From a virus, in IMG/VR virus record IMGVR_UViG_3300030117_003369, positions 1 to 64,000 of that record: a DNA stretch of 64,000 nt, one strand, 5' to 3'. Below the pieces are notes generated by a model, which made no database searches, was not told where the DNA came from, and saw only the letters and a program-made list of their open reading frames with translations. Of this stretch, positions 1-64,000 are shown piece by piece. How positions within the stretch are numbered: position 1 is the stretch's first letter; each line of letters starts with the position of its first letter. Position numbers and translations under genes: made by a program.

Positions 1-157
1 TGGCAACCTCCATTAGGTATGCCAAATCAGTCCAAGAGGTATGCTTGTTAGCATCCCCTTCTAATTTATTCAAATCTTCAAAACTGACAGTCGTCATTGC
101 TGTCAAAACATTCGCCCACCAATCGGTGGGTTGTATTGGCACATCGTCACCGGCCAC
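1..157 (-). CDS. Partial ORF at left edge, unknown
   Basis: Open minus-strand frame that runs off the left edge, so the C-terminus is missing. A GTG at 157 gives a product beginning MAGDDVP; a second GTG lies at 142. The visible 52 residues contain PTDWWANVL and TSWTDLAYLM, acidic and tryptophan-rich. PTDWWANVL is loosely like the PFDxAWxLLK helix of the neighbouring genes, but out of register, so I do not count it as a tagged protein. No strong ribosome site is seen. No family recognised. Confidence 0.5.
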   Translation of the reverse strand, partial: MAGDDVPIQPTDWWANVLTAMTTVSFEDLNKLEGDANKHTSWTDLAYLMEVA

Positions 158-211
158 GCTCAGTCTATAGAGTCATACTTGAAAGTCATTCCCCTACGCA
201 CTTAGAAAAAA

Positions 212-535
212 TTACCACTTTACCTTGTCAGCCCAATATGCAGCACTCATCGGTCCACGCTTGATATTCTTAGCATGACGAGCCTTAAACGAAGCCCGCT
301 TCTTTGCCCGCTTACCTGTTGGCTTATCTTCAGTTACAGTATCTGCACCTTGTTCACCAAATCGAATCGTCTTAACTTTACCACCTGACCTTGCTACAAC
401 CACATGTGATTTCTTAGGGTGATTAGGAGTACGCTTAGGTTTATTGTAACCGCTAACCCCTGCTGCTTTTAGACGAGGATCTGGCTTCTTTGTCTTGAGT
501 AACTGCCAAGCAGACTCAAACATATCGCCTGCCAT
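212..535 (-). CDS. Helix-tagged small basic protein of the RFG...SFKARHAKN...MSAAYWA...VKW type
   Basis: 107 residues. The start at 535 (MAGDMFESAWQLLK) is chosen because it puts a variant of the PFDxAWxLLK helix at the N-terminus, as in the genes at 2743-4671; an upstream TTG at 550 also exists. The second half is a conserved phage module: KTIRFGEQG, then a basic stretch, SFKARHAKN and MSAAYWADKVKW. This module is common in tailed phages and some large viruses, with no proven role (DUF5872-like, from memory). Here it is fused to the tag, suggesting a virion-associated or late product. A TTTATTT about 25-30 bases upstream could be a weak promoter. Confidence 0.75.
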   Translation of the reverse strand: MAGDMFESAWQLLKTKKPDPRLKAAGVSGYNKPKRTPNHPKKSHVVVARSGGKVKTIRFGEQGADTVTEDKPTGKRAKKRASFKARHAKNIKRGPMSAAYWADKVKW

Positions 536-671
536 GGAACGCTGACGCAAGTATAGGAAATAAAGGTGGCCCTTTCACCGGGATAGCATGACGATGAGCG
601 AAAGCGTCAATGAGAGAAAGTGTCGAAGTTTCACGGAGGTGTAGTGTCCGGGCCGGTCAATCTGAGACAAT

Positions 672-827
672 TCAGATATATAGGGCTGTTTCCTTATCCA
701 ACTGAATATGTTGGCACTTGTTACACATCCAAGCAACACCACGCTGCACACTGTTATACTTCGTATACAGTCGCTTAGTAGGTTGGTGCCCACATGCATT
801 GCAGGCAGGACTTGGTTTACGAGGCAT
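672..827 (-). CDS. Small zinc-ribbon protein
   Basis: 51 residues, start ATG at 827 behind AAGGTGAG (on the minus strand). Two CxxC knuckles (CNACGH near residue 9 and CNKCQH near residue 36) about 25 residues apart make a classic zinc ribbon, probably binding nucleic acid or protein. It is followed by about 135 bases with no gene (536-671). The function is unknown; short zinc ribbons recur throughout this window. Confidence 0.72.
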   Translation of the reverse strand: MPRKPSPACNACGHQPTKRLYTKYNSVQRGVAWMCNKCQHIQLDKETALYI

Positions 828-831
828 TTGC

Positions 832-1545
832 TCACCTTGCATCTTCCCAATCTATTATTCTACCTATCTCGTTATACACAGGTCTAACTTCTGCTGGTCC
901 CGGTGGTAAGTTACTTGTATCTGTTTCCGATGCAGTTTGAGGAGATCTAACAGGAGGGCGAGCAAGAAGTTCAGGTCTAACAGGAGGACGAGCGGGTGGG
1001 AGTCGCTTTAAGTTAGCACTCGGCGCAGGGCCTTGGTTTCTTGCCTGTTCAAGCATTTCTTTCAATTTATTATTCGGATTATCCATGTTAGCATCTAATG
1101 ACTGCTGTATAGTGGGTTCAGGTAATTCACTAGCGATCTCGCCATAGTCCATGGCATCATTCTTTAACAATCTAAATGCTATTTCCATTGGATGTCCAGT
1201 TTCTACAGTAAAGCGTGAATCGTCACCACTGTAGATTTCGGGACTTTGGTTAAAAAACTTAACAGTTTCAAAGTTTAATGGGTATCTTTTATTTCCTTCT
1301 TTTACACTTTGTAATTGTGTTTCACTAGGTGCCTCATTTCTTTCATCAGTCATCAATGTTGCTCTAGGAGTATTTTCATAAAAGCCGGGACCGGAAGGAT
1401 TTCTTACAAAATCAGGTTTTTTCGCTTGACTTACAAGGTTATGGGGGTACCCCGGCCTTTGTTCAAGTCGCCTTTCATCTTCAATATGAGCCGTGTCAGA
1501 TCTTCGCTTTAACAAAACCCAACTATCATAAAAGGGACTCGCCAT
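832..1545 (-). CDS. Helix-tagged proline-rich protein with a second internal helix
   Basis: 237 residues, ATG at 1545 directly after the HMG-CoA lyase stop. The N-terminus (SPFYDSWVLLKR, residues 3-14) is a variant of the PFDxAWxLLK tag, and a second copy (HPMEIAFRLLKND) sits at residues 118-130. This resembles the MTPMDEAWMILK form used at 52421-53592. The C-terminal part has two copies of a PPVRPELLARPP-like proline/arginine stretch and looks disordered. No catalytic motif is seen. It is probably a virion or cargo protein; two tag copies in one chain could give two docking sites. Confidence 0.72.
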   Translation of the reverse strand: MASPFYDSWVLLKRRSDTAHIEDERRLEQRPGYPHNLVSQAKKPDFVRNPSGPGFYENTPRATLMTDERNEAPSETQLQSVKEGNKRYPLNFETVKFFNQSPEIYSGDDSRFTVETGHPMEIAFRLLKNDAMDYGEIASELPEPTIQQSLDANMDNPNNKLKEMLEQARNQGPAPSANLKRLPPARPPVRPELLARPPVRSPQTASETDTSNLPPGPAEVRPVYNEIGRIIDWEDAR

Positions 1546-1547
1546 GG

Positions 1548-2396
1548 CTACACCGACAGGGTTTGGGCTAAAGAAGGTTCTGCTATCTTCAAAGCAATGC
1601 GCTTGGCGTTGGCAAGGTCATCTATAGACACACCGCAGTCGTAGCCCCTAGCAGTCAACCATTTGACTAGTGACTCGGTTGCCAAGTTGCCGGGACTCCC
1701 ATCTACAAACGGACAGCCCCCTAAGCCAGCAATACTAGAATCAAACTCACTGATGCCACACTCAATGCCTTTGCGAACCAACGAAAGAGCATGCAATTCA
1801 CTATCTGCACGGTGATGAAGGTGAAGCGCAGGGCGAATACCTATCTTCTCACAGATACCTGCAGCAACCTCGACCTCGTGCTCAGTGCCGACCCCAACAG
1901 TATCTGACAAAACCACGGTATCACCAAACAATTTCGCAGCCTGAATCGCTCTGACACGCTTGCTCATAGGAATGTCACCCTCGTAAGGACAGCCGAAGTA
2001 GCACGATATATAGACACGAACATTGGCCTTCGGTATACCCTCAAGCATGAAAGCGTACCTAGCAATTGCCTCATTCAGTTCACAACCAAGGTTACGCCTG
2101 TTAAACTCCTCACTCGGAGAGAATACAATGTTGAAGTAAGTAACCCCTGACTTAATCGCACGGTCCATTCCACGCTGATTCATAACGAGCGCAGCCCCCT
2201 GCCCATCGAAAACCCTCTCAGCATCTGCCATCTGAGGAACATAAAGCGGGTGAGCAAAACTCACAGTTTCTATAGAACGCAAGCCTGCGCTCCTAAGTGC
2301 ATCGATTAACGCCCGCTTCATCCGGGTAGGTACGACCTTCTTGATTGTCTGCAATCCATCACGAGGGCCGACTTCGTAAATTGAAATCTTCTTCAT
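1548..2396 (-). CDS. HMG-CoA lyase-like DRE-TIM metallolyase
   Basis: 282 residues, near the usual ~300 of hydroxymethylglutaryl-CoA lyase, which splits HMG-CoA into acetyl-CoA and acetoacetate in leucine breakdown. Visible family marks in order: EVGPRDGLQ near the N-terminus (catalytic Arg-Asp), YISCYFGCPYEGDIP, SDTVGVGT, the metal-binding HLH in PALHLHHRAD, and the C-terminal signature GLGGCPFVDGSPGNLATE with catalytic Cys and Asn. All key residues seem present, so activity is likely. ATG at 2396 is preferred over GTG at 2405. It is flanked by the tagged gene at 832 and small late genes, in the same direction. A metabolic enzyme here is an auxiliary metabolic gene, presumably host-derived. 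Confidence 0.9.
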   Translation of the reverse strand: MKKISIYEVGPRDGLQTIKKVVPTRMKRALIDALRSAGLRSIETVSFAHPLYVPQMADAERVFDGQGAALVMNQRGMDRAIKSGVTYFNIVFSPSEEFNRRNLGCELNEAIARYAFMLEGIPKANVRVYISCYFGCPYEGDIPMSKRVRAIQAAKLFGDTVVLSDTVGVGTEHEVEVAAGICEKIGIRPALHLHHRADSELHALSLVRKGIECGISEFDSSIAGLGGCPFVDGSPGNLATESLVKWLTARGYDCGVSIDDLANAKRIALKIAEPSLAQTLSV

Positions 2397-2414
2397 CAGC
2401 CCCACCCATGTCTA

Positions 2415-2567
2415 TCACTTCAGGAAAAACAGGGCTTTCAAGGCTTTAAGCCAATTGACGGTCAACTTTTCACCAGTAACGAACTCAATACCTGTTTCTG
2501 CTTCTACACGATCTAACCTCGATGACTGGTGGTCGAACCACTCGTCTAACAGGGTGCAGCGTGTCAT
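2415..2567 (-). CDS. Small protein, unknown
   Basis: 50 residues beginning MTRCTLLDEWFDHQ, start ATG at 2567 with GGGAG five bases upstream, stop at 2415 just before the lyase. Amphipathic, with a basic/hydrophobic tail (WLKALKALFFLK) that might touch a membrane or another protein. A plus-strand ORF over the same DNA is judged a shadow. Function unknown. Confidence 0.6.
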   Translation of the reverse strand: MTRCTLLDEWFDHQSSRLDRVEAETGIEFVTGEKLTVNWLKALKALFFLK

Positions 2568-2599
2568 GTTGACTCCCAAGGATGTTCAGAAGTTAAGTT

Positions 2600-2746
2600 T
2601 TACTGTTCAAATGCCCCTAAGTCAACAATTATCGGAGGCTCTTCTCTCGGCCAAAATAGTGTCACAAAAAATGAAACCAAACCCAGTATGACGCATAATA
2701 ACCAAAGGGGCAGGCCTGTCAGTTCAACGGGGTCAGGAAGCGTCAT
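2600..2746 (-). CDS. Single-pass membrane protein, holin/lysis candidate
   Basis: 48 residues. A short acidic N-terminus (MTLPDPVELTG) is followed by one clear hydrophobic span (LPLWLLCVILGLVSFFVTLF, residues about 12-31), then charged WPREEPP and an acidic tail. The ATG at 2746 overlaps the stop of the upstream tagged gene (ATGA), and the upstream C-terminus supplies the AGGA ribosome site. Size and topology fit a small phage membrane protein such as a holin or spanin-like factor, but there is no diagnostic motif. Confidence 0.65.
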   Translation of the reverse strand: MTLPDPVELTGLPLWLLCVILGLVSFFVTLFWPREEPPIIVDLGAFEQ

Positions 2747-2952
2747 TCAATTCCTAGTTCCTCTTGTCTGCGCTTAATTGCTTCCATCGCTTGAGCGGTT
2801 TTGGCTTCTTCTGTCTGCAGATAAGCAGTCCGATCTGCCTGAGCCTTTTCTCGTGCCACCTTCGCTGCCTGTCTTTCAGGGTCAGGAGTAAAAGGATTGT
2901 AAATCTCCTTTTCTTCCTTCAGAAAAGTCCACGCTGCGTCGAAAGGTTGCAT
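2743..2952 (-). CDS. Helix-tagged small coiled-coil protein
   Basis: 69 residues. Start ATG at 2952 gives MQPFDAAWTFLKEEKE and has GAAGAG about eight bases upstream; the longer TTG start at 2970 is rejected. After the tag comes a linker (YNPFTPDPER) and a highly charged Ala/Glu/Lys/Gln stretch that should form one long helix. The bases just before the ATG (GTGATACCC) are the same as before the next tagged gene, showing that start site and tag were duplicated together. No enzymatic motif. Confidence 0.75.
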   Translation of the reverse strand: MQPFDAAWTFLKEEKEIYNPFTPDPERQAAKVAREKAQADRTAYLQTEEAKTAQAMEAIKRRQEELGIE

Positions 2953-2957
2953 GGGTA

Positions 2958-3317
2958 TCACTCTTCCCAAATTACCTCACCATCATAGTCGTCCATAGGT
3001 AGGTTTAATGAGGGGTTTCTAGGAGGCAAACCGTAATCTCGCTGGTAGGCATAGGCAGCAGCAAGTCTCCTCTCGTACTCATCATTCTTTGCGTTTAATT
3101 GATTAAGAGTGTGTTGTCGACCGGGAGTACCTTTGGGTAAATTAAGCACCGCCAAACTCGCTGAGTTGAAAGGCGCAGGTATACCGTACTTGTAATCCAT
3201 ACCTACTTCAGTTGGCCTAGTGTTGCCACCAACATATAACTCAGGAGAGTTTTGCATAGACTGCTCTAGCAAAGTCATTTCTTTCAAAAGAGTCCAAGCC
3301 TGCTCAAATGGTCGCAT
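2958..3317 (-). CDS. Helix-tagged protein, unknown payload
   Basis: 119 residues. Start ATG at 3317 (MRPFEQAWTLLKEMT) with AGGTG upstream, chosen over the longer frame start at 3347. After the tag the sequence is hydrophilic, with Asn, Pro and Tyr (NLPKGTPGRQHTLNQ, AAAYAYQRDYGLPPRNPS) and an acidic C-terminus ending IWEE. It is mostly disordered in look, with no recognised domain. Third of six successive tagged genes counted upward from 2743. Confidence 0.72.
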   Translation of the reverse strand: MRPFEQAWTLLKEMTLLEQSMQNSPELYVGGNTRPTEVGMDYKYGIPAPFNSASLAVLNLPKGTPGRQHTLNQLNAKNDEYERRLAAAYAYQRDYGLPPRNPSLNLPMDDYDGEVIWEE

Positions 3318-3327
3318 GGGTATCACC

Positions 3328-3738
3328 TTAGTATTGTCTACCGCCACTCATGTAGCCTTCGCCCGCTGCGGCGTTTCCACCTTCATCGAAAATGTCAGTT
3401 GGGGTAACTTCACCTGCGTCTATACGGCGTTCTAAATCATCATAGTACTTACGACTCATCTCTTCTCGGTGCCATCTGTCCTCTTCTGCTTGCATCTGTT
3501 CTATTTCTTCCTTGGTGGGAGCATAGTATTCAGCAAGGCCGGGATGATCTTCAGGGAAAGGAAGGGGCCTTGGTTGTCTATCGTTAAGATCCTCCCTTGT
3601 TAATGACAAAGGTAAACCTAAGTTTCTCTTACCAGCAACTCGATGCAACCTTACATGTCTATCAGTGTCGTCGAGAGTGCGAGCAGGCTCCGAAGTATAA
3701 CTCTTCAAGAGTCGCCAAGCATGATCGAAAGGTTGCAT
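3328..3738 (-). CDS. Helix-tagged protein, unknown payload
   Basis: 136 residues beginning MQPFDHAWRLLKSYT, with GAGGTGAG upstream. The payload is Arg/Asp/Glu-rich (LDDTDRHVRLHRVAGKR, then an acidic helix around EEIEQMQAEEDRWHREE) and ends in a Gly-rich tail. No catalytic motif. The 22 bases around the start are almost identical to those of the gene at 3741, so the N-terminal cassette was copied while the rest differs completely. Confidence 0.73.
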   Translation of the reverse strand: MQPFDHAWRLLKSYTSEPARTLDDTDRHVRLHRVAGKRNLGLPLSLTREDLNDRQPRPLPFPEDHPGLAEYYAPTKEEIEQMQAEEDRWHREEMSRKYYDDLERRIDAGEVTPTDIFDEGGNAAAGEGYMSGGRQY

Positions 3739-3740
3739 AA

Positions 3741-3914
3741 TTACTCACCTCTAAACGCAGTTGCAGGATTCATCATCGGACTCCACTTTTGATTGTAACA
3801 ACTAATGCACTCTTCGGGACTACCAGTAGCAGGATCTATTTGACTAGGGTTGCCACAATGAGGGCACTTTACATCTTCTTTCAGTATTTTCCAAGCATGA
3901 TCGAAAGGTTGCAT
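3741..3914 (-). CDS. Helix-tagged zinc-ribbon protein
   Basis: 57 residues: MQPFDHAWKILKEDV followed at once by a zinc ribbon (CPHCGNPS and CISCYNQ, about 17 residues apart) and a short tail. This is the clearest case of the tag as a separable module, since the payload is simply a four-cysteine zinc knuckle. Start 3914 is set by homology to the other tags; the longer start at 3923 adds only MIF. Confidence 0.75.
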   Translation of the reverse strand: MQPFDHAWKILKEDVKCPHCGNPSQIDPATGSPEECISCYNQKWSPMMNPATAFRGE

Positions 3915-3919
3915 AAATA

Positions 3920-4288
3920 TCACATCGGTTGTTGCCTATCGCCTGAATAGTATTGTTCAACATCTTCACGGGTCAATTCCTCCATACCAGTATCGAGGGT
4001 GGGTGGATTTACTTGGCGATCATAAGGAGGTTGGCTAGTAAACATATTTGCAAGTAATAATCTCAATCGCTGATTATCAAAGTCATGCTTTTTATCAGAA
4101 TCTAATGGATCCACTGTATCTTGTCCCATTCGATAATGGAACAACTGTTCATTATTATCATCATCTATCAAATGTTGGCTTATTGGTGGGTTTCTTTCTA
4201 CATCAGTTTCTCCAAGTTCAGGTAACCTTACAGGAGAAGGCTTAGTATAATTTTTCAAAAGCCGCCAAGCCTGATCGAAAGGGCGCAT
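3920..4288 (-). CDS. Helix-tagged protein, unknown payload
   Basis: 122 residues beginning MRPFDQAWRLLKNYT. The payload is polar, rich in Asp, Asn, Gln and Pro (PISQHLIDDDNNEQLF, LLLANMFTSQPPYDRQ) with an acidic stretch near the end (MEELTREDVEQYY). Nothing enzymatic is visible. The gene abuts the gene at 3741. Confidence 0.72.
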   Translation of the reverse strand: MRPFDQAWRLLKNYTKPSPVRLPELGETDVERNPPISQHLIDDDNNEQLFHYRMGQDTVDPLDSDKKHDFDNQRLRLLLANMFTSQPPYDRQVNPPTLDTGMEELTREDVEQYYSGDRQQPM

Positions 4289-4320
4289 TGTCTAACCCGA
4301 ACCACTCAAGACACAAATAG

Positions 4321-4671
4321 TTAGCGGGAGTTTTGGTATACTATCGCCCACGCTAAGTCAAAAGGTTCGCTAGCCAATTTTTCTTGGAAGTCCATATCAA
4401 AAGGTTGCTGAGATAGCATCTGTTGTTCAGCATCAGGTGTTCTCAATCTCATTTCATCAGTCAACGCCTGCTTTTGTTCGGGAGTTTGCAAAAAAGGCTT
4501 GTTAAAGCCAATTGAAGCCAGTTCATCATACTCAAACTCAGCAAATGGCCTTGGTGCATTACCTTCCTCCATATCTTTAAGTCGCTTTTCAGTAGCCGCC
4601 TCTCGTTGTAAAAACTCACGGTAACTTGGATCTTCCTTGAGCAAAGTCCACGCTAAATCAAATGGACTCAT
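4321..4671 (-). CDS. Helix-tagged protein with a tag-like helix at both ends
   Basis: 116 residues, start 4671 (MSPFDLAWTLLKEDPS) by homology to the other tags; the longer frame to 4698 has no ribosome site. The C-terminus (SEPFDLAWAIVYQNSR) is a second copy of the motif, preceded by an internal LSQQPFDMDFQEKLA that looks like a third, degenerate copy. The middle is charged and helical. It is the promoter-proximal gene of the leftward unit. The DNA for its last seven codons is repeated just upstream of its start (see repeat). Confidence 0.72.
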   Translation of the reverse strand: MSPFDLAWTLLKEDPSYREFLQREAATEKRLKDMEEGNAPRPFAEFEYDELASIGFNKPFLQTPEQKQALTDEMRLRTPDAEQQMLSQQPFDMDFQEKLASEPFDLAWAIVYQNSR

Positions 4672-4725
4672 AGAACAAGCCAGTGCCAATGCCAACAAAA
4701 ACTTAGCGCTGGTTTTGGTATACTA
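4321..4725. repeat. 23-bp imperfect direct repeat flanking the 4321-4671 gene
   Basis: 4321-4343 and 4703-4725 are the same 23-mer with three changes; both contain TTTTGGTATACTA. The first copy codes on the minus strand for VYQNSR-stop, the end of the tagged gene. The second, upstream of that gene, still reads VYQNQR-stop in the same sense. The simplest view is that 4703-4725 is the leftover end of a lost tandem copy of the gene. Confidence 0.6.
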
Positions 4726-4773
4726 AAAACGATTTTTTTGTAATTTTTTTTCAAGCGCCGTATGGGGTTAGAA

Positions 4774-4817
4774 GGGGAAAAGTTGGGTGAAAAGTCCCAT
4801 TCCTCCGGTGAAAAGTC
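4774..4817 (+). promoter_or_regulatory. Repeated GGTGAAAAGTC boxes, operator candidate
   Basis: GGTGAAAAGTC occurs at 4786-4796 and again at 4807-4817, exactly 21 bp (two helical turns) apart; a weaker copy (GGGGAAAAGTT) lies at 4774-4784. They sit just upstream of the TATA box at 4825 in the divergent gap, as expected for a regulator that binds one DNA face and controls the rightward promoter. No regulator gene is identified. Confidence 0.5.
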
Positions 4818-4832
4818 GAGGGGGTTTATAAG
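4816..4832 (+). promoter_or_regulatory. Archaeal-type promoter for the rightward unit
   Basis: A TATA box TTTATAAG at 4825-4832 is preceded by purine-rich TCGAGGGG, compatible with a TFB-recognition element. Transcription would begin about 25 bases downstream (near 4857), leaving a leader of about 95 bases before the ATG at 4952 with a GC-rich hairpin (about 4882-4909). It is the best TATA match in the divergent gap between the leftward and rightward units. Confidence 0.55.
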
Positions 4833-4951
4833 GGGGGGTATGTTTTATTGTCTATCGGTGCTGGCCTTCACGGCTCGCACACCTGCCCCTGTTCATAGAG
4901 CAGGGTAGGTACCCCGCTTGCCTGTGAGGGTTGCATCGAGGAGATGACATT

Positions 4952-5404
4952 ATGTCGGACACAGAAACAACAACCCCAACAGGACTAACTGCTATGCAGT
5001 TGAACATGCTGGTCGCAGGGTACGAAGTAACGCTACCTTGCGGAACCACGGTTCACCCGAAAGCAGAGTCCTCGAACCACGAAGCGCAGCCTACGGCTAC
5101 CAAGCCAGCGGCTAAGACAGCACCAGCCAAAGCGAAGAAGCAGAAGAGCGACAAGTACGCACCTGCTGGCTTCAAATACCTAAGCAAGGTGAAACTGCGA
5201 GAGGCAAAAATCGCAGGACTCATCCCGTGGCTAACCACCGTGAACGATGCGATGGAGAAGTACGGCATGACGACTGACTTCGCACCGCACACCGCTAAGG
5301 CAAAGGCTGGCGCAACCAAGGTAACCGTAGCCGGTGCTACGGAGATGTCCAAGCGTGACTCTGACGACCTCGCTCGTCTAAAGCGCAAGGGCATCATTGC
5401 CTGA
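4952..5404 (+). CDS. First rightward gene, basic linker protein, unknown
   Basis: 150 residues. ATG at 4952 has GAGGAG eight bases upstream; the longer TTG frame from 4931 is not needed. The N-terminal part is hydrophobic (AMQLNMLVAGYEVTLP) and is followed by an Ala/Lys/Pro/Thr linker (residues about 45-70). A second globular part (YLSKVKLREAKIAGLIPW) ends in a basic helix (DDLARLKRKGIIA). The lysine-rich linker hints at nucleic acid binding. As the sole gene before the 1-kb non-coding stretch, it could be an immediate-early or a highly expressed product. No family recognised. Confidence 0.75.
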   Translation: MSDTETTTPTGLTAMQLNMLVAGYEVTLPCGTTVHPKAESSNHEAQPTATKPAAKTAPAKAKKQKSDKYAPAGFKYLSKVKLREAKIAGLIPWLTTVNDAMEKYGMTTDFAPHTAKAKAGATKVTVAGATEMSKRDSDDLARLKRKGIIA

Positions 5405-5478
5405 GTCTAAGCCAAGACGCCGTAGGCGCACCTAGAACCACCGCTACACAAAGCGGCCCCCCAGCCGGTAGGTCAACA

Positions 5479-5769
5479 ATGTTGCAAGCCGTGCTGATTA
5501 CGAGGTGAGAAGGGACACCTGTCAAAATAAAACGAGCGTGGTACCCGCCGCTTAACCAAACGGAGTTACCGGACTATACCGGCCCAGCACACGCGATCGT
5601 GTGCGACCATCTGTAGCGGCTGCCCCTATACGCAAATGTAGCGGCAGCCCTCGCAGAATATGGCGAACAACATATTTGGCATAAGCCGAACAAGGCCGGA
5701 CAACCAACCACCTTGCGGGCCAGTTTGCACAAAACAAAGGAACACACGCTGCAAATGCGGCGGAGTTAG
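5479..5769 (+). pseudogene. Interrupted ORF (in-frame TGA and TAG)
   Basis: One plus frame is open from about 5404 to 5769 apart from a TGA at 5506-5508 and a TAG at 5614-5616. Between and after the stops the translation looks like real protein: VKIKRAWYPPLNQTELPDY, GPAHAIVCDHL, then VAAALAEYGEQHIWHKPNK. A shifted frame then stays open to 5825 (AANAAELDAKSAEKKRI). It may be a decayed gene, a gene read with recoding, or sequence error. TAG and TGA are ordinary stops elsewhere in this window, so code reassignment is not the answer. Confidence 0.4.
5587..5604. other. Perfect hairpin in the non-coding region
   Basis: GCACACG-CGAT-CGTGTGC, seven perfect base pairs around a four-base loop, almost a full palindrome. 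It lies inside the interrupted ORF and could be a protein-binding site or an RNA hairpin. Confidence 0.5.
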
Positions 5770-5807
5770 ATGCAAAGAGCGCTGAAAAAAAGCGCATTCT
5801 ATTCAGC

Positions 5808-5899
5808 GAGCCGTGTGGGTATTGACATCCCGCACCACATTCACTTCTTGTCATCCCAACATCGTGCGAGGAGATTAATGCGTTAGTACCGCACGGCTC
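5808..5899. repeat. Inverted repeat GAGCCGTG / CACGGCTC with nearby hairpins
   Basis: 5808-5815 and 5892-5899 are perfect 8-bp inverted copies enclosing about 75 bases with no gene. Just upstream GCTGAA (5781-5786) can pair with TTCAGC (5802-5807), or alternatively GCGCT (5779-5783) with AGCGC (5791-5795). The nested, competing stems suggest a structured transcript or a replication signal. Confidence 0.4.
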
Positions 5900-5950
5900 A
5901 AGTCACCTTCACCTATTCACGAACCGTTGTACTGCGAGTCAGCGGCTCGT

Positions 5951-6140
5951 TACGAATACATGAAATACAACATGTACACTAGTCATGTAATCGAAACCGT
6001 AGTGCTTACGAATACATATACACACTACCCATAGATAATATATCTCTTATTTCTGTAAGGGGTATAGTGTATGTACTGTACATGAAACTACGAATACACG
6101 ACTAGTGGACACGATGTATTCCATGTACACGATGTACGCA
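5951..6140. other. Candidate replication origin: direct repeats and palindrome in A+T-rich DNA
   Basis: The 10-mer TACGAATACA occurs at 5951-5960, 6007-6016 and 6089-6098. CATGTACAC is at 5971-5979 and 6123-6131, and ACTAGT appears near 5978 and 6101. ATGTACTGTACAT at 6071-6083 is a perfect palindrome with a central T. Between the second and third 10-mer lies the most A+T-rich stretch here (ATAGATAATATATCTC, 6031-6046), flanked by partly inverted arms (CACTACCC and GGGGTATAGTG). Iterons around a melting-prone core are typical of origins. There is no coding sequence, and the region sits between oppositely directed gene blocks. No initiator gene is identified. Confidence 0.5.
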
Positions 6141-6197
6141 GTACAGCGTTTAGCCTATTCAATGCAGATGTACGGAGGGCGTAGAGCCTAGTGGGAG

Positions 6198-6389
6198 AGC
6201 GAAGCAATTCGCTGTACGCTCGTAGAGATACCGCCACGAAAATCGACAGAGAACCCAAGACCTCTTCGGGGGCTGACAGTCGGGAAAGACCGGCACCTAT
6301 TCCTTCCGGCGACATAAACGCCGGTGTTCACGGGTCGTGTGAACACTCAGTGCATGTAGAGAGGCTGCATGTTGTTAGTAGCACGACCC
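6198..6389 (+). ncRNA. Candidate structured RNA with a predicted pseudoknot
   Basis: Consecutive stems seen by eye: AGCGAA-GCAA-TTCGCT (6198-6213, GNRA loop); CCTC-TTCG-GGGG (6261-6272, UUCG loop); CCGGCG-ACATAAA-CGCCGG (6306-6324); immediately followed by TGTTCAC-GGGTCGT-GTGAACA (6325-6345). The seven-base loop of the last hairpin (6332-6338) is perfectly complementary to ACGACCC at 6383-6389, giving a loop-to-downstream pseudoknot. Two very stable tetraloops and two abutting perfect hairpins in 200 non-coding bases argue for a real RNA. It lies between the origin candidate and the first gene of the early operon, so it might be a free RNA or a leader element. Confidence 0.55.
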
Positions 6390-6445
6390 CCCATTCCTTA
6401 TGCGCACACGATCGCATACATCACATTCCCTTGGAGGAAACAAAC

Positions 6446-6628
6446 ATGAGCATGAGTATAGAACAAGTTTGGAAGCACACCGAGTATCAGCGCAAAATGC
6501 TAACCAATGCAATTATGCGATACTTGGGGGCGATACCACATAAAGATTGGACTGAAGAGCAGAAAGCACTTTGGCGAGAAATGGCAGATGTGAACAACAC
6601 ATCAATCGAAGAATACTTCGGAATCTAA
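6446..6628 (+). CDS. Small early protein, unknown
   Basis: 60 residues, start ATG at 6446 after GGAGG. Helical, with one basic patch (YQRKMLTNAIMRYLG) and an acidic tail. It is the first gene of the long early block, behind the RNA candidate and a TCACATTCCC box. An upstream frame extension to 6191 overlaps the structured region and is rejected. Confidence 0.7.
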   Translation: MSMSIEQVWKHTEYQRKMLTNAIMRYLGAIPHKDWTEEQKALWREMADVNNTSIEEYFGI

Positions 6629-6660
6629 ATCACATATCACATTCCCACGGAGGAAAACAC

Positions 6661-6966
6661 ATGAGGACAGGAGACACAACATACATTGTGGTAAGGTTTG
6701 AGGAACGGGGCATTACATGTGCCGGTACTCATCTTATCCGAGAATGCGCAGAGTTACAGGCAGAAAGCCTTAACGAAAGGCGCAACAAGATACATGAAGC
6801 AAAGTGGCGAGTACAGGAGTCTATGTACTATGACGACTACATGGACTATGCTTACTTCATAAGGCAGAAGAAAGCAGATTTGGCAAAACTCGCTGAAGAT
6901 TGCGGCATAGCAAAATCAGGTACTAAGCACGACATTGCTATGCGCATATTGCGAGCCTGCGAATAA
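6661..6966 (+). CDS. Small protein with a C-terminal SAP-like DNA-binding motif
   Basis: 101 residues, ATG at 6661 after GGAGG. The N-terminal half is a short beta-rich part (YIVVRFEERGITCAGT) and a helix. The last 35 residues (KADLAKLAEDCGIAKSGTKH, then a helix) match the SAP pattern of two short helices with a GxxxSGTK turn that binds DNA. Probably a DNA-binding accessory protein; SAP assignment by motif only. Confidence 0.65.
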   Translation: MRTGDTTYIVVRFEERGITCAGTHLIRECAELQAESLNERRNKIHEAKWRVQESMYYDDYMDYAYFIRQKKADLAKLAEDCGIAKSGTKHDIAMRILRACE

Positions 6967-6998
6967 TCACATTCACACAAACACAGGAGATGAAACAA

Positions 6999-7145
6999 AT
7001 GGACAACAGGAAAAAAGCATATTGTCCGGGCGGTTGCGGTGCGAGTACTTGGTACTCTACCTGCGTACCTGCTGGGAAGGAATCAGTTGTGCACCAAAGT
7101 ACGCACAACACGATACAGCACAAGTGCACATGCGCAAAAGCGTGA
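6999..7145 (+). CDS. Cysteine-rich micro-protein
   Basis: 48 residues starting MDNRKKAYCPGGCGAS, with a further Cys and a C-terminal CTCAKA, so a zinc site is likely. AGGAGATGA precedes the ATG at 6999. A longer frame across the same DNA (6935-7171) lacks a sensible start and is taken as a shadow. Confidence 0.55.
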   Translation: MDNRKKAYCPGGCGASTWYSTCVPAGKESVVHQSTHNTIQHKCTCAKA

Positions 7146-7193
7146 GCACATATCACATTCCCGCCCACTGAAGGGCGAGATAAGCAAAGAGAG

Positions 7194-7727
7194 ATGAATA
7201 TAATGAGTATGACATTAGGAGATATACTAATGAATGCGACTGTGAACGGACAAGAAGTAGAGGTGACCGCAGGTGTACTTTTACACGGTGCTATGGCAGA
7301 CACATTCGATACGAATGTAACTGCAACAGAAGGCGAACTTGGCTGGGACACGGAATCAGAGCGCATTGAAGCAATAGCGGAAATAGCAGCAAAGAGAAAG
7401 CAGAAGGAAATTGCACGAAGAAACCGAGAAGCACGACGCAAGAAGGGTTCAGGTGCTTACAAGGGCAACTGGAAACCATCTAAGGGCACAAGAGTTGTGA
7501 CAACGACTACAGGCAAGATGACAAAGGCGGAGTTTGATGGCAGCAAGGCGAAGCATGACAAGATAATGGAGAGAGATGCTTCAGGTAAGCGTGTTCACAA
7601 TTGCGCTGCTGCTAAAGCATACAGGCATCAAGTTTACGAATACATGTCCAAGCAGCGTGACGATGCAGGTAATTTGATTCGCACTGAGCACCCTGATGCA
7701 AGGGCAGTACAGTTAGCGGGCATTTGA
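7194..7727 (+). CDS. Basic protein, unknown
   Basis: 177 residues from the first ATG; in-frame ATGs at 7203, 7209 and 7230 are alternatives, and 7230 has the best-spaced AGGAG. The middle is strongly basic (about residues 66-95, with KRKQKEIARRNREARRKKG) and is followed by a domain containing KMTKAEFDGSKAKHDKIMER. The basic stretch points to nucleic acid binding. No family recognised. Confidence 0.7.
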   Translation: MNIMSMTLGDILMNATVNGQEVEVTAGVLLHGAMADTFDTNVTATEGELGWDTESERIEAIAEIAAKRKQKEIARRNREARRKKGSGAYKGNWKPSKGTRVVTTTTGKMTKAEFDGSKAKHDKIMERDASGKRVHNCAAAKAYRHQVYEYMSKQRDDAGNLIRTEHPDARAVQLAGI

Positions 7728-7743
7728 ACAGGAGATGAGATGA

Positions 7744-7914
7744 ATGACAGGTGGAAAATCAGGAACAAGAGACAACCCAAGAGGCGTACCGAAAAGACCA
7801 GTAGTGTACTCAGGTATGCTTGAAGAAGAGAAAAAGCGATTCTTAGCGAACTGCCGCAAGTACGGCATGAGCAAGACTCAGTGGCGTAGGCTGCGACATG
7901 TCAGAAAACTCTGA
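7744..7914 (+). CDS. Small basic protein, unknown
   Basis: 56 residues, ATG at 7744 after AGGAGATGA. The N-terminus is Gly/Arg/Pro-rich and flexible. The C-terminus forms a basic helix pair (EEEKKRFLANCRKYGMSKT, then QWRRLRHVRKL) resembling a short helix-turn-helix-like DNA-binding tail. Confidence 0.6.
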   Translation: MTGGKSGTRDNPRGVPKRPVVYSGMLEEEKKRFLANCRKYGMSKTQWRRLRHVRKL

Positions 7915-7929
7915 TGCGCAGGCGATCGC

Positions 7930-8055
7930 ATGAAGCGAATCACAGTGAGAGTAAGAAAGACGGGTCGATTGGGCAAGCCTCTCGACTCGTCTTTCACAAG
8001 GGAAACCAAATACGCAAGAGATGAGAACAATGCAAATACACAGAATGACGAATGA
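7930..8055 (+). CDS. Possible small basic protein
   Basis: 41 codons (MKRITVRVRKTGRLGKPLD...). It has no clear ribosome site and overlaps the better supported gene at 8030 by 26 bases. Kept because the stretch 7915-8029 would otherwise be empty in a region where genes are packed end to end. Confidence 0.3.
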   Translation: MKRITVRVRKTGRLGKPLDSSFTRETKYARDENNANTQNDE

Positions 8056-8173
8056 AGAGTTTGAGATGTGGGAGTCGGGCCTATTGCCTGAACTTCCATG
8101 GGTATGCAAGATGGAAGAGAACCAATGCACGGCAGACAATCCATGCGATGGATGCTGGGGGTTCTTGAGATGA
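8030..8173 (+). CDS. Small Cys-rich protein, unknown
   Basis: 47 residues. The C-terminal half holds CKMEENQCTADNPCDGCWG, four cysteines in a tight cluster that should bind zinc. The ATG at 8030 has GAGATGAG upstream (an in-frame ATG at 8021 is possible). Its stop overlaps the next start (ATGA). Confidence 0.55.
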   Translation: MQIHRMTNEEFEMWESGLLPELPWVCKMEENQCTADNPCDGCWGFLR

Positions 8174-8550
8174 CGATTGAAAAAATGGCTAACCAAACCC
8201 TGTATGCAGAAACGGTACAGGTGATGGAGCACATAGACAAGAAGCCATCCGACATATCACGAATAGGTTCCTATGACGGTGAATACGAATGCACATGGGA
8301 TGAGTTCAAAGAACTCGCTGACTTTCACTACGACAGTGGTTTTGGCGGGGTGGAGGTAGCGACGGACTTGATAATCCTGTTCCGTGATGGCACTTGGCTT
8401 GAGCGAGATGAATACGATGGTTCAGAATGGTGGGTCCATCGTGTACCACCTGAGCCCATGTCCTTGTTCAAACTCGACTACAAACAAATCAAAAAGTTAC
8501 AGGGTCATGGTTCGATTGAGCATTTGGATGAAGAATATGAGGAAAGATGA
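8170..8550 (+). CDS. Phage-type conserved protein (DGTWLERDEYDGSEWW)
   Basis: 126 residues, start at 8170 by ATGA overlap with the previous gene; the longer frame from 8098 is not used. The core (ILFRDGTWLERDEYDG, then SEWWVHR) is a widespread motif of short tailed-phage proteins of unknown role. The C-terminus is acidic. Its presence ties the early block to the common phage accessory gene pool. Confidence 0.75.
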   Translation: MTIEKMANQTLYAETVQVMEHIDKKPSDISRIGSYDGEYECTWDEFKELADFHYDSGFGGVEVATDLIILFRDGTWLERDEYDGSEWWVHRVPPEPMSLFKLDYKQIKKLQGHGSIEHLDEEYEER

Positions 8551-8553
8551 AGA

Positions 8554-8688
8554 ATGACGAAAAAAATAGAGTTACCCGATTGGAAAGAACTTGGCATATT
8601 ATGGTACGAATACGATGAGAAAATCGCAGTGCTAGAATGGCGATTGGAGGATGCAATATTTGAGTTATACGGAGATGAAGAAGAATGA
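8554..8688 (+). CDS. Small acidic protein, unknown
   Basis: 44 residues (MTKKIELPDWKELG...), one predicted helix, ending GDEEE because the last codons encode the ribosome site of the next gene. The next ATG overlaps its stop. Confidence 0.6.
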   Translation: MTKKIELPDWKELGILWYEYDEKIAVLEWRLEDAIFELYGDEEE

Positions 8689-9029
8689 ACAGCGCAGAAA
8701 TGGAATACAACTTGAGCAGACACCCGGACCTGTACTACATGGACGAGGACGGGTTGATACGACTAAACGAAGAAGAATACGAGAAACAAACGGAGATGAA
8801 AACGATGATACCAACATTGACAACAGGCAAGAGAGATATGATTATACGAGCGAAGAATGGCAAAGTGTCACCTGATACTGAGAAGGACAAGAAATCCAAA
8901 CTAGATAGCATACAGGCGAGATACCCGAATGTGCAAATCTACTTGGAGTCCGATTGGGAGAGCATTGATGTTGCAGACATGGTTGCAGCAGAGAATGAGC
9001 ACACCAACTATGTACTGACACAGATTTGA
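8685..9029 (+). CDS. Conserved-looking small protein, unknown
   Basis: 114 residues, ATGA overlap with the gene before. Acidic N-terminus; the central part (PTLTTGKRDMIIRAKNGKV) and C-terminus (DVADMVAAENEHTNYVLTQI) look globular. No motif recognised. Confidence 0.68.
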   Translation: MNSAEMEYNLSRHPDLYYMDEDGLIRLNEEEYEKQTEMKTMIPTLTTGKRDMIIRAKNGKVSPDTEKDKKSKLDSIQARYPNVQIYLESDWESIDVADMVAAENEHTNYVLTQI

Positions 9030-9040
9030 GGCGAATAAAT

Positions 9041-9301
9041 ATGTCAACACATTGGATAAAATTAAGAGGCGAAGGAGGTACAACTTCTGACATGCTCAAG
9101 AGTTACGCAAGAGAAAATCATGTTGTAATGACTGAGGTAAAGCACTACTATTCATTTGAAATCATTCCTTGGGCTAAAATACACAAAAGTTTCGCCCATT
9201 GGCATGTTGCTATGGATGATGAAAATATGATTCTAATACACAATGCAGCAACGAATGTAACTGTCATGCTGACATTGGGTAGAGAATACGAGGAGGAATG
9301 A
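9041..9301 (+). CDS. Small protein, unknown
   Basis: 86 residues from ATG 9041 (MSTHWIKLRGEGG); the frame also has a TTG at 9026. Mixed alpha/beta, ending YEEE because GAGGAGG serves as the ribosome site for 9298. Confidence 0.65.
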   Translation: MSTHWIKLRGEGGTTSDMLKSYARENHVVMTEVKHYYSFEIIPWAKIHKSFAHWHVAMDDENMILIHNAATNVTVMLTLGREYEEE

Positions 9302-9735
9302 AAATGGTACGAAAAGTGTATAATTTGACACCGCACAGCATAGACATATGCGATAAGGAATTGAAGAAAGTAAAGAGCATCAAGCCTGATGGCTTGGTCG
9401 TGAGAGCAAAGATGGAAGAGGAGATATGGTGCACACTAGGTAACTCGGAAACGAGAATCCCCGTGTGGTCGATACAAGTCACCGACCCAATCGTGATAAA
9501 TGAATCACTTCAACTCACGATTGGCAAGACCCAAGAAATCTTCATCATCGTAAGCAGAATAGCCGCAGACGCGATCCTGAAGGATAATGGGGAAACCAAT
9601 GTCATATGGGATTATGTTTGGGAAGGCGTGAAACAAATCAATGTCTTGACCGTTCACAAATCACAGGTCAACAGAGAAACAGGTGAGCGATACGGGGCAC
9701 TAGGCTTCGCACTACAAGGACAGATAGGGAGATGA
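9298..9735 (+). CDS. Phage NLTPH-family protein
   Basis: 145 residues. YNLTPHSIDI at the start, IPVWSIQVTD in the middle and IIVSRIAADAI towards the end match a family common in tailed phages (NLTPH ... IPV ... YIVSRIVADA), function unknown. Usual length is about 120-150, so it looks complete. The start at 9298 overlaps the upstream stop; an ATG at 9304 is equally possible. Confidence 0.75.
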   Translation: MKMVRKVYNLTPHSIDICDKELKKVKSIKPDGLVVRAKMEEEIWCTLGNSETRIPVWSIQVTDPIVINESLQLTIGKTQEIFIIVSRIAADAILKDNGETNVIWDYVWEGVKQINVLTVHKSQVNRETGERYGALGFALQGQIGR

Positions 9736-9924
9736 ATGAATATGAGTAAACTAATTGATACGATGACATGGATGATAGGTTACATACCACGACTACACGA
9801 AATGCTAGTCGATGCAATCAGAGAAGGCGAGCAAGATTACAACCTAGTACATGAGATAGCAAACAGATACGATGAGATGTTTGGTACTGAACATGCACTA
9901 GCACTTGAGGAGGAGTTTAAATGA
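9736..9924 (+). CDS. Small helical protein, unknown
   Basis: 62 residues, MNMSKLID start; mostly helical with an acidic C-terminus. A GGGAGATGA ribosome site overlaps the previous stop. Confidence 0.6.
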   Translation: MNMSKLIDTMTWMIGYIPRLHEMLVDAIREGEQDYNLVHEIANRYDEMFGTEHALALEEEFK

Positions 9925-9983
9925 GTGAATTGAAGATTAGAATAGAGACAGACGAATGGATATACGAGGAGTGGATTGAATGA
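9921..9983 (+). CDS. Micro-ORF, 20 residues
   Basis: MSELKIRIETDEWIYEEWIE, linked at both ends by 4-bp ATGA overlaps and with AGGAGG before its ATG. It may be a real micro-protein or simply a translational bridge between 9736 and 9980. Confidence 0.4.
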   Translation: MSELKIRIETDEWIYEEWIE

Positions 9984-10177
9984 AGTGCTATGTTAATATC
10001 GAACACTTGTCACATAACCCAAGTGGTTCCCGCAAGAAGTGGTTTACTGATGGAGTTAAGACCTATGTATGTTCATTGACACCGGCCTATTTCATTTGGG
10101 AAAAGAACACCAAATATAATGACTATAATGGTTATTCGGGATATGTAAATTGCAAAGATGTGGAGTTGATTGAATGA
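9980..10177 (+). CDS. Small beta-rich protein, unknown
   Basis: 65 residues with many Tyr, Asn and Gly (WEKNTKYNDYNGYSGYVN). It could be a small beta-barrel. ATGA overlaps on both sides. Confidence 0.6.
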   Translation: MKCYVNIEHLSHNPSGSRKKWFTDGVKTYVCSLTPAYFIWEKNTKYNDYNGYSGYVNCKDVELIE

Positions 10178-10395
10178 AATACAAAAGACAAGGTGACGGC
10201 ACACTGTGCTACGGAATACTGGAAAGAATCGACTACTTCTTTGAAGAAGGATTCGATGAGAATGACAAAGGTGTGTTTGTGTTATTGGAACAAATGCAAG
10301 ACTACCTGTTGTGGACAGAAATGCAGAACACGATGGAGTCAATGCGCTTGAAGCAAAAGCAAGCACGAGCATTCATGGAAGGTGATTGGGAATGA
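10174..10395 (+). CDS. Small protein, unknown
   Basis: 73 residues; acidic core (YFFEEGFDENDKGVFVL) then a basic Met/Gln-rich helix. No family seen. Overlaps the next gene by four bases. Confidence 0.6.
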   Translation: MKYKRQGDGTLCYGILERIDYFFEEGFDENDKGVFVLLEQMQDYLLWTEMQNTMESMRLKQKQARAFMEGDWE

Positions 10396-10622
10396 GAAGT
10401 ACAGAAGAAAAGACGATTACAGCCGCACATGTTATGGCAGATTTGACCGGAGTCACACAGTATGTGTTTCGCATTGTGTGCTTTGAAGAGGATGGTTACA
10501 GTTGGCCTGAATACGACATTTCAGAGGATGAGTTGAAACATCACGACACACCTAACAGTGAATTGGTAACCATAGTGTTACCTAGCAGTAAGCAACAAAC
10601 AAACGAGGAGATGAACAAATGA
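10392..10622 (+). CDS. Small protein, unknown
   Basis: 76 residues from ATG 10392 (MRSTEEKTITAAH). Contains a short hydrophobic beta region (QYVFRIVCFEEDGY) and an acidic tail. Overlaps the next gene by four bases, with GAGGAGATGA as the ribosome site. Confidence 0.6.
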   Translation: MRSTEEKTITAAHVMADLTGVTQYVFRIVCFEEDGYSWPEYDISEDELKHHDTPNSELVTIVLPSSKQQTNEEMNK

Positions 10623-11002
10623 AGATGACAACAGCAGAAAGAAACGAACTAGACAGACAACTATGGATAGGGACAGAATACGACCATAACTTCGGTATGG
10701 GTTGGGATGAAGAAGAAGTATTAGAGCACATGCGAGAGGTTTGCACTGTGACTGAGAAGTATAGCACAATTGCTTGCAATAATGGTACAATTGAACGCAC
10801 TACCACTTTACAATTCCATGACCGACAGGACATGATTGACTTCTACGAGTGCGAAATGAGACTCAAAGAGGACATTAAAGTGGATTACAAAGTTTGGGGG
10901 CACATTGACAGAATGACAATCGAGATTGAGCGACAGGTCAATTTCCTTGACAATGTGGATGCGATCAAGGCGTACTATCACGAAGGAGATGAAGAAGAAT
11001 GA
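10619..11002 (+). CDS. Acidic protein, unknown
   Basis: 127 residues, globular, with DRQDMIDFYECEMRLKEDI in the middle and a GDEEE end dictated by the next ribosome site. No motif recognised. Confidence 0.65.
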   Translation: MKMTTAERNELDRQLWIGTEYDHNFGMGWDEEEVLEHMREVCTVTEKYSTIACNNGTIERTTTLQFHDRQDMIDFYECEMRLKEDIKVDYKVWGHIDRMTIEIERQVNFLDNVDAIKAYYHEGDEEE

Positions 11003-11205
11003 GAATAATACACGCACCAAAATTAGCGATGGAAGTAATAGACAGAATGTGGGAAGAAGCAGGTTACATGGGTGGCAATCACACTGGTGATGACAGCAAC
11101 CCTTGGGTTGAGTTTGTTGGCGAATCTTTGATACTGTTGGCAAATATGTCAGTCGAAGAATATATGCAATTCCTATTAGAAATGCTACAAAGTAAGGAGG
11201 AATGA
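10999..11205 (+). CDS. Small helical protein, unknown
   Basis: 68 residues, with an amphipathic C-terminal helix pair (SLILLANMSVEEYMQFLLEM). ATGA overlaps at both ends. No family seen. Confidence 0.62.
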   Translation: MRIIHAPKLAMEVIDRMWEEAGYMGGNHTGDDSNPWVEFVGESLILLANMSVEEYMQFLLEMLQSKEE

Positions 11206-11687
11206 ACATGATAAACGAACTAGACCTAATGGAAACACACTGGAATAACTACAAGGAGGACTACTCCGACCAAGCCATACTTCTTGCATCACACTTAGGT
11301 GTGTGCGTAAGTGAAGCCGAGTCATACATTTACAGCGAGGACTACTTGGTTCTCACAGACGAACAGGCTGACGAAGCAGTGCGTGAAGAAATAGAGGAAA
11401 TGGTATGGGCATTCAACCCATCCTTCCTATTTGCACACACAGGCGTAGACAGTGGTACACTCAAGATAGTGCAAGAGTCATTGTGCGAGGATGCAAACGA
11501 GGCAATCACGGCCATGATAAAAGACTTCGACTACTTTGTTGAAGAAGCAGTGCGTATGGATGGGCGAGGACATTTCCTTGCTGGCTACGACCACAAAGAG
11601 CATGAAGTACGCTACCTATCAGTGGTGCGTGAGGGACTGTGCTACAAGACTGAAGAAACATGCTACTACATTTACAGGAGGAACTGA
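11202..11687 (+). CDS. Widespread phage/plasmid family (LVLTDEQADEA ... MDGRGH)
   Basis: 161 residues. The segments DYLVLTDEQADEAVREEIEE and VRMDGRGHFLAGYD match a family frequent in phages and plasmids (LVLTDEEADEA ... DGRGH), function unknown. MNM start: the first ATG overlaps the upstream stop, while the second at 11208 is better spaced from GGAGG. Confidence 0.75.
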   Translation: MNMINELDLMETHWNNYKEDYSDQAILLASHLGVCVSEAESYIYSEDYLVLTDEQADEAVREEIEEMVWAFNPSFLFAHTGVDSGTLKIVQESLCEDANEAITAMIKDFDYFVEEAVRMDGRGHFLAGYDHKEHEVRYLSVVREGLCYKTEETCYYIYRRN

Positions 11688-11689
11688 AC

Positions 11690-11839
11690 ATGACAGAGAA
11701 AGAATACGAGATAGAGATTACGCACATATACCGCATACAAGGTAAGGATGCTTGGGATGCTGTGTGCAAAGCAGAAGATACAGACATTGTAGACATTGTG
11801 GATTACAGAGTAATCAAAGAATACGAACTGGAGGAATGA
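11690..11839 (+). CDS. Small acidic protein, unknown
   Basis: 49 residues (MTEKEYEIEITHIYRIQG...), probably a short beta-alpha unit with DAWDAVCKAEDTDIVDI. AGGAGG precedes the ATG, and it ends LEE. Confidence 0.58.
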   Translation: MTEKEYEIEITHIYRIQGKDAWDAVCKAEDTDIVDIVDYRVIKEYELEE

Positions 11840-11842
11840 AGA

Positions 11843-12238
11843 ATGACAAACGAACAAGAAGAATGGACACCACCGTATCACGAGTGGACATTAAGAGAAA
11901 TAAACCAATGGAACAACATCAAAACCAATGACCCTAAAGAGTGGGATAATTGGCATGGAATGAAAGTGAAGAACTTAGTTGCAGCACTTGTAACATACAA
12001 TCCCAACATGCCTATATGCATCAGGGATAGCATTGGATGGCGTGGACAAGACAACTACGGTATTGAAATGAGGAATGTAATTATCAAGGCTAATGGTGCA
12101 AATGACTACGACCAATGTCGTGACGCTATCAGAGCAGGTACTATGCCGTACATGGAAGTCCTTGTACTGACGAAGGAATATTACAATAGTAACAGTGAGC
12201 ACATTGATGCTTACGGTTTTGAGATTGAGGAGGAATGA
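11843..12238 (+). CDS. Protein of unknown function
   Basis: 131 residues, tryptophan-rich N-terminus (EWTPPYHEWTLREINQW), then KVKNLVAALVTYNPNMPICI and a C-terminal EIEEE. The YNPNMPICI / GIEMRNVIIKA pattern resembles short phage proteins that begin with a helix and a P-x-x-I beta turn. No function known. Confidence 0.65.
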   Translation: MTNEQEEWTPPYHEWTLREINQWNNIKTNDPKEWDNWHGMKVKNLVAALVTYNPNMPICIRDSIGWRGQDNYGIEMRNVIIKANGANDYDQCRDAIRAGTMPYMEVLVLTKEYYNSNSEHIDAYGFEIEEE

Positions 12239-12495
12239 ATATGGCGAACATGAGTTATTGTAGATGGGAGAACACATACAGCGATTGGCTTGATTGCTTA
12301 GAAAGTATAGAAGATGATTGGAATGCTGAAAGGCACGAAAACATGTTCGATGGCTATTCTTACAGCAAGAATGGTGGTAAAGAATGGAGAGCGAAGAAGA
12401 ACATGATTCAGTCTATACTGGACAGCGTATCGACACTAGAGTATGAACTACGACAGATGACAGACTACGAAGAAAACTACAAGGAGGAAGAGTGA
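12235..12495 (+). CDS. Phage MSYCRFENT-type small protein
   Basis: 86 residues. MSYCRWENTYSDWLDCLESI is the hallmark of a common short phage family (MSYCRFENT..DL.DC), function unknown. ATGs at 12235 and 12241 are both possible; GAGG is better spaced for 12241. Ends KEEE. Confidence 0.75.
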   Translation: MNMANMSYCRWENTYSDWLDCLESIEDDWNAERHENMFDGYSYSKNGGKEWRAKKNMIQSILDSVSTLEYELRQMTDYEENYKEEE

Positions 12496-12497
12496 AA

Positions 12498-12674
12498 ATG
12501 GGACTGAATGGATGTATAAAATCGACACCAACGCTAGGTGTAACATGCGAGGACTGTGGCAAGGAAGGCAACATGCACCGAGGTTGGATTTTGGAAATGA
12601 GAGATAGGCCAACACTCCGCATTTGTTGGATGTGTTGCAACAAAAAAATAAGACAACAAGGAGAGGAAGAATAA
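12498..12674 (+). CDS. Zinc-finger micro-protein
   Basis: 58 residues from ATG 12498 (a GTG at 12492 is closer to the ribosome site). CEDCGKEG and CWMCCNKK form a zinc ribbon around a short linker. Basic C-terminus then GEEE. Confidence 0.65.
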   Translation: MGLNGCIKSTPTLGVTCEDCGKEGNMHRGWILEMRDRPTLRICWMCCNKKIRQQGEEE

Positions 12675-13006
12675 TGATAGAAAGATTAGACATGGAAAGA
12701 GACAGTTGGGTAAGATGGGAGAACTCGTTTGGCGGGAGTCAACCTGAGAAAAGAACGATGAAGATAACAGCATGGGCTTGCGCTGATAGACAGCGTGGTG
12801 GCTTTGAGATATACGACACTGAATCCGGTGGCGAAAGTTACTACGGTGAAGGTGGCATGTGGTTTGGTGATGATGGATTCATCAACGACTACGATGGTGT
12901 GTTCTCATTGGACAGAGACATCATACTTTGGTTAGACGACTTGGGTATGGTAGCACCTGATGGCTGGTTTAGAAAAGAAATTGAAAAGATAAAGAAGGAG
13001 GAATGA
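12674..13006 (+). CDS. Acidic/aromatic protein, unknown
   Basis: 110 residues; Gly/Tyr/Asp-rich middle (GGESYYGEGGMWFGDDGF) followed by LDRDIILWLDDLGMVAP. Looks like a compact domain. No family seen. The start overlaps the previous stop by one base. Confidence 0.65.
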   Translation: MIERLDMERDSWVRWENSFGGSQPEKRTMKITAWACADRQRGGFEIYDTESGGESYYGEGGMWFGDDGFINDYDGVFSLDRDIILWLDDLGMVAPDGWFRKEIEKIKKEE

Positions 13007-13635
13007 ACATGGCATTGAGAGTAGGAATAGAAAATGGAACAAAAAAGGGCTTTACTAAAGACGAGATAGAATTAACCAACTCATTCGGTATGGGTGTACT
13101 GGCAATGGTAACTGGTGTTGGTAAAATTGGTGGAAAATGTGGGTACAGAGGCACAAACCTCTCTGTACAAGAAGCACACGATCGATTCACAGTGGCACTT
13201 GAAGGACTTGAAATCTTCAACGACCAAGAGCCTGTGAAAGAAATCATAACGCTTGATTTCGTACAGCGCATGGCTGATGCAGATTGGTCTTGTAATGTGA
13301 GTAACGAATCGAAAGAGGAGTTCCTTCACAAAATGTGCGCACAAGTAATGGGCAATTTGCTCAGTAGGACTCGTACAAAAACACTGGGTACATACTACCA
13401 TCAAACATCTTGGAATGACTTACAGTCACGAAGAGAAAATGTAAGAATGTTGATTGGTACATTGTTGTCAGAAGATGAGGATAGAGACTACTACATGCAT
13501 GAGATGATTGATTCGATTACTCATGACTTTGACTTTTGGCACAACGAGAAGTTTTACGGTGACAAGTATCTGATTTACGATGAAGAAACAAACAGGTTCA
13601 GTCTATCAGATGAGAACCCAAACGAGGAGGAATGA
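13003..13635 (+). CDS. Protein of unknown function
   Basis: 210 residues, one of the larger early-block proteins. Gly-rich N-terminal part (FGMGVLAMVTGVGKIGGKCG) is not a Walker A. The C-terminal half is helical and charged (RRENVRMLIGTLLSEDEDRD). MNM start and NEEE end follow the local coupling pattern. Confidence 0.65.
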   Translation: MNMALRVGIENGTKKGFTKDEIELTNSFGMGVLAMVTGVGKIGGKCGYRGTNLSVQEAHDRFTVALEGLEIFNDQEPVKEIITLDFVQRMADADWSCNVSNESKEEFLHKMCAQVMGNLLSRTRTKTLGTYYHQTSWNDLQSRRENVRMLIGTLLSEDEDRDYYMHEMIDSITHDFDFWHNEKFYGDKYLIYDEETNRFSLSDENPNEEE

Positions 13636-13844
13636 ATATGAAAGTAATGGAATTAGAAGAAGGAATGAATGTAATTAACCCAAGTCGTTTTGGGAAAATG
13701 CATGTGTTTGTGAAGAATGGAAATGTGTACAAAATGACCGTTTTCAATTCATCAATTAGCAAAAGAAAAACACATGTACAGCAATACAGAGGCAAGAAGT
13801 TGCATCATGTGGACTTAGAAATTAAAGCAGACGGGTTGGAATGA
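13632..13844 (+). CDS. EEGMNV paralogue A
   Basis: 70 residues, beta-rich, strongly similar to the protein at 27168: shared EEGMNV, FG.xHxFV, Y.xTxFN, KKTHV and KLHHVxLxI. The two lie 13.5 kb apart in different neighbourhoods, so both copies have been retained. Function unknown; the size and pattern suggest a small beta-barrel. Confidence 0.7.
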   Translation: MNMKVMELEEGMNVINPSRFGKMHVFVKNGNVYKMTVFNSSISKRKTHVQQYRGKKLHHVDLEIKADGLE

Positions 13845-14032
13845 ACATGGCAAACATACGAAAAATGGCAAAGCACTTGAGAGAGTTGAGAGAAAGTTAC
13901 GAACACCTCATGCAAATTACTGGAGCACTGAAGCACACACTAGAGGCGATTGCAGAGCAGCCAAGAAACGGTGACTGGGTAGTTGAGAAGTTAGAAGAGG
14001 CTGGCGTACCGATAGGTGGCGAAGAAGAATGA
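13841..14032 (+). CDS. Small helical protein, unknown
   Basis: 63 residues, basic coiled-coil-like N-terminus (RKMAKHLRELRESYEHLM) and GGEEE end. ATGA-linked on both sides. Confidence 0.6.
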   Translation: MNMANIRKMAKHLRELRESYEHLMQITGALKHTLEAIAEQPRNGDWVVEKLEEAGVPIGGEEE

Positions 14033-14250
14033 GCCGCACCTACGATCGCAGTGACGCAGAGATAGAGGCCATAATCGAAGAAGCCCAAAAGAGGCAGAAC
14101 AAACACTACACGGCTATGATGAATTGTCCGAAAAAGGCTCGCCTGTATCACATGAGAAATTACAAGGGACTTGAAGGAGTCATTGTCATGGGTGAATGGT
14201 GTTTAGGTAACAAAGACATAACGAAAGCAAGAGTATTAGGAGATGAATGA
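14029..14250 (+). CDS. Small protein, unknown
   Basis: 73 residues; helix (DAEIEAIIEEAQKRQNKHYT) followed by a short beta part (GLEGVIVMGEWCLG). ATGA overlap with the previous gene. Confidence 0.6.
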   Translation: MSRTYDRSDAEIEAIIEEAQKRQNKHYTAMMNCPKKARLYHMRNYKGLEGVIVMGEWCLGNKDITKARVLGDE

Positions 14251-14251
14251 G

Positions 14252-14557
14252 ATGAACAGAGAAGAAGCAATAGAGAAACTGAAAGAAGCAATCAAAGAAG
14301 GCGATGTGCTGTGGACTGACCTAAGACATGTGTCTAAGTCAGGCATGACAAGACACATAGGGGTGCGTTACATCAAAAACAACTACCCTCTCAACTACAC
14401 TCACCTTGTAGCAAAGGCACTGGGTTCTAAAGTCAGTGATAGATATGATGGTATCAAGAGAGTGGGGTGTGGTATGGATATGGGCTTTGACCTTATCTAC
14501 AACTTATCCTATGTCCTCTATGGCGATGGCTACGCGATCAATCAGAGGTGGCTTTGA
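14252..14557 (+). CDS. Phage SGMTRHI ... GCGMDMGF family protein
   Basis: 101 residues from ATG 14252 (MNREEAIEKL). VSKSGMTRHIGVRYI, HLVAKALG, GCGMDMGFDLIYNLSYVLYG and DGYAINQRWL together match a widely distributed short phage/actinophage family; complete in length. No known biochemical role. A strong marker that the early block draws on the tailed-virus gene pool. Confidence 0.78.
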   Translation: MNREEAIEKLKEAIKEGDVLWTDLRHVSKSGMTRHIGVRYIKNNYPLNYTHLVAKALGSKVSDRYDGIKRVGCGMDMGFDLIYNLSYVLYGDGYAINQRWL

Positions 14558-14818
14558 ATGAGTTATGAAGAAGATGAAAAATACATTTACGAAAACGGAG
14601 ATTGTGATGTAATGGAGGACTACTACATCTGTGAAACTATATTGTGGGAAGCAAGAGATAAGATTGACCCACCTTACAAGGACTATGTGATGTTTGCATC
14701 GAGTGACCCTGAAACAAATGTTTCACATTTGGTGAATGAAATGGATATAGACCTTGAGGATATTTCAGTCGTCATCATAGGCGGTCACGAAACAATTTGG
14801 TACAAGAAGGAGGAATAG
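14558..14818 (+). CDS. Acidic small protein, unknown
   Basis: 86 residues, strongly acidic (EEDEKYIYENGDCDVMED ... EMDIDLEDISVVIIGG). It starts immediately after the previous stop. Low isoelectric point could suit DNA mimicry, but nothing specific supports that. Confidence 0.62.
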   Translation: MSYEEDEKYIYENGDCDVMEDYYICETILWEARDKIDPPYKDYVMFASSDPETNVSHLVNEMDIDLEDISVVIIGGHETIWYKKEE

Positions 14819-14820
14819 GA

Positions 14821-14949
14821 ATGAGTGGATTTGAAGAAGCGTGGGGATATACTACATGGAATGCAAGTGAAATGAATACTGATGAGAAATTATGCAGAAT
14901 TATACACTTGTTAGAAATTATCATACAAAACATGAATATTGGGGAATGA
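14821..14949 (+). CDS. Micro-protein, unknown
   Basis: 42 residues (MSGFEEAWGYTTWNASE...) with a hydrophobic helix RIIHLLEIIIQNM. Ribosome site GGAGG lies in the tail of the preceding gene. Confidence 0.5.
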   Translation: MSGFEEAWGYTTWNASEMNTDEKLCRIIHLLEIIIQNMNIGE

Positions 14950-15257
14950 ACATGATGAGAGGATATAATGAGTTTAAGAAACAAAGAGAATTGACAGAAA
15001 AGAGACAGTGTGAACTAGGGGATGGTACTTGGGTCAGTGTACAAGCAAACGAGTTTGTCTATTGTGTACCAAGAGTGAACAACGCTAAGTCTTACAAGGC
15101 AGTTGAGGCTTGGTTTTACACAAAGCACAAATGTTACTTGACCCAAGAACCACTTGCGTACTTACCTGCGACAGAACTCATGGATATGATTGAGTCGCAT
15201 GGTGGACTTGTATCGGGTGAGTTGCCGCCACTTAACTTAGGAGATGAAGAAGAATGA
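14946..15257 (+). CDS. Small protein, unknown
   Basis: 103 residues, MNMMRG start (ATGs at 14946, 14952 and 14955). Contains ELGDGTWVSVQANEFVYCVP, KSYKAVEAWFYTKH and an end GDEEE. Globular; no family recognised. Confidence 0.63.
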   Translation: MNMMRGYNEFKKQRELTEKRQCELGDGTWVSVQANEFVYCVPRVNNAKSYKAVEAWFYTKHKCYLTQEPLAYLPATELMDMIESHGGLVSGELPPLNLGDEEE

Positions 15258-15535
15258 CGGACATACCAATTAGTATCAAAGGGTTGAATGAAGCGATAAA
15301 AGAAATCGAAGCCATCTGTCTTGATAGACACCGAACAGGTTACCATGCAGGTATGCACGGTAGTAACATCGAGTGGATTATGCAGGGTTACGCACACATC
15401 TTGGAGATACTGGAAGTAGGCTACCTGTGCTTCTGCGGTAAGTTCAACACAGATAACGACATGTGTAACCACTCACCTGATGACGAAGAAGAATGGAGGG
15501 AAGAAAATGGGCAAACTGAAACAGATAGAGATTGA
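15254..15535 (+). CDS. Small protein, unknown
   Basis: 93 residues; N-terminal helix, then HGSNIEWIMQGYAHILEILE and Cys residues (CFCGKFNTDNDMC) that could bind a metal. Its end overlaps the start of 15507 in another frame by 29 bases. Confidence 0.6.
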   Translation: MTDIPISIKGLNEAIKEIEAICLDRHRTGYHAGMHGSNIEWIMQGYAHILEILEVGYLCFCGKFNTDNDMCNHSPDDEEEWREENGQTETDRD

Positions 15536-15713
15536 ATTGAATGACTTGAAACAAGCGTTGGAGCACATCGAAAATGCAATTGATGAGTACACGGCCATAG
15601 ACTGGCCTCATGGTGTAGACATACCTCATCATGTAGCGATGGAAATGGAGGAAGCACGATGGCAAATAGAGCACAGAATAAGAGTGATAGAGGACAAACT
15701 GGAGAGGATTTAG
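15507..15713 (+). CDS. Small coiled-coil protein, unknown
   Basis: 68 residues, nearly all helical: QIEIELNDLKQALEHIENAI, a His/Pro break, then a second helix RWQIEHRIRVIEDKLERI. Probably a helical hairpin or dimer. Confidence 0.62.
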   Translation: MGKLKQIEIELNDLKQALEHIENAIDEYTAIDWPHGVDIPHHVAMEMEEARWQIEHRIRVIEDKLERI

Positions 15714-15714
15714 A

Positions 15715-16452
15715 ATGAACATAATGAGAATAGGAGATGCGAAAGCGTGTATAGAAGAAGATGGATTGGTGATGAACACATGGATTCTCGATCCGCCTTA
15801 CAACATTGGGTTCGATTACGAATCGGATTTCAAAGACAACAAGAAGCCTGATGTGTATGCGTCAGAATTGGTGGACATCATACATGCCTGTGCCAAGTCA
15901 CTACGATTTGATGGTTCACTGTTTATCATACACTATCCTGAGATTATCTCACGACTAGTTGATATGATAGAGGGTGACATTCGGAACCACACAGGTTTGG
16001 AACTACATCAATGGATTACATGGGTGTACCCATCCAACATCGGACACAGCAAGTCCAAGTTCACAAGGGCAAGCAGGGCCATCCTATGGTTCAAGAAGCG
16101 TGGACAGAAGCCCAAGTTCAATCACTTGGCAACGGTTCAACCGTACCGTAATCCAAACGACAAGCGCATCAAGCAGCGTATTGCTGACGGACACAAGGGT
16201 GTAGTCCACTATGACTGGTGGGAAATCAACATGTGTAAGAATGTCAGCAAGGACTATCGTGGCTATGTAAATCAGATTCCTTACAAGTTGCTGGAGAGAT
16301 TGATTCTCCACACCACTGACGACCACGACTGGGTTGGCGATTGCTTCGCTGGCTCCGGGTCCACGATAGCGGCAGCGCAGAAGTTAGGAAGAAACGGTTG
16401 GGGTTGTGACATCAACCCTGAGTGCAAAGAATACTGGAGTGATTTAGAATGA
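15715..16452 (+). CDS. DNA methyltransferase (DPPY motif first, FAGSGS last)
   Basis: 245 residues. Motif IV is DPPYNIGF near residue 26 and the AdoMet-binding motif FAGSGSTIAAAQKL lies near the C-terminus, with GWGCDIN after it. That order is the beta class of N6-adenine or N4-cytosine methyltransferases. The middle holds the target-recognition part (HQWITWVYPSNIGHSKSK). ATG at 15715 or 15724 (MRIGDAK). No restriction nuclease is adjacent, so it is an orphan enzyme, probably protecting viral DNA or marking it. Confidence 0.88.
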   Translation: MNIMRIGDAKACIEEDGLVMNTWILDPPYNIGFDYESDFKDNKKPDVYASELVDIIHACAKSLRFDGSLFIIHYPEIISRLVDMIEGDIRNHTGLELHQWITWVYPSNIGHSKSKFTRASRAILWFKKRGQKPKFNHLATVQPYRNPNDKRIKQRIADGHKGVVHYDWWEINMCKNVSKDYRGYVNQIPYKLLERLILHTTDDHDWVGDCFAGSGSTIAAAQKLGRNGWGCDINPECKEYWSDLE

Positions 16453-16607
16453 CTGATACAATTAGTAAATGGGCGATGCGTCAAGACTTGATACAGTGCA
16501 TGGGCTGTAAAGGCTATGACAAATCGAAATACATAATGTGGAAACCTTGGCGTGGTACAGTTATGCCATACTGTACAGAAGAATGTTACAGGAGTGATTT
16601 AGAATGA
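16449..16607 (+). CDS. Small zinc-ribbon protein
   Basis: 52 residues; CMGCKGYD and a second pair CTEEC about 30 residues on, consistent with a zinc ribbon of the FCS/MYM type. ATGA overlaps on both sides, directly after the methyltransferase. Confidence 0.6.
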   Translation: MTDTISKWAMRQDLIQCMGCKGYDKSKYIMWKPWRGTVMPYCTEECYRSDLE

Positions 16608-16768
16608 AGATTACAATTATAACAAAACGAATGGGTTGTATGTCGGGTGGCGAATTGGATATTTACTACGCACTAAATCCTGACAAGCGATTCAGAATAA
16701 AACACAAGAAAGGTGCGCTTGATGGCGTAGATTGGACTAAGTTGAAACTAGGAGGCGAAGAAGAATGA
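16604..16768 (+). CDS. Small basic protein, unknown
   Basis: 54 residues (MKITIITKRMGCMSGGELD...); basic core KRFRIKHKKG, GGEEE end that carries the next ribosome site. No family seen. Confidence 0.55.
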   Translation: MKITIITKRMGCMSGGELDIYYALNPDKRFRIKHKKGALDGVDWTKLKLGGEEE

Positions 16769-17022
16769 GTGGCTGTTGGATAAGAGCATACAGTGAATGG
16801 GAAACTAAAGGATTCGCTGAACAAGATGTTGAGATGTTGAAAACGCAAGGTAAGAAGGCTCGACTCAATAGTACTACACGACCTGTCAAGACACCATTCG
16901 GAACGATTACAGGCAAGCGTTGGTTTGCTGAAGAGTATAAACCTAATTGGATTAAGGTCAAAGATAAGGGCGCATGGGGAGGTTTTCGATATGAGATTAT
17001 CAAAGGAGGCGAAGAAGAATGA
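16765..17022 (+). CDS. Small protein, unknown
   Basis: 85 residues; Arg/Lys/Thr-rich, with KGAWGGFRYEII then GGEEE. The last 20 codons of this and the previous gene end in the same GGEEE tail because the same coupling sequence was reused. Confidence 0.62.
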   Translation: MSGCWIRAYSEWETKGFAEQDVEMLKTQGKKARLNSTTRPVKTPFGTITGKRWFAEEYKPNWIKVKDKGAWGGFRYEIIKGGEEE

Positions 17023-17108
17023 TAGAAACAATACACGGAGTGGCAGAGATGCTAGTAATGACAGAGAAAGACGGACAGATGGAGATAGTATTGGAGTTGA
17101 TAGAATGA
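17019..17108 (+). CDS. Micro-protein, 29 residues
   Basis: MIETIHGVAEMLVMTEKDG followed by a short helix, linked by ATGA overlaps on both sides. Small but placed exactly in the coupled gene chain. Confidence 0.45.
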   Translation: MIETIHGVAEMLVMTEKDGQMEIVLELIE

Positions 17109-17281
17109 ATATGGAAACATTACAAGAGGCATACAGACAGTTGCAAAGAGATTACATTGACGCACAGAACAAACTGCAAGACATAGGATTTGTACTCGCA
17201 GATGCTGCACAATACCCTGCGGATAGAAGTCCTGCGGGAATGTACATCAAAGAGATTGTAAAAATATGGGAGCGTGATTGA
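17105..17281 (+). CDS. Small helical protein, unknown
   Basis: 58 residues from the MNM start (17105 or 17111): TLQEAYRQLQRDYIDAQNKL is a coiled-coil-like helix, then DIGFVLADAAQYPADRSPAG. The longer frame from 16925 overlaps two genes and is rejected. Confidence 0.58.
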   Translation: MNMETLQEAYRQLQRDYIDAQNKLQDIGFVLADAAQYPADRSPAGMYIKEIVKIWERD

Positions 17282-17494
17282 ATGAATGGTAATTACTTTG
17301 GCGAATGTACAAATGAAGAAAGGGACTGCGGGAATGAATCGGTGCTAATTGAAGTCGATTTACATGACAGCCCAATGAGTGCTAGTGACGGAAATGTGGA
17401 ATGGTGTTTCACTGGTGAATGTGCTGTATGTGGTAAGGGGCACACATTGACTGTGTATGGGACAGTGCAGGGACATGACTTTGACGGTGATTGA
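17282..17494 (+). CDS. Small Cys-containing protein, unknown
   Basis: 70 residues; CTNEERDC near the start and CFTGECAVCGKGH near the end give up to five cysteines in metal-binding spacing; beta-rich between. Confidence 0.6.
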   Translation: MNGNYFGECTNEERDCGNESVLIEVDLHDSPMSASDGNVEWCFTGECAVCGKGHTLTVYGTVQGHDFDGD

Positions 17495-17495
17495 A

Positions 17496-18029
17496 ATGAG
17501 CAACGCATACTATAACAAATCAGAAACAGTTGAGTGGGGTACACCCCAACAATTCTTTGACAACATGAACAAGAGGTTCGGCCCGTTCACACTGGATGCG
17601 GCTGCATCTAACTTGAATCACAAGTGTAAGCATTACTTCACAAAGAGTGATGATGCATTGAGCAGGAGTTGGACTATGCCTGACAACATCATAACTAAGC
17701 AAAACATCGTTTGGTGCAACCCACCTTACGGACATGGTGTTGGCAAATGGGTGCAGAAAGCAGTCGAAGAAGTTCAGGCTGGTAACTGTATGGGAGTAGT
17801 CATGCTCCTGCGATCGACAACTGATGTCAAGTGGTTCCATGACTGGGCTTGGCCTTACTGTTCAGAGATGATATTTGTCAAGGGGCGCATGTGCTTTGAC
17901 AAAGGTGACGGTGAGAACAAACCAGCAGTGTTCCCTTCAATCGTGTTGGTGATTGACAGGGCATTCTTGGGAATGCCGGGTGCCCCAAACATCAGTAGAG
18001 TAGACACAAACGGAGAGAGATTAATATGA
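17496..18029 (+). CDS. Phage-type DNA N6-adenine methyltransferase (Dam family, NPPY)
   Basis: 177 residues from ATG 17496 (MSNAYYNKSETVEWGTPQ). The family opening WGTPQQFFDNMNKRFGPFTL and DAAAS, then VWCNPPYGHGVGKWV with catalytic NPPY, and VVMLLRSTTDVKWFHD are typical of the short phage Dam-like methyltransferases (about 170-190 residues). It lacks a separate target domain, as usual. Orphan, no nuclease partner. The longer frame start at 17457 overlaps the gene before and is rejected. Confidence 0.88.
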   Translation: MSNAYYNKSETVEWGTPQQFFDNMNKRFGPFTLDAAASNLNHKCKHYFTKSDDALSRSWTMPDNIITKQNIVWCNPPYGHGVGKWVQKAVEEVQAGNCMGVVMLLRSTTDVKWFHDWAWPYCSEMIFVKGRMCFDKGDGENKPAVFPSIVLVIDRAFLGMPGAPNISRVDTNGERLI

Positions 18030-18460
18030 GAGAGATAACATACAGAGTATACAAAATAGATGAACACCCTGACAAAGATAGGTGCTTTGGTTGGGTTAGA
18101 GATAACATGCACGATTTAGGTCAGCATGAAGTAAATGACTTAATCAATTCTTTAGTAAAACTGAGGGAAACTATTGGAGGGCAACTACATTATTCCATAA
18201 GTCAAACGCCGGACAGAGGCGGGTTCATTTATTTCAAAAATTACAACGAAGAAGCGTTGGCCGAGTTGGATGAAGTATCATGCCCGCTGACTGGAGTATT
18301 TTGCGACCATGATGTGATTGAATGCATCAGAAACAATGACATCGTAGAACTCTTTAAGCGACTTCACGATTGGTGTGAGTATCATTACACAGATGAAGCA
18401 ATCGAAGAGCAAGCCCTTGTTAATGACTGGGAGTTTACAATTGAGGGGAGATTAATATGA
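18026..18460 (+). CDS. Protein of unknown function
   Basis: 144 residues, ATGA-coupled. Contains DRGGFIYFKNYNEEALAELD and CPLTGVFCDHD; globular alpha/beta look, ending EGRLI. No family recognised. Confidence 0.65.
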   Translation: MREITYRVYKIDEHPDKDRCFGWVRDNMHDLGQHEVNDLINSLVKLRETIGGQLHYSISQTPDRGGFIYFKNYNEEALAELDEVSCPLTGVFCDHDVIECIRNNDIVELFKRLHDWCEYHYTDEAIEEQALVNDWEFTIEGRLI

Positions 18461-19167
18461 GCAACAAAATATACACAGTAGAAAGTAATGACGGCATGAC
18501 GATATTCAATGATGTAGAGGCATTGGGTATGGAACTTAGGGACATACTGCTTAGAGAAGTAGATGGGCTTTGGGAAGAAGAAGCAGACCATTGGAATATT
18601 TGCGGTGACGAATATCAAGTCGAGCCGAAGTATGCCTTTGCATGTATGCTCTATGAAACCCTAACTAAGAATTATCAGAAGAATAATCAGTTGAGAAACA
18701 TAGCACACTGCTACGGCTTAACACCATTACAATTACCCCTCTTCACTACAAATGGTTATTGGGACTGGCGTGACATGCAAGGCATGAAAGATTGCCATGC
18801 TCGCCTTGATGAAATGGTGGAATGGAGAGATGAGTTTGTTAATCGCATCAAGACTACCTTCCCCTCCAGCGGCTTCACATACAAGAACTCAGGCTACAAT
18901 CGCAGGACTGGCGATGAGTGGGTTCGCACAGTGACAGTCAAGGTGGTCGATCTTGACAAGGAGTTCTTCAACGCACCCAAAGTCAAAGTCAATCAGACAA
19001 CTGCGGCTCGTGTCGAGGAGGAACACTGGGCGCATTACAATTCTAAAGAAGGCAAGGCTGAGAGAAAGGCAGCAGCAGAGAGGCAGCGTGAGATTAGCAT
19101 GACTATGCTAGAGAACGGCTGGCACAACATGAGTACCGATGATGATGGTACAGTGAGGATGTGGTAG
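18457..19167 (+). CDS. Protein of unknown function, charged C-terminus
   Basis: 236 residues. Helical N-terminal half (ALGMELRDILLREVDGLWEE), central beta part with YKNSGYNRRTGDEWVRTVTV, and a Lys/Ala/Glu-rich helix near the end (KEGKAERKAAAERQREI). No catalytic motif seen. Confidence 0.68.
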   Translation: MSNKIYTVESNDGMTIFNDVEALGMELRDILLREVDGLWEEEADHWNICGDEYQVEPKYAFACMLYETLTKNYQKNNQLRNIAHCYGLTPLQLPLFTTNGYWDWRDMQGMKDCHARLDEMVEWRDEFVNRIKTTFPSSGFTYKNSGYNRRTGDEWVRTVTVKVVDLDKEFFNAPKVKVNQTTAARVEEEHWAHYNSKEGKAERKAAAERQREISMTMLENGWHNMSTDDDGTVRMW

Positions 19168-19168
19168 A

Positions 19169-19549
19169 ATGATTGACACAGACAAATACGAAGGACATAC
19201 AGAAGGGCCTTGGACTCTTAGTGAAGAATACGCTTACGAGTTATTCATTTATGCAGGTGATGTAAGGCTTGCTAAGATGGATGGTAATGCACCACTTCAT
19301 ACTAATGAGCATGGCAATCCCGAAGATGTAAATGCACAACTCATAGCAGACGCACCACTTCTCTTAGCAGAAGTCAAGCGGTTGCGTGGTGTGATAGCAA
19401 AAGTATGGGACTTGATACAGAACTCAAACCACGAAGAACGAGAGATGTTCTTTTGGGGCTTTGATAAAAAGAATACAGGTTGGATAAAGAGGTATGAAGA
19501 ACTCGCTATGAAGGAATTGAATTGGGATTGGTGGGGTGAAGAAGAATGA
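19169..19549 (+). CDS. GPW ... NAQLIADAPLLL family, array member 1
   Basis: 126 residues, the longest of a tandem set. MIDTDKYEGHTEGPWTL opens the protein, then NAQLIADAPLLLAEVKRLRG and a C-terminal helical part. The HTxGPW ... ANAxLIAxAPxLL arrangement is a widespread phage and prophage family of unknown function. Members at 19698 and 19990 share both blocks, while 19546 and 20552 keep only parts. Confidence 0.75.
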   Translation: MIDTDKYEGHTEGPWTLSEEYAYELFIYAGDVRLAKMDGNAPLHTNEHGNPEDVNAQLIADAPLLLAEVKRLRGVIAKVWDLIQNSNHEEREMFFWGFDKKNTGWIKRYEELAMKELNWDWWGEEE

Positions 19550-19701
19550 TTGACAAAGACAAATACGAATACATGGTAACACACATAAAGAGTGGAGAAT
19601 CAGATGGGCCATTTGCTACCTACGAAGAAGCAAAGGCTCACTATGATTCACACGATGAAGAATGGCGTGAAGCACATTACATTGAGGAAGTGAGAGAATG
19701 A
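19546..19701 (+). CDS. Array member 2, short MIDKDKYE form
   Basis: 51 residues. MIDKDKYEYMVTHIKSGE retains the opening of the family, but the LIADAPLLL block is missing; the tail (FATYEEAKAHYDSHDEEWRE) is different. A divergent or shortened copy. Confidence 0.6.
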   Translation: MIDKDKYEYMVTHIKSGESDGPFATYEEAKAHYDSHDEEWREAHYIEEVRE

Positions 19702-19997
19702 TTGACACAGACAAATACGAAGGGCATACAGAAGGAGAATGGAGATGGTATGAAGGGGCGAGACACAAAACACTCATTGGTGTTATGTTGTTTGGAGAGG
19801 ATGGAAACAATGTGCATCCAAAACCAGCAGACGCACAACTCATAGCAGACGCACCACTACTGCTCGCAGGATTCAAGCGGTGGAAGAAAGAACATGATAC
19901 AGTGCGTGGTTGGTTTTTGGACATAGACAACTACATGATGGAACACCACCACGATATGTGGCAAGAGATAAGAAAGGAGATTGGTTTAGATGATTGA
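19698..19997 (+). CDS. GPW ... LIADAPLLL family, array member 3
   Basis: 99 residues: MIDTDKYEGHTEGEWRW (Trp kept, GPW changed to GEW), DAQLIADAPLLLAGFKRWKK, then its own C-terminus. About 25 bases around CTCATAGCAGACGCACCACT are identical to members 1 and 4, a sign of recent duplication or gene conversion. Confidence 0.7.
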   Translation: MIDTDKYEGHTEGEWRWYEGARHKTLIGVMLFGEDGNNVHPKPADAQLIADAPLLLAGFKRWKKEHDTVRGWFLDIDNYMMEHHHDMWQEIRKEIGLDD

Positions 19998-20295
19998 CAC
20001 AGACAAATACGAAGGACACACACCGGGGCCGTGGGACACTTTGGTGTGTTCCACCACTGGAAAGAAGTGGGTAATTGATGGGCCTGAAGATTCAGCATGG
20101 GAGACTATCGCTTTGGTTGAAGGAATAGGTGAAAATGATGTGGGTTGGATTAACATGTGGCTCATAGCAGACGCACCACTTCTCCTTGAAGCGTACAAGC
20201 GGTTGCGTAAAGGTATCATTGATATTGCTGACAAATGGGAGCAACCCTCTATCATAAGGGGATTCCTCAAGGAGTTGAAGGAGTTGATTGAATGA
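19990..20295 (+). CDS. GPW ... LIADAPLLL family, array member 4
   Basis: 101 residues: MIDTDKYEGHTPGPWDTL, MWLIADAPLLLEAYKRLRKG and a helical end. Overlaps member 3 by eight bases. Confidence 0.7.
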   Translation: MIDTDKYEGHTPGPWDTLVCSTTGKKWVIDGPEDSAWETIALVEGIGENDVGWINMWLIADAPLLLEAYKRLRKGIIDIADKWEQPSIIRGFLKELKELIE

Positions 20296-20555
20296 ACATA
20301 GATATATTTGTAGAACAATGGATGGGACCGGAATCACTTGACTACTACTACATAGATTGGGTAGTCAAAGAAGTCAAGCGGTTGCAGAAAGAAGTAGACC
20401 TACTATCAATTGATGTTTGCGAATCACTGGAACTGATATTAGATGCACACCATCCTGAAGTAAAGGATAGTGTGATGTCTATGTTTGGTGATGCGATAGG
20501 AGATAACTGGCCCTACTACGGGACACCATTACCGAATAAGGAGATGATTGAATGA
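20292..20555 (+). CDS. Array-associated protein with VKEVKRLQKE helix
   Basis: 87 residues. It lacks the MIDTDK opening but has YIDWVVKEVKRLQKEVDLL, resembling the AEVKRLR helix that closes the family core. Possibly a remodelled copy. Acidic C-terminus. Confidence 0.6.
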   Translation: MNIDIFVEQWMGPESLDYYYIDWVVKEVKRLQKEVDLLSIDVCESLELILDAHHPEVKDSVMSMFGDAIGDNWPYYGTPLPNKEMIE

Positions 20556-20746
20556 TTGACACAGACAAATGCGAACACATACTATACGATACCATGTTCA
20601 ATCCGATTGATGTGTATAATGTTGCAGAAGAATTACTCGCAGAGGTCAAGCGGTTGCGTGAAGAAAATGAGCGACTAAAAGACATTGTTGAGAAAGCGAA
20701 TGGGTATGGTAGTTATGACAAAGAATACATGGAGATGATTGAATGA
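20552..20746 (+). CDS. Array member 5, short MIDTDKCE form
   Basis: 64 residues: MIDTDKCEHILYDTMFNPID, then VAEELLAEVKRLREENERLK. It keeps the opening and the closing helix but has lost the middle, so it looks like an internal deletion product of the family. Confidence 0.62.
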   Translation: MIDTDKCEHILYDTMFNPIDVYNVAEELLAEVKRLREENERLKDIVEKANGYGSYDKEYMEMIE

Positions 20747-21030
20747 GTGAATATCAAACAATGAATTATGCAGATGCTTTCAAACCTGTAGGTAAGAAAG
20801 TTAATTTTGATAATGGGTGGGTACACGCTCATCCAGTTGAAGAGGAACACTACCGAGAGGGTACATACAAATGTACACTTCATGTAGAAGAGCGATCTAA
20901 TCTCATACCACTTTGGGCTGAAGTCAAAGAGTGGTTGAAGAAACAAAATGCAGAGTTTACCATACTAATTGGTAAGTACAAAAGAGGGGGCACACAACCC
21001 TACTGTTTGGCTTGGGAGAAAGGGCAGTAA
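20743..21030 (+). CDS. Protein of unknown function
   Basis: 95 residues, last gene before the only clear gap in the early block. Aromatic and charged (NFDNGWVHAHPVEEEHYREG), C-terminal beta hairpin (AEFTILIGKYKRGGTQPYCL). No family recognised. Confidence 0.65.
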   Translation: MSEYQTMNYADAFKPVGKKVNFDNGWVHAHPVEEEHYREGTYKCTLHVEERSNLIPLWAEVKEWLKKQNAEFTILIGKYKRGGTQPYCLAWEKGQ

Positions 21031-21063
21031 AATGCCATACCTTTCAAAATTAAAACGAAACAG

Positions 21064-21070
21064 TTTATAG
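21064..21070 (+). promoter_or_regulatory. TATA-like box in the 21031-21109 gap
   Basis: TTTATAG preceded by AAATTAAAACGAAACAG, in a rare 79-base gap. It lies 40 bases before the ATG at 21110, so a transcript would have a short leader with GGAG. A likely internal promoter for the DUF932 gene and beyond. Confidence 0.45.
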
Positions 21071-21109
21071 TGTGGAGCAAATAGATTAGAAATAACGGAG
21101 ATGGATAGT

Positions 21110-21343
21110 ATGAATGAACTAGACAGATGGAAAAGAATGTGGGACAAAGAAGAAAAGAAATTGGTTACAGAAATTAACCGATGTCGCAAAGAAAATGCCA
21201 GTGTGCGACGCTTGCTTCAAAAAGAATATGTGAAGTTAGAACGCATAGAAAAGGTAGCAAGGAAATGGTTCGACCAACACGACTGGTCTTACGCTGAGAT
21301 ATTAGAAATACTTGGCGTTGAGTTTGGTGAAGAGGAGGAATGA
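21110..21343 (+). CDS. Small coiled-coil protein, unknown
   Basis: 77 residues from ATG 21110 (nine bases from GGAG; ATG 21101 abuts it). Charged coiled coil (WKRMWDKEEKKLVTEINRCR) then WFDQHDWSYAEILEILG, ending GEEEE with the next ribosome site. Confidence 0.62.
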   Translation: MNELDRWKRMWDKEEKKLVTEINRCRKENASVRRLLQKEYVKLERIEKVARKWFDQHDWSYAEILEILGVEFGEEEE

Positions 21344-22812
21344 ATATGGATAAAATTGTAGTAATTGGAAAAATAAAAGCAAGCAATGAGCAAACAGTAG
21401 ACATGGAGTACGAAGCAGCATCGGGCACTAGAGAAGTGCGCCTGCCAAGAAATCTATTCGACAGAATAGAGAGCATTGGTGATGGTAGAACTGCTATACT
21501 ACTCAATGTTGACGACAGCGAAGATGGACAAATGATTGGTGCATTCATGGGCGGAGGCCCGCATGCACCGTTGCACGATAGTGCAGAAAACCAAAGGATT
21601 GTGGAAGCAATGGAACATGGAGAAGATATAATGAAGAACGAAGAAACAAATGATGAGACACCGCAGTGGAACACAGCAGGACCGACCATCACCGTAGGCG
21701 ATCAAGTGGTCGCTCAGGCTGATGAATCAGGGCCATTCGATGCAGCGTTCCTGTCCGGTGGTAGAGCCAAGCACAAGGCAGTGAACTGGGACTTTACTCC
21801 AGTGAAGAAGCCTGCGCTAGTTATCATGGATGAAGAAGGTAGAGATGGTATGGTGCTTGACACCGTAGCCCGTGTCAACCTAGCAGATGGTGAGCCTGCT
21901 GCTTACCACATCTTCAACCCTGATTACAAAGACGAGAAGCGACCAGCAGGTGCGTACCTTGGTACCTTTAGCAAGCAGTACTACCCTATGCCGTACCGTG
22001 AAGGATTCGGCCCTATCTTGGAACTGGCTGCTCAGAATGGCTGGGAATGTAAGCCACTTGCTTACAAAGAAGGCAAGAGAGCAGACTTGTTTTGTGATGT
22101 GAGTAGCAATGTAAACTGGGACGATGTTCGTGGTAACAGGCACGGCTTCGTGAACACTGGTGACTACCGTATTGGATTCGTAGTCAGAAACAGTCTTGAC
22201 GGCAGTAGCAGTTTCAAGATACAGGCAGTTGCAATGCGTATGGAGTGTAGCAACGGTCAGGTCATGGGCAAAGAGGCTACACTAGTCAGCCTCAAGCACA
22301 CTGAGAACACACTGAAGGGTTACGACTTCGGCAAACTAGCGGCTAAGATTGATGATGTCATCAGATATGCGCAAGAGCAAATTGTAGCAGTTGAGAACCT
22401 GCGTGATGTCGATGTCACCCGTGAAGCCTTTGACAAGTTGATGACGATTTGTGAGAGCAAGGGCTTGATTACCAAGCCAACAGTCACTCGCAATGAGCAA
22501 GGCGATGTCACTGGTTTGACCCGTGGTTACATGTGGCGTGTACTTGGTGCTGGTTGGACTAAGCCTGCTGAACCGTGGGTTGCAGTAGAGCCTGAAGATG
22601 CTGGTACTCTGTACCATGTATACAACATCTTGACTGGTGCAGTTACTCACAAGCCTGAGTGGACTGACGGCAAGCAGGTGTTGAAGGGCAAGGTGCTTCA
22701 GATGGATGCTGTCTCTGACAGACTATCCAAGATTCACACAGTAATCACCGATGTTGCATCGGGCAAGATTGACTTGGAGAATGTCACACCGTTCTCTGAA
22801 CTAATTGTGTGA
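21340..22812 (+). CDS. DUF932-like phage/plasmid protein
   Basis: 490 residues. The first ~110 residues are a separate beta-rich part (VVIGKIKASNEQTVDMEYEA) and an acidic linker. The rest follows the DUF932 pattern of phage and plasmid proteins: PAAYHIFNPDYKDEKRP, GFVNTGDYRIGFVVRNSLDG, FKIQAVAMRMECSNGQVMGK, SLKHTENTLKGYDFGKLA and a C-terminal helical region. DUF932 proteins are abundant in mobile elements, with no firm function (a role in DNA metabolism is often suspected). It is the largest protein of the early block and follows its own promoter candidate. Confidence 0.75.
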   Translation: MNMDKIVVIGKIKASNEQTVDMEYEAASGTREVRLPRNLFDRIESIGDGRTAILLNVDDSEDGQMIGAFMGGGPHAPLHDSAENQRIVEAMEHGEDIMKNEETNDETPQWNTAGPTITVGDQVVAQADESGPFDAAFLSGGRAKHKAVNWDFTPVKKPALVIMDEEGRDGMVLDTVARVNLADGEPAAYHIFNPDYKDEKRPAGAYLGTFSKQYYPMPYREGFGPILELAAQNGWECKPLAYKEGKRADLFCDVSSNVNWDDVRGNRHGFVNTGDYRIGFVVRNSLDGSSSFKIQAVAMRMECSNGQVMGKEATLVSLKHTENTLKGYDFGKLAAKIDDVIRYAQEQIVAVENLRDVDVTREAFDKLMTICESKGLITKPTVTRNEQGDVTGLTRGYMWRVLGAGWTKPAEPWVAVEPEDAGTLYHVYNILTGAVTHKPEWTDGKQVLKGKVLQMDAVSDRLSKIHTVITDVASGKIDLENVTPFSELIV

Positions 22813-22830
22813 AACAAGAGGTGAACACAA

Positions 22831-23043
22831 ATGAAAGTTGCAGAATTAATAGAGATTTTACAAGGGATGCCTGAAAAGGCTGAATTGGTTTGGAGTGCTT
22901 CATTAGAAGATGAAGAATACGAAGAATTGAAACTAGTAAATGTGACTGAGGAGAGTGCTGTGTGTATGTATTTCAACCAAGACCCTTCTTTTGAAGGTGT
23001 CGAAACATGTTGGGTGTCCGTACACATAAGTGACAGTGTGTGA
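22831..23043 (+). CDS. Phage MKVAELIEILQGMP family protein
   Basis: 70 residues; MKVAELIEILQGMPEKAELV is the opening of a common short phage family (MKVxELIxxLQxMPxDAEV), function unknown. AGAGGTGA ribosome site. Confidence 0.72.
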   Translation: MKVAELIEILQGMPEKAELVWSASLEDEEYEELKLVNVTEESAVCMYFNQDPSFEGVETCWVSVHISDSV

Positions 23044-23148
23044 TTGTGCAATAGCACTTACATTGGGGTTTGCCCAGTAATAACAGGGAAAGTTTTCGCT
23101 TTGGGAATAGTAGCGGGGGTTGCTATGAACCTGTTTCCCCAGTGGTAG
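23044..23148 (+). CDS. Possible one-TM micro-protein
   Basis: 34 codons from TTG 23044, directly after the previous stop: a hydrophobic stretch VFALGIVAGVAMNLF typical of a tiny membrane protein. No ribosome site. The alternative reading is plain intergenic DNA. Confidence 0.25.
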   Translation: MCNSTYIGVCPVITGKVFALGIVAGVAMNLFPQW

Positions 23149-23159
23149 GAGTTGATGAT

Positions 23160-23261
23160 ATGGATAGATGTAATAGATGTAAACATGAAACGCATCCCGA
23201 CGAGTTGAAGTTTAACTTTGGCGTGTGCGATGGATGCGACCAATACAAAGAGGAGGAATAG
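23160..23261 (+). CDS. Zinc-ribbon micro-protein
   Basis: 33 residues from ATG 23160 with AGGAG eight bases upstream. CNRCKHET and CDGCDQYKEEE form one zinc ribbon. The longer frame to 23070 would need a TTG start without ribosome site. Confidence 0.55.
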   Translation: MDRCNRCKHETHPDELKFNFGVCDGCDQYKEEE

Positions 23262-23263
23262 AA

Positions 23264-23713
23264 ATGAGTTATCAAGCGAATTGTTATAGATGCAATAAAG
23301 TGTTTTTGAAAACATCTATGAAATCGACAAGGACGATTTGTAGAGAGTGTCAATTACAAAGAGAAGATGGTGAGCAAACTGAATCTACCAATACAAGGGT
23401 AGTGGCTGCGCTAGAGGAAATGAACAAGAAAGAAATCTTGAAGTTACTTCAGTCGATGCAGACTAAACAGGACGAACTACAAGCGAAGGTGGATGAATTA
23501 ATGGTTACCACCCACGAACTTACTTCGGTTACTGTCGATGACTTAATCGCTGACGACACTTTCAAAGTTCGCATTAAAACTTTAGTGCGGGAGGGGTTGA
23601 GTACTAGGTTAGGTCCAATCCGTGAAAGTGTCAAGCAGGTGAGAAGTTTGCAAGAAGATCACGGTTACTGGAAGCAGATGGTTAGAGCGATAATCAAGGA
23701 GGAATTACAATGA
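23264..23713 (+). CDS. Zinc-finger plus coiled-coil protein
   Basis: 149 residues from ATG 23264. An N-terminal four-Cys zinc finger (CYRCNKVF ... CRECQLQ, residues 7-32) precedes a long helical region with heptad character (ALEEMNKKEILKLLQSMQTK, QDELQAKVDELM) and a basic C-terminus. Probably a dimeric nucleic-acid-binding protein. Confidence 0.65.
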   Translation: MSYQANCYRCNKVFLKTSMKSTRTICRECQLQREDGEQTESTNTRVVAALEEMNKKEILKLLQSMQTKQDELQAKVDELMVTTHELTSVTVDDLIADDTFKVRIKTLVREGLSTRLGPIRESVKQVRSLQEDHGYWKQMVRAIIKEELQ

Positions 23714-23895
23714 ACGCAGACGAAGAAAAATTACTGAAATTGAGAAATCAACTGTATGAAGAATGGATTAAACACAGGACAAGCACGAGATATGATGCTG
23801 ATTTGATAGATTATTTGTATCTGTATATGAATGAACTAGAGTATGTGCTTCACGGTCCTAGAGGTCATCCCGATTTTAGGAGGAGTCCAGCATGA
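23710..23895 (+). CDS. HGPRGHPDF paralogue A
   Basis: 61 residues. Shares MNAxEE, a Trp-containing helix, YMNELEYVLHGPRGHPDF with the protein at 24023. The pair flanks a 44-residue zinc-knuckle gene. Function unknown. Confidence 0.65.
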   Translation: MNADEEKLLKLRNQLYEEWIKHRTSTRYDADLIDYLYLYMNELEYVLHGPRGHPDFRRSPA

Positions 23896-24026
23896 TAGCA
23901 TTGTGCGACAGGGCTGACTTTTACTTACAATTGACACAAGGTAGGCACGAACATCCTAGTAAACTTTGGTGGACTAAGGACTGTATTGGGTGCGACTTTT
24001 GTTACACGATGGAGGAATTACAATGA
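23892..24026 (+). CDS. Small Cys protein between two paralogues
   Basis: 44 residues, ATGA-linked both sides; CIGCDFCYTMEELQ gives a CxxCxxC knuckle. Not similar to its neighbours. Confidence 0.5.
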   Translation: MIALCDRADFYLQLTQGRHEHPSKLWWTKDCIGCDFCYTMEELQ

Positions 24027-24241
24027 ACGCAGAAGAATATGAACTATACCAATTACAAATGAAGATGTTTGATGCTTGGTTTGCACTGATTCAAGAGCCT
24101 GATAGTTACGCTACTTTGCGATACTGGGCTGACGAGTATGTTAGACCATACATGAATAAACTGTGTTATGTAAAGCACGGTCCTAGAGGTCACCCTGATT
24201 TTGACCCTGAATATCAACAGCAACTATTGGAGGAGGAATAG
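24023..24241 (+). CDS. HGPRGHPDF paralogue B
   Basis: 72 residues; MNAEEYELYQLQMKMFDAWF and YMNKLCYVKHGPRGHPDF match paralogue A, with a longer C-terminus ending LLEEE. The identical GGAGGAATTACAATGAACGC around both starts shows that the ribosome site was duplicated too. Confidence 0.65.
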   Translation: MNAEEYELYQLQMKMFDAWFALIQEPDSYATLRYWADEYVRPYMNKLCYVKHGPRGHPDFDPEYQQQLLEEE

Positions 24242-24243
24242 AA

Positions 24244-24786
24244 ATGAGTTGGAATAATGTAGAGAGAAAGATGGTTATGTTTTTGGACAGAATGCCTGAC
24301 AAAGCGGCAACACTGTACTTAGATGCAGAGTTGCCAAGAGCAGTAGAGAATGTACACAATGTACTATGCAGGCCTGACCTGCTAGACGAGGTTGTACTCA
24401 GACAGTACATGTGGACATACGAGAGTATACCTAACTACTCTTGGATGGTTTTGCATGCACATCACTTGGCGAAGAGGTACAACCGTTCCTCTTTCAATAG
24501 TGTAGACCAAGACATCTTAGACAGGATTGACAAGGTACACAAGTCACCAGTCCCACACAGATTGGGCGGTGACAGATTCACAGATGTACCGCTGTGCGTA
24601 CCTGAACAGTACAGGGCAGTGGCGTTTGAGAATCCACCACCACGCACCGAAGAGGATGCGTTGTACCACAGAGAACTTGAGATAGAATACTTAGAGTATG
24701 TGCCACTTGCAGATGCGGTGGATATTTACAAAGAGTATCAGGATCTCAAGGAGAGAGCACACATAGCGGGGTATTTACATGAATGA
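24244..24786 (+). CDS. Protein with SPVPHRLGGDRFTDVPLC motif, unknown
   Basis: 180 residues. Helical N-terminal half (FLDRMPDKAATLYLDAELPR, YSWMVLHAHHLAKRYN), then a striking conserved-looking block VHKSPVPHRLGGDRFTDVPL followed by VPEQYRAVAFENPPPR. The late Pro-x-x-x-Tyr arrangement recalls the PEEYK ... AYRxYY end of the protein at 34232, so the two may be distant relatives. Function unknown. Confidence 0.68.
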   Translation: MSWNNVERKMVMFLDRMPDKAATLYLDAELPRAVENVHNVLCRPDLLDEVVLRQYMWTYESIPNYSWMVLHAHHLAKRYNRSSFNSVDQDILDRIDKVHKSPVPHRLGGDRFTDVPLCVPEQYRAVAFENPPPRTEEDALYHRELEIEYLEYVPLADAVDIYKEYQDLKERAHIAGYLHE

Positions 24787-25573
24787 CATTAAAGTAGTGA
24801 GGCAAGATAACTTAGACTTACTCTTCAGTCTTGAAAGTGAATCAATAGATTTAATTTATTGTGACATATTATACGGGACAGGCAAGGATTTCAAAGATTA
24901 CAAAGACATCAAAGCAGACAGAAAAACTGTTGAAGAACATTACATTCCGAGAATAAGGGAAATGCACAGGGTCTTGAAAAAAGATGGCAGTATCTATTTG
25001 CATATGGACACAAGAATTAACCATTGGTTAAGGTGTATCATGGATGACATATTCGGCTACAAATGTTTTAGAAATGAAATATCTTGGTGGTATAAAAGAT
25101 GGTCTAATGTGAGTTATGGTTATCAAAAAATGCACGATGTAATATTGTTTTACTCTAAAGGTAAAGGCACTTTCAACATACAGTATCAAGGGTATTCTCA
25201 ACCTGACACTATTGAAGATACAGTGAGGGGAGTTATTGATGGCAAACTTGTGAGGTTGAAAGACGAGAGTGGAAATTACATTAAGCGTCAAAAAGAAAAC
25301 AAAGGTGTTCCTTTACACGATGTGTGGGAAATGCAACATCTTCAACCCACATCTAAAGAACGGATTGGATATGCGACACAGAAACCAAAGGCACTGATTG
25401 AAAGAATAATAAAGGCAAGTAGTAACGAGGGGGATTTAGTTGCAGATTTCTATTTGGGTAGTGGAACCACGGCAGTAGTTTGTAAAGAATTGAATAGAAG
25501 ATTCATAGGATGCGACATAAGTGAAGTAGCGGTAAATACTACATTGAATAGACTAAAGGAGATGATTGAATGA
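24779..25573 (+). CDS. DNA methyltransferase with atypical DILY motif
   Basis: 264 residues. Beta-class order: catalytic region IYCDILYGTGKDFKDY near residue 28, then MHRVLKKDGSIYLHMD, and FYLGSGTTAVVCKELNRRF, IGCDIS near the C-terminus. The usual DPPY reads DILY, followed by GTG as in other members (DPPYNTG). The second and third motif positions are therefore changed, while the rest of the fold looks intact. Probably an orphan adenine or cytosine-N4 methyltransferase, though the altered motif leaves activity open. Confidence 0.82.
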   Translation: MNDIKVVRQDNLDLLFSLESESIDLIYCDILYGTGKDFKDYKDIKADRKTVEEHYIPRIREMHRVLKKDGSIYLHMDTRINHWLRCIMDDIFGYKCFRNEISWWYKRWSNVSYGYQKMHDVILFYSKGKGTFNIQYQGYSQPDTIEDTVRGVIDGKLVRLKDESGNYIKRQKENKGVPLHDVWEMQHLQPTSKERIGYATQKPKALIERIIKASSNEGDLVADFYLGSGTTAVVCKELNRRFIGCDISEVAVNTTLNRLKEMIE

Positions 25574-25782
25574 GTGTTAATCCTAACTATTTAATGAAAT
25601 GTGAAAAATGCCATGTGCATTCATACGATCTAATATTTTTACAGTGTGAAAATTGCGGTCACATGACTGATGAGCACAAAGAATTAGTGGGCGAGAATAG
25701 AGAAAACCTTACCAACTATTTTAAGGCAAGAAGAGCGGCGAGAGAAGAGTACGCCAACAGAGTATGGAGGAATAAAGAATGA
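25570..25782 (+). CDS. Zinc-ribbon protein
   Basis: 70 residues: CEKCHVHS and CENCGHMT about 16 residues apart, then a basic helix (YFKARRAAREEYANRVWRN). Nucleic-acid-binding look. ATGA overlap with the methyltransferase. Confidence 0.65.
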   Translation: MSVNPNYLMKCEKCHVHSYDLIFLQCENCGHMTDEHKELVGENRENLTNYFKARRAAREEYANRVWRNKE

Positions 25783-25967
25783 AAGAAGAATTAGAAGCGA
25801 TAGAAGAATTGAAACTACATTTGGAAGAGGCGTGTCACGCTGCTTTCAGATTAAAGAGGTCAGGTGTTTTCGACCATGACACCTATGAGCAAGAGTTCAA
25901 TGGTAAGATAGCCTTTATGGAATCTCTGGTAGCGGTAGCAGAGGCAGTGATTAGAGGTGATGAATGA
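25779..25967 (+). CDS. Small helical protein, unknown
   Basis: 62 residues, two helices (ELEAIEELKLHLEEACHAAF and KIAFMESLVAVAEAVIRG). No motif. Confidence 0.6.
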   Translation: MKEELEAIEELKLHLEEACHAAFRLKRSGVFDHDTYEQEFNGKIAFMESLVAVAEAVIRGDE

Positions 25968-26143
25968 TGAAGTGCCGTACATGTAGCAAAGGTGGAGTGA
26001 CCGATTGCGATCACTGTGGCATGCCCGTATGCCGGGAGTGTTCACGGATTGTAGTAAAGAAGGTGACTGATGAGCATGTTTACATTTATCACAAAGAAAC
26101 ATGTGTGCCTAGAAAGTACAGAAAGAAGGAGATAGAAGCATGA
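25967..26143 (+). CDS. Small zinc-ribbon protein, two knuckles
   Basis: 58 residues: MKCRTCSKGG, CDHCGMPVCREC, plus a late Cys in ETCVPRK. At least six cysteines, B-box or DksA-like in spacing. Function unknown. Confidence 0.62.
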   Translation: MKCRTCSKGGVTDCDHCGMPVCRECSRIVVKKVTDEHVYIYHKETCVPRKYRKKEIEA

Positions 26144-26448
26144 CTAATTTGACTGATGATTTTTGGAGATTGGCTGAAGAACACAAGCGGTTGAAAGAAG
26201 AACTTGAACGCTTGAAGAAGCAACATGATTGGGACCATGAGGTATTAATGCACATAGATAATCACGGACTGGATTACTCGTATGACTATTTCCTGTATCT
26301 TAGGACTCATGGAGGTTGGTGTCCAAAGTGTGAAACGATAGACACTGCTGAAGGTGGAGAGTTTTACGGGGGTCGAGAACTTCAAAGTCCAAACGATGAT
26401 GGGCAATACGAATGTGGCATTTGTTATCACAATGAGGTGACTGCATGA
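26140..26448 (+). CDS. Coiled-coil plus zinc-ribbon protein
   Basis: 102 residues. N-terminal helix EEHKRLKEELERLKKQHDWD, then CPKCETID and CGICYHNE as a zinc ribbon. ATGA-coupled on both sides. Confidence 0.65.
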   Translation: MTNLTDDFWRLAEEHKRLKEELERLKKQHDWDHEVLMHIDNHGLDYSYDYFLYLRTHGGWCPKCETIDTAEGGEFYGGRELQSPNDDGQYECGICYHNEVTA

Positions 26449-26756
26449 GTTTAGCATGGATAATGAGAATGTTTCTGAAGAAGGAACCTGAAGAACCACA
26501 CATACCAGTAATGTCACAATGTCCTGTTTGTGAAAGGGATTCTGTCGAGGATGGACAATTTTATCATTATGTTGCGAGAGATAGATTGTATAAGGCTTAT
26601 GAGAGGATTCACGAATACATGGATTTAGGCTATGCAATAGAAAGGCTTACCCATGAGTGCTGTGAAGATTGCTATTACGAAAAGGGTTATGCCTCTGACA
26701 TGAATGAACTTGAAGATTACCTTTTGGATATAATAAACGGGGAAGTGGAAGCATGA
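26445..26756 (+). CDS. Zinc-ribbon protein, unknown
   Basis: 103 residues; CPVCERDSV and CCEDCYYEKG spaced about 45 residues, with a helix between. GGGGAAGTGGAAGC at the end provides the next ribosome site. Confidence 0.62.
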   Translation: MSLAWIMRMFLKKEPEEPHIPVMSQCPVCERDSVEDGQFYHYVARDRLYKAYERIHEYMDLGYAIERLTHECCEDCYYEKGYASDMNELEDYLLDIINGEVEA

Positions 26757-26986
26757 ATAAAGAAGGACGGAAACAATTAGCAGAAGCAATGTCGAAGATT
26801 GCAGAAGCAAAAGAAATTATTGAACAAGTACGAGAAGAAGAGCAGGAAAAGTTGGATAACTTAGAAGCGGTAGGACTTGAGTATTCTCCAAACGGTGAGA
26901 AAATGCAAGAGGCCATAGATGCTCTATACGAAGCAGAGTATGCCTGTGAAACTTGCGATGAACAACTACAAGAGGCGAGCGCATGA
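26753..26986 (+). CDS. Small coiled-coil protein, unknown
   Basis: 77 residues, acidic helix (AKEIIEQVREEEQEKLDNLE) then EYACETCDEQLQEAS. Likely a helical hairpin. Confidence 0.6.
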   Translation: MNKEGRKQLAEAMSKIAEAKEIIEQVREEEQEKLDNLEAVGLEYSPNGEKMQEAIDALYEAEYACETCDEQLQEASA

Positions 26987-27165
26987 CAAGAAATATAGAA
27001 AGAGCGAAGCAGGATTTGAAAATGATAGTAACCACTAGTTGGATCAACTGGTGTGTAGAAAATGGAATAGATTGGGACAAGTGTTACCCAGTCATCAGTG
27101 ACTTCGGCACTAAGTTTGAAGTACAGATGCCTGAATCACTCGTACCCATGACAGAGGAGGAATAG
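26983..27165 (+). CDS. Small protein, unknown
   Basis: 60 residues (MTRNIERAKQDLKMIVTTSW...), Trp-rich, ending MTEEE before a TAG stop, which confirms that TAG is a normal terminator here. Confidence 0.6.
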   Translation: MTRNIERAKQDLKMIVTTSWINWCVENGIDWDKCYPVISDFGTKFEVQMPESLVPMTEEE

Positions 27166-27167
27166 AA

Positions 27168-27371
27168 ATGAATAGAATGATAGCAGAAGAAGGAATGAAT
27201 GTAGTGACTGTAAGTGGATTCGGTGACTTGCACATATTTGTAAGGAAGGGGGATTTGTACGAAGTGACAATTTTCAATGCAAGGGTCACCAAGAAGAAAA
27301 CACATGTGATGAAACACAACAGTGAGAAATTGCATCATGTAAACTTAAAGATAACAGTAGATGATAAGTGA
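27168..27371 (+). CDS. EEGMNV paralogue B
   Basis: 67 residues, the partner of 13632: AEEGMNVVTVSGFGDLHIFV, YEVTIFNARVTKKKTHV, KLHHVNLKI. Function unknown. The GAGGAATAGAAATGAATAG upstream keeps the usual coupling layout with a TAG stop. Confidence 0.7.
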   Translation: MNRMIAEEGMNVVTVSGFGDLHIFVRKGDLYEVTIFNARVTKKKTHVMKHNSEKLHHVNLKITVDDK

Positions 27372-27374
27372 GGG

Positions 27375-27512
27375 ATGAATATGAATATAGATAGTTTAAC
27401 ACACGCAAGCGTATGCTTAGACATAGCATTAGAAAAAGCAGAAAATAGAGATTACGAAAGTGCACGGGAATACATTCGTAAGTGCAAAGAAAGTTTGGAG
27501 ATGGTAGAATGA
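27375..27512 (+). CDS. Small helical protein, unknown
   Basis: 45 residues (MNMNIDSLTHASVCLDIA...), TPR-like helical hairpin in look (ALEKAENRDYESAREYIRKC). Too short for a confident domain. Confidence 0.5.
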   Translation: MNMNIDSLTHASVCLDIALEKAENRDYESAREYIRKCKESLEMVE

Positions 27513-27661
27513 AGTACAGATTGACAATAGAAGAAAACGATATTGATTCAGACGCATCATCAGATTTCACCTTTAGTAACAAAGACCACTTGATTGAGTT
27601 TTTACTCATGGAACTGGATGCTTACACATTCAAGAACCCAAAACTGACAAGGAGTAATTAA
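27509..27661 (+). CDS. Small protein, unknown
   Basis: 50 residues (MKYRLTIEENDIDSDASSDF...), acidic beta start then a helix (DHLIEFLLMELDAYTF). ATGA overlap with the previous gene; TAA stop. Confidence 0.5.
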   Translation: MKYRLTIEENDIDSDASSDFTFSNKDHLIEFLLMELDAYTFKNPKLTRSN

Positions 27662-27662
27662 T

Positions 27663-28115
27663 ATGAATATGAATAGAGAAGTATTAGAAGAACGAGCAAG
27701 GAAGATACAGGAGCAGGCTAAGTTAGCGCAGGCTGGCTTACAGACTATGAAGAACTTACAGAAGTGTTTGCAACACGGACACACCTTTGAGTTGCAGTTA
27801 GAGCAGCAGGAGTTTCATGAGATACTCAAGATGGGGCTAAGGTGCAGTGTGTGCGGAGCAGAAACAGAACTGTTTGAGAACATCTCACTAGAGATGCCTG
27901 ACGATGAAGAGAAGGTCGGTGAATTGGCTACTTTAGGCTTGGATGAAATAGATGTTGAAACGCCTGAAGAGGAACCCGTAGAGGAAGCCACTGAACCATA
28001 CGGGTTCAACCCTGCGGAACCTAGCGTAGACAACCCCTATGAAACCAAGCCTAACAAAGTCCCAAGCGATATAATGGAGAGAGTACAGAGGCGATATGAT
28101 GGTGGAACTAATTGA
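27663..28115 (+). CDS. Helix plus zinc-site acidic protein
   Basis: 150 residues; N-terminal helical region (VLEERARKIQEQAKLAQAGL), CSVCGAETE, then a long acidic disordered tail (DVETPEEEPVEEATEPYGFN) and a basic end. The 3' end overlaps the helicase gene by 20 bases, linking the small-gene block to the replication block. Confidence 0.65.
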   Translation: MNMNREVLEERARKIQEQAKLAQAGLQTMKNLQKCLQHGHTFELQLEQQEFHEILKMGLRCSVCGAETELFENISLEMPDDEEKVGELATLGLDEIDVETPEEEPVEEATEPYGFNPAEPSVDNPYETKPNKVPSDIMERVQRRYDGGTN

Positions 28116-30081
28116 TTACAGTGACAAATATGGCAAGCGAATTGGTATGAAGTACCCATACAATCCCGATCTCAACAACGCTTTGAAAACAAGAATTGGT
28201 TTTCCCGGTGTCAAGTGGGACGGTGAGCAGAAGGTTTGGAGCATACAAGACAATCGCAACATAATATTGATTGCAGCAGAAGCGTTGGTGGACTTTGGCC
28301 TTGATGGTGAAGAGTTGTACAATCGTGCAAACATACATCCAAGGGACCAAAAGAACCCTGACGATTGCTGGGTAGAAGAAGTCGGTACTAGACTCAAAGT
28401 ACACTGGCCTTACATCAAGGACACAGACTTACGAGAGAATGTCAGACTTGCTATCCGTTCAATCGATGGTCGTAAGTTTGAGCCGCTAGCAAAGTGTTGG
28501 AGTATTCCTTTAGCACAGGGCAAGATACTTTACAATACTATGAAGGACTTGTACCCTCCGCTAGCAGAGGCTATCCTAGACTGTGATGCAGCGGTGCACG
28601 ATGTGTGGGATAGCATCAGGCGAGTAGAGATGAGTGGTGCGGCCACCCTCACTGATGAGGACTTGGTGGCAATAGACAGGCGACTTGAGTCGAGAATACC
28701 ACCGCACTTAGAACTGTACCCCTTTCAGAAAGTGGGAGTAGCATTCGCTGAAGCCAGCAATGGACGCTGTTTGATTGGCGATGAGATGGGTATTGGTAAA
28801 ACAATACAGGCCATCGCTTACGCAGCCTTGAACCCTGCTAGACCTGCGCTTGTAGTGTGCCCTGCGAATGTCAAGTACAACTGGCAGAAGGAAATCAAGA
28901 AGTGGTTACCTGCTGAAACTGTACAAGTAATTGACAGTGGTAAAGCAGAACTAATTGCCGCAGACTTCTATGTTATCAATTACGATTTGATGGGCAAGAA
29001 GTTAGACGAACTACTGAAAGTGAATCCAAGACTGACTATCATTGACGAAGCCCACTATCTGAAAAACAAGAAGGCCAAGCGCACAGTTGCGACTATGACG
29101 CTGGCTAGATTCTGTCCTAAAGTGGTTGCACTGAGTGGTACAGCCATAGCCAGTAGACCCAAGGAGTTCTTCAACATCTTGAATCTATTGAGGCCGGATG
29201 AGTTTTCATCAGAGTGGAACTTCTTACAGAGTTACTGCGATCCATTCCACAATGGATGGGGTTGGAACTTCGATGGTGCATCTAACACCAAAGAATTGAA
29301 TGAGCGAACCCGTGATGTTTGCATCCGTAGACTCAAGAGTGAAGTGTTACCTGACCTGCCTCCAAAGACTAGGCAGTTCTTACCTATTCGACTTACAGCA
29401 GACCAGCGTGACATGTATGATGTAGCGCAGGATGAGTGGGAGCAGCGCTTGAATGAATACTATCTCAACGGTGAACCTATTCCTCCGGGCACTATGCTGA
29501 ACATGCTGAGTGACTTGAGGCACAAGTGTGGCACCATCAAGATACCATATGCTTGTGATTGGATTAGAGAATACAACTCAAGTACAGGTAAGCCTGTCAT
29601 TGTATTCGCACATCACAAGGATGTAATCAAGGGAATACACTTGGCCCTAGATAAGGAATACAATGTTGCTTGTATCACTGGGGAAACTGCCCCTAAGACG
29701 AGGCAGGCAATTGTCAATGGATTCCAAGAGGGGGCAATTGATGTGCTACTGTGTAATACTATAGCGGCCAAGGAAGGATTGACTCTGACTAAGGCCGACA
29801 CTGTACTGTTCATAGAGAGAGAATGGGTGCCTTCGGATGAAGAGCAGGCCGAGGCTAGAGTGCACCGTATCGGGCAAGAAAGTAGTAGTGTCCATTCGGT
29901 GTACCTGTCTTGTATGAATACTATTGATGAGCACTTCGATCGAGTAGTCGAACAGAAGCGGCAGGTTGTTAAAGCCGTACTTGACGGAGGAGATGTTGAG
30001 GAGAGAAAGAGCCTAGTAAAGGAGTTAGTGAAGAAGATGAAAGCAGATAGAAATTGGAAATGGGAAGAGGTGTTTGAATGA
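28096..30081 (+). CDS. SNF2-family DNA helicase/ATPase, HARP-like N-terminus
   Basis: 661 residues. The N-terminal ~170 residues contain two short repeated beta modules (GVKWDGEQKVWSIQ and KFEPLAKCWSIPL) as in HARP/SMARCAL1-type annealing helicases. Core motifs: GDEMGIGKTIQAIAYA (Walker A), IIDEAHYLKNKKAKRT (DEAH box), ALSGTAIAS (motif III), then the C-terminal lobe with AAKEGLTLTKADTVLF, WVPSDEEQAEARVHRIGQ. Likely a double-strand translocase that rewinds or remodels forks during viral replication. Similar enzymes occur in many archaeal and bacterial viruses. Confidence 0.9.
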   Translation: MMVELIDYSDKYGKRIGMKYPYNPDLNNALKTRIGFPGVKWDGEQKVWSIQDNRNIILIAAEALVDFGLDGEELYNRANIHPRDQKNPDDCWVEEVGTRLKVHWPYIKDTDLRENVRLAIRSIDGRKFEPLAKCWSIPLAQGKILYNTMKDLYPPLAEAILDCDAAVHDVWDSIRRVEMSGAATLTDEDLVAIDRRLESRIPPHLELYPFQKVGVAFAEASNGRCLIGDEMGIGKTIQAIAYAALNPARPALVVCPANVKYNWQKEIKKWLPAETVQVIDSGKAELIAADFYVINYDLMGKKLDELLKVNPRLTIIDEAHYLKNKKAKRTVATMTLARFCPKVVALSGTAIASRPKEFFNILNLLRPDEFSSEWNFLQSYCDPFHNGWGWNFDGASNTKELNERTRDVCIRRLKSEVLPDLPPKTRQFLPIRLTADQRDMYDVAQDEWEQRLNEYYLNGEPIPPGTMLNMLSDLRHKCGTIKIPYACDWIREYNSSTGKPVIVFAHHKDVIKGIHLALDKEYNVACITGETAPKTRQAIVNGFQEGAIDVLLCNTIAAKEGLTLTKADTVLFIEREWVPSDEEQAEARVHRIGQESSSVHSVYLSCMNTIDEHFDRVVEQKRQVVKAVLDGGDVEERKSLVKELVKKMKADRNWKWEEVFE

Positions 30082-30206
30082 ACTATTCAGAGTTTGACAA
30101 TGAAATAAAAGACTGTTGTATAAGAGAACTAAAGTATCGCACAGACGAAAAGAAATACGGTTGCGGCATGTGCGGCACCATATGGAAGGTGACTGATGAT
30201 GTATGA
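30078..30206 (+). CDS. Zinc-ribbon micro-protein
   Basis: 42 residues; CC near the start and CGMCGTIW near the end. ATGA overlap with the helicase. Confidence 0.52.
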   Translation: MNYSEFDNEIKDCCIRELKYRTDEKKYGCGMCGTIWKVTDDV

Positions 30207-30480
30207 TAATAGAATAAACGAATTAGAAGAGATATTGAACGCAGCGACTCAAGTCATCGACAAGATGTCAGAGGAGATCGCTAATTTGAAAGAAGAAGTT
30301 AAGGAGAAAAACGAATGGCTCTTAGGAATGATTCAAAGCAATAGGCAAGAAATCATTAGCGAGTTTCACAAACTGAGTGACGAAGTAATGACTGTAGAAG
30401 TAATGGGAAGCGCAATTCGTGAAATCCAAGACGAGATGAAAAAGAAAAACAGGAAACTGATACTAATACATGAGGTGTAA
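30196..30480 (+). CDS. Coiled-coil protein, unknown
   Basis: 94 residues, almost wholly coiled coil (RINELEEILNAATQVIDKMS, EEIANLKEEVKEKNEWLLG). MM start, overlapping the previous gene by 11 bases. A structural or adaptor protein. Confidence 0.65.
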   Translation: MMYDNRINELEEILNAATQVIDKMSEEIANLKEEVKEKNEWLLGMIQSNRQEIISEFHKLSDEVMTVEVMGSAIREIQDEMKKKNRKLILIHEV

Positions 30481-30482
30481 AT

Positions 30483-30920
30483 ATGACAAATAGATTTGAA
30501 GAATTAAAACAGAAAGCATTGAACGGAGAAATGGACTATGACGCTGAAGGCTCAGTGGCATTGATGATAGAAGTAGGTAAATTACCTAGAACACAAAGAT
30601 GGGAAATAGGCCTAATAACTTACAACCGACTCAATCCCGAACAGAAAATTAAGGAATTGAACATGGAGAACATACATAGAGTTCAATATTTCGATGACCT
30701 AATGAATTGGGAACCTAATGGAGAAATTAACTCCGCAATAAAGGAAGCCACTGAAAGACTAGAAAGTAAAGAATGGTTATGGAGTGAAGTATTGTATTTG
30801 TTTGCTAGAAGAGTCCGTGACTTTGTTTTGGAAAGTAACTACATTTACGAAATGAAAGAGCGAAACGGTTGGTACTCATTTAGAGAAGCGAAACAACTTG
30901 AACTGGAGATGAGCGAATGA
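30483..30920 (+). CDS. Helical protein, unknown
   Basis: 145 residues, mostly helical, with the Trp-rich segments TQRWEIGLITYN and LESKEWLWSEVLYLF. ATGA overlap with the next gene. No family recognised. Confidence 0.65.
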   Translation: MTNRFEELKQKALNGEMDYDAEGSVALMIEVGKLPRTQRWEIGLITYNRLNPEQKIKELNMENIHRVQYFDDLMNWEPNGEINSAIKEATERLESKEWLWSEVLYLFARRVRDFVLESNYIYEMKERNGWYSFREAKQLELEMSE

Positions 30921-31240
30921 CAGAAGAAAAAGCAGTAACAATGAAACCCACAGAGATTGACAATGACGGTGTATGGCACTGGGAAGGCAAGGAGATACCA
31001 CTACTTGGTAACCACATGCCTATACCTGACAATGTTAGACTAGACATGGACCCTGTTCGACAGGAGGTCTTGGTTATTGTAGATGTTAGTGACTGGATGA
31101 GCGAGTGTCCCGGTTGCGGTACGGAGGCCAAGGGCATCATATTGATGACAGAGTTTACCAAGGTCTACCCAGCGCACTGCTGTGACAGAATGATATGGAT
31201 GACAGATGAGAGGGATTACAGTGAAATCTACGAAGCATGA
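30917..31240 (+). CDS. Zinc-ribbon protein, unknown
   Basis: 107 residues. CPGCGTEAKG and CCDRMIW form a split metal site; the N-terminal half is acidic (DNDGVWHWEGKEIPLLG). Function unknown. Confidence 0.62.
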   Translation: MTEEKAVTMKPTEIDNDGVWHWEGKEIPLLGNHMPIPDNVRLDMDPVRQEVLVIVDVSDWMSECPGCGTEAKGIILMTEFTKVYPAHCCDRMIWMTDERDYSEIYEA

Positions 31241-31949
31241 TGAGGCAACACCTGAGCAGCAGATAGAACTACTGTTGAGCGGGCTAGCGATTGGTGCCCT
31301 TTGGGAGCCAGCCGGTCACGGCTTGACATACATGAAAACTGGTGATAGAGAGGTTGAACTGATGGTGCAACAAGACAACGCAGAGTCAGCACAGTCCCGT
31401 GTTCGATTGGGAATACTCATGGCTAAAACTGGCTGGCAGGTAAAGGAGGACAATGTACAGATTGCTCCATCCGAAAACCTGTCACCACAGCAGCAGTACA
31501 TGAAGGAGCAGATGAAGCGGCAGGAGATAGCACAGTCCACATGGAAGTGCACCAATCCTGACTGTGGTTGTTTGTTGTCAGCCTTCCCACTTGAGGAGGC
31601 CACTTGGCTTCTCGTGGGTCAAAACAAGATAACCGATGACGAAGGCAATGAGCATGATGCGGAGATGTGGGCGGTCAACATTACCTGCCCTGTCTGTAGC
31701 ACACTAATTTCTATGGAGCCACTGGAGTTTGCGATGTTGGCTGGTGACGATCTGATGATGTCATACAGAACACCCAAGGTTCAACTGGAGGCACTTGACA
31801 GAAATACAATCGTGAGAATGATTGACTCCAATCCGGGTGCTGATAACATAATCATCACTGGTTCATTCTGTCCATTCAGCGGTGCTTTGTTGCCACCGCA
31901 TGTTAGAGGGGCAGTAGTGATGTGGAAAGGAATAGGAGAGGAAGAATGA
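31221..31949 (+). CDS. Zinc-ribbon-containing protein, unknown
   Basis: 242 residues from GTG 31221, which has GAGGG seven bases upstream; an ATG at 31206 is the alternative. Helical N-terminal half; a central zinc ribbon CTNPDCGCLL ... CPVCSTLI (about 45 residues between pairs); C-terminal part with IVRMIDSNPGADNIIITG. Placed just before replication genes; may be an accessory factor. Confidence 0.62.
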   Translation: MKSTKHDEATPEQQIELLLSGLAIGALWEPAGHGLTYMKTGDREVELMVQQDNAESAQSRVRLGILMAKTGWQVKEDNVQIAPSENLSPQQQYMKEQMKRQEIAQSTWKCTNPDCGCLLSAFPLEEATWLLVGQNKITDDEGNEHDAEMWAVNITCPVCSTLISMEPLEFAMLAGDDLMMSYRTPKVQLEALDRNTIVRMIDSNPGADNIIITGSFCPFSGALLPPHVRGAVVMWKGIGEEE

Positions 31950-32224
31950 TGGCGAAGAATATTAGATTGAGAACAAAGTTTGCTAACTTAGCAGAAGAGG
32001 TATTGAGAGAATCAGATGAGGCATTGCCGATTACTGTAATCGTAGACAGGGTTGCAGCCAAGGCACTGACTAAGAGGCGCAAGAATGGTAGACAAGCATC
32101 TAACAGGTACTTGCGTGATATGAAGCGAAAAACAGTCCATCACATCTTCAAGAATGATAAGCGCTTTGTCAAGACAGAGCAAGAAGAGTGGCGTGTCAAC
32201 TTATGGACACTAGCGGAGGAATGA
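31946..32224 (+). CDS. HARE-HTH-like winged-helix protein
   Basis: 92 residues (ATG 31946 or the better spaced 31949). The layout AEEVLRESDEALPITVIVDR, basic linker KRRKNGRQASNRYLRDMKRK, then FVKTEQEEWRVNLWTLAEE follows the HARE-HTH winged-helix pattern, ending in the W-x-L beta strand. Probably DNA-binding. Confidence 0.55.
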   Translation: MMAKNIRLRTKFANLAEEVLRESDEALPITVIVDRVAAKALTKRRKNGRQASNRYLRDMKRKTVHHIFKNDKRFVKTEQEEWRVNLWTLAEE

Positions 32225-32319
32225 GTATGAGTTGGATTGAAGAATGGTTTCCACCTGAATGTACTAAGTGCATGAAGTTCGGGAAGGAATGTAAGTGTAA
32301 AGAAAAAAAGGAGGAATGA
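32221..32319 (+). CDS. Cys/Lys micro-protein
   Basis: 32 residues: CTKCMKFGKECKCKEKKEE, four cysteines with many lysines. Coupled both sides. Real but of unknown role. Confidence 0.45.
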   Translation: MSMSWIEEWFPPECTKCMKFGKECKCKEKKEE

Positions 32320-32606
32320 ATATGAGCGAAGTAGACATTGGTAAAGCATATCCGCAGTACATCGTATGGCGCAAACCTGCTACGAGCAAGCGTCACAAAG
32401 GTAAGAAGGAAACAGTGCTTACCAAAGTCTACCCACCGAGCGGTCCACAAGTGGACATCAGACTACGCAACAATGTAACAGGTGGCTTTACAAGGGAGGG
32501 CATTCGCCTTTCCTTGGAAGATGCAGTGTCCCTGAGCAAGGCACTGTCTAAACTTGTAGAGCATTTGCAAGAAGAGAGGGAGAGTGAAGAAGGTGTTACT
32601 GGCTGA
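32316..32606 (+). CDS. Small basic protein, unknown
   Basis: 96 residues, MNM start. Basic N-terminal half (RKPATSKRHKGKKETVLTK), a beta part (VDIRLRNNVTGGFTREGIRL) and a helical end. Resembles small transcription-coactivator-like folds, but no motif proves it. Confidence 0.6.
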   Translation: MNMSEVDIGKAYPQYIVWRKPATSKRHKGKKETVLTKVYPPSGPQVDIRLRNNVTGGFTREGIRLSLEDAVSLSKALSKLVEHLQEERESEEGVTG

Positions 32607-34059
32607 AGCAGCAATGCTGTCACGCAGGCTCAAAGAGTCCTATACAAGATGGAGGCGTGAAACCGAATCAAGATCGGAAGCCTTCAAAATATCAATCAAA
32701 GCATTGAAGCAGCGACTCAGTGAGAGAGTCGAAGTGATTGAAGATGTCATCGATATATTCTACCCCAAGTATTCTAAATACGAACAGCAGTTTGTGTCAG
32801 TGCTTTGGGTTAGAGATAATGTGTGTACAGAGTTGGGCATATCACCCATACACTGGAACACAGTTATGACAGGTAAACCAATCGTGCCATTCTTGGCAAC
32901 CGAGTCCTCTGAGATAGGAGGCGAAGGCTGGACAATCAAGCAGGCGCTGATGGCAATGCACCGCATCAAGGATGAGGGTGTGCTGTCTATGGCTCAGAAC
33001 ATGAATGAGGATGAAGCACTGCTGTTTTGGTCTAGGGCAATGGGTGAACAGGAACCTATGCCCATCGACAGATTCTTGCAGATGCTTTCGTATCTACCTG
33101 AGTCGAATGGCATAACCAATCTACAAAGCATTCGTCACCTACTGACGACCATGAGTCCTCAAGAGGTGGCAATCAAGATATTGCACAAGGAGTTGGTTAC
33201 ACCTAACAATGAACTGTTCCTTCAGCCGGGACAGCCATTCGTGGCACCTATCTTCCAAGCATGGACATCGATGGTAGCACCATCCGGTGTGTATGCAGAT
33301 GTGATGAAAGGCTCAAGGAGATACTTGCACATCACTGAGTTCCCAAAGGGTTCCTTCAGAGGAACAGTTTACTCTAGGGACAGACAAGTGGTGGGCAAGA
33401 TACACACATTCGGCTTGCCATTCCAAGTCGAGGCCATCCTTGAAGTAGAGATGTCCGGTGATAAAATCACCAAGATAACTGATGCCTACTCAATTGGAGA
33501 GGACTGGGGCGTTTACAAACTAAATAGGGCTGAGCGCCTTTCTCAGGCAAATAGTTTAGAACCATCTGTACCTGTTGGCGGTGGTAAATTGATAGAGAGC
33601 GGGTCGGACATTGGCTCTCTATTGAATCAACTAGACGGCAGAGAGCGGCTGCGCCTAGTTAAGTCCGGCCCAGTGGAGATGCGTGATAGCAACGGATGGG
33701 TTGTGATTCAGCAGGCGTTCCACATACACTTCTTAGTAAGTGCAATTCGTAAGGATGAGGAGTTCGATACAATCCTGCGCCTGTCTGTCTTAGATGGTTA
33801 TGAGACATTTGAGGTAGGCGAGAGCAAGGTTCCGACTGATGTAGCCCAACACATAAGAACGAGGCTGGGTCAACAGGGGGTACTTGCGGGGAAATCTTGG
33901 ATGCCTATAGACGAATATGGTTTGGTTGTAGTAGCCGAAGTAACCGGCTTCGATCTTGAGAAGATGAAAGCCACACACTTGAACATACTATATGCAGATG
34001 ATACACTGGGTTACAGTGATACATCGCAACTAACAGATTTGATAGAATTAGCGGAGTGA
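32584..34059 (+). CDS. DNA ligase-like protein without the KxDG active site
   Basis: 491 residues, GTG start at 32584 after GAGAGGGA. The layout matches an archaeal ATP-dependent DNA ligase: a helical N-terminal domain (about residues 1-210) ending in GQPFVAPIFQAW, where ligases have GxPxxPMLA. A beta domain follows, with ITDAYSIGEDWGVYKLNRAE, like the IFDxxYxxGEDLxxxPLxER segment of ligases. The nucleotidyl-lysine motif KxDGxR is missing; the closest is VMKGSRRYLHI. It is therefore either a degenerate ligase kept for DNA binding or a different protein with a similar outline. Confidence 0.45.
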   Translation: MKKVLLAEAAMLSRRLKESYTRWRRETESRSEAFKISIKALKQRLSERVEVIEDVIDIFYPKYSKYEQQFVSVLWVRDNVCTELGISPIHWNTVMTGKPIVPFLATESSEIGGEGWTIKQALMAMHRIKDEGVLSMAQNMNEDEALLFWSRAMGEQEPMPIDRFLQMLSYLPESNGITNLQSIRHLLTTMSPQEVAIKILHKELVTPNNELFLQPGQPFVAPIFQAWTSMVAPSGVYADVMKGSRRYLHITEFPKGSFRGTVYSRDRQVVGKIHTFGLPFQVEAILEVEMSGDKITKITDAYSIGEDWGVYKLNRAERLSQANSLEPSVPVGGGKLIESGSDIGSLLNQLDGRERLRLVKSGPVEMRDSNGWVVIQQAFHIHFLVSAIRKDEEFDTILRLSVLDGYETFEVGESKVPTDVAQHIRTRLGQQGVLAGKSWMPIDEYGLVVVAEVTGFDLEKMKATHLNILYADDTLGYSDTSQLTDLIELAE

Positions 34060-34064
34060 GAGAA

Positions 34065-34235
34065 ATGAAAGAAATGAAATGTTGTGACAAAATAGATGAT
34101 GATTGGATAAACGGTGATATGTGGCATGATAACCACACTACATTTGGGTTTAGTGGTAGGATGCTTTTAGTGACTTACCAATGCCCTCACTGTGGCAAAA
34201 GAAGTGAGAGAGATTTCTTAGAGGTGGAAGCATGA
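34065..34235 (+). CDS. Small zinc-ribbon protein
   Basis: 56 residues: CC at the start (MKEMKCCDKIDDDW) and CPHCGKRSE near the end. Uncoupled from the ligase-like gene by five bases, coupled to the next by ATGA. Confidence 0.58.
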   Translation: MKEMKCCDKIDDDWINGDMWHDNHTTFGFSGRMLLVTYQCPHCGKRSERDFLEVEA

Positions 34236-34738
34236 ACATATTCGTATTAGATGAAAGTCCAACAATAGCAGCACAAATGATGGACTGTGTAAGAGTGCCG
34301 AAGATGGTGACAGAATCAGCACAGATGATGGCATCAGCCCTGCGTAGGCATGGTGCCACTGATGAGCAGATGCCACTTACTAAGTCAGGGACTCCTTACA
34401 AGGGAGGCTACAAGCATCACCCATGCACAGTATGGGCTGGTGACAGTCGAGATAACTTTCAATGGCTTGCTCAACATGCTTGCATATTGTTCTTAGAATA
34501 TGAAAGAAGGTTTGGTAAAGAACATGCTTGTGAACTGCCGATTAAGACCATGTGTACAATGTGGGATATGATACCCGAAGGTGGTTTGACTCCATTTGCA
34601 CAGGCTATGCCTGACGAATACAAAGACAATGATGCGGTCAAAGCATACAGGGCTTACTACAAATCAAAGGTAGACAGTCCGGGTGGTGTGCATTACAGAC
34701 ACACAAGCCCGCCTGATTGGTGGGAGGTGACGGCGTGA
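34232..34738 (+). CDS. Phage family MNIFVLDxxP ... HPCTVWA, unknown
   Basis: 168 residues. MNIFVLDESPTIAAQMMDC, VPKMVTESAQMMASALR, HHPCTVWAGDSRDNFQWL, FLEYERRFGKEHAC and LTPFAQAMPDEYKDNDAVKA then YRAYYKSK match a family frequent in marine phages; length about 170 is usual. Sometimes loosely annotated with pyrimidine-dimer glycosylases, which I would not assert. It lies directly before the clamp loader. Confidence 0.75.
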   Translation: MNIFVLDESPTIAAQMMDCVRVPKMVTESAQMMASALRRHGATDEQMPLTKSGTPYKGGYKHHPCTVWAGDSRDNFQWLAQHACILFLEYERRFGKEHACELPIKTMCTMWDMIPEGGLTPFAQAMPDEYKDNDAVKAYRAYYKSKVDSPGGVHYRHTSPPDWWEVTA

Positions 34739-34845
34739 ATTGGGCTATACACAGGGCGTATTACATTGACCTACTCAAGAAGGGTTGGCCTCTCAAGAAG
34801 GCTTACGATGAAGCAATTAGATTGAGCGTGGAGGTGACGGCGTGA
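34735..34845 (+). CDS. Micro-protein, 36 residues
   Basis: GTG start at 34735 overlapping the previous stop. Basic helical pair (AYYIDLLKKGWPLKKAYDEA). Its end repeats the GGAGGTGACGGCGTGA coupling block that also ends the gene before it, so the next GTG start is built the same way. Confidence 0.5.
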   Translation: MNWAIHRAYYIDLLKKGWPLKKAYDEAIRLSVEVTA

Positions 34846-35786
34846 TAGTATGGAGAGAGAAATACAGACCAAACAAAATAGACGACCTAGCAGGTTGTAA
34901 AGATTTCAAGGAGGCAGCAAAGGCTTGGTTAGCCAAAGGTAGCCTACCAGCAAACATGCTGTATGTAGGGCCACCCGGTGTAGGCAAGACCAGCGCAGCC
35001 TATGCACTAGCCAAGGAGTTGTATGGTGATTACTTCGATAGATCTAACTTCATTGTAACCAATGCAAGTGATGAGCGTGGTATCGATTTCGTCAGAGAAC
35101 TGAAGCACATGGCTAAGCAGAAAGGAATAGGAGTCAGGAGGCGCATATTCGTACTGGATGAAGCAGACTCTCTGACACCTGCGGCACAGAAGGCACTGAG
35201 GCAAGTGATGGAGGACAGTCACAAAACTGCGATATTCATATTGACAGCCAATGACATCTCTCCGATTCACAAAGCAATTAGAGATAGATGCCTCACATTC
35301 AGATTCAAACCTCTCAGCGATGAAGAGGCAAAAAGCAAACTAACTCAGATTCACTTAGTAGAAAACCTGCCGGAACCATGGCTAGAACAGTATACTATGT
35401 TGAACCGTTTAACCAACGGAAGTTTGAGGCAAAGTATCGATATTTTGGAGGGTACGCCCAAGACAGATGACGGTCTTTTGCAGAAACTCAAACGCAACAC
35501 TGAGAGCCTAAACAAGGCAGCACTCAGTTTTGTCGGTGGTGACTACCAGCGACTAGCAGAACACATGAAAACCAACCTCAGAGAGGGAAACAGTCGTGTC
35601 GCAACCCTAATAGGTCTGAGGCATCGAGGGCGAACTCTACTGGAGGGCGGTCAGGACGATTGGTACGCATTTATGCTAACATATGGAGAGTTTATCCTAT
35701 TAGCAAACATGTGGCCGGACGATGACGATTCCTTTGTAGACTACTTTGTAGCAAAATTGAGGAAAAACAAGGAGGAAAAAATATGA
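34842..35786 (+). CDS. rfcS: Replication factor C small subunit (clamp loader)
   Basis: 314 residues, GTG start at 34842 overlapping the previous stop. WREKYRPNKIDDLAG is the RFC opening. MLYVGPPGVGKTSAAYAL is Walker A, RRIFVLDEADSLTPAAQKAL is Walker B with sensor region, FILTANDISPIHKAIRDRC is the sensor 1 and SRC-like arginine-finger segment (DRC), followed by a C-terminal collar. It loads the sliding clamp on DNA at primer ends. No large subunit is visible, so it may work as a homo-oligomer or with the host RFC-L. Confidence 0.93.
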   Translation: MIVWREKYRPNKIDDLAGCKDFKEAAKAWLAKGSLPANMLYVGPPGVGKTSAAYALAKELYGDYFDRSNFIVTNASDERGIDFVRELKHMAKQKGIGVRRRIFVLDEADSLTPAAQKALRQVMEDSHKTAIFILTANDISPIHKAIRDRCLTFRFKPLSDEEAKSKLTQIHLVENLPEPWLEQYTMLNRLTNGSLRQSIDILEGTPKTDDGLLQKLKRNTESLNKAALSFVGGDYQRLAEHMKTNLREGNSRVATLIGLRHRGRTLLEGGQDDWYAFMLTYGEFILLANMWPDDDDSFVDYFVAKLRKNKEEKI

Positions 35787-37063
35787 ACGAAGAAAGAAAA
35801 TTACCGGAAGGCGTACTAGAGCGCTTACAAGGTTATGCAGAGAGAACAGAGAAGAGAATAGGGGAGGCAGTAAACGAGTACCTTGCTTGGATCGAGCAAG
35901 AGTTTGCTGTATCTGATTGGAAAGACGAAGATGATGATTTGCTGGTCGAGTGGGCAGAGATGTTTACTCTTGAAACCCGCAATCTAGGTAGCAGCGGCAG
36001 TAGTCGTGAAACAGTAACCTTCGTTGGGGAGTATGTAGGAATAGATGACAAAATCAATGACTACAGAGAAAACCTAAGAAATGCAGCAATCACTGCGTAT
36101 AGAAACAATTCTAACCAAGCCATAGACAACGGCCTGATTGGTATTGTAAAGGCGAAAGACGGCGTATGGCATGTCAACGGCGAGCCAACCAAGGAGCGCA
36201 TCGATGGCGACAAACTACCTTGGTTTGGACTACAGGTTGATGGCGACTTGATTTGTCTGATGAATGAAAAGGGTACACCTATTGCACCTGAAAGCAGAGT
36301 GCGCAACCTATACTTGTTAGGTAACGCTAAAGAGGATTTCAACCGAGCAATCAGTGTTTGGCGTATCTCACTAACAGGTAACAATATGACTGAGGAATAC
36401 GAGTTCGGCAGACCAGTTACTTGTCAAGTAATTAGGGCTAAGAAAGAAGGCTCGGACACACTTTACACAAACAGGGACTTCAGTAAGACTATGGTTTACA
36501 CTGATTCCTTCGTGGATGAAGATGACAGGGTGCTACTCAAGCCTGAGAAGTACTTGGTTAGCAAGGGGATGCATGATGCCTTTGTTGAACTTGATGAACT
36601 AAGCGAAGCATACGATGAGCGCAAGGAGCAGGGCAGCAACGGTAACTACTACGGTCCAACTATCATCACTAAGGGATATGTCAGCAGACTAAACAAGGAA
36701 CCATCTGACAATGCTTACGACCAAACAGGTCGTGCATTCAGACTCAGCGTAACCAGCCCTAACTTGCAGCGCAAGTATGGCAGGGATTCAGCAATGTCTG
36801 AAGTAACTGTATGGGTACCGGGTCGAGTCTATGATGACAGCCACCCGTTTGAGTTCAAGGACAACTACGGCGAATGGCAACCATACGCAGAAAAGACACC
36901 TGTGATTATCTTTGGTAGAGTGCGCATGAGTGTGTACAACGACCAAACAACACCAAGCCTGACGGCATTCGGCATCTATGTACCATCTCGTACAGCGAGG
37001 CCGGGTGCCAAGGGTGGTGACACCAGCATAGAGCAATTTAGAAACAATGGAGAGGAATACTGA
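35783..37063 (+). CDS. RPA-like single-strand DNA-binding protein (OB folds), probable
   Basis: 426 residues. Helical N-terminus, acidic middle, then two beta-rich parts: GDLICLMNEKGTPIAPESRV, and PTIITKGYVSRLNKEP, MSEVTVWVPGRVYDDSHPFE, TPVIIFGRVRMS, which resemble OB-fold strands. The position between clamp loader and recombinase-like ATPase supports a single-strand DNA-binding role. Assignment is by context and fold impression. Confidence 0.5.
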   Translation: MNEERKLPEGVLERLQGYAERTEKRIGEAVNEYLAWIEQEFAVSDWKDEDDDLLVEWAEMFTLETRNLGSSGSSRETVTFVGEYVGIDDKINDYRENLRNAAITAYRNNSNQAIDNGLIGIVKAKDGVWHVNGEPTKERIDGDKLPWFGLQVDGDLICLMNEKGTPIAPESRVRNLYLLGNAKEDFNRAISVWRISLTGNNMTEEYEFGRPVTCQVIRAKKEGSDTLYTNRDFSKTMVYTDSFVDEDDRVLLKPEKYLVSKGMHDAFVELDELSEAYDERKEQGSNGNYYGPTIITKGYVSRLNKEPSDNAYDQTGRAFRLSVTSPNLQRKYGRDSAMSEVTVWVPGRVYDDSHPFEFKDNYGEWQPYAEKTPVIIFGRVRMSVYNDQTTPSLTAFGIYVPSRTARPGAKGGDTSIEQFRNNGEEY

Positions 37064-38070
37064 TGGCAGGATTTGGAGCAATGAAGAAGAAAGAAGAAGA
37101 GAGAGCAGAAGCGATCTTCCAAGCGGAAGCAGCAGAAGTAGACAAGCAAGAAAAGGAGCAATTTCCTATAATTGCATCTAACAGTAACTTCCCCGAATTG
37201 GAGGCAGAGTTTGTACAGCAGACTAACCCTAACAGGATGAGGCCTAGTAAGATATTCTGTGGTATAGTTGGACATGAAGGCACTGGTAAGTCCGGTATCG
37301 TGATTGACGGGCACATGCACAGATACCCTGAAGGTATGCTTTGGGCATTAGACTTCGATAACGGGGCTATGGCTTGTAAAGAAGCACACTACCCCGGAGA
37401 AGATGACCGTATCAGAATATGGTCGCCTTGGGCCATGCAAAAAGAAGATAGCACTGCTTATGACTACCCAGCAACGCACAGTCGTATGATGGAATTATTG
37501 CGATTCGCTGTAGAATATGCAGAGAAGCAGACTAAGCCTGAGTTTGGGGGTAGAAAACTTAACACTGTTTTGATTACATCTGTAGACCAATGGGATTCAG
37601 TATGTATGAACAACATGAAGATATACGATCTAGAAGATAACAATGTAAAGGATGCAATCGGTGCTGCTAAGGTTGAAGTCAATCAAGGCATCGGTTGGAA
37701 CTGGAGTATTAGGTCCACTAGATTCAAACAAATGACAGCATTGTGTCAGAAACTAAACGCTCTCGGTGTCGATGTATACTGGGAAACCCACCTCAAAGAG
37801 GACAAGGATGGTAAGGTCGGATTTGACGGCTGGAAGTTCGCATGGGAAAAGAGCGCAAACAATGACCTGTTCCAAATCATTTGGTGTCACGCTAACAAAG
37901 TGCGTGGTGACGATGGCAAGGAAACAGGCGAAATCAGACACACAGCAGAGTTCTTCAAAGAAAAGACCAACTCTGACCTAAAGGGTCAGGAGAGGCTTTA
38001 CTTCGTCACTAAGAAAGGCGAGCCTGCGCAATGGCACGGGCTTGCTGAACTGCGTGAAGGAGTTCTTTGA
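37063..38070 (+). CDS. RecA-superfamily ATPase, Sak4/RadA-like
   Basis: 335 residues. GIVGHEGTGKSGIVIDG is Walker A near residue 70, LWALDFDNG a RecA-like strand, and NTVLITSVDQWDS a Walker B. Overall size and the D-x-D after the first strand fit the AAA_24/Sak4 branch of phage single-strand annealing and recombination ATPases. It starts on the last base of the OB-protein stop, so the pair is translated together. Confidence 0.72.
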   Translation: MAGFGAMKKKEEERAEAIFQAEAAEVDKQEKEQFPIIASNSNFPELEAEFVQQTNPNRMRPSKIFCGIVGHEGTGKSGIVIDGHMHRYPEGMLWALDFDNGAMACKEAHYPGEDDRIRIWSPWAMQKEDSTAYDYPATHSRMMELLRFAVEYAEKQTKPEFGGRKLNTVLITSVDQWDSVCMNNMKIYDLEDNNVKDAIGAAKVEVNQGIGWNWSIRSTRFKQMTALCQKLNALGVDVYWETHLKEDKDGKVGFDGWKFAWEKSANNDLFQIIWCHANKVRGDDGKETGEIRHTAEFFKEKTNSDLKGQERLYFVTKKGEPAQWHGLAELREGVL

Positions 38071-38080
38071 TACAACACAC

Positions 38081-38173
38081 ATGGGGTTCTTGGCAGGTAA
38101 TTGGGTATATCCTAAACCAAAGGCATGTGCTGGCTCACCACGAGATGAGTCGTACCCTCCCCCACCTGTGTAG
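38081..38173 (+). CDS. Possible micro-ORF between ATPase and clamp
   Basis: 30 codons (MGFLAGNWVYPKPKACAGSP, then RDESYPPPPV) in the 111-base gap; the composition looks protein-like. AAGGAG is too far (19 bases) to count as its ribosome site. The gap may simply hold a promoter for the clamp and polymerase genes. Confidence 0.3.
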   Translation: MGFLAGNWVYPKPKACAGSPRDESYPPPPV

Positions 38174-38181
38174 GTGATATT

Positions 38182-38940
38182 ATGGTAAGTTTCAAAGTAA
38201 ACAACAAAGATCTAACACAGTTCATAACTGGCTTCGGCAAGGAGTTGCCGGACATAGTGTTCAGAGTGAAAGGTGATTATGTCGAGTCAGCAGTGGGCAA
38301 AGACACTCACTATCTCAGGCGTAGAATGAATGTCAGAGAGGCAGAGGCTGGAGATATTGCAGTTAGTGATGTTTCTAGGCTTCTTGCATTTCTGAAGGCT
38401 ACCAAAACTGGTGAAGTATCTATCAATCAGATGGGCAAAACATCAGTGTTACATGTAGCCTGCGGTAAATCTACACTACAATTGCCGACATCATCATATC
38501 TAACTACTCAGAAGCAATTGCCTCTAATCGAGAGATTAGTGATTGAAGGTGAAAAGAACATGTGGCAGAAGTGGGCATCGTTTAGTTTAGACTGTCACGG
38601 TATAGTGAACGGTGAGGACTTTGCACCAGCAGCGCAATTCGATAAGGTGATTGGAGGCAAGTTCTCCTGTAAAGCATCATTCGATCCATCAGGGGAGTTT
38701 GTTGTCAGTGCAGGGTCGAAGCCTAAAGGCAAGATGTTTGTGCGTGTACCTATCACTAATTGCGAATCAAGAAACGATACAGTGAACTCAGCCTTTGCCT
38801 ATTGGCTACCGTCACTCCTGTCTAACTTACCACCGGGGCCGCTCAATCTCCACACTGGGGATGAAACAGTGCTTGTGATAGAGCAGGGTGACACTGGTTT
38901 CCTGTTAGTTGTAATGGACCAAGAATACGAGGAGGACTGA
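38182..38940 (+). CDS. Sliding clamp (PCNA-like), probable
   Basis: 252 residues, the length of an archaeal PCNA. Alternating beta strands and short helices with DIAVSDVSRLLAFLKATKTG, VSINQMGKTSVLHVACGKST, LQLPTSS, and an acidic C-terminus. It sits between the clamp loader and DNA polymerase. The sequence is too diverged for certainty; the clamp call rests on length, pattern and context. Confidence 0.6.
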   Translation: MVSFKVNNKDLTQFITGFGKELPDIVFRVKGDYVESAVGKDTHYLRRRMNVREAEAGDIAVSDVSRLLAFLKATKTGEVSINQMGKTSVLHVACGKSTLQLPTSSYLTTQKQLPLIERLVIEGEKNMWQKWASFSLDCHGIVNGEDFAPAAQFDKVIGGKFSCKASFDPSGEFVVSAGSKPKGKMFVRVPITNCESRNDTVNSAFAYWLPSLLSNLPPGPLNLHTGDETVLVIEQGDTGFLLVVMDQEYEED

Positions 38941-39134
38941 TGATGTCACATTACATTAGGGATTCTTATGGTAATATTTGGCCTGTAAATCAGAACTTGT
39001 TAGTAAATCTAAATCAGTGTGACTGTGGTAAAGACATACCTCATCACAAAGGTAAGCCACTTTGTCCACATTGCAAGAGTTATCAAGGTGAAGGTGGGTG
39101 TAATGATTGCGAGTGCTTGGAGGGGGAAAAGTGA
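38940..39134 (+). CDS. Zinc-ribbon protein
   Basis: 64 residues, seven cysteines: CDCGKDIPHHKG, CPHCKSYQ, CNDCEC. Possibly two zinc sites. Starts at the clamp stop and ends inside the polymerase start (GTGA). Confidence 0.65.
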   Translation: MMSHYIRDSYGNIWPVNQNLLVNLNQCDCGKDIPHHKGKPLCPHCKSYQGEGGCNDCECLEGEK

Positions 39135-41491
39135 TTATCAATTCATACCACCCTGACCCCGAAGAGCATGCACACATATACAAGCGGTGGCGTGACTCTG
39201 AGGGCAACCTCATAGAGGAACACATTGACAACTTCAGACCTTACTTTTGGATTAAAGCCGACACTAGTGACCGTATTGTAAATAGGGTCTTGGGTCGCTA
39301 CTATGGTAGTAGCATAGACCGGAATGACACTGCTACAGCACTAAGGACAGAAGAGGACTTAGTGAAGGTGTATGCTTACAGGCAATCTGATTTAAGGAAC
39401 ATGCAGAAGGAGTTCGGCAAAACATGGGAGGCTGACCTAAGCCTAACAGACAGATACCTCATAGACAAGATACAAGAGATGCCGGAATGGAAGCCTCGTG
39501 TTTGGCACTTTGACTTGGAATGGGATCCCGATGAAGATTTCACCACTGTGATGTCTGTAGCGGACAATTACAACAATCGGAATGTTACATTTTGCTGGAG
39601 CGAAGAAACAGCCGAGATAGAAGAAAAGGGCTTCGTTAGAAAAGAAGTACGCCATGTAAAGTACGAAGATGTCGAGTTTAGTTACGAGCGTTTATTTTAC
39701 ACTGATGAGAAATCTATGCACAGTGCCTTTTTGGATTACTTAGAGGAATGTAACCCTGACATACTCGTAGCCCACGCTATCATGTGGGCAGATTTACCAC
39801 ACCTAGTTCGTAGACTAGATGAGTTTAGGCGACTCAGCCCACTTGGGCGTGTATTACGCCCACCTAAGAATGAGCGTGGCTACAAGTACACAGACCAGCC
39901 AATCATAGGTAGACTGTGCTTTGATACAGCAGCACCCTATGACAGTGGTACGGGCTTTGAGCGTGTATGGAAGGATAGCGGCAAACCGCAGTTAGCCAGT
40001 CGAAAACTAGATCACATTACAGGCCCCGATGTATTGAATTACGGCGGCAAGTTTGACATGGATGTATTTACAGGATGGAGAGAAAGGTTTGATGACTACT
40101 GCGACTACTGTATGCAAGATACTTTACTACTCAAAAGAATGGATGAAGAAAACCATGTTCTAAACTTCTTCCTATCATTACAACGCATATGTGGTGTGAC
40201 ATTCACTTCATGCCACAATGTAACTAGATTCGCTCGTGGCCTGCTCAGCAGACGCACACACTGGAAGGCACCAACTAGACCTGATACAGAAAAGCAGGAG
40301 TACGAAGGTGCATACATTCCTCCGCCCAAACCGGGCAGATACGAAGGCGTGGCTTGTGTAGACTACAAAGGGTTGTACCCTTCATTGATTTTGAGTCATA
40401 ACCTTTCGTGGGAAACTCAAGTAGAGAGAAGCAGGGCTGGAGAAGAGGGGATTCACAAACTACCTGACGGTTCTTGTTGGGACCAATCCAAGAAGGGCTT
40501 ACTTCCTCAGATTGTAGAAGAAATGTTTGAACTGCGTGACGAATATAAGCGCAGAATGAAAGAGGCAGAAACCCCGACTGAAAGAGCGGGTTGGAATACA
40601 ATGCAACTTGCCACCAAGCGAGTGATGGCGTCACAGTACGGTATGGTCGCCAGTGCTCACTGGGGCTGGTGTGACTTCGACATAGCCAACGCTATCACAG
40701 CCTGTGGTAGAGAGGCAATCAAGTTCCTAATGGAGGAATCAGAGGCTCAGGGCTACGAGGCCCTGTACGGTCACACTGATTCGGCATTCGTGAGTGTACC
40801 ATTCGATGAAGCACCGGCACTAGCCAAGCATCTGACAGACAAGGTACAAGTCGATCTCAATGCAAGTCACCTATTCGTGGAGTTTGAGGCATATATGCCA
40901 TACTGGTTAGTAGCGGGGAAAAATCTTTACTACGGTATATGCTCTTGGCCCCCTGAAGATGAGGGCAAGGCTAAATCTGCCCGATTCGGTAAGATTTCTA
41001 CTCTTGCACCTATCTCTCGCAACTTAGAGAGAGATGTGCTAAACTTGGTGTGCCAAGGTGCATCAGAAGCAGATGTGATAGACCATGTTAGACCAATCGC
41101 ACTCAAGATACAGAAAGAAAAGGTCGAGTTGAAAGATGTCACTGGAGTTACTAGGATATCTAAACGGTTGAAAGATTATTCGCCAACTGTGGGTGTACCC
41201 GGAGTAAAGGCTGCACGATATTACAACAAACATATGGCGGGGCGATTCAACCAGCCCAAGTTTGATGAAGGTGACAGTGTTCCGTGGATATATGTTGCCG
41301 CTTCTCCTAACTGGGCCGCACCTACAGATATTGTCTGTTACAAGGACATATCTGAACTAGATGGGTTTACACCCGATTGGGAGAAAATGGTTGACCGACT
41401 GGTTAAGCGCAAAGTTAAGCCTATCTTCCAAGCCCTTGATTGGGATTTGGAGGCGGCTTCGGGTGCAGCACGACCAAAGAGGTACTGGTGA
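39131..41491 (+). CDS. polB: Family B DNA polymerase
   Basis: 786 residues from GTG 39131, which has GGAGGGGG upstream and overlaps the previous stop; the ATG at 39107 lacks a site. Exonuclease motifs: VWHFDLEWDPD (Exo I DxE), LVAHAIMWADLPHL (Exo II, Asp kept but Asn replaced by His/Ala), YCMQDTLLL (Exo III). Polymerase motifs: VDYKGLYPSLILSHNLS (A), KRVMASQYGMV (B, Asn to Ala), YGHTDSAFV (C, the first Asp of DTD replaced by His). The catalytic Asp residues of A and the second of C are present, so it should be active. Main viral replicase. Confidence 0.93.
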   Translation: MIINSYHPDPEEHAHIYKRWRDSEGNLIEEHIDNFRPYFWIKADTSDRIVNRVLGRYYGSSIDRNDTATALRTEEDLVKVYAYRQSDLRNMQKEFGKTWEADLSLTDRYLIDKIQEMPEWKPRVWHFDLEWDPDEDFTTVMSVADNYNNRNVTFCWSEETAEIEEKGFVRKEVRHVKYEDVEFSYERLFYTDEKSMHSAFLDYLEECNPDILVAHAIMWADLPHLVRRLDEFRRLSPLGRVLRPPKNERGYKYTDQPIIGRLCFDTAAPYDSGTGFERVWKDSGKPQLASRKLDHITGPDVLNYGGKFDMDVFTGWRERFDDYCDYCMQDTLLLKRMDEENHVLNFFLSLQRICGVTFTSCHNVTRFARGLLSRRTHWKAPTRPDTEKQEYEGAYIPPPKPGRYEGVACVDYKGLYPSLILSHNLSWETQVERSRAGEEGIHKLPDGSCWDQSKKGLLPQIVEEMFELRDEYKRRMKEAETPTERAGWNTMQLATKRVMASQYGMVASAHWGWCDFDIANAITACGREAIKFLMEESEAQGYEALYGHTDSAFVSVPFDEAPALAKHLTDKVQVDLNASHLFVEFEAYMPYWLVAGKNLYYGICSWPPEDEGKAKSARFGKISTLAPISRNLERDVLNLVCQGASEADVIDHVRPIALKIQKEKVELKDVTGVTRISKRLKDYSPTVGVPGVKAARYYNKHMAGRFNQPKFDEGDSVPWIYVAASPNWAAPTDIVCYKDISELDGFTPDWEKMVDRLVKRKVKPIFQALDWDLEAASGAARPKRYW

Positions 41492-41495
41492 TAAT

Positions 41496-41648
41496 ATGAA
41501 TAAACCGAAATCTGAAAGAATATGTAATTGTGGTCGCACAGTTAAGGCTAGTCAATTTTCCGCTATGGCGGGCGGCTATCAAGCGTGGGGCTTTTGTAGT
41601 ACCTGTGGGACTTCTCACGCTTTCAATGAATGGAGGGATAGGAGATGA
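41496..41648 (+). CDS. Small zinc-ribbon protein
   Basis: 50 residues from ATG 41496. CNCGRTVKASQF and CSTCGTSHAF pairs form a zinc ribbon. The longer frame to 41361 overlaps PolB and is a shadow. Confidence 0.6.
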   Translation: MNKPKSERICNCGRTVKASQFSAMAGGYQAWGFCSTCGTSHAFNEWRDRR

Positions 41649-41848
41649 GTTTGTTTGGGCAAAAGCCGTTTATTCAAGCAGATATGGATTATCCTAAGTG
41701 TTGTATTGGGTGTGGATTACACCGACCATTGTTTACTATTTACGGGCAATGGACTTGGGACCTTTGTTATGATTGTAAAACTGAAATGCGCAATATAGGC
41801 ATAGAGGAATGGTATAGAAAAAACATATCGAAGGAGGAGAGCGAATGA
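41645..41848 (+). CDS. Zinc-ribbon protein
   Basis: 67 residues; CCIGCGLHRP and CYDCKTEM about 25 residues apart. ATGA overlaps with both neighbours, between PolB and the nuclease. Confidence 0.62.
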   Translation: MSLFGQKPFIQADMDYPKCCIGCGLHRPLFTIYGQWTWDLCYDCKTEMRNIGIEEWYRKNISKEESE

Positions 41849-42795
41849 GTAGAGATTTTGAAGCATACCGTAAATCCTCCTATATCATGGGAAAAAAAGA
41901 ATATTTGAGAATTACCAAATCTAGTCTGACGAGTGACTTCGATTTCTGTCCACAGCAATATCATTTCAAGCGCAGAGAGGGTAGAAAGACACCCGAAACT
42001 GACGCAATGCGTAAGGGTACGAATGTACACAACGCAATGGAGGAGTTCTATGTCTATGTTAGACCTAACTTGGATAAGGTTCTCAAATTACTTAACGACA
42101 AAAAGCGAGAAGAGGCATTTGCTTTGTTTGTGAAAAGTCTACCTGAGCCTGAAGAGCCTTACATTTTAGGCGAGCAGGAAATACTAATCAAAAGGCTAGA
42201 TTGGGAGTTAGATCGGCTAGAAGCCACACAAGGTCACAACTTTTTACCAGTTATCAACGAGGACGAAATACATGTATTTACAGAGCGTGAGTTTGTACAC
42301 AACGGGAAAACGCACACAGTCCCTATACACTTCGCAGGTATGATTGACCGTGGCTTTGAGAATGAAGATGGCTCAATTAGCCTCATGGAGTTGAAAACAG
42401 GCAAGTGGAAACAAAAGTGGGACAAGAGAAAAAATGACTGGGCTGACGACAGGTACAAGGTACAGGGAATGCGCAAAGAAATGGCATTTTATGTCGATTT
42501 GCTCAAAATGGCAGAACACCCACTACAGAATGTAACACACTGGGGCTGGTTCTACCCCGATGGCTCATGTGGAGAAGATATGGAGGGTGTCAGATTCATA
42601 GATAGTTGGACGCACGAGAAGGTCATCAAATCATATTCAGGCAAAATAGAGAAGGATGTAGATGCGCTATTAGAGGCGTACTTCAACGACCATTTCCCAC
42701 CTAAACCACACCAAGGTAAATGTGCTTGGTGCAGTTTTACTGAAGATTGCCCCGCTTGGCAACCGGGCGGCGAGCACTATTGGCCGAGGTGGTGA
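41845..42795 (+). CDS. Cas4/RecB-like PD-(D/E)xK nuclease with four-Cys cluster
   Basis: 316 residues. First Cys in FDFCPQQYHFKRR (near 33), then GTNVHNAMEEF. The catalytic core follows: HFAGMIDRGF (Asp) and LMELKTGKWKQKW (ExK), QGMRKEMAFYVDLLK (Q-x-x-x-Y helix), and a C-terminal CAWCSFTEDCPAW giving three more Cys for an iron-sulfur cluster. This is the Cas4/AddB-like exonuclease layout. There is no CRISPR array, so its job is probably end processing in viral replication or recombination. Confidence 0.88.
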   Translation: MSRDFEAYRKSSYIMGKKEYLRITKSSLTSDFDFCPQQYHFKRREGRKTPETDAMRKGTNVHNAMEEFYVYVRPNLDKVLKLLNDKKREEAFALFVKSLPEPEEPYILGEQEILIKRLDWELDRLEATQGHNFLPVINEDEIHVFTEREFVHNGKTHTVPIHFAGMIDRGFENEDGSISLMELKTGKWKQKWDKRKNDWADDRYKVQGMRKEMAFYVDLLKMAEHPLQNVTHWGWFYPDGSCGEDMEGVRFIDSWTHEKVIKSYSGKIEKDVDALLEAYFNDHFPPKPHQGKCAWCSFTEDCPAWQPGGEHYWPRW

Positions 42796-42796
42796 A

Positions 42797-43891
42797 ATGT
42801 ATGTACAGTTTGATTTTCCGAGAGAAGTATTAGAGTTGAGCACAGAGAAAGGTAAAGGCTTCAGAAAGTTGGTGCGAAATAGTAGTGAGTTTGAGCGATA
42901 TTGGGCTGGTAAAAATGGCGTATCTAACGCATATACCACTGTTTATGGATATCGTGCTACAGAAGCCCCTAATCACAAGAGAGTAAATCTACAAACTCCG
43001 ATAATCAGACACTTTGTCTTGGATTTCGATCCTAAAGATTTCACCAACCCTAGTCGCCCTGATGTAGCACTAGATGTACCGCTATCACAGGCTCTCAGGC
43101 TACACAAAGAACTCTTAGAAAAGGACATAGAGCACGGTGTGTGGTTTAGTGGCGGCGGCTTCCACATATGGATAGCATTATCAGAAACATATACCCCTGC
43201 CAGTGGTTCTCATTTATCGGCTATCAGAGAAGCCGGTATGAGGAGAGTAAATGACTGGATTAAGGACTTAAATCTGTACTGTTCTGACCCAGCAGTACCA
43301 TTCGACACAAGTGGGTTAATTCGTATTCCTAACTCCTATAACGCCAAGCGTGGCTACTGGAGTGTGCCTCTAAACACAGAGGATTTAGAGAGTGGTATAG
43401 GTCACATTCTTGAAAAGGCCCTAGAGCCGACAAGTGGAGTGATTTCGTACGGCAAGGATGGTGTAAAATTGCAGGTTAAGAAGCCCGGTGAAAAGAAGGG
43501 CGTATTCCAAAAGAATACTGCGCCGTTAGATTTGCCAACTCTCAAGATGGATGGAGTAATCATACTCCCCTGTCTGAATCAAGCAGCCTGTCATGTAGGA
43601 GGCAACCCTAGTCACGACTCTAGGGTACAATTGGTGAAATATCTAGCAAAACGCCTTAGACACTTCCTTCCTTTGAACAGATTTACACCCGACATTTTGA
43701 CATCACACACAGAGAAAATTGTTTCTTTCATAAAGGGCCTACAATGGGCTGATTTCGATGAAGGGGTCACCCGTTATCAAGTTCGTACAATTGTTGGTAA
43801 AGACTACCCTCAAACCTGCAGTATGTTGTGGTCTAAGGGACTGTGTATGGGCAAGTGTAGATATTGGGACAAAACGGGGGCCGTAGAATGA
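42797..43891 (+). CDS. Archaeo-eukaryotic primase with PriL-like C-terminus
   Basis: 364 residues from ATG 42797, two bases after the nuclease stop. AEP motifs: FVLDFDPKDF (DxD metal site), VWFSGGGFHIWI (Ser/His motif), LIRIPNSYN with preceding PFDTSG. After a linker, LPCLNQAACHVGG, SHDSRVQLVKYLAKRLRHFL, and CSMLWSKGLCMGKCRYW give five cysteines in the pattern of the PriL C-terminal iron-sulfur domain. So this is a PriS-PriL(CTD) fusion that makes primers for PolB. Confidence 0.85.
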   Translation: MYVQFDFPREVLELSTEKGKGFRKLVRNSSEFERYWAGKNGVSNAYTTVYGYRATEAPNHKRVNLQTPIIRHFVLDFDPKDFTNPSRPDVALDVPLSQALRLHKELLEKDIEHGVWFSGGGFHIWIALSETYTPASGSHLSAIREAGMRRVNDWIKDLNLYCSDPAVPFDTSGLIRIPNSYNAKRGYWSVPLNTEDLESGIGHILEKALEPTSGVISYGKDGVKLQVKKPGEKKGVFQKNTAPLDLPTLKMDGVIILPCLNQAACHVGGNPSHDSRVQLVKYLAKRLRHFLPLNRFTPDILTSHTEKIVSFIKGLQWADFDEGVTRYQVRTIVGKDYPQTCSMLWSKGLCMGKCRYWDKTGAVE

Positions 43892-44181
43892 AAGAAAATA
43901 GAAATTATTACCCTAGAGGGAATACAGTAAAGCGAATAATCAGAGTGTTTGACGAAAATGGTGAATCGCTTTCAACGAATGAGATATATGTTTTCTTGTT
44001 AAACCAAAAGTCAATCAAAACCGGACGCCTCTACAAGAAAAACCCTTCAAAGGGTTCACTTGCACAAATCCTAAGCAAGTACCCTTATTTTTCAAAAACA
44101 GGGTATACTGATGAAACCACTATACAAGGTGCTAGAATGAGAGCAACTACTTGGAAATTGAATGAGGTGGAAGAGAGATGA
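43888..44181 (+). CDS. Small winged-helix-like protein
   Basis: 97 residues from ATG 43888 (ATGA overlap). NTVKRIIRVFDENGESLSTN, EIYVFLLNQKSI and LAQILSKYPYFSKTG look like a winged helix (H1, H2, then recognition helix and wing). Probably DNA-binding accessory to the primase. Confidence 0.55.
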   Translation: MKENRNYYPRGNTVKRIIRVFDENGESLSTNEIYVFLLNQKSIKTGRLYKKNPSKGSLAQILSKYPYFSKTGYTDETTIQGARMRATTWKLNEVEER

Positions 44182-44891
44182 AAGTACCTCTAATAATTGA
44201 TTCAAACGAAAGAGGTCCTCTAAAGGACGCTGTTGAGAGGGCTGCAGAAAGACAGGGTATTCCTGTAAAGATGGAGTTTCTGCAAGGGATGGGTGATTAC
44301 AAAGCAGGAGATGGACACATAGAGTGCAAAAGCATCTCTGATTTATTCCAATCTACATACTCAGGGCATTTGATGCGACAGATGGAAAACTTAGACGCTA
44401 ATTGTCAGAGAGTATTTCTAGTAGTCCACGGAGATCTAGCAAAGTATGTCAAGATTTCAAACAACCAAGGTAGAAAAACCACTTATTCCAAATCACTTAA
44501 CACATTGACAGGAATTATTGCTCGCATAATGGCTGATTTTGACTGTCATGTATGGAGGGCTAACAATTACAGCGAAGCGGCTATGTTCATCACTAAATTA
44601 CATTCCAAACTACACACCTCTGCATCCAGTCATGGTGCAAAGGCAATCACTAGAGTGAGCACTAACGACATACGAGCGGATATGTTGCTTGCAATACCCG
44701 GCTTTGGGCAAGATTTAGTGGAAAAGTTACTAGAGAGGTGTGGCTGCATAGAAGAGATGTTACATGTCGAATCTGTTAAACAGGTGAAGGGGATGGGTTC
44801 TGTTCTGCGGCAACGATTAATTGAGGTTCTGACGAGCGAAGAACCAGTCAAAGTAGAGCGGAAGTATAACAAGAGGAGAGAGAAGGTATGA
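44178..44891 (+). CDS. ERCC4/XPF-type nuclease with HhH2 domain
   Basis: 237 residues. LIIDSNERGPLKDAVERA opens the nuclease, GMGDYKAGDGHIECKSISDL is the ERKxxxD-type core (here ECKSISD), and VFLVVHGDLAKYVK follows. The C-terminal part (ADMLLAIPGFGQDLVEKLLE, KQVKGMGSVLRQRLIEVL) is a helix-hairpin-helix pair. Same layout as Hef/XPF nuclease domains without helicase; likely cuts branched DNA such as forks and flaps. ATGA overlaps both neighbours. Confidence 0.88.
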   Translation: MKVPLIIDSNERGPLKDAVERAAERQGIPVKMEFLQGMGDYKAGDGHIECKSISDLFQSTYSGHLMRQMENLDANCQRVFLVVHGDLAKYVKISNNQGRKTTYSKSLNTLTGIIARIMADFDCHVWRANNYSEAAMFITKLHSKLHTSASSHGAKAITRVSTNDIRADMLLAIPGFGQDLVEKLLERCGCIEEMLHVESVKQVKGMGSVLRQRLIEVLTSEEPVKVERKYNKRREKV

Positions 44892-46297
44892 TAGACCACA
44901 GCGTAGAACATTACGAATGCATGCAAAATTACCCAATACTTAGAGGGTACTTAGAACATTTTAGAGAAGTTTCCAAAGATAACGAAATACCGGGACTACT
45001 GTCCTTTTTCTTTATTTTAGGACAGGTGGCATTGCCATTTGTTAGGATGCCAATAGGTGCATCTAACATCGATCCAAGAGTTAGCATGTTTTGGATTCAA
45101 GATACTAGAACTGGTAAGTCGGTGGCGTTTGAAATCATTCAGAAGGTGATGAAAGATGTGGGTATAGACTGTGTTGATTACACCACTGGTACAGATGCGG
45201 CTATGGTCGGCTCATGGAGTAGAGATGGCGATGATAACTTAGTGCAAACACCCGGTGTATTGGCGGGTGCAAAGGGTATGAACTTCGATGAAGGCTCTAT
45301 TATCCTTAAACCAACACAACACTCAGAGCAAACCGTTCTATTCTTGCAGTCAGCGTTAAACGCTGCAGGTACAGGTAGGAACTTCTTGACTAAGCACTTG
45401 AAAGATGGTACGATTACCATAGAGTCGTTAGTATCTTTATGGATTACTACATTCCCTCCACAGGGTATCAAAGAGCATGTACTTGACAAGGGTATTTTCC
45501 AAAGAGTGTTGGTTTATTGGAGGCACTGGACTCTTGAAATGAAGCGTAACATTGCGCACGAACTTGCAGATGCTGTGCACAACAGGGTCGAGTTTGAAGT
45601 ATCTTACGAAGAAGTTGTTGAGTTCTTCACTGATTTGCAGACTCGCTTAAAACAAAGGGTCTTGGACATCAATGGTATTAGTGGTGAAGAATGGATTCAG
45701 TCTACTCGTGAATTACAAGAGGGTTGGGCTATGAACGCTATGTACGATATGTTTGAAATTGATGCATCGTACAGATCGGCACTACATCAGGCTATTGATG
45801 ACTACTATGATTTAGTAGAAAACATGGACCCTAAGAAACAAGGTGTGTGTGCTTCTTTCATTATGGGATTACAGAATTACACTAACATATTGGCACATCA
45901 CATGGCTATGATAGAGGGGGTATGGGTAGTTACAGGCGACCATGTTGACATGGCTAAAGAAATACTGTATGACCTATATCACAATCTAATTGACTGGCTT
46001 GAATCCGAAGTAAAAGTAGGCATGGCAGGTGCCGCTAAGAGAAAGTTGCAGGCTAGTTGGAAAGCAGCATATTGGCGCTGTGAACATTTTGACTTTAACG
46101 ATAATCGTGGGCCGGGTTGGGCTAAGAAGGCAGTTATGATGCAAATGTTTGGCAAGAATGAGAATCTAAGCAGTAAAGCGGGCATTCACAATAAATACAA
46201 CGAATCGGGGAAAAGTCTGTTTGAAGAAACCCGTGAGGGGAAAAGTAAGTATGTCCGACTACTCAAAGAGCATAGGAATAAGGAGGCAGATAAATGA
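44888..46297 (+). CDS. AAA+ ATPase, MCM-like helicase candidate
   Basis: 469 residues. FWIQDTRTGKSVAFEIIQK carries a Walker A whose first Gly is replaced, KGMNFDEGSIIL a Walker B, and SLWITTFPPQG a sensor 1 stretch as in MCM (S-x-xAAxNP). After a helical lid comes a C-terminal winged-helix-like end (SSKAGIHNKYNESGKSLFEE). By place (primase, nuclease, this gene, chaperonin) and motifs, the likely replicative helicase, diverged from MCM. Confidence 0.62.
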   Translation: MIDHSVEHYECMQNYPILRGYLEHFREVSKDNEIPGLLSFFFILGQVALPFVRMPIGASNIDPRVSMFWIQDTRTGKSVAFEIIQKVMKDVGIDCVDYTTGTDAAMVGSWSRDGDDNLVQTPGVLAGAKGMNFDEGSIILKPTQHSEQTVLFLQSALNAAGTGRNFLTKHLKDGTITIESLVSLWITTFPPQGIKEHVLDKGIFQRVLVYWRHWTLEMKRNIAHELADAVHNRVEFEVSYEEVVEFFTDLQTRLKQRVLDINGISGEEWIQSTRELQEGWAMNAMYDMFEIDASYRSALHQAIDDYYDLVENMDPKKQGVCASFIMGLQNYTNILAHHMAMIEGVWVVTGDHVDMAKEILYDLYHNLIDWLESEVKVGMAGAAKRKLQASWKAAYWRCEHFDFNDNRGPGWAKKAVMMQMFGKNENLSSKAGIHNKYNESGKSLFEETREGKSKYVRLLKEHRNKEADK

Positions 46298-46455
46298 AGA
46301 AGGCCTGTACTCTATGCGGCGCTAAGTATGAACATGACGAAGAAGGCGTCAGTGGTTACTTTGGGTTACTAAAGGTGGACTTTTGTGATTTTTGTTTAGC
46401 CTGTATGGGCGCAATGCACGAGAGCCTAAACACACTGTCAGGTGAGGAGGAATGA
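46294..46455 (+). CDS. Zinc-ribbon micro-protein
   Basis: 53 residues: CTLCGAKYE and CDFCLACMG; ends GEEE carrying GGAGG for the next gene. ATGA overlaps both sides. Confidence 0.6.
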   Translation: MKKACTLCGAKYEHDEEGVSGYFGLLKVDFCDFCLACMGAMHESLNTLSGEEE

Positions 46456-47006
46456 AAGACGAATACTTTGTAGTGTTCGCCTATGGTAGTGAGTTTTCGC
46501 ATATAGTGAATGCACCCCAAGTAGTTATCATAACTGGCGAGAACTACTTGTCTGTATACACTAGTCATCGATCTTACATCAATTCCAAACCTATCAAATA
46601 CTCAAAAATACAAGACGAAATGGCACTTATTGTAGATAATGGAGGGATATTAGTTTTGAAAAATACTCAAGATTACGGACTCACTTTATCTTGGTCGGGT
46701 ATAACCAAATCTAACCCCAGCGATATGATGGATTACATTGAAAATCATGTCATAGATATCGATAAGGATTTGAAAGAACTGACCGGGCAGAAACTGAATC
46801 TAAACGATACAGATTTAACATCTCAGTTACTCACTGAGATATACGCACCAATTTGGCAAAAAGGTAGCGAAGTCAAAATAATTGAAGATTGCATATCAGA
46901 TGCAAATATAATTCTCGACTTAATCCAGCGTTGTAGTAACGCAGGTGATATAAGGGTGAGATTGAGAAATGAAGAAATACCAATGGAGTTTGATGTAGAA
47001 TGGTAA
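46452..47006 (+). CDS. Protein of unknown function
   Basis: 184 residues; beta-rich N-terminal half ([34 protein letters not shown]) and helical C-terminal half. It overlaps the chaperonin start by seven bases, so it is probably co-translated with it. No family recognised. Confidence 0.65.
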
Positions 47007-48496
47007 ACAACGGAGAGCAACAACAAACAGCACAGAGCCTAAACATTCGTGCTGCGAAAGCAATCGCAGACACAGTTAGAACGACGCTAGGTCCGGCGGG
47101 AATGGACAAGATGATGGTAGATGGAGGTGGCAATGTCATTGTAACAAATGATGGGGCTACAATTCTGCAGGAACTTGATGTTTCCCACCCCGGTGCCAAG
47201 ATGATAATTGAAGCCGCTAACACGCAAGAAAGCATGTGTTACGATGGCACGACAAGTACAGTTGTATTGGCAGGTCAATTACTAAGTAACACAGAATCAC
47301 TATTTGAAAAGGGTCTACACCCTAATGTAATCTGTAAAGGTTACAGACAAGCAGCACAATGGGCTGTCGAGCATATACAATCACTATCAGAGTCAGCCAA
47401 GCCTCATCTGACGCATGTGGCTCAGACTTCAATCACAGGTAAATCACTAGAATCTGCCATGGAACATGTCAGTTGGTTATGTGTAAAGGCGGCAGAATTG
47501 GCTGGGGGCGACTTTGAGCGCATCCGTGTCCTGTGTCAGCCCGGTGGAGGCTTAGAAGATTCAACATGCTTCTCAGGTGTAGTTTTACACAAGGAGTTCA
47601 TGCTACCTGCTATGCCACTACTACAAGGTAAAGCACTACTAATCAACACTGGACTCAGCAATAAGAAGAATGAGGACAATGTACAGGTATCACTTGGATC
47701 TGCTGCTGAATATCAGCAATATCAGCAGACCACGACTAGAGATATTTGGGTCAAGAAGGCAGAGGCTATTATTGAGCGCCTACCTGATGGTGGTGCAGTA
47801 TTCGTTAGGGACCATGTAAATGAAGTGGTTGCCGCTACACTGGCTAAGGCTGGTGTCAGCGTTGTACAGCGTTTGCCTGAGAGTGATATGACCGCACTAG
47901 GTCTACTTCTCAATACAAATGTAGCCCACACTATCGAGGACTTAGGAGATGCTGTCGATGCAGATATCGAATGCAGAGCCATTGGTGACATGAAGTATGT
48001 CGTAGTCGAAGGCGAGGGTGAAGTCACTACTCTCATCCTTAGAGGCGCTACTAAGCAGACACTCGATGAAACCGAGCGTGGCTTTGAAGATGCTCTCGGT
48101 GTTGTGTGCTTAGCATACAATACTCTTGAAGTCGTACCGGGTGGAGGTGCAGCATATCTCAACTCTGCTATCAATCTAAGAAGCAGGGCGGCAGAGATTG
48201 GTGGCCGTGCTCAGATGGCAATTGACGCCTTTGCAGACGCACTAGAAACAATCCCTGCTACTATCGCTGAGAATGCAGGTCACGATCCACTGGACACTGT
48301 GTTGGCACTCAGAAATGAGCACCTATCAGGTAACATTGATTATGGCCCCGATATTGAAAACGGAGGCACTATGTCAATGAAGAGTGCTGATGTATGGGAG
48401 CCGTTGAATCTAGTCAGGCAGGCTATTCAGTCTGCAAGTGAAGTCACTATCAGCATCCTGCGCATCGATGACATCATCGGTAAGCGTGGTGAATAA
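47000..48496 (+). CDS. Group II chaperonin (thermosome-like)
   Basis: 498 residues. [69 protein letters not shown] and the C-terminal [14 protein letters not shown] are the thermosome signatures. Compared with cellular proteins (about 540), the N-terminus is shorter by roughly 20 residues and the GDGTTTAVV box reads YDGTTSTVV; the catalytic Asp is kept. A virus-coded chaperonin presumably folds capsid or tail proteins, perhaps the giant protein at the right end. ATG 47000 overlaps the gene before. Confidence 0.92.
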
Positions 48497-48514
48497 AGCG
48501 AAAATACTCAGCAC

Positions 48515-48544
48515 CTTTAACTATGGTATGGTATACCAAAAGGT
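48515..48544 (+). promoter_or_regulatory. Leaderless-type promoter with GGTATACC palindrome
   Basis: TTTAACTA at 48517-48524 lies 28 bases before the ATG at 48545, the spacing of a leaderless archaeal transcript. The perfect 8-bp palindrome GGTATACC (48530-48537) lies between, as an operator might. GTATACCAAAA also appears (minus strand) at the 23-bp repeats at 4321 and 4703. Confidence 0.45.
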
Positions 48545-48982
48545 ATGGCGGAGAAAGACCATAACAAGGAGAGCGAGAATAACGAACAAACAGCCAGTGA
48601 CGAGGCACTAGCACAGTATTTGTCACTACCTGTCATAGAGCAGCAATCAGAGCAATTAGATGATATGATTGCCACTGCGATTGATGACTTAGAACATGCT
48701 AAGTCTATACCTGAAAACGGCTATGATGAAGATAAGGGAGAAGGAGCATACTTTGGTGATTATGTCGCATTAGCCTCATCATTCTTTGATGATGATGTAG
48801 CCTTTCTAATGCACTTATTAGCACACCACGCTCAAACTGAGCAATTTAATAATAAAAATGATACTACATATTGTATGGAAAGCATGCTTTATTTGTTAAA
48901 ATTATGTAAAGTAAACCCTGAATTGATGCTGTCGGGCAAATATCCCAGTGGCGGAATAATGGAACAAGTACCTATTGCCTAG
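48545..48982 (+). CDS. Acidic protein, unknown
   Basis: 145 residues, strongly acidic, disordered N-terminus (EKDHNKESENNEQTASDEA), then a helical part (DDMIATAIDDLEHAKSI, VAFLMHLLAHHAQTEQF). Last rightward gene; its 3' end overlaps the convergent gene at 48972 by 11 bases. Confidence 0.68.
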   Translation: MAEKDHNKESENNEQTASDEALAQYLSLPVIEQQSEQLDDMIATAIDDLEHAKSIPENGYDEDKGEGAYFGDYVALASSFFDDDVAFLMHLLAHHAQTEQFNNKNDTTYCMESMLYLLKLCKVNPELMLSGKYPSGGIMEQVPIA

Positions 48983-49211
48983 AAGCAGTAACTAATTCTC
49001 TAGCAAAGCGCCCGTAGGGAAACCTGCGGGCCTTGCTAGACTTAGATTTAGGTAGCGACTTTTCACCCAATTTGGACATATGCCCGCAGATCGGACATTC
49101 CTGAATTGTCGTACCTTTGCCGGAAAAGTAAACGCCTCTAATTACAAGGGGAATGCTTTTCTCGTTACAATTGACGCATTCTATCTGCAATTCAGTGAGT
49201 AATTTACCCAT
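48972..49211 (-). CDS. Zinc-ribbon protein
   Basis: 79 residues. CVNCNEKSI and CPICGHMS about 20 residues apart, then a basic tail (LPKSKSSKARRFPYGRFARE). Last gene of the leftward structural unit; no good ribosome site. Confidence 0.65.
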   Translation of the reverse strand: MGKLLTELQIECVNCNEKSIPLVIRGVYFSGKGTTIQECPICGHMSKLGEKSLPKSKSSKARRFPYGRFARELVTASRQ

Positions 49212-49215
49212 ATTA

Positions 49216-50403
49216 TCAGGCCTGTAGTATTAGCAAATGCCAATCGGCACCATCGTATGCGAATCTAGCATACTTACCATTGGCTATGTTGATGTTGGCG
49301 GCGCTGGCATTGTCTGTCTTAGCGTTGAATACCGTATTGTAAGAGCCACTGGTAGATATGTTTCTAATTTCAATCACATGACCCGGCGGGAATGTACCGC
49401 TAGGTGTGAGTGTAGCGTGAGCGCTACCCCCGTTGGGATTCACTAGCCATATGTTCGCTTGGTCGAAGGTGAATGAGGTATTAGCGGTCACTATACTCAA
49501 CTCATTGGGTCCGAGCCTATGCGTGTGCATTGCCTTAGTGCCACCTAATGTCTTAGAAGCAGCATAATAGAGCATAGAGTGGGAGTCAGGAGTATGGCTT
49601 TGCCAAATAGCCCCGTATTCACTGTTAGTCAAATCACCGGATTCAGGTGAGCCGTAAAGTGCGGCAAGATCGGTGTGAGAATCTATGGCATTACCGGCAG
49701 TGTGGAATCCAGTGCCTGTTGTTATGCCACCCTTTGTCATATGCTGTAAATAGATAGGGCTGGTTCTAATGAAAACCCGCCTGTCGTGCAACACTGGGCT
49801 GGCGTTGAGAGAAGCAGTTACATTTGCTGCTCCACCTGTCATCGTGTAGCGCAAAACGCCTAAAACAATCGATTGGTGATTGCTACGAGTGTTACCGATA
49901 GAAGGATTAGACAAGAATCCTGATGGTATCAGCGGTGTGCCCTGTGAAGGTACCACTGGTGTACCCATTTCATATCTAATTCTAGCAGTTGTGCCGCTAT
50001 CTGAGCAGATATAGACTACTACAAACACATCACTAGTTGCTGTAGGAACTGCTGGAAGTGAGCCATTGAAGTTGGCTGTACCAGTTGCACCTATTGTGAT
50101 TTGCTGGGTAGCACCCGGCCCGCCTGCGAACTTGTAAAGTGCACCGTCCAGTACACACCATCCACCGTGGATAGTGACTACACCTGATGATGCAGTTTCT
50201 ATAAATCCGGGTGTGGATGCCGCTATGCTGTTTCTTAGAGCAGTACCCACCGCTGTATCAGACATACGAATGATACCGTTGCCGTGTATTCCTTCGTATG
50301 GGTTAGTCAAACTAGGAGATGATAGGCCATCTCCGTCTTTCAATCCTTCTGCGCTGCTACTCATACCTGCAGCGGCCATATGTCCTGCCTTTGGGTTCGT
50401 CAT
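49216..50403 (-). CDS. Tail fibre or adhesin-like structural protein
   Basis: 395 residues. Gly/Ala/Ser/Thr-rich beta protein: HGGWCVLDGALYKFAGGPGA and repeated TGTANFNGSLP / SDVFVVVYIC stretches as in phage tail-fibre or receptor-binding proteins, ending in a compact domain (NISTSGSYNTVFNAKTDN ... FAYDGADWHLLILQA). ATG at 50403 with GAGGTGA. Probably exposed on the virion; the distal part may bind the host. Confidence 0.68.
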   Translation of the reverse strand: MTNPKAGHMAAAGMSSSAEGLKDGDGLSSPSLTNPYEGIHGNGIIRMSDTAVGTALRNSIAASTPGFIETASSGVVTIHGGWCVLDGALYKFAGGPGATQQITIGATGTANFNGSLPAVPTATSDVFVVVYICSDSGTTARIRYEMGTPVVPSQGTPLIPSGFLSNPSIGNTRSNHQSIVLGVLRYTMTGGAANVTASLNASPVLHDRRVFIRTSPIYLQHMTKGGITTGTGFHTAGNAIDSHTDLAALYGSPESGDLTNSEYGAIWQSHTPDSHSMLYYAASKTLGGTKAMHTHRLGPNELSIVTANTSFTFDQANIWLVNPNGGSAHATLTPSGTFPPGHVIEIRNISTSGSYNTVFNAKTDNASAANINIANGKYARFAYDGADWHLLILQA

Positions 50404-50756
50404 GGTGTCACCTCAATAATTGCCGAGAATACAATTTCATTGTTGCTCGTCTTAGTTATTGAATCATATGTATATCTTGCTATGGCCGTAGTATCGGTTG
50501 CATCTGAGGGGTTTTTGTACTGTATAACTACTTCTTTCAAAGGAGTGCTGAAAGTGCTACTGAGTGGTACCTTGGCTTCTACTGACAAACTATGGTCGTC
50601 AATGACTCTAACCACAGGTGTGACTACGATCGCTGGCTGTGCGGCCCCTGCATCGTCTTGGGTAGCCAGTGTTCCTCCAAATCCAAACACCACCTGATTG
50701 ATTCTGTCTTTTAGCGTGTCAATTACATATCTTGTTCCTTGGTTTAATAGTGGCAT
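50400..50756 (-). CDS. Small tail/baseplate protein, probable
   Basis: 118 residues with AAGGAGGGG before the ATG. Beta-rich (VEAKVPLSSTFSTPLKEVVI, YKNPSDATDTTAIARYTYDS). Lies between the hub-like and fibre-like genes, so likely a connector of the fibre. Confidence 0.62.
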   Translation of the reverse strand: MPLLNQGTRYVIDTLKDRINQVVFGFGGTLATQDDAGAAQPAIVVTPVVRVIDDHSLSVEAKVPLSSTFSTPLKEVVIQYKNPSDATDTTAIARYTYDSITKTSNNEIVFSAIIEVTP

Positions 50757-50757
50757 A

Positions 50758-52443
50758 TCAGCCCCTCCTTCTGTTTGAGAATGTGCCTTTGTTCATCTTT
50801 ATCTTCAGATGGTCGTTTGCAGACTCAGGTAGCGAATCTGTAGAGATTTGGAATAGTTCTTCATTGTTATCAACAGCGTGAGGCGAAGCAGTTGCGATTA
50901 CTACAGATGTAGTACCAGCACTGCTCACTTTACCTAGCAGGTTGCCATTAGCCTTGTAGACAAATGCATCTGCTTTACCATCACTAATTACACTTGAAGT
51001 GAATATCGAGTTTGCATTGGTACCGTCAGTAGTGAAGTTAGTAGTGCCGATAGCGTAACCTCCACCGTTATTGATTAGTATTCCTGTAGACTTCAAGTGC
51101 ATTCTACCATGCACTGTGTTTCTATTAGGTACGCCAATCACGATACCTGCAGTTGGATCTTTGACATCCCTAGTTTCTACACGCCAACTAATTTTAACTT
51201 TGAAACCAAATGCTGTTGCAAACTCTTCTTGGCTGAACTGCCTGTTTCTTTCTTCGTTATCACGGGTGCTGGAACTGATGTCCACCTCTTGAAAACGCTG
51301 TAGTATATCCTCTATAGAGCCGTCAACGGAATTGATATCTATGTCTGATTTACGCTGTGTCAAATAGTGCTTAGTAGACAAAACTATCTTCCTTTCAGAA
51401 TCGGTGATGGTTTCGTATGAGATTACATCCCCCGGCTGTACTCTACTTGACATGAGTGTGCCCCTCAACTTCTCATTACCTTCTGCTTTCTTTGCCATAG
51501 ATAGTAACCTTCGTCCAATTGCCTTAGCACTGGCTTTGGTTACTGCTGTCGGAGCATAAATACCACCCGGTATCTCATTCACTGTGTCTTTTTGCGGCCC
51601 GAAGTCGTCAACTTGCACTACATTTTGGTCGTTATTAGCACGGACTTTTCCCCGCACTACTACACGGTTGAGTGTACTTTTCCCCTCAGATTCGATAGAG
51701 CCTTCAGAAACCATTGTCTGCGTAACTATGTGTTCTCTGCCGTGCTTTTGCTGATGAGAGTAATGTAAGTTGCCAAACTGATCTGTACTGACATTGTACC
51801 CGTCATGTTTTGCTAAGAATCGCATAGCACTAACTCCATCTACACCATAGAAGTCCTGTGCTACGAAAGTACCACTTGGATTTTTGATAGATAATCCGTT
51901 TAGTGAGTTAGTACTGGCTTTGGCTAGCCTGCCGACTAAATCAGTAGTACGCAAGCCGACATTTGCTTTCTGTCCAATCCGTACCTTTTTGTCAGTAAAA
52001 CCAATTTGTTTTAATTCTGAGCCTTTCAGATTTCCAAGGCGGTAGCGTGAGCCTTTGTTGCTGGCTTCTATAGAAGCAGGTACTAATGCTTGGTTGGGAT
52101 TGTCTGCACCTATGATTAGTGGAGGTAAAGTGGCGTCGGTTACCTTACTGACCTTTTCTTCGTTGACGAAAATATCACCAGTGTACCTGTGACCGTCACT
52201 GGTGTTGTGCAATAATCGAATAGTATCTTCTTCTTCAATTAAAGAGTACTTTCGATCGTGAGTAGGCATGAAATCGCTGGATGTGGGTGCCTTTACTAAG
52301 AATCCACTTTGTTGTTTCGTGTACTCTCCATGCCGGACGCCATTATCTACAAACTTAGGCTTGCGTATTCTTTTCATAATTGGAGCCTGTGCTGCATCAG
52401 CACGACCAGTTGCGAGATTCTTACCTAGTGCCAGCCAAATCAC
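50758..52443 (-). CDS. Tail/baseplate hub-like structural protein
   Basis: 561 residues from GTG 52443 (an in-frame ATG lies at 52377). The middle (SAMRFLAKHDGYNVSTDQFG, NLHYSH, LNRVVVRGKVRANNDQNVV, MSSRVQPGDVISYETITDSE) has the order of phage late-control-D / gp27-like hub proteins: peptide-bond-rich beta barrels with a V-x-V-x-G strand, then a parameter-like RVxPGDxI segment. The C-terminus is a beta-rich extension (ADAFVYKANGNLLGKVSSAG). A structural role is likely, hub identity moderate. Confidence 0.6.
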   Translation of the reverse strand: MIWLALGKNLATGRADAAQAPIMKRIRKPKFVDNGVRHGEYTKQQSGFLVKAPTSSDFMPTHDRKYSLIEEEDTIRLLHNTSDGHRYTGDIFVNEEKVSKVTDATLPPLIIGADNPNQALVPASIEASNKGSRYRLGNLKGSELKQIGFTDKKVRIGQKANVGLRTTDLVGRLAKASTNSLNGLSIKNPSGTFVAQDFYGVDGVSAMRFLAKHDGYNVSTDQFGNLHYSHQQKHGREHIVTQTMVSEGSIESEGKSTLNRVVVRGKVRANNDQNVVQVDDFGPQKDTVNEIPGGIYAPTAVTKASAKAIGRRLLSMAKKAEGNEKLRGTLMSSRVQPGDVISYETITDSERKIVLSTKHYLTQRKSDIDINSVDGSIEDILQRFQEVDISSSTRDNEERNRQFSQEEFATAFGFKVKISWRVETRDVKDPTAGIVIGVPNRNTVHGRMHLKSTGILINNGGGYAIGTTNFTTDGTNANSIFTSSVISDGKADAFVYKANGNLLGKVSSAGTTSVVIATASPHAVDNNEELFQISTDSLPESANDHLKIKMNKGTFSNRRRG

Positions 52444-52978
52444 CCCAAGTGTTTTCTGTGTTCATTTCAGTTGTTGGTGGTAAACTTACCAATAATTCAG
52501 GAGGTATATTTTGTTGAATGTAAGCCTCTGCCCCTTCACCTATTAAGCCTTGATTTCTAAATTGGCCCTTAGTTTCAGCAACTGGTATTCTCATACCTAT
52601 CAATTTTCTATTCTGACCCAAATCTGAAGTTATATTACCTTTGTAAGGAGCCACCCATGTACCGGGTTTTGACAAATCAAAAGGTATTACTCTGCCCATT
52701 TTAGCACCGCTTTCTTGTGCGAATCTAATATCATCCTCCCAATCCTGAGTTTCTTTATCTGAGTCTATTGTAGGTAGTCCTGTTTGAATCAAACTTTCAT
52801 AGGGAGGGTGTATGTTTTTAGGTAAAGGGTCAAACCTTTTTTGTTGCTTATACCAATCTTTGGTAGGGTGTAGTCGCATCATAGTTACAGGGCCGTATGG
52901 GCTTGGCATATCAGGGTGGAACTCACCAAGCGTAGTTTGACGCTTCAGTATCATCCAAGCCTCATCCATTGGTGTCAT
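52421..52978 (-). CDS. Helix-tagged ART-like relative (HGT motif lost)
   Basis: 185 residues, start at 52978 (MTPMDEAWMILKRQTT), with GGAGTGAG upstream. The first ~31 residues are nearly identical to those of the gene at 52984. The C-terminal part still matches it (LIGMRIPVAETKGQF, AYIQQNIPPELLVSLPPT), but the HGT and FVTPS motifs of that protein are absent. So it is a diverged, probably inactive copy with its payload altered. Confidence 0.68.
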   Translation of the reverse strand: MTPMDEAWMILKRQTTLGEFHPDMPSPYGPVTMMRLHPTKDWYKQQKRFDPLPKNIHPPYESLIQTGLPTIDSDKETQDWEDDIRFAQESGAKMGRVIPFDLSKPGTWVAPYKGNITSDLGQNRKLIGMRIPVAETKGQFRNQGLIGEGAEAYIQQNIPPELLVSLPPTTEMNTENTWGDLAGTR

Positions 52979-53594
52979 GCGCCTCACTCCAACCCCTCTG
53001 TATTCTGAGTACCCCATTTTTGTCGCCATTCATCCATATTGAAAGTATTAACAGTCTCTCCTTCAAAAGAAGGAGGTTTGTCATTAACATAAAATGGTGG
53101 CATTATTGATGAGAATTGGTATTCATCATCGTTTATTTCACTATCAGTTGGGGGGAGATGTGTTAAGAATTGAGGAGGAACTTTGTTTGGAAACCTCCAA
53201 TCATCCTCAAAAATCCGCTGAGCAGTGTAACTATTTGGTGTTCTCCCAAGGTGTTCATCTCCAAATCCAAAATAAGGTTCAGGAGTACCTGCACCTTGTC
53301 TTACACCTATAAGCACTGGTTTAGAGGAGGGTTGTTTCGCAGTACCTACATCAAGTTTTCCATAATACTGTGCACCGCTCAGTGAAGGGGTGACAAATGC
53401 ACCCCGAAACGCATCCCCCCAATCATTTTTATCTTTAGCCCTCAATCCTTCTCTCATAATAGAGGGCACTCTATGTTGCTTAGTTCCATGAAAATACATC
53501 ACAGGGCCATAAGGACTTGGCATATCAGGGTGGAACTCACCAAGCGTAGTCTGACGCTTTAGTATCATCCAAGCCTCATCCATTGGTGTCATGC
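52888..53594. repeat. 93-bp direct repeat encoding the shared N-terminal tag
   Basis: 52888-52980 and 53502-53594 are the same 93-mer with five differences. They code for the N-terminal tag plus the GEFHPDMPSPYGPV linker of the two genes, together with the ATG, but the flanking regions differ. This pinpoints the duplication unit: start codon, tag and linker. Confidence 0.8.
52984..53592 (-). CDS. Helix-tagged ADP-ribosyltransferase-like protein
   Basis: 202 residues, ATG 53592. After the tag MTPMDEAWMILKRQTT and a Pro-rich linker comes MYFHGTKQHRVPSIMREGLR (His-Gly-Thr, residues 35-37), GAFVTPSLSGAQYYG (66-78) and a late VPPQFLTHLPPT. The His-Gly-Thr, then GLR, then a beta strand with S/T and A-x-Y-Y, is the order of ART/PARP-like folds (YHGTS ... 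IxxxGL ... VYLTxxxxxAxxYA). The final Glu is uncertain. It could be a virion-delivered effector that modifies host proteins or RNA. Confidence 0.62.
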   Translation of the reverse strand: MTPMDEAWMILKRQTTLGEFHPDMPSPYGPVMYFHGTKQHRVPSIMREGLRAKDKNDWGDAFRGAFVTPSLSGAQYYGKLDVGTAKQPSSKPVLIGVRQGAGTPEPYFGFGDEHLGRTPNSYTAQRIFEDDWRFPNKVPPQFLTHLPPTDSEINDDEYQFSSIMPPFYVNDKPPSFEGETVNTFNMDEWRQKWGTQNTEGLE

Positions 53595-53597
53595 CAC

Positions 53598-56500
53598 TCA
53601 CTCCCCGCTATGGTCGCCTGTATTATAACTTGCATCCCCATCACTACCTTTTGGATGTAGTGTTTGGCTGTGCCTCGGCTGCACATTGTAATCGCCTTCT
53701 TCATCATCAGGAGACTTGCGACTTGCATCTGCTCTGAAGTGCTCAAGTGTGTTTTCAGACATAACTACTCTTGCTACCGGAGATCGGATGTCAGTCTTGT
53801 CATATCCTGTTACATCGACACCCTCAATCTTAGGCCCTTGACTTGTAGGTACTGTTGTGCTAGAACCGGGTGTAATCGAATAAACAGGTGCATATGGTGG
53901 GCTGCTAGGAGTACCTGTCAGTGCACCCGGTGCGTCACTTGTGAACAGTCCATATTTGCCTCCGGCTGTCGCTCTATAGAAGTTAGAGCCAACTTGGTCT
54001 GCACTGCTCTTCATTACAGGAGCAGGTCTGAAGAACTGTATGTGTTTACTGTCCAATACTTGAGCAGGTCTATACAAGAACTCTATCTTAGAATCAGTAA
54101 AATTAGTATTCTGTATAATAGGGTCGTGGTTAGCATCTTGGTATGGGTTGGACGAAGTAGATACACCCGTCTGCCCCCATCCCTTGACATCTAATACGCC
54201 TGAATGTCTGCTCCATTCCATGATGTAAGTGCCACCTAAAGGCCAGTATGCGTGTGCATTGGAGAATCTTGTAATTCCAGCAACCGGATTGGTGCTGAAG
54301 TTTAGAGCAGTCAGATCGAAATTACCTAATGTGCGACTGCCACCAGTCATGGCTCCTCTTAGATTGGTTCTCTGTCCCACTTCTCTGTCAGTGTGCAAAC
54401 TTGCTGCTTCCGTGGACATGATAACATACTCTCTGCTGACACCATCATTGAGTTCAGCGATAGTATCTACATCTAATCCCATTCGGATATCATCTCTAGC
54501 AACAGGGTCTACTAATCTAGTATCAGCAGTTACAGTTTCTACTCCTTCACCGACAGATGAACTTGGCTTGAGCAAGCCATCTTCGTCAGCCAAATCTAAT
54601 CTTGCACTAATACCTCTATCTATTTCGCTTGGCTGTAGTATTTCGTTACTTGGCCTAACTAATCCCTGTCCAAACGCAGGCTCGGCTGTGCTATGAGACA
54701 GGACTAAGCCTGTAGCCTCGTGTGTTTCGCTAACATCCATGAGCATACTTTCATTGAATACTGTAGGCCAGCGAACCCCTCTTCCATCTCCTCTGTCACC
54801 GACACGCATAGCGCTGGCTGGGTTAAACCAATCCGCAGTGCCCATGTTACTTGCATCGTTATTGGCAGTGTTAGCGTTACCACTGTAGCGGTCATTTCCG
54901 TCACCACCAAACAAGTCGTGTGCTGCTGGTCTATGAGTTACATTGGTGTCTTTGTAAGCATCTTCAGGGTCCCAAGATGGTCTGATACCAAATCCTCTTA
55001 CAGGGAATCTGCGAACATCTTCTCCACGAGTATTGCCCCACCAATCCACTAGGTAGTATCGATGCGCATTTGCTAATTCTGAAATGCCTTTACCTGCATG
55101 GTCGCCCGGATATTCTCTTCTGACTGTAGATGCATTTCTTATGGTTCTGATAGCACAACCAAACGGCTCAGTCATTCTTCTACCGTCGCTGTATCTGACC
55201 TGTCGCCCGATTTGGTCTTGGTTCAGCAGTGCACTGATTTGAGTTAATCTCTCAAGTATTCCTATGTAAGTAGCATTGAATGTTATGTCTGATTGAGAGC
55301 CAGTGTCCGTACCGACATAATCCCATCCGTTTGACTTGGTGTCTTGCTGTACAAATGGCCCATGGTAGTAACCTAACAGGGCGTTTGCATTAGCCACTTC
55401 TAACCAACCTCTGACATAGTTAGCCCAGCGTGGTCTATTGTATGCCTGTCTTATTCCAAATCTATAACCGAAGCAGTAATTGCGAGCGTATGCTGATGCT
55501 GATGTCATCTCTGCGTATGTTCTAGTTCTAACTCCAGTGTTGTCGTCAAATCCACCACATTCCATTCCATGTGTTTCGCCGCCCCAGCCAATCAATGCTG
55601 TTGCATAAGATTCTAAACGACTTACTGCGCCACCACCGTGCGAACCACCCGGCCAAAAGCCTGCAAAGTTATACTTCTCTGAACTATCTGTACCACCTTG
55701 GTGATTTAGAGTACCGGAACCATCGACAAGTGCATCTATTTGTGCAGCAGTGTATATCGATCCATCGTGACTTAGTGCTGTACCGCCATCATTGTCATGG
55801 TCGTGAGGCGGCGCTACCCACTTCATAGCAAAGCCAAACGGACCCTTGCTAGCGACATAGTTGAAGTCGTGATAATGTATAGTTTCAAAGAACTCAGGCA
55901 AATGGTTGTAAGGCTTTTTGTCTATAGGGGTATCTGCCACTCCGGTCTTGTCGTAGAAGTTACGAGTGCCACCTGTAGCAGTGTCACTGTACCAAGTAAA
56001 CGGTCTACCTAGATTTGGATGCCACATACAAAGATATGCGTCAGGTAAGTGTAGGCTGTTTGTGTCACCTGTACCATCAACTAATGATTTACCAAATCTC
56101 TCTTCCAATTGCTTTGGAGGGAAGAGTCTAGTCGCTATGCTGGATTTGACATCTGTGTAAATGCTATCAGAAGCGTATGTGTTGTAAGGTCTAGTCAATT
56201 TCAAAACAGCGTTTGCTGCAAGATTTGCCCAAAACTCTGCACTACCTGTCACACTCTCAAATGTAGTAGATACACCCAAAGTAGCGTGTGCCAAAGTACC
56301 TGTGCGGTTGCCATAAGTAGCAGTGTATGTTATTCCATTCTTAGTGTATTCCAACTGTTCACCATAATACGGATCGACAGGGAATAAGTCGTTATTATCG
56401 ACTGTGATTGTAGAGCCTCCGCTGTTAGTAGCGAGCACGACACAAGTTGGATTTAGGCTTCTATTGCGCCTGTGTACTTCGTAAATATCCATGAATGATG

Positions 56501-64000: not shown

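Follow-up and report, generated by a model that had tools for sequence, protein, structure and literature searches.

Does a noncoding stretch of a magrovirus genome in which two tetraloop hairpins are followed by two adjacent perfect hairpins (positions 6198-6389) constitute one structured RNA, and is its last hairpin loop engaged in a pseudoknot? The question was addressed in the window, i.e., the first 64,000 nt of a 109,462-bp contig from a magrovirus of marine archaea. Magrovirales are tailed viruses of Poseidoniales, whose features are a family B polymerase, a clamp loader, a chaperonin, an HMG-CoA lyase-like protein and two opposed gene clusters (PMC10768690). The virus carries PF00136 (family B DNA polymerase), an AAA/clamp-loader-like protein, PF00118 (TCP-1/cpn60 chaperonin), PF00682 (HMGL-like protein) and opposed gene clusters, which place it among the Magrovirales; DNA methylases were identified as well.

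A search with PolB identified relatives in 77 IMG/VR loci (62-99% identity) and found none in GTDB genomes. According to exact-pattern scans of viral contigs and genomes, the locus is common only to L079 (IMGVR 3300030098_001962), the sole close relative covering the left half of the region (6152-6302), and to the partial L080. Searches for relatives by flanking proteins found none, nor did searches for the locus DNA in phages, and against other magrovirus records the locus DNA matched only over short stretches, mostly at the level of chance. Matches in G006 and G009 were dismissed as coding or chance, and the locus was not revealed at the skew minimum of G034. No tRNA was found. Rfam release 15 gave 0 matches across the whole window at the curated threshold and only weak, chance-level ones at the relaxed threshold; microRNA matches in palindromes were rejected, as they reflect long AT-rich hairpins and not relatedness.

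Composition of the hairpin region

All hairpins of the preliminary description are present. The GCAA tetraloop hairpin reads GCGAA-GCAA-TTCGC at 6199-6212 (6 bp as 6198-6213) and the TTCG one CCTC-TTCG-GGGG at 6261-6272; the two perfect hairpins are CCGGCG-ACATAAA-CGCCGG (6306-6324) and TGTTCAC-GGGTCGT-GTGAACA (6325-6345), the second having 8 bp if 6324-6346 is counted, with base 6324 then borrowed from the first. The loop GGGTCGT is, as had been claimed, the exact complement of ACGACCC (6383-6389), with 37 nt between hairpin and partner, and this match is part of a longer 9-bp complement (GGGTCGTGT/GCACGACCC) containing one G-U. What did not hold is the grouping of these hairpins into one element: because L079 has the left half but not the right one, which is missing exactly from one ATTCCTT repeat to the other, 6198-6389 joins two things (Table 1).

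The two halves also fold differently. For 6152-6302, the fold energy is no better than that of shuffled sequence (z of -0.03; about 0 for 6150-6299). In this half, the sole informative change (A6260 in the window, T in L079) puts a U-G pair where the TTCG stem has an A-G mismatch; this fits the hairpin and may lend it weak support. For the right half, z was -3.42 on the + strand and -1.42 on the - strand (6296-6390), and -3.34 and -0.71, respectively, for 6300-6399. As controls, 120 random 100-nt windows from the gene-dense part had a mean z of -0.42 (sd 1.01, minimum -3.06); the score is noisy, with some 300-nt coding stretches at -3 to -4 and the coding gene 6661-6966 reaching -4.1. The proposal of a structured RNA is thus supported for 6299-6392, where the fold is strand-specific and the sequence noncoding, but not for the tetraloop half, which is conserved and yet folds like chance.

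The region had been described as free of genes, in agreement with the absence of coding signal over 6191-6445 in the GTG-initiated ORF 6191-6628 (codon score -0.02; genes mostly 0.13-0.55). This ORF could in principle be an N-terminal extension of the gene at 6446, given that its frame is open and that L079 differs in length by 93 nt, a multiple of three. However, its codon score is like that of off-frames, a strong ribosome site and an ATG are present at 6446, in L079 the frame fails to continue into the gene, and the codon changes at 6246-6260 are nonsynonymous. We regard a coding role as very improbable.

The arrangement had further been called unlikely by chance. This applies to the hairpin excess across 5405-6440, where 12 perfect hairpins (stem of at least 5) were counted versus 4.9 expected, a number reached in 0 of 300 shuffles. 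A hairpin with a 7-nt loop complement nearby arose in 11 of 5000 shuffles of 6198-6389 (0.2%), but the pseudoknot alone is not significant, because the scan of the whole 64-kb window identified two such elements versus 0.78 expected from shuffled sequence. A recombination-prone noncoding spacer with a few accidental hairpins and no function would account for this background of ~0.8 elements per 64 kb, for the absence of the module from a 95%-identical relative and for a tetraloop half that folds like random sequence. It would not account for a z of -3.34 that is confined to one strand and is lower than in any control window, nor for the hairpin excess over the whole locus, the pair-preserving changes in neighbouring helices and the like pattern in other magroviruses (G020/G016, see below), and we consider it rather unlikely.

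Table 1. Features of the locus (positions in the 64,000-nt window)
Feature	Positions	Strand	Remark
AAGCGCCGTATGGGGTTA, conserved intergenic promoter-region motif	4753-4770	+	Single copy in 8 of the 28 magrovirus records searched; 0 with a control pattern
TATA-like TTTATAAG, predicted promoter of rightward early transcript	4825-4832	+	Sequence
Structured 5' leader	4850-4949	+	100-nt fold z -4.98 on +, -1.15 on -
Small basic lysine/alanine-rich ORF, 150 aa	4952-5404	+	Begins rightward gene cluster; codon score 0.29
Hairpin of conserved linker A	5587-5604	+	Identical in L079 and L080
Linker A hairpin GGCTGC/GCAGCC	5618-5649	+	C-G in window versus G-C in L079 and L080
Probable Cys-rich micro-ORF, 41 aa (MANNIFGISRTRPDNQPPCGPVCTKQRNTRCKCGGVRCKER)	5660-5785	+	Frame kept despite 9-nt length change in L079
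Helix B, 19 pairs (one a bulge in window), closing a variable interior	5808-5899	+	Three-virus comparison
Imperfect AT-rich palindrome, 230 bp, with TACGAATACA repeats	5922-6151		Inverted repeats
Conserved segment with GCAA (6198-6213) and TTCG (6258-6274) hairpins	6152-6302	+	95% identity to L079 over 6100-6303
Structured module, 94 bp, between ATTCCTT direct repeats (6299-6305, 6393-6399)	6299-6392	+	Absent from L079
Hairpin H1, 6 bp	6306-6324	+	In every computed fold
Hairpin H2, 7-8 bp, loop GGGTCGT	6325-6345	+	Competes with P3
P3, 9 bp: GGGTCGTGT (6332-6340) with GCACGACCC (6381-6389)	6332-6389	+	Closes module in computed minimum
Hairpin H3 (6352-6359/6365-6372)	6352-6372	+	Inside P3
Linker B hairpin	6399-6418	+	Linker conserved in L079
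TCACATTCCC spacer with CMYATTC core	6421-6430	+	One of ten CMYATTC copies
First small early gene 3' of module, 60 aa	6446-6628	+	Codon score 0.25; GGAGGA ribosome site 6433-6438

Alternative folds of the module

The longer complement competes with the hairpin from which its loop derives. In P3, the loop GGGTCGT and two stem bases of H2 are paired with GCACGACCC, and seven of the P3 pairs are those of the originally described pseudoknot. The minimum-energy nested fold of 6303-6392 consists of H1 and P3 with H3 inside (-37.6 kcal/mol); a fold with H2 formed, loop and tail being free, has -27.2 kcal/mol and is thus ~10 kcal costlier. The 7-bp loop-tail duplex yields -11.2 kcal/mol, or about -15 without the intermolecular term. 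With the usual penalty of 8-10, less possible coaxial stacking, the pseudoknot was estimated by hand, and not by a tool, at approximately -32 to -37 versus -37.6 for the nested fold, so that it is a possible near-equal alternative. Since the two states are close, the loop could act as a toehold for the 3' strand replacing H2.

Neither the DNA comparison with magrovirus records nor the exact-pattern scans of viral contigs and genomes identified a homologue of the module, and the 109-kb genome contains no second copy. Since the searchable collections hold no homologue, the structure of the module is argued from energy. We also observed that the module strand 6333-6341 is complementary to 6405-6413 in linker B.

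The surrounding locus and its counterparts

The locus that contains the module spans 1 kb, is mostly noncoding and sits where both gene direction and GC skew switch. The TATA-like TTTATAAG, with equivalent boxes at the corresponding place in L079, L080 and L081, is likely the promoter of the rightward early transcript, and the 150-aa ORF behind it had no Pfam match above the curated cut-off. In the linker A hairpin at 5618-5649, one pair is changed on both sides in comparison with L079 and L080. Cys-rich ORFs are found at the place of the micro-ORF in L080 and G025; across L079, L080 and G025, this ORF is hypervariable with its clustered cysteines kept, and it has no Pfam match. Farther upstream (1-4700, - strand), a run of small genes shares an N-terminal motif like M.PFD.AW..LK, the proteins being otherwise different.

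Helix B is paired in 55 of 55 countable cells in three viruses (100%), and five of its pairs vary on one side and are still standard pairs on the + strand, several of them G-U; with three sequences a shuffling control has no power, and slid structures pair only 29-42%. Its region (5784-5921) has a fold z of -3.73 on the + strand and -0.17 on the - strand. A perfect 13-bp inverted repeat (5593-5605 and 6403-6415, 800 bp apart) has one arm in linker A and the other in linker B, which are both kept in L079; the two arms could pair within one RNA.

Short spacers recur at the locus. CMYATTC occurs 10 times on the + strand of 5784-7400 versus 0.49 expected (p about 1e-10), with the copies clustering at modules and early-gene leaders, and these positions are also kept in L079, including where its modules and genes are different ones; the gene 6446-6628, for instance, is replaced there by an unrelated one. 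At 6421, 6637, 6967 and 7153, the sequence TCACATTC(C/A)C precedes the ribosome sites of the first early genes (four copies versus 0.44 expected).

Between helix B and the conserved segment lies the 230-bp palindrome, which is stable on both strands (z -5.3/-6.3) and coincides with the cumulative GC-skew minimum. Similar palindromes occupy the matching position in G020, G023 and G024; they escaped an ungapped scan for palindromes, a method too crude for the purpose. The palindrome is likely a replication origin, and the locus marks a candidate origin in a virus group without a cultured member. The hairpins of the module might then belong to this origin as DNA, being extruded for initiator binding or single-strand initiation. 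This would fit a distance of ~150 bp from a palindrome at the skew minimum and gene-direction switch, and the counterparts of that palindrome by position in three other viruses. Nevertheless, stability on both strands, as expected for a DNA element, is seen for the palindrome, whereas the module and helix B are clearly stable on the + strand only, and L079 has the palindrome without the module, which leaves this explanation improbable.

In other magroviruses, locus sequences are not alignable between groups. The + strand had the lower z in all of the 11 clearly negative-z locus segments from eight viruses, as a sign count over segments that we chose (5405-5657, 5784-5921 and the module in the window; L079; L080; G020 twice; G024; G028 35-245; G025; G023). 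In G028, 450-620 showed no structure on either strand. A common order of ORF, structured noncoding stretch and AT-rich palindrome was observed in G023, G024 and G020; small genes lie between the stretch and the palindrome in G024, and G028 carries part of the G024 stretch. In G023 (64% PolB identity), a structured stretch of 310 nt at the corresponding place (z of -2.2 on the + strand, +0.1 on the - strand) bears TCACATTCC at either end; the stretch had no match in 50 other records. In the distant magroviruses L122, L123 and L143, many GGTAAAGCC or GTCTAAACTG repeats precede the first ORF in the intergenic promoter region, the repeat unit differing by group, and L123 has RNA-like modules in tandem, each closed by a perfect stem of 12-15 bp, with CACCCACTCA between them (about 1860-2800, - strand).

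Gain or loss of modules was also found in G020 and G016, the one other pair of close relatives that was compared: their flanks are 80-92% identical by aligned piece, and stem-closed modules, with 12, 12, 13 and 15 bp in their closing stems, are present in G020 and missing from the corresponding locus of G016. For G020 2800-2200, z was -7.45 on the + strand and -5.48 on the - strand. Such gain and loss in two pairs (window/L079 and G020/G016), together with exact boundaries at 7-bp direct repeats, is what a recombination cassette or small palindromic mobile element would produce, selected for moving and not for an RNA function. However, no other copy was found in the 109-kb genome or the collections searched by exact pattern, and module sequences differ from virus to virus. 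We hold this explanation to be quite improbable.

Interpretation and comparison with known systems

The structured-RNA reading of 6299-6392 is supported because its stability is strand-specific, the sequence is noncoding and a neighbouring helix shows pair-preserving changes. The segment probably belongs to a group of several hairpin modules that are exchangeable at the locus. More specifically, and as the reading we favour, it may be an exchangeable structured-RNA module in the leader or intergenic part of the rightward early transcript, a model for and against which we see about equal chances, and for which we infer transcription, folding order and function. The module directly follows the likely origin, precedes the first small early genes and would fold while transcribed, H1 and H2 first. 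As the 3' strand emerges, its ACGACCC would pair with the H2 loop, forming the pseudoknot; the same strand could subsequently replace H2, so that P3 closes the module around H3. Beyond the closed module, an unstructured CMYATTC spacer, the linker hairpin and the ribosome site of the gene at 6446 would follow, and the likely role would be in cis, on transcript stability, on processing, or by keeping the next ribosome site accessible or timed. Modules would be gained and lost through recombination at the short spacer repeats.

Only tentatively, and with more doubt than for the module itself, we extend this model to magroviruses at large. They may carry an undescribed locus of interchangeable structured RNA modules, reaching from an early ORF to the first early genes around the origin palindrome. 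These would be fast-evolving archaeal-virus RNAs, conserved in place and architecture and not in sequence, with short unstructured spacers between modules, and 6299-6392 would be one member, a loop-seeded co-transcriptional switch. A literature search with incomplete coverage of subscription papers yielded no published description of the locus, which argues weakly for its novelty. If folded modules are swapped while the position and layout of the locus persist, the different versions would form a natural series for probing RNA function.

Several known systems resemble parts of this arrangement. GOLLD and ROOL have exchangeable parts. They are large, phage-associated ornate RNAs with cryo-EM structures (PMC12286853), and share with the magrovirus locus the character of long structured noncoding RNAs in virus genomes; the latter differs in being broken by small ORFs, in lying beside an origin-like palindrome and in belonging to archaeal viruses, and the GOLLD and ROOL covariance models (Rfam 15, assuming that both are included) had no match in the window. 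A second resemblance, and only that, is to the PeSL (promoter-early stem-loop) boundaries of T4-like phages, in which a promoter and a stem-loop lie at cassette borders and conserved short sequences with hairpins separate exchangeable small early genes. Both have short conserved boundary sequences with hairpins, but in the magrovirus the spacers are formed by CMYATTC together with linker hairpins, and noncoding modules are among the units exchanged. In an H-type pseudoknot, a loop pairs with a strand outside its own stem; the module loop could do so with the downstream strand to which GGGTCGT is fully complementary, but the nested alternative is at least as stable. Finally, herpesvirus origins are examples built on long AT-rich palindromes, to which the neighbouring 230-bp palindrome with its short repeats at the skew minimum can be compared, whereas the module is not part of the palindrome and folds strand-asymmetrically.
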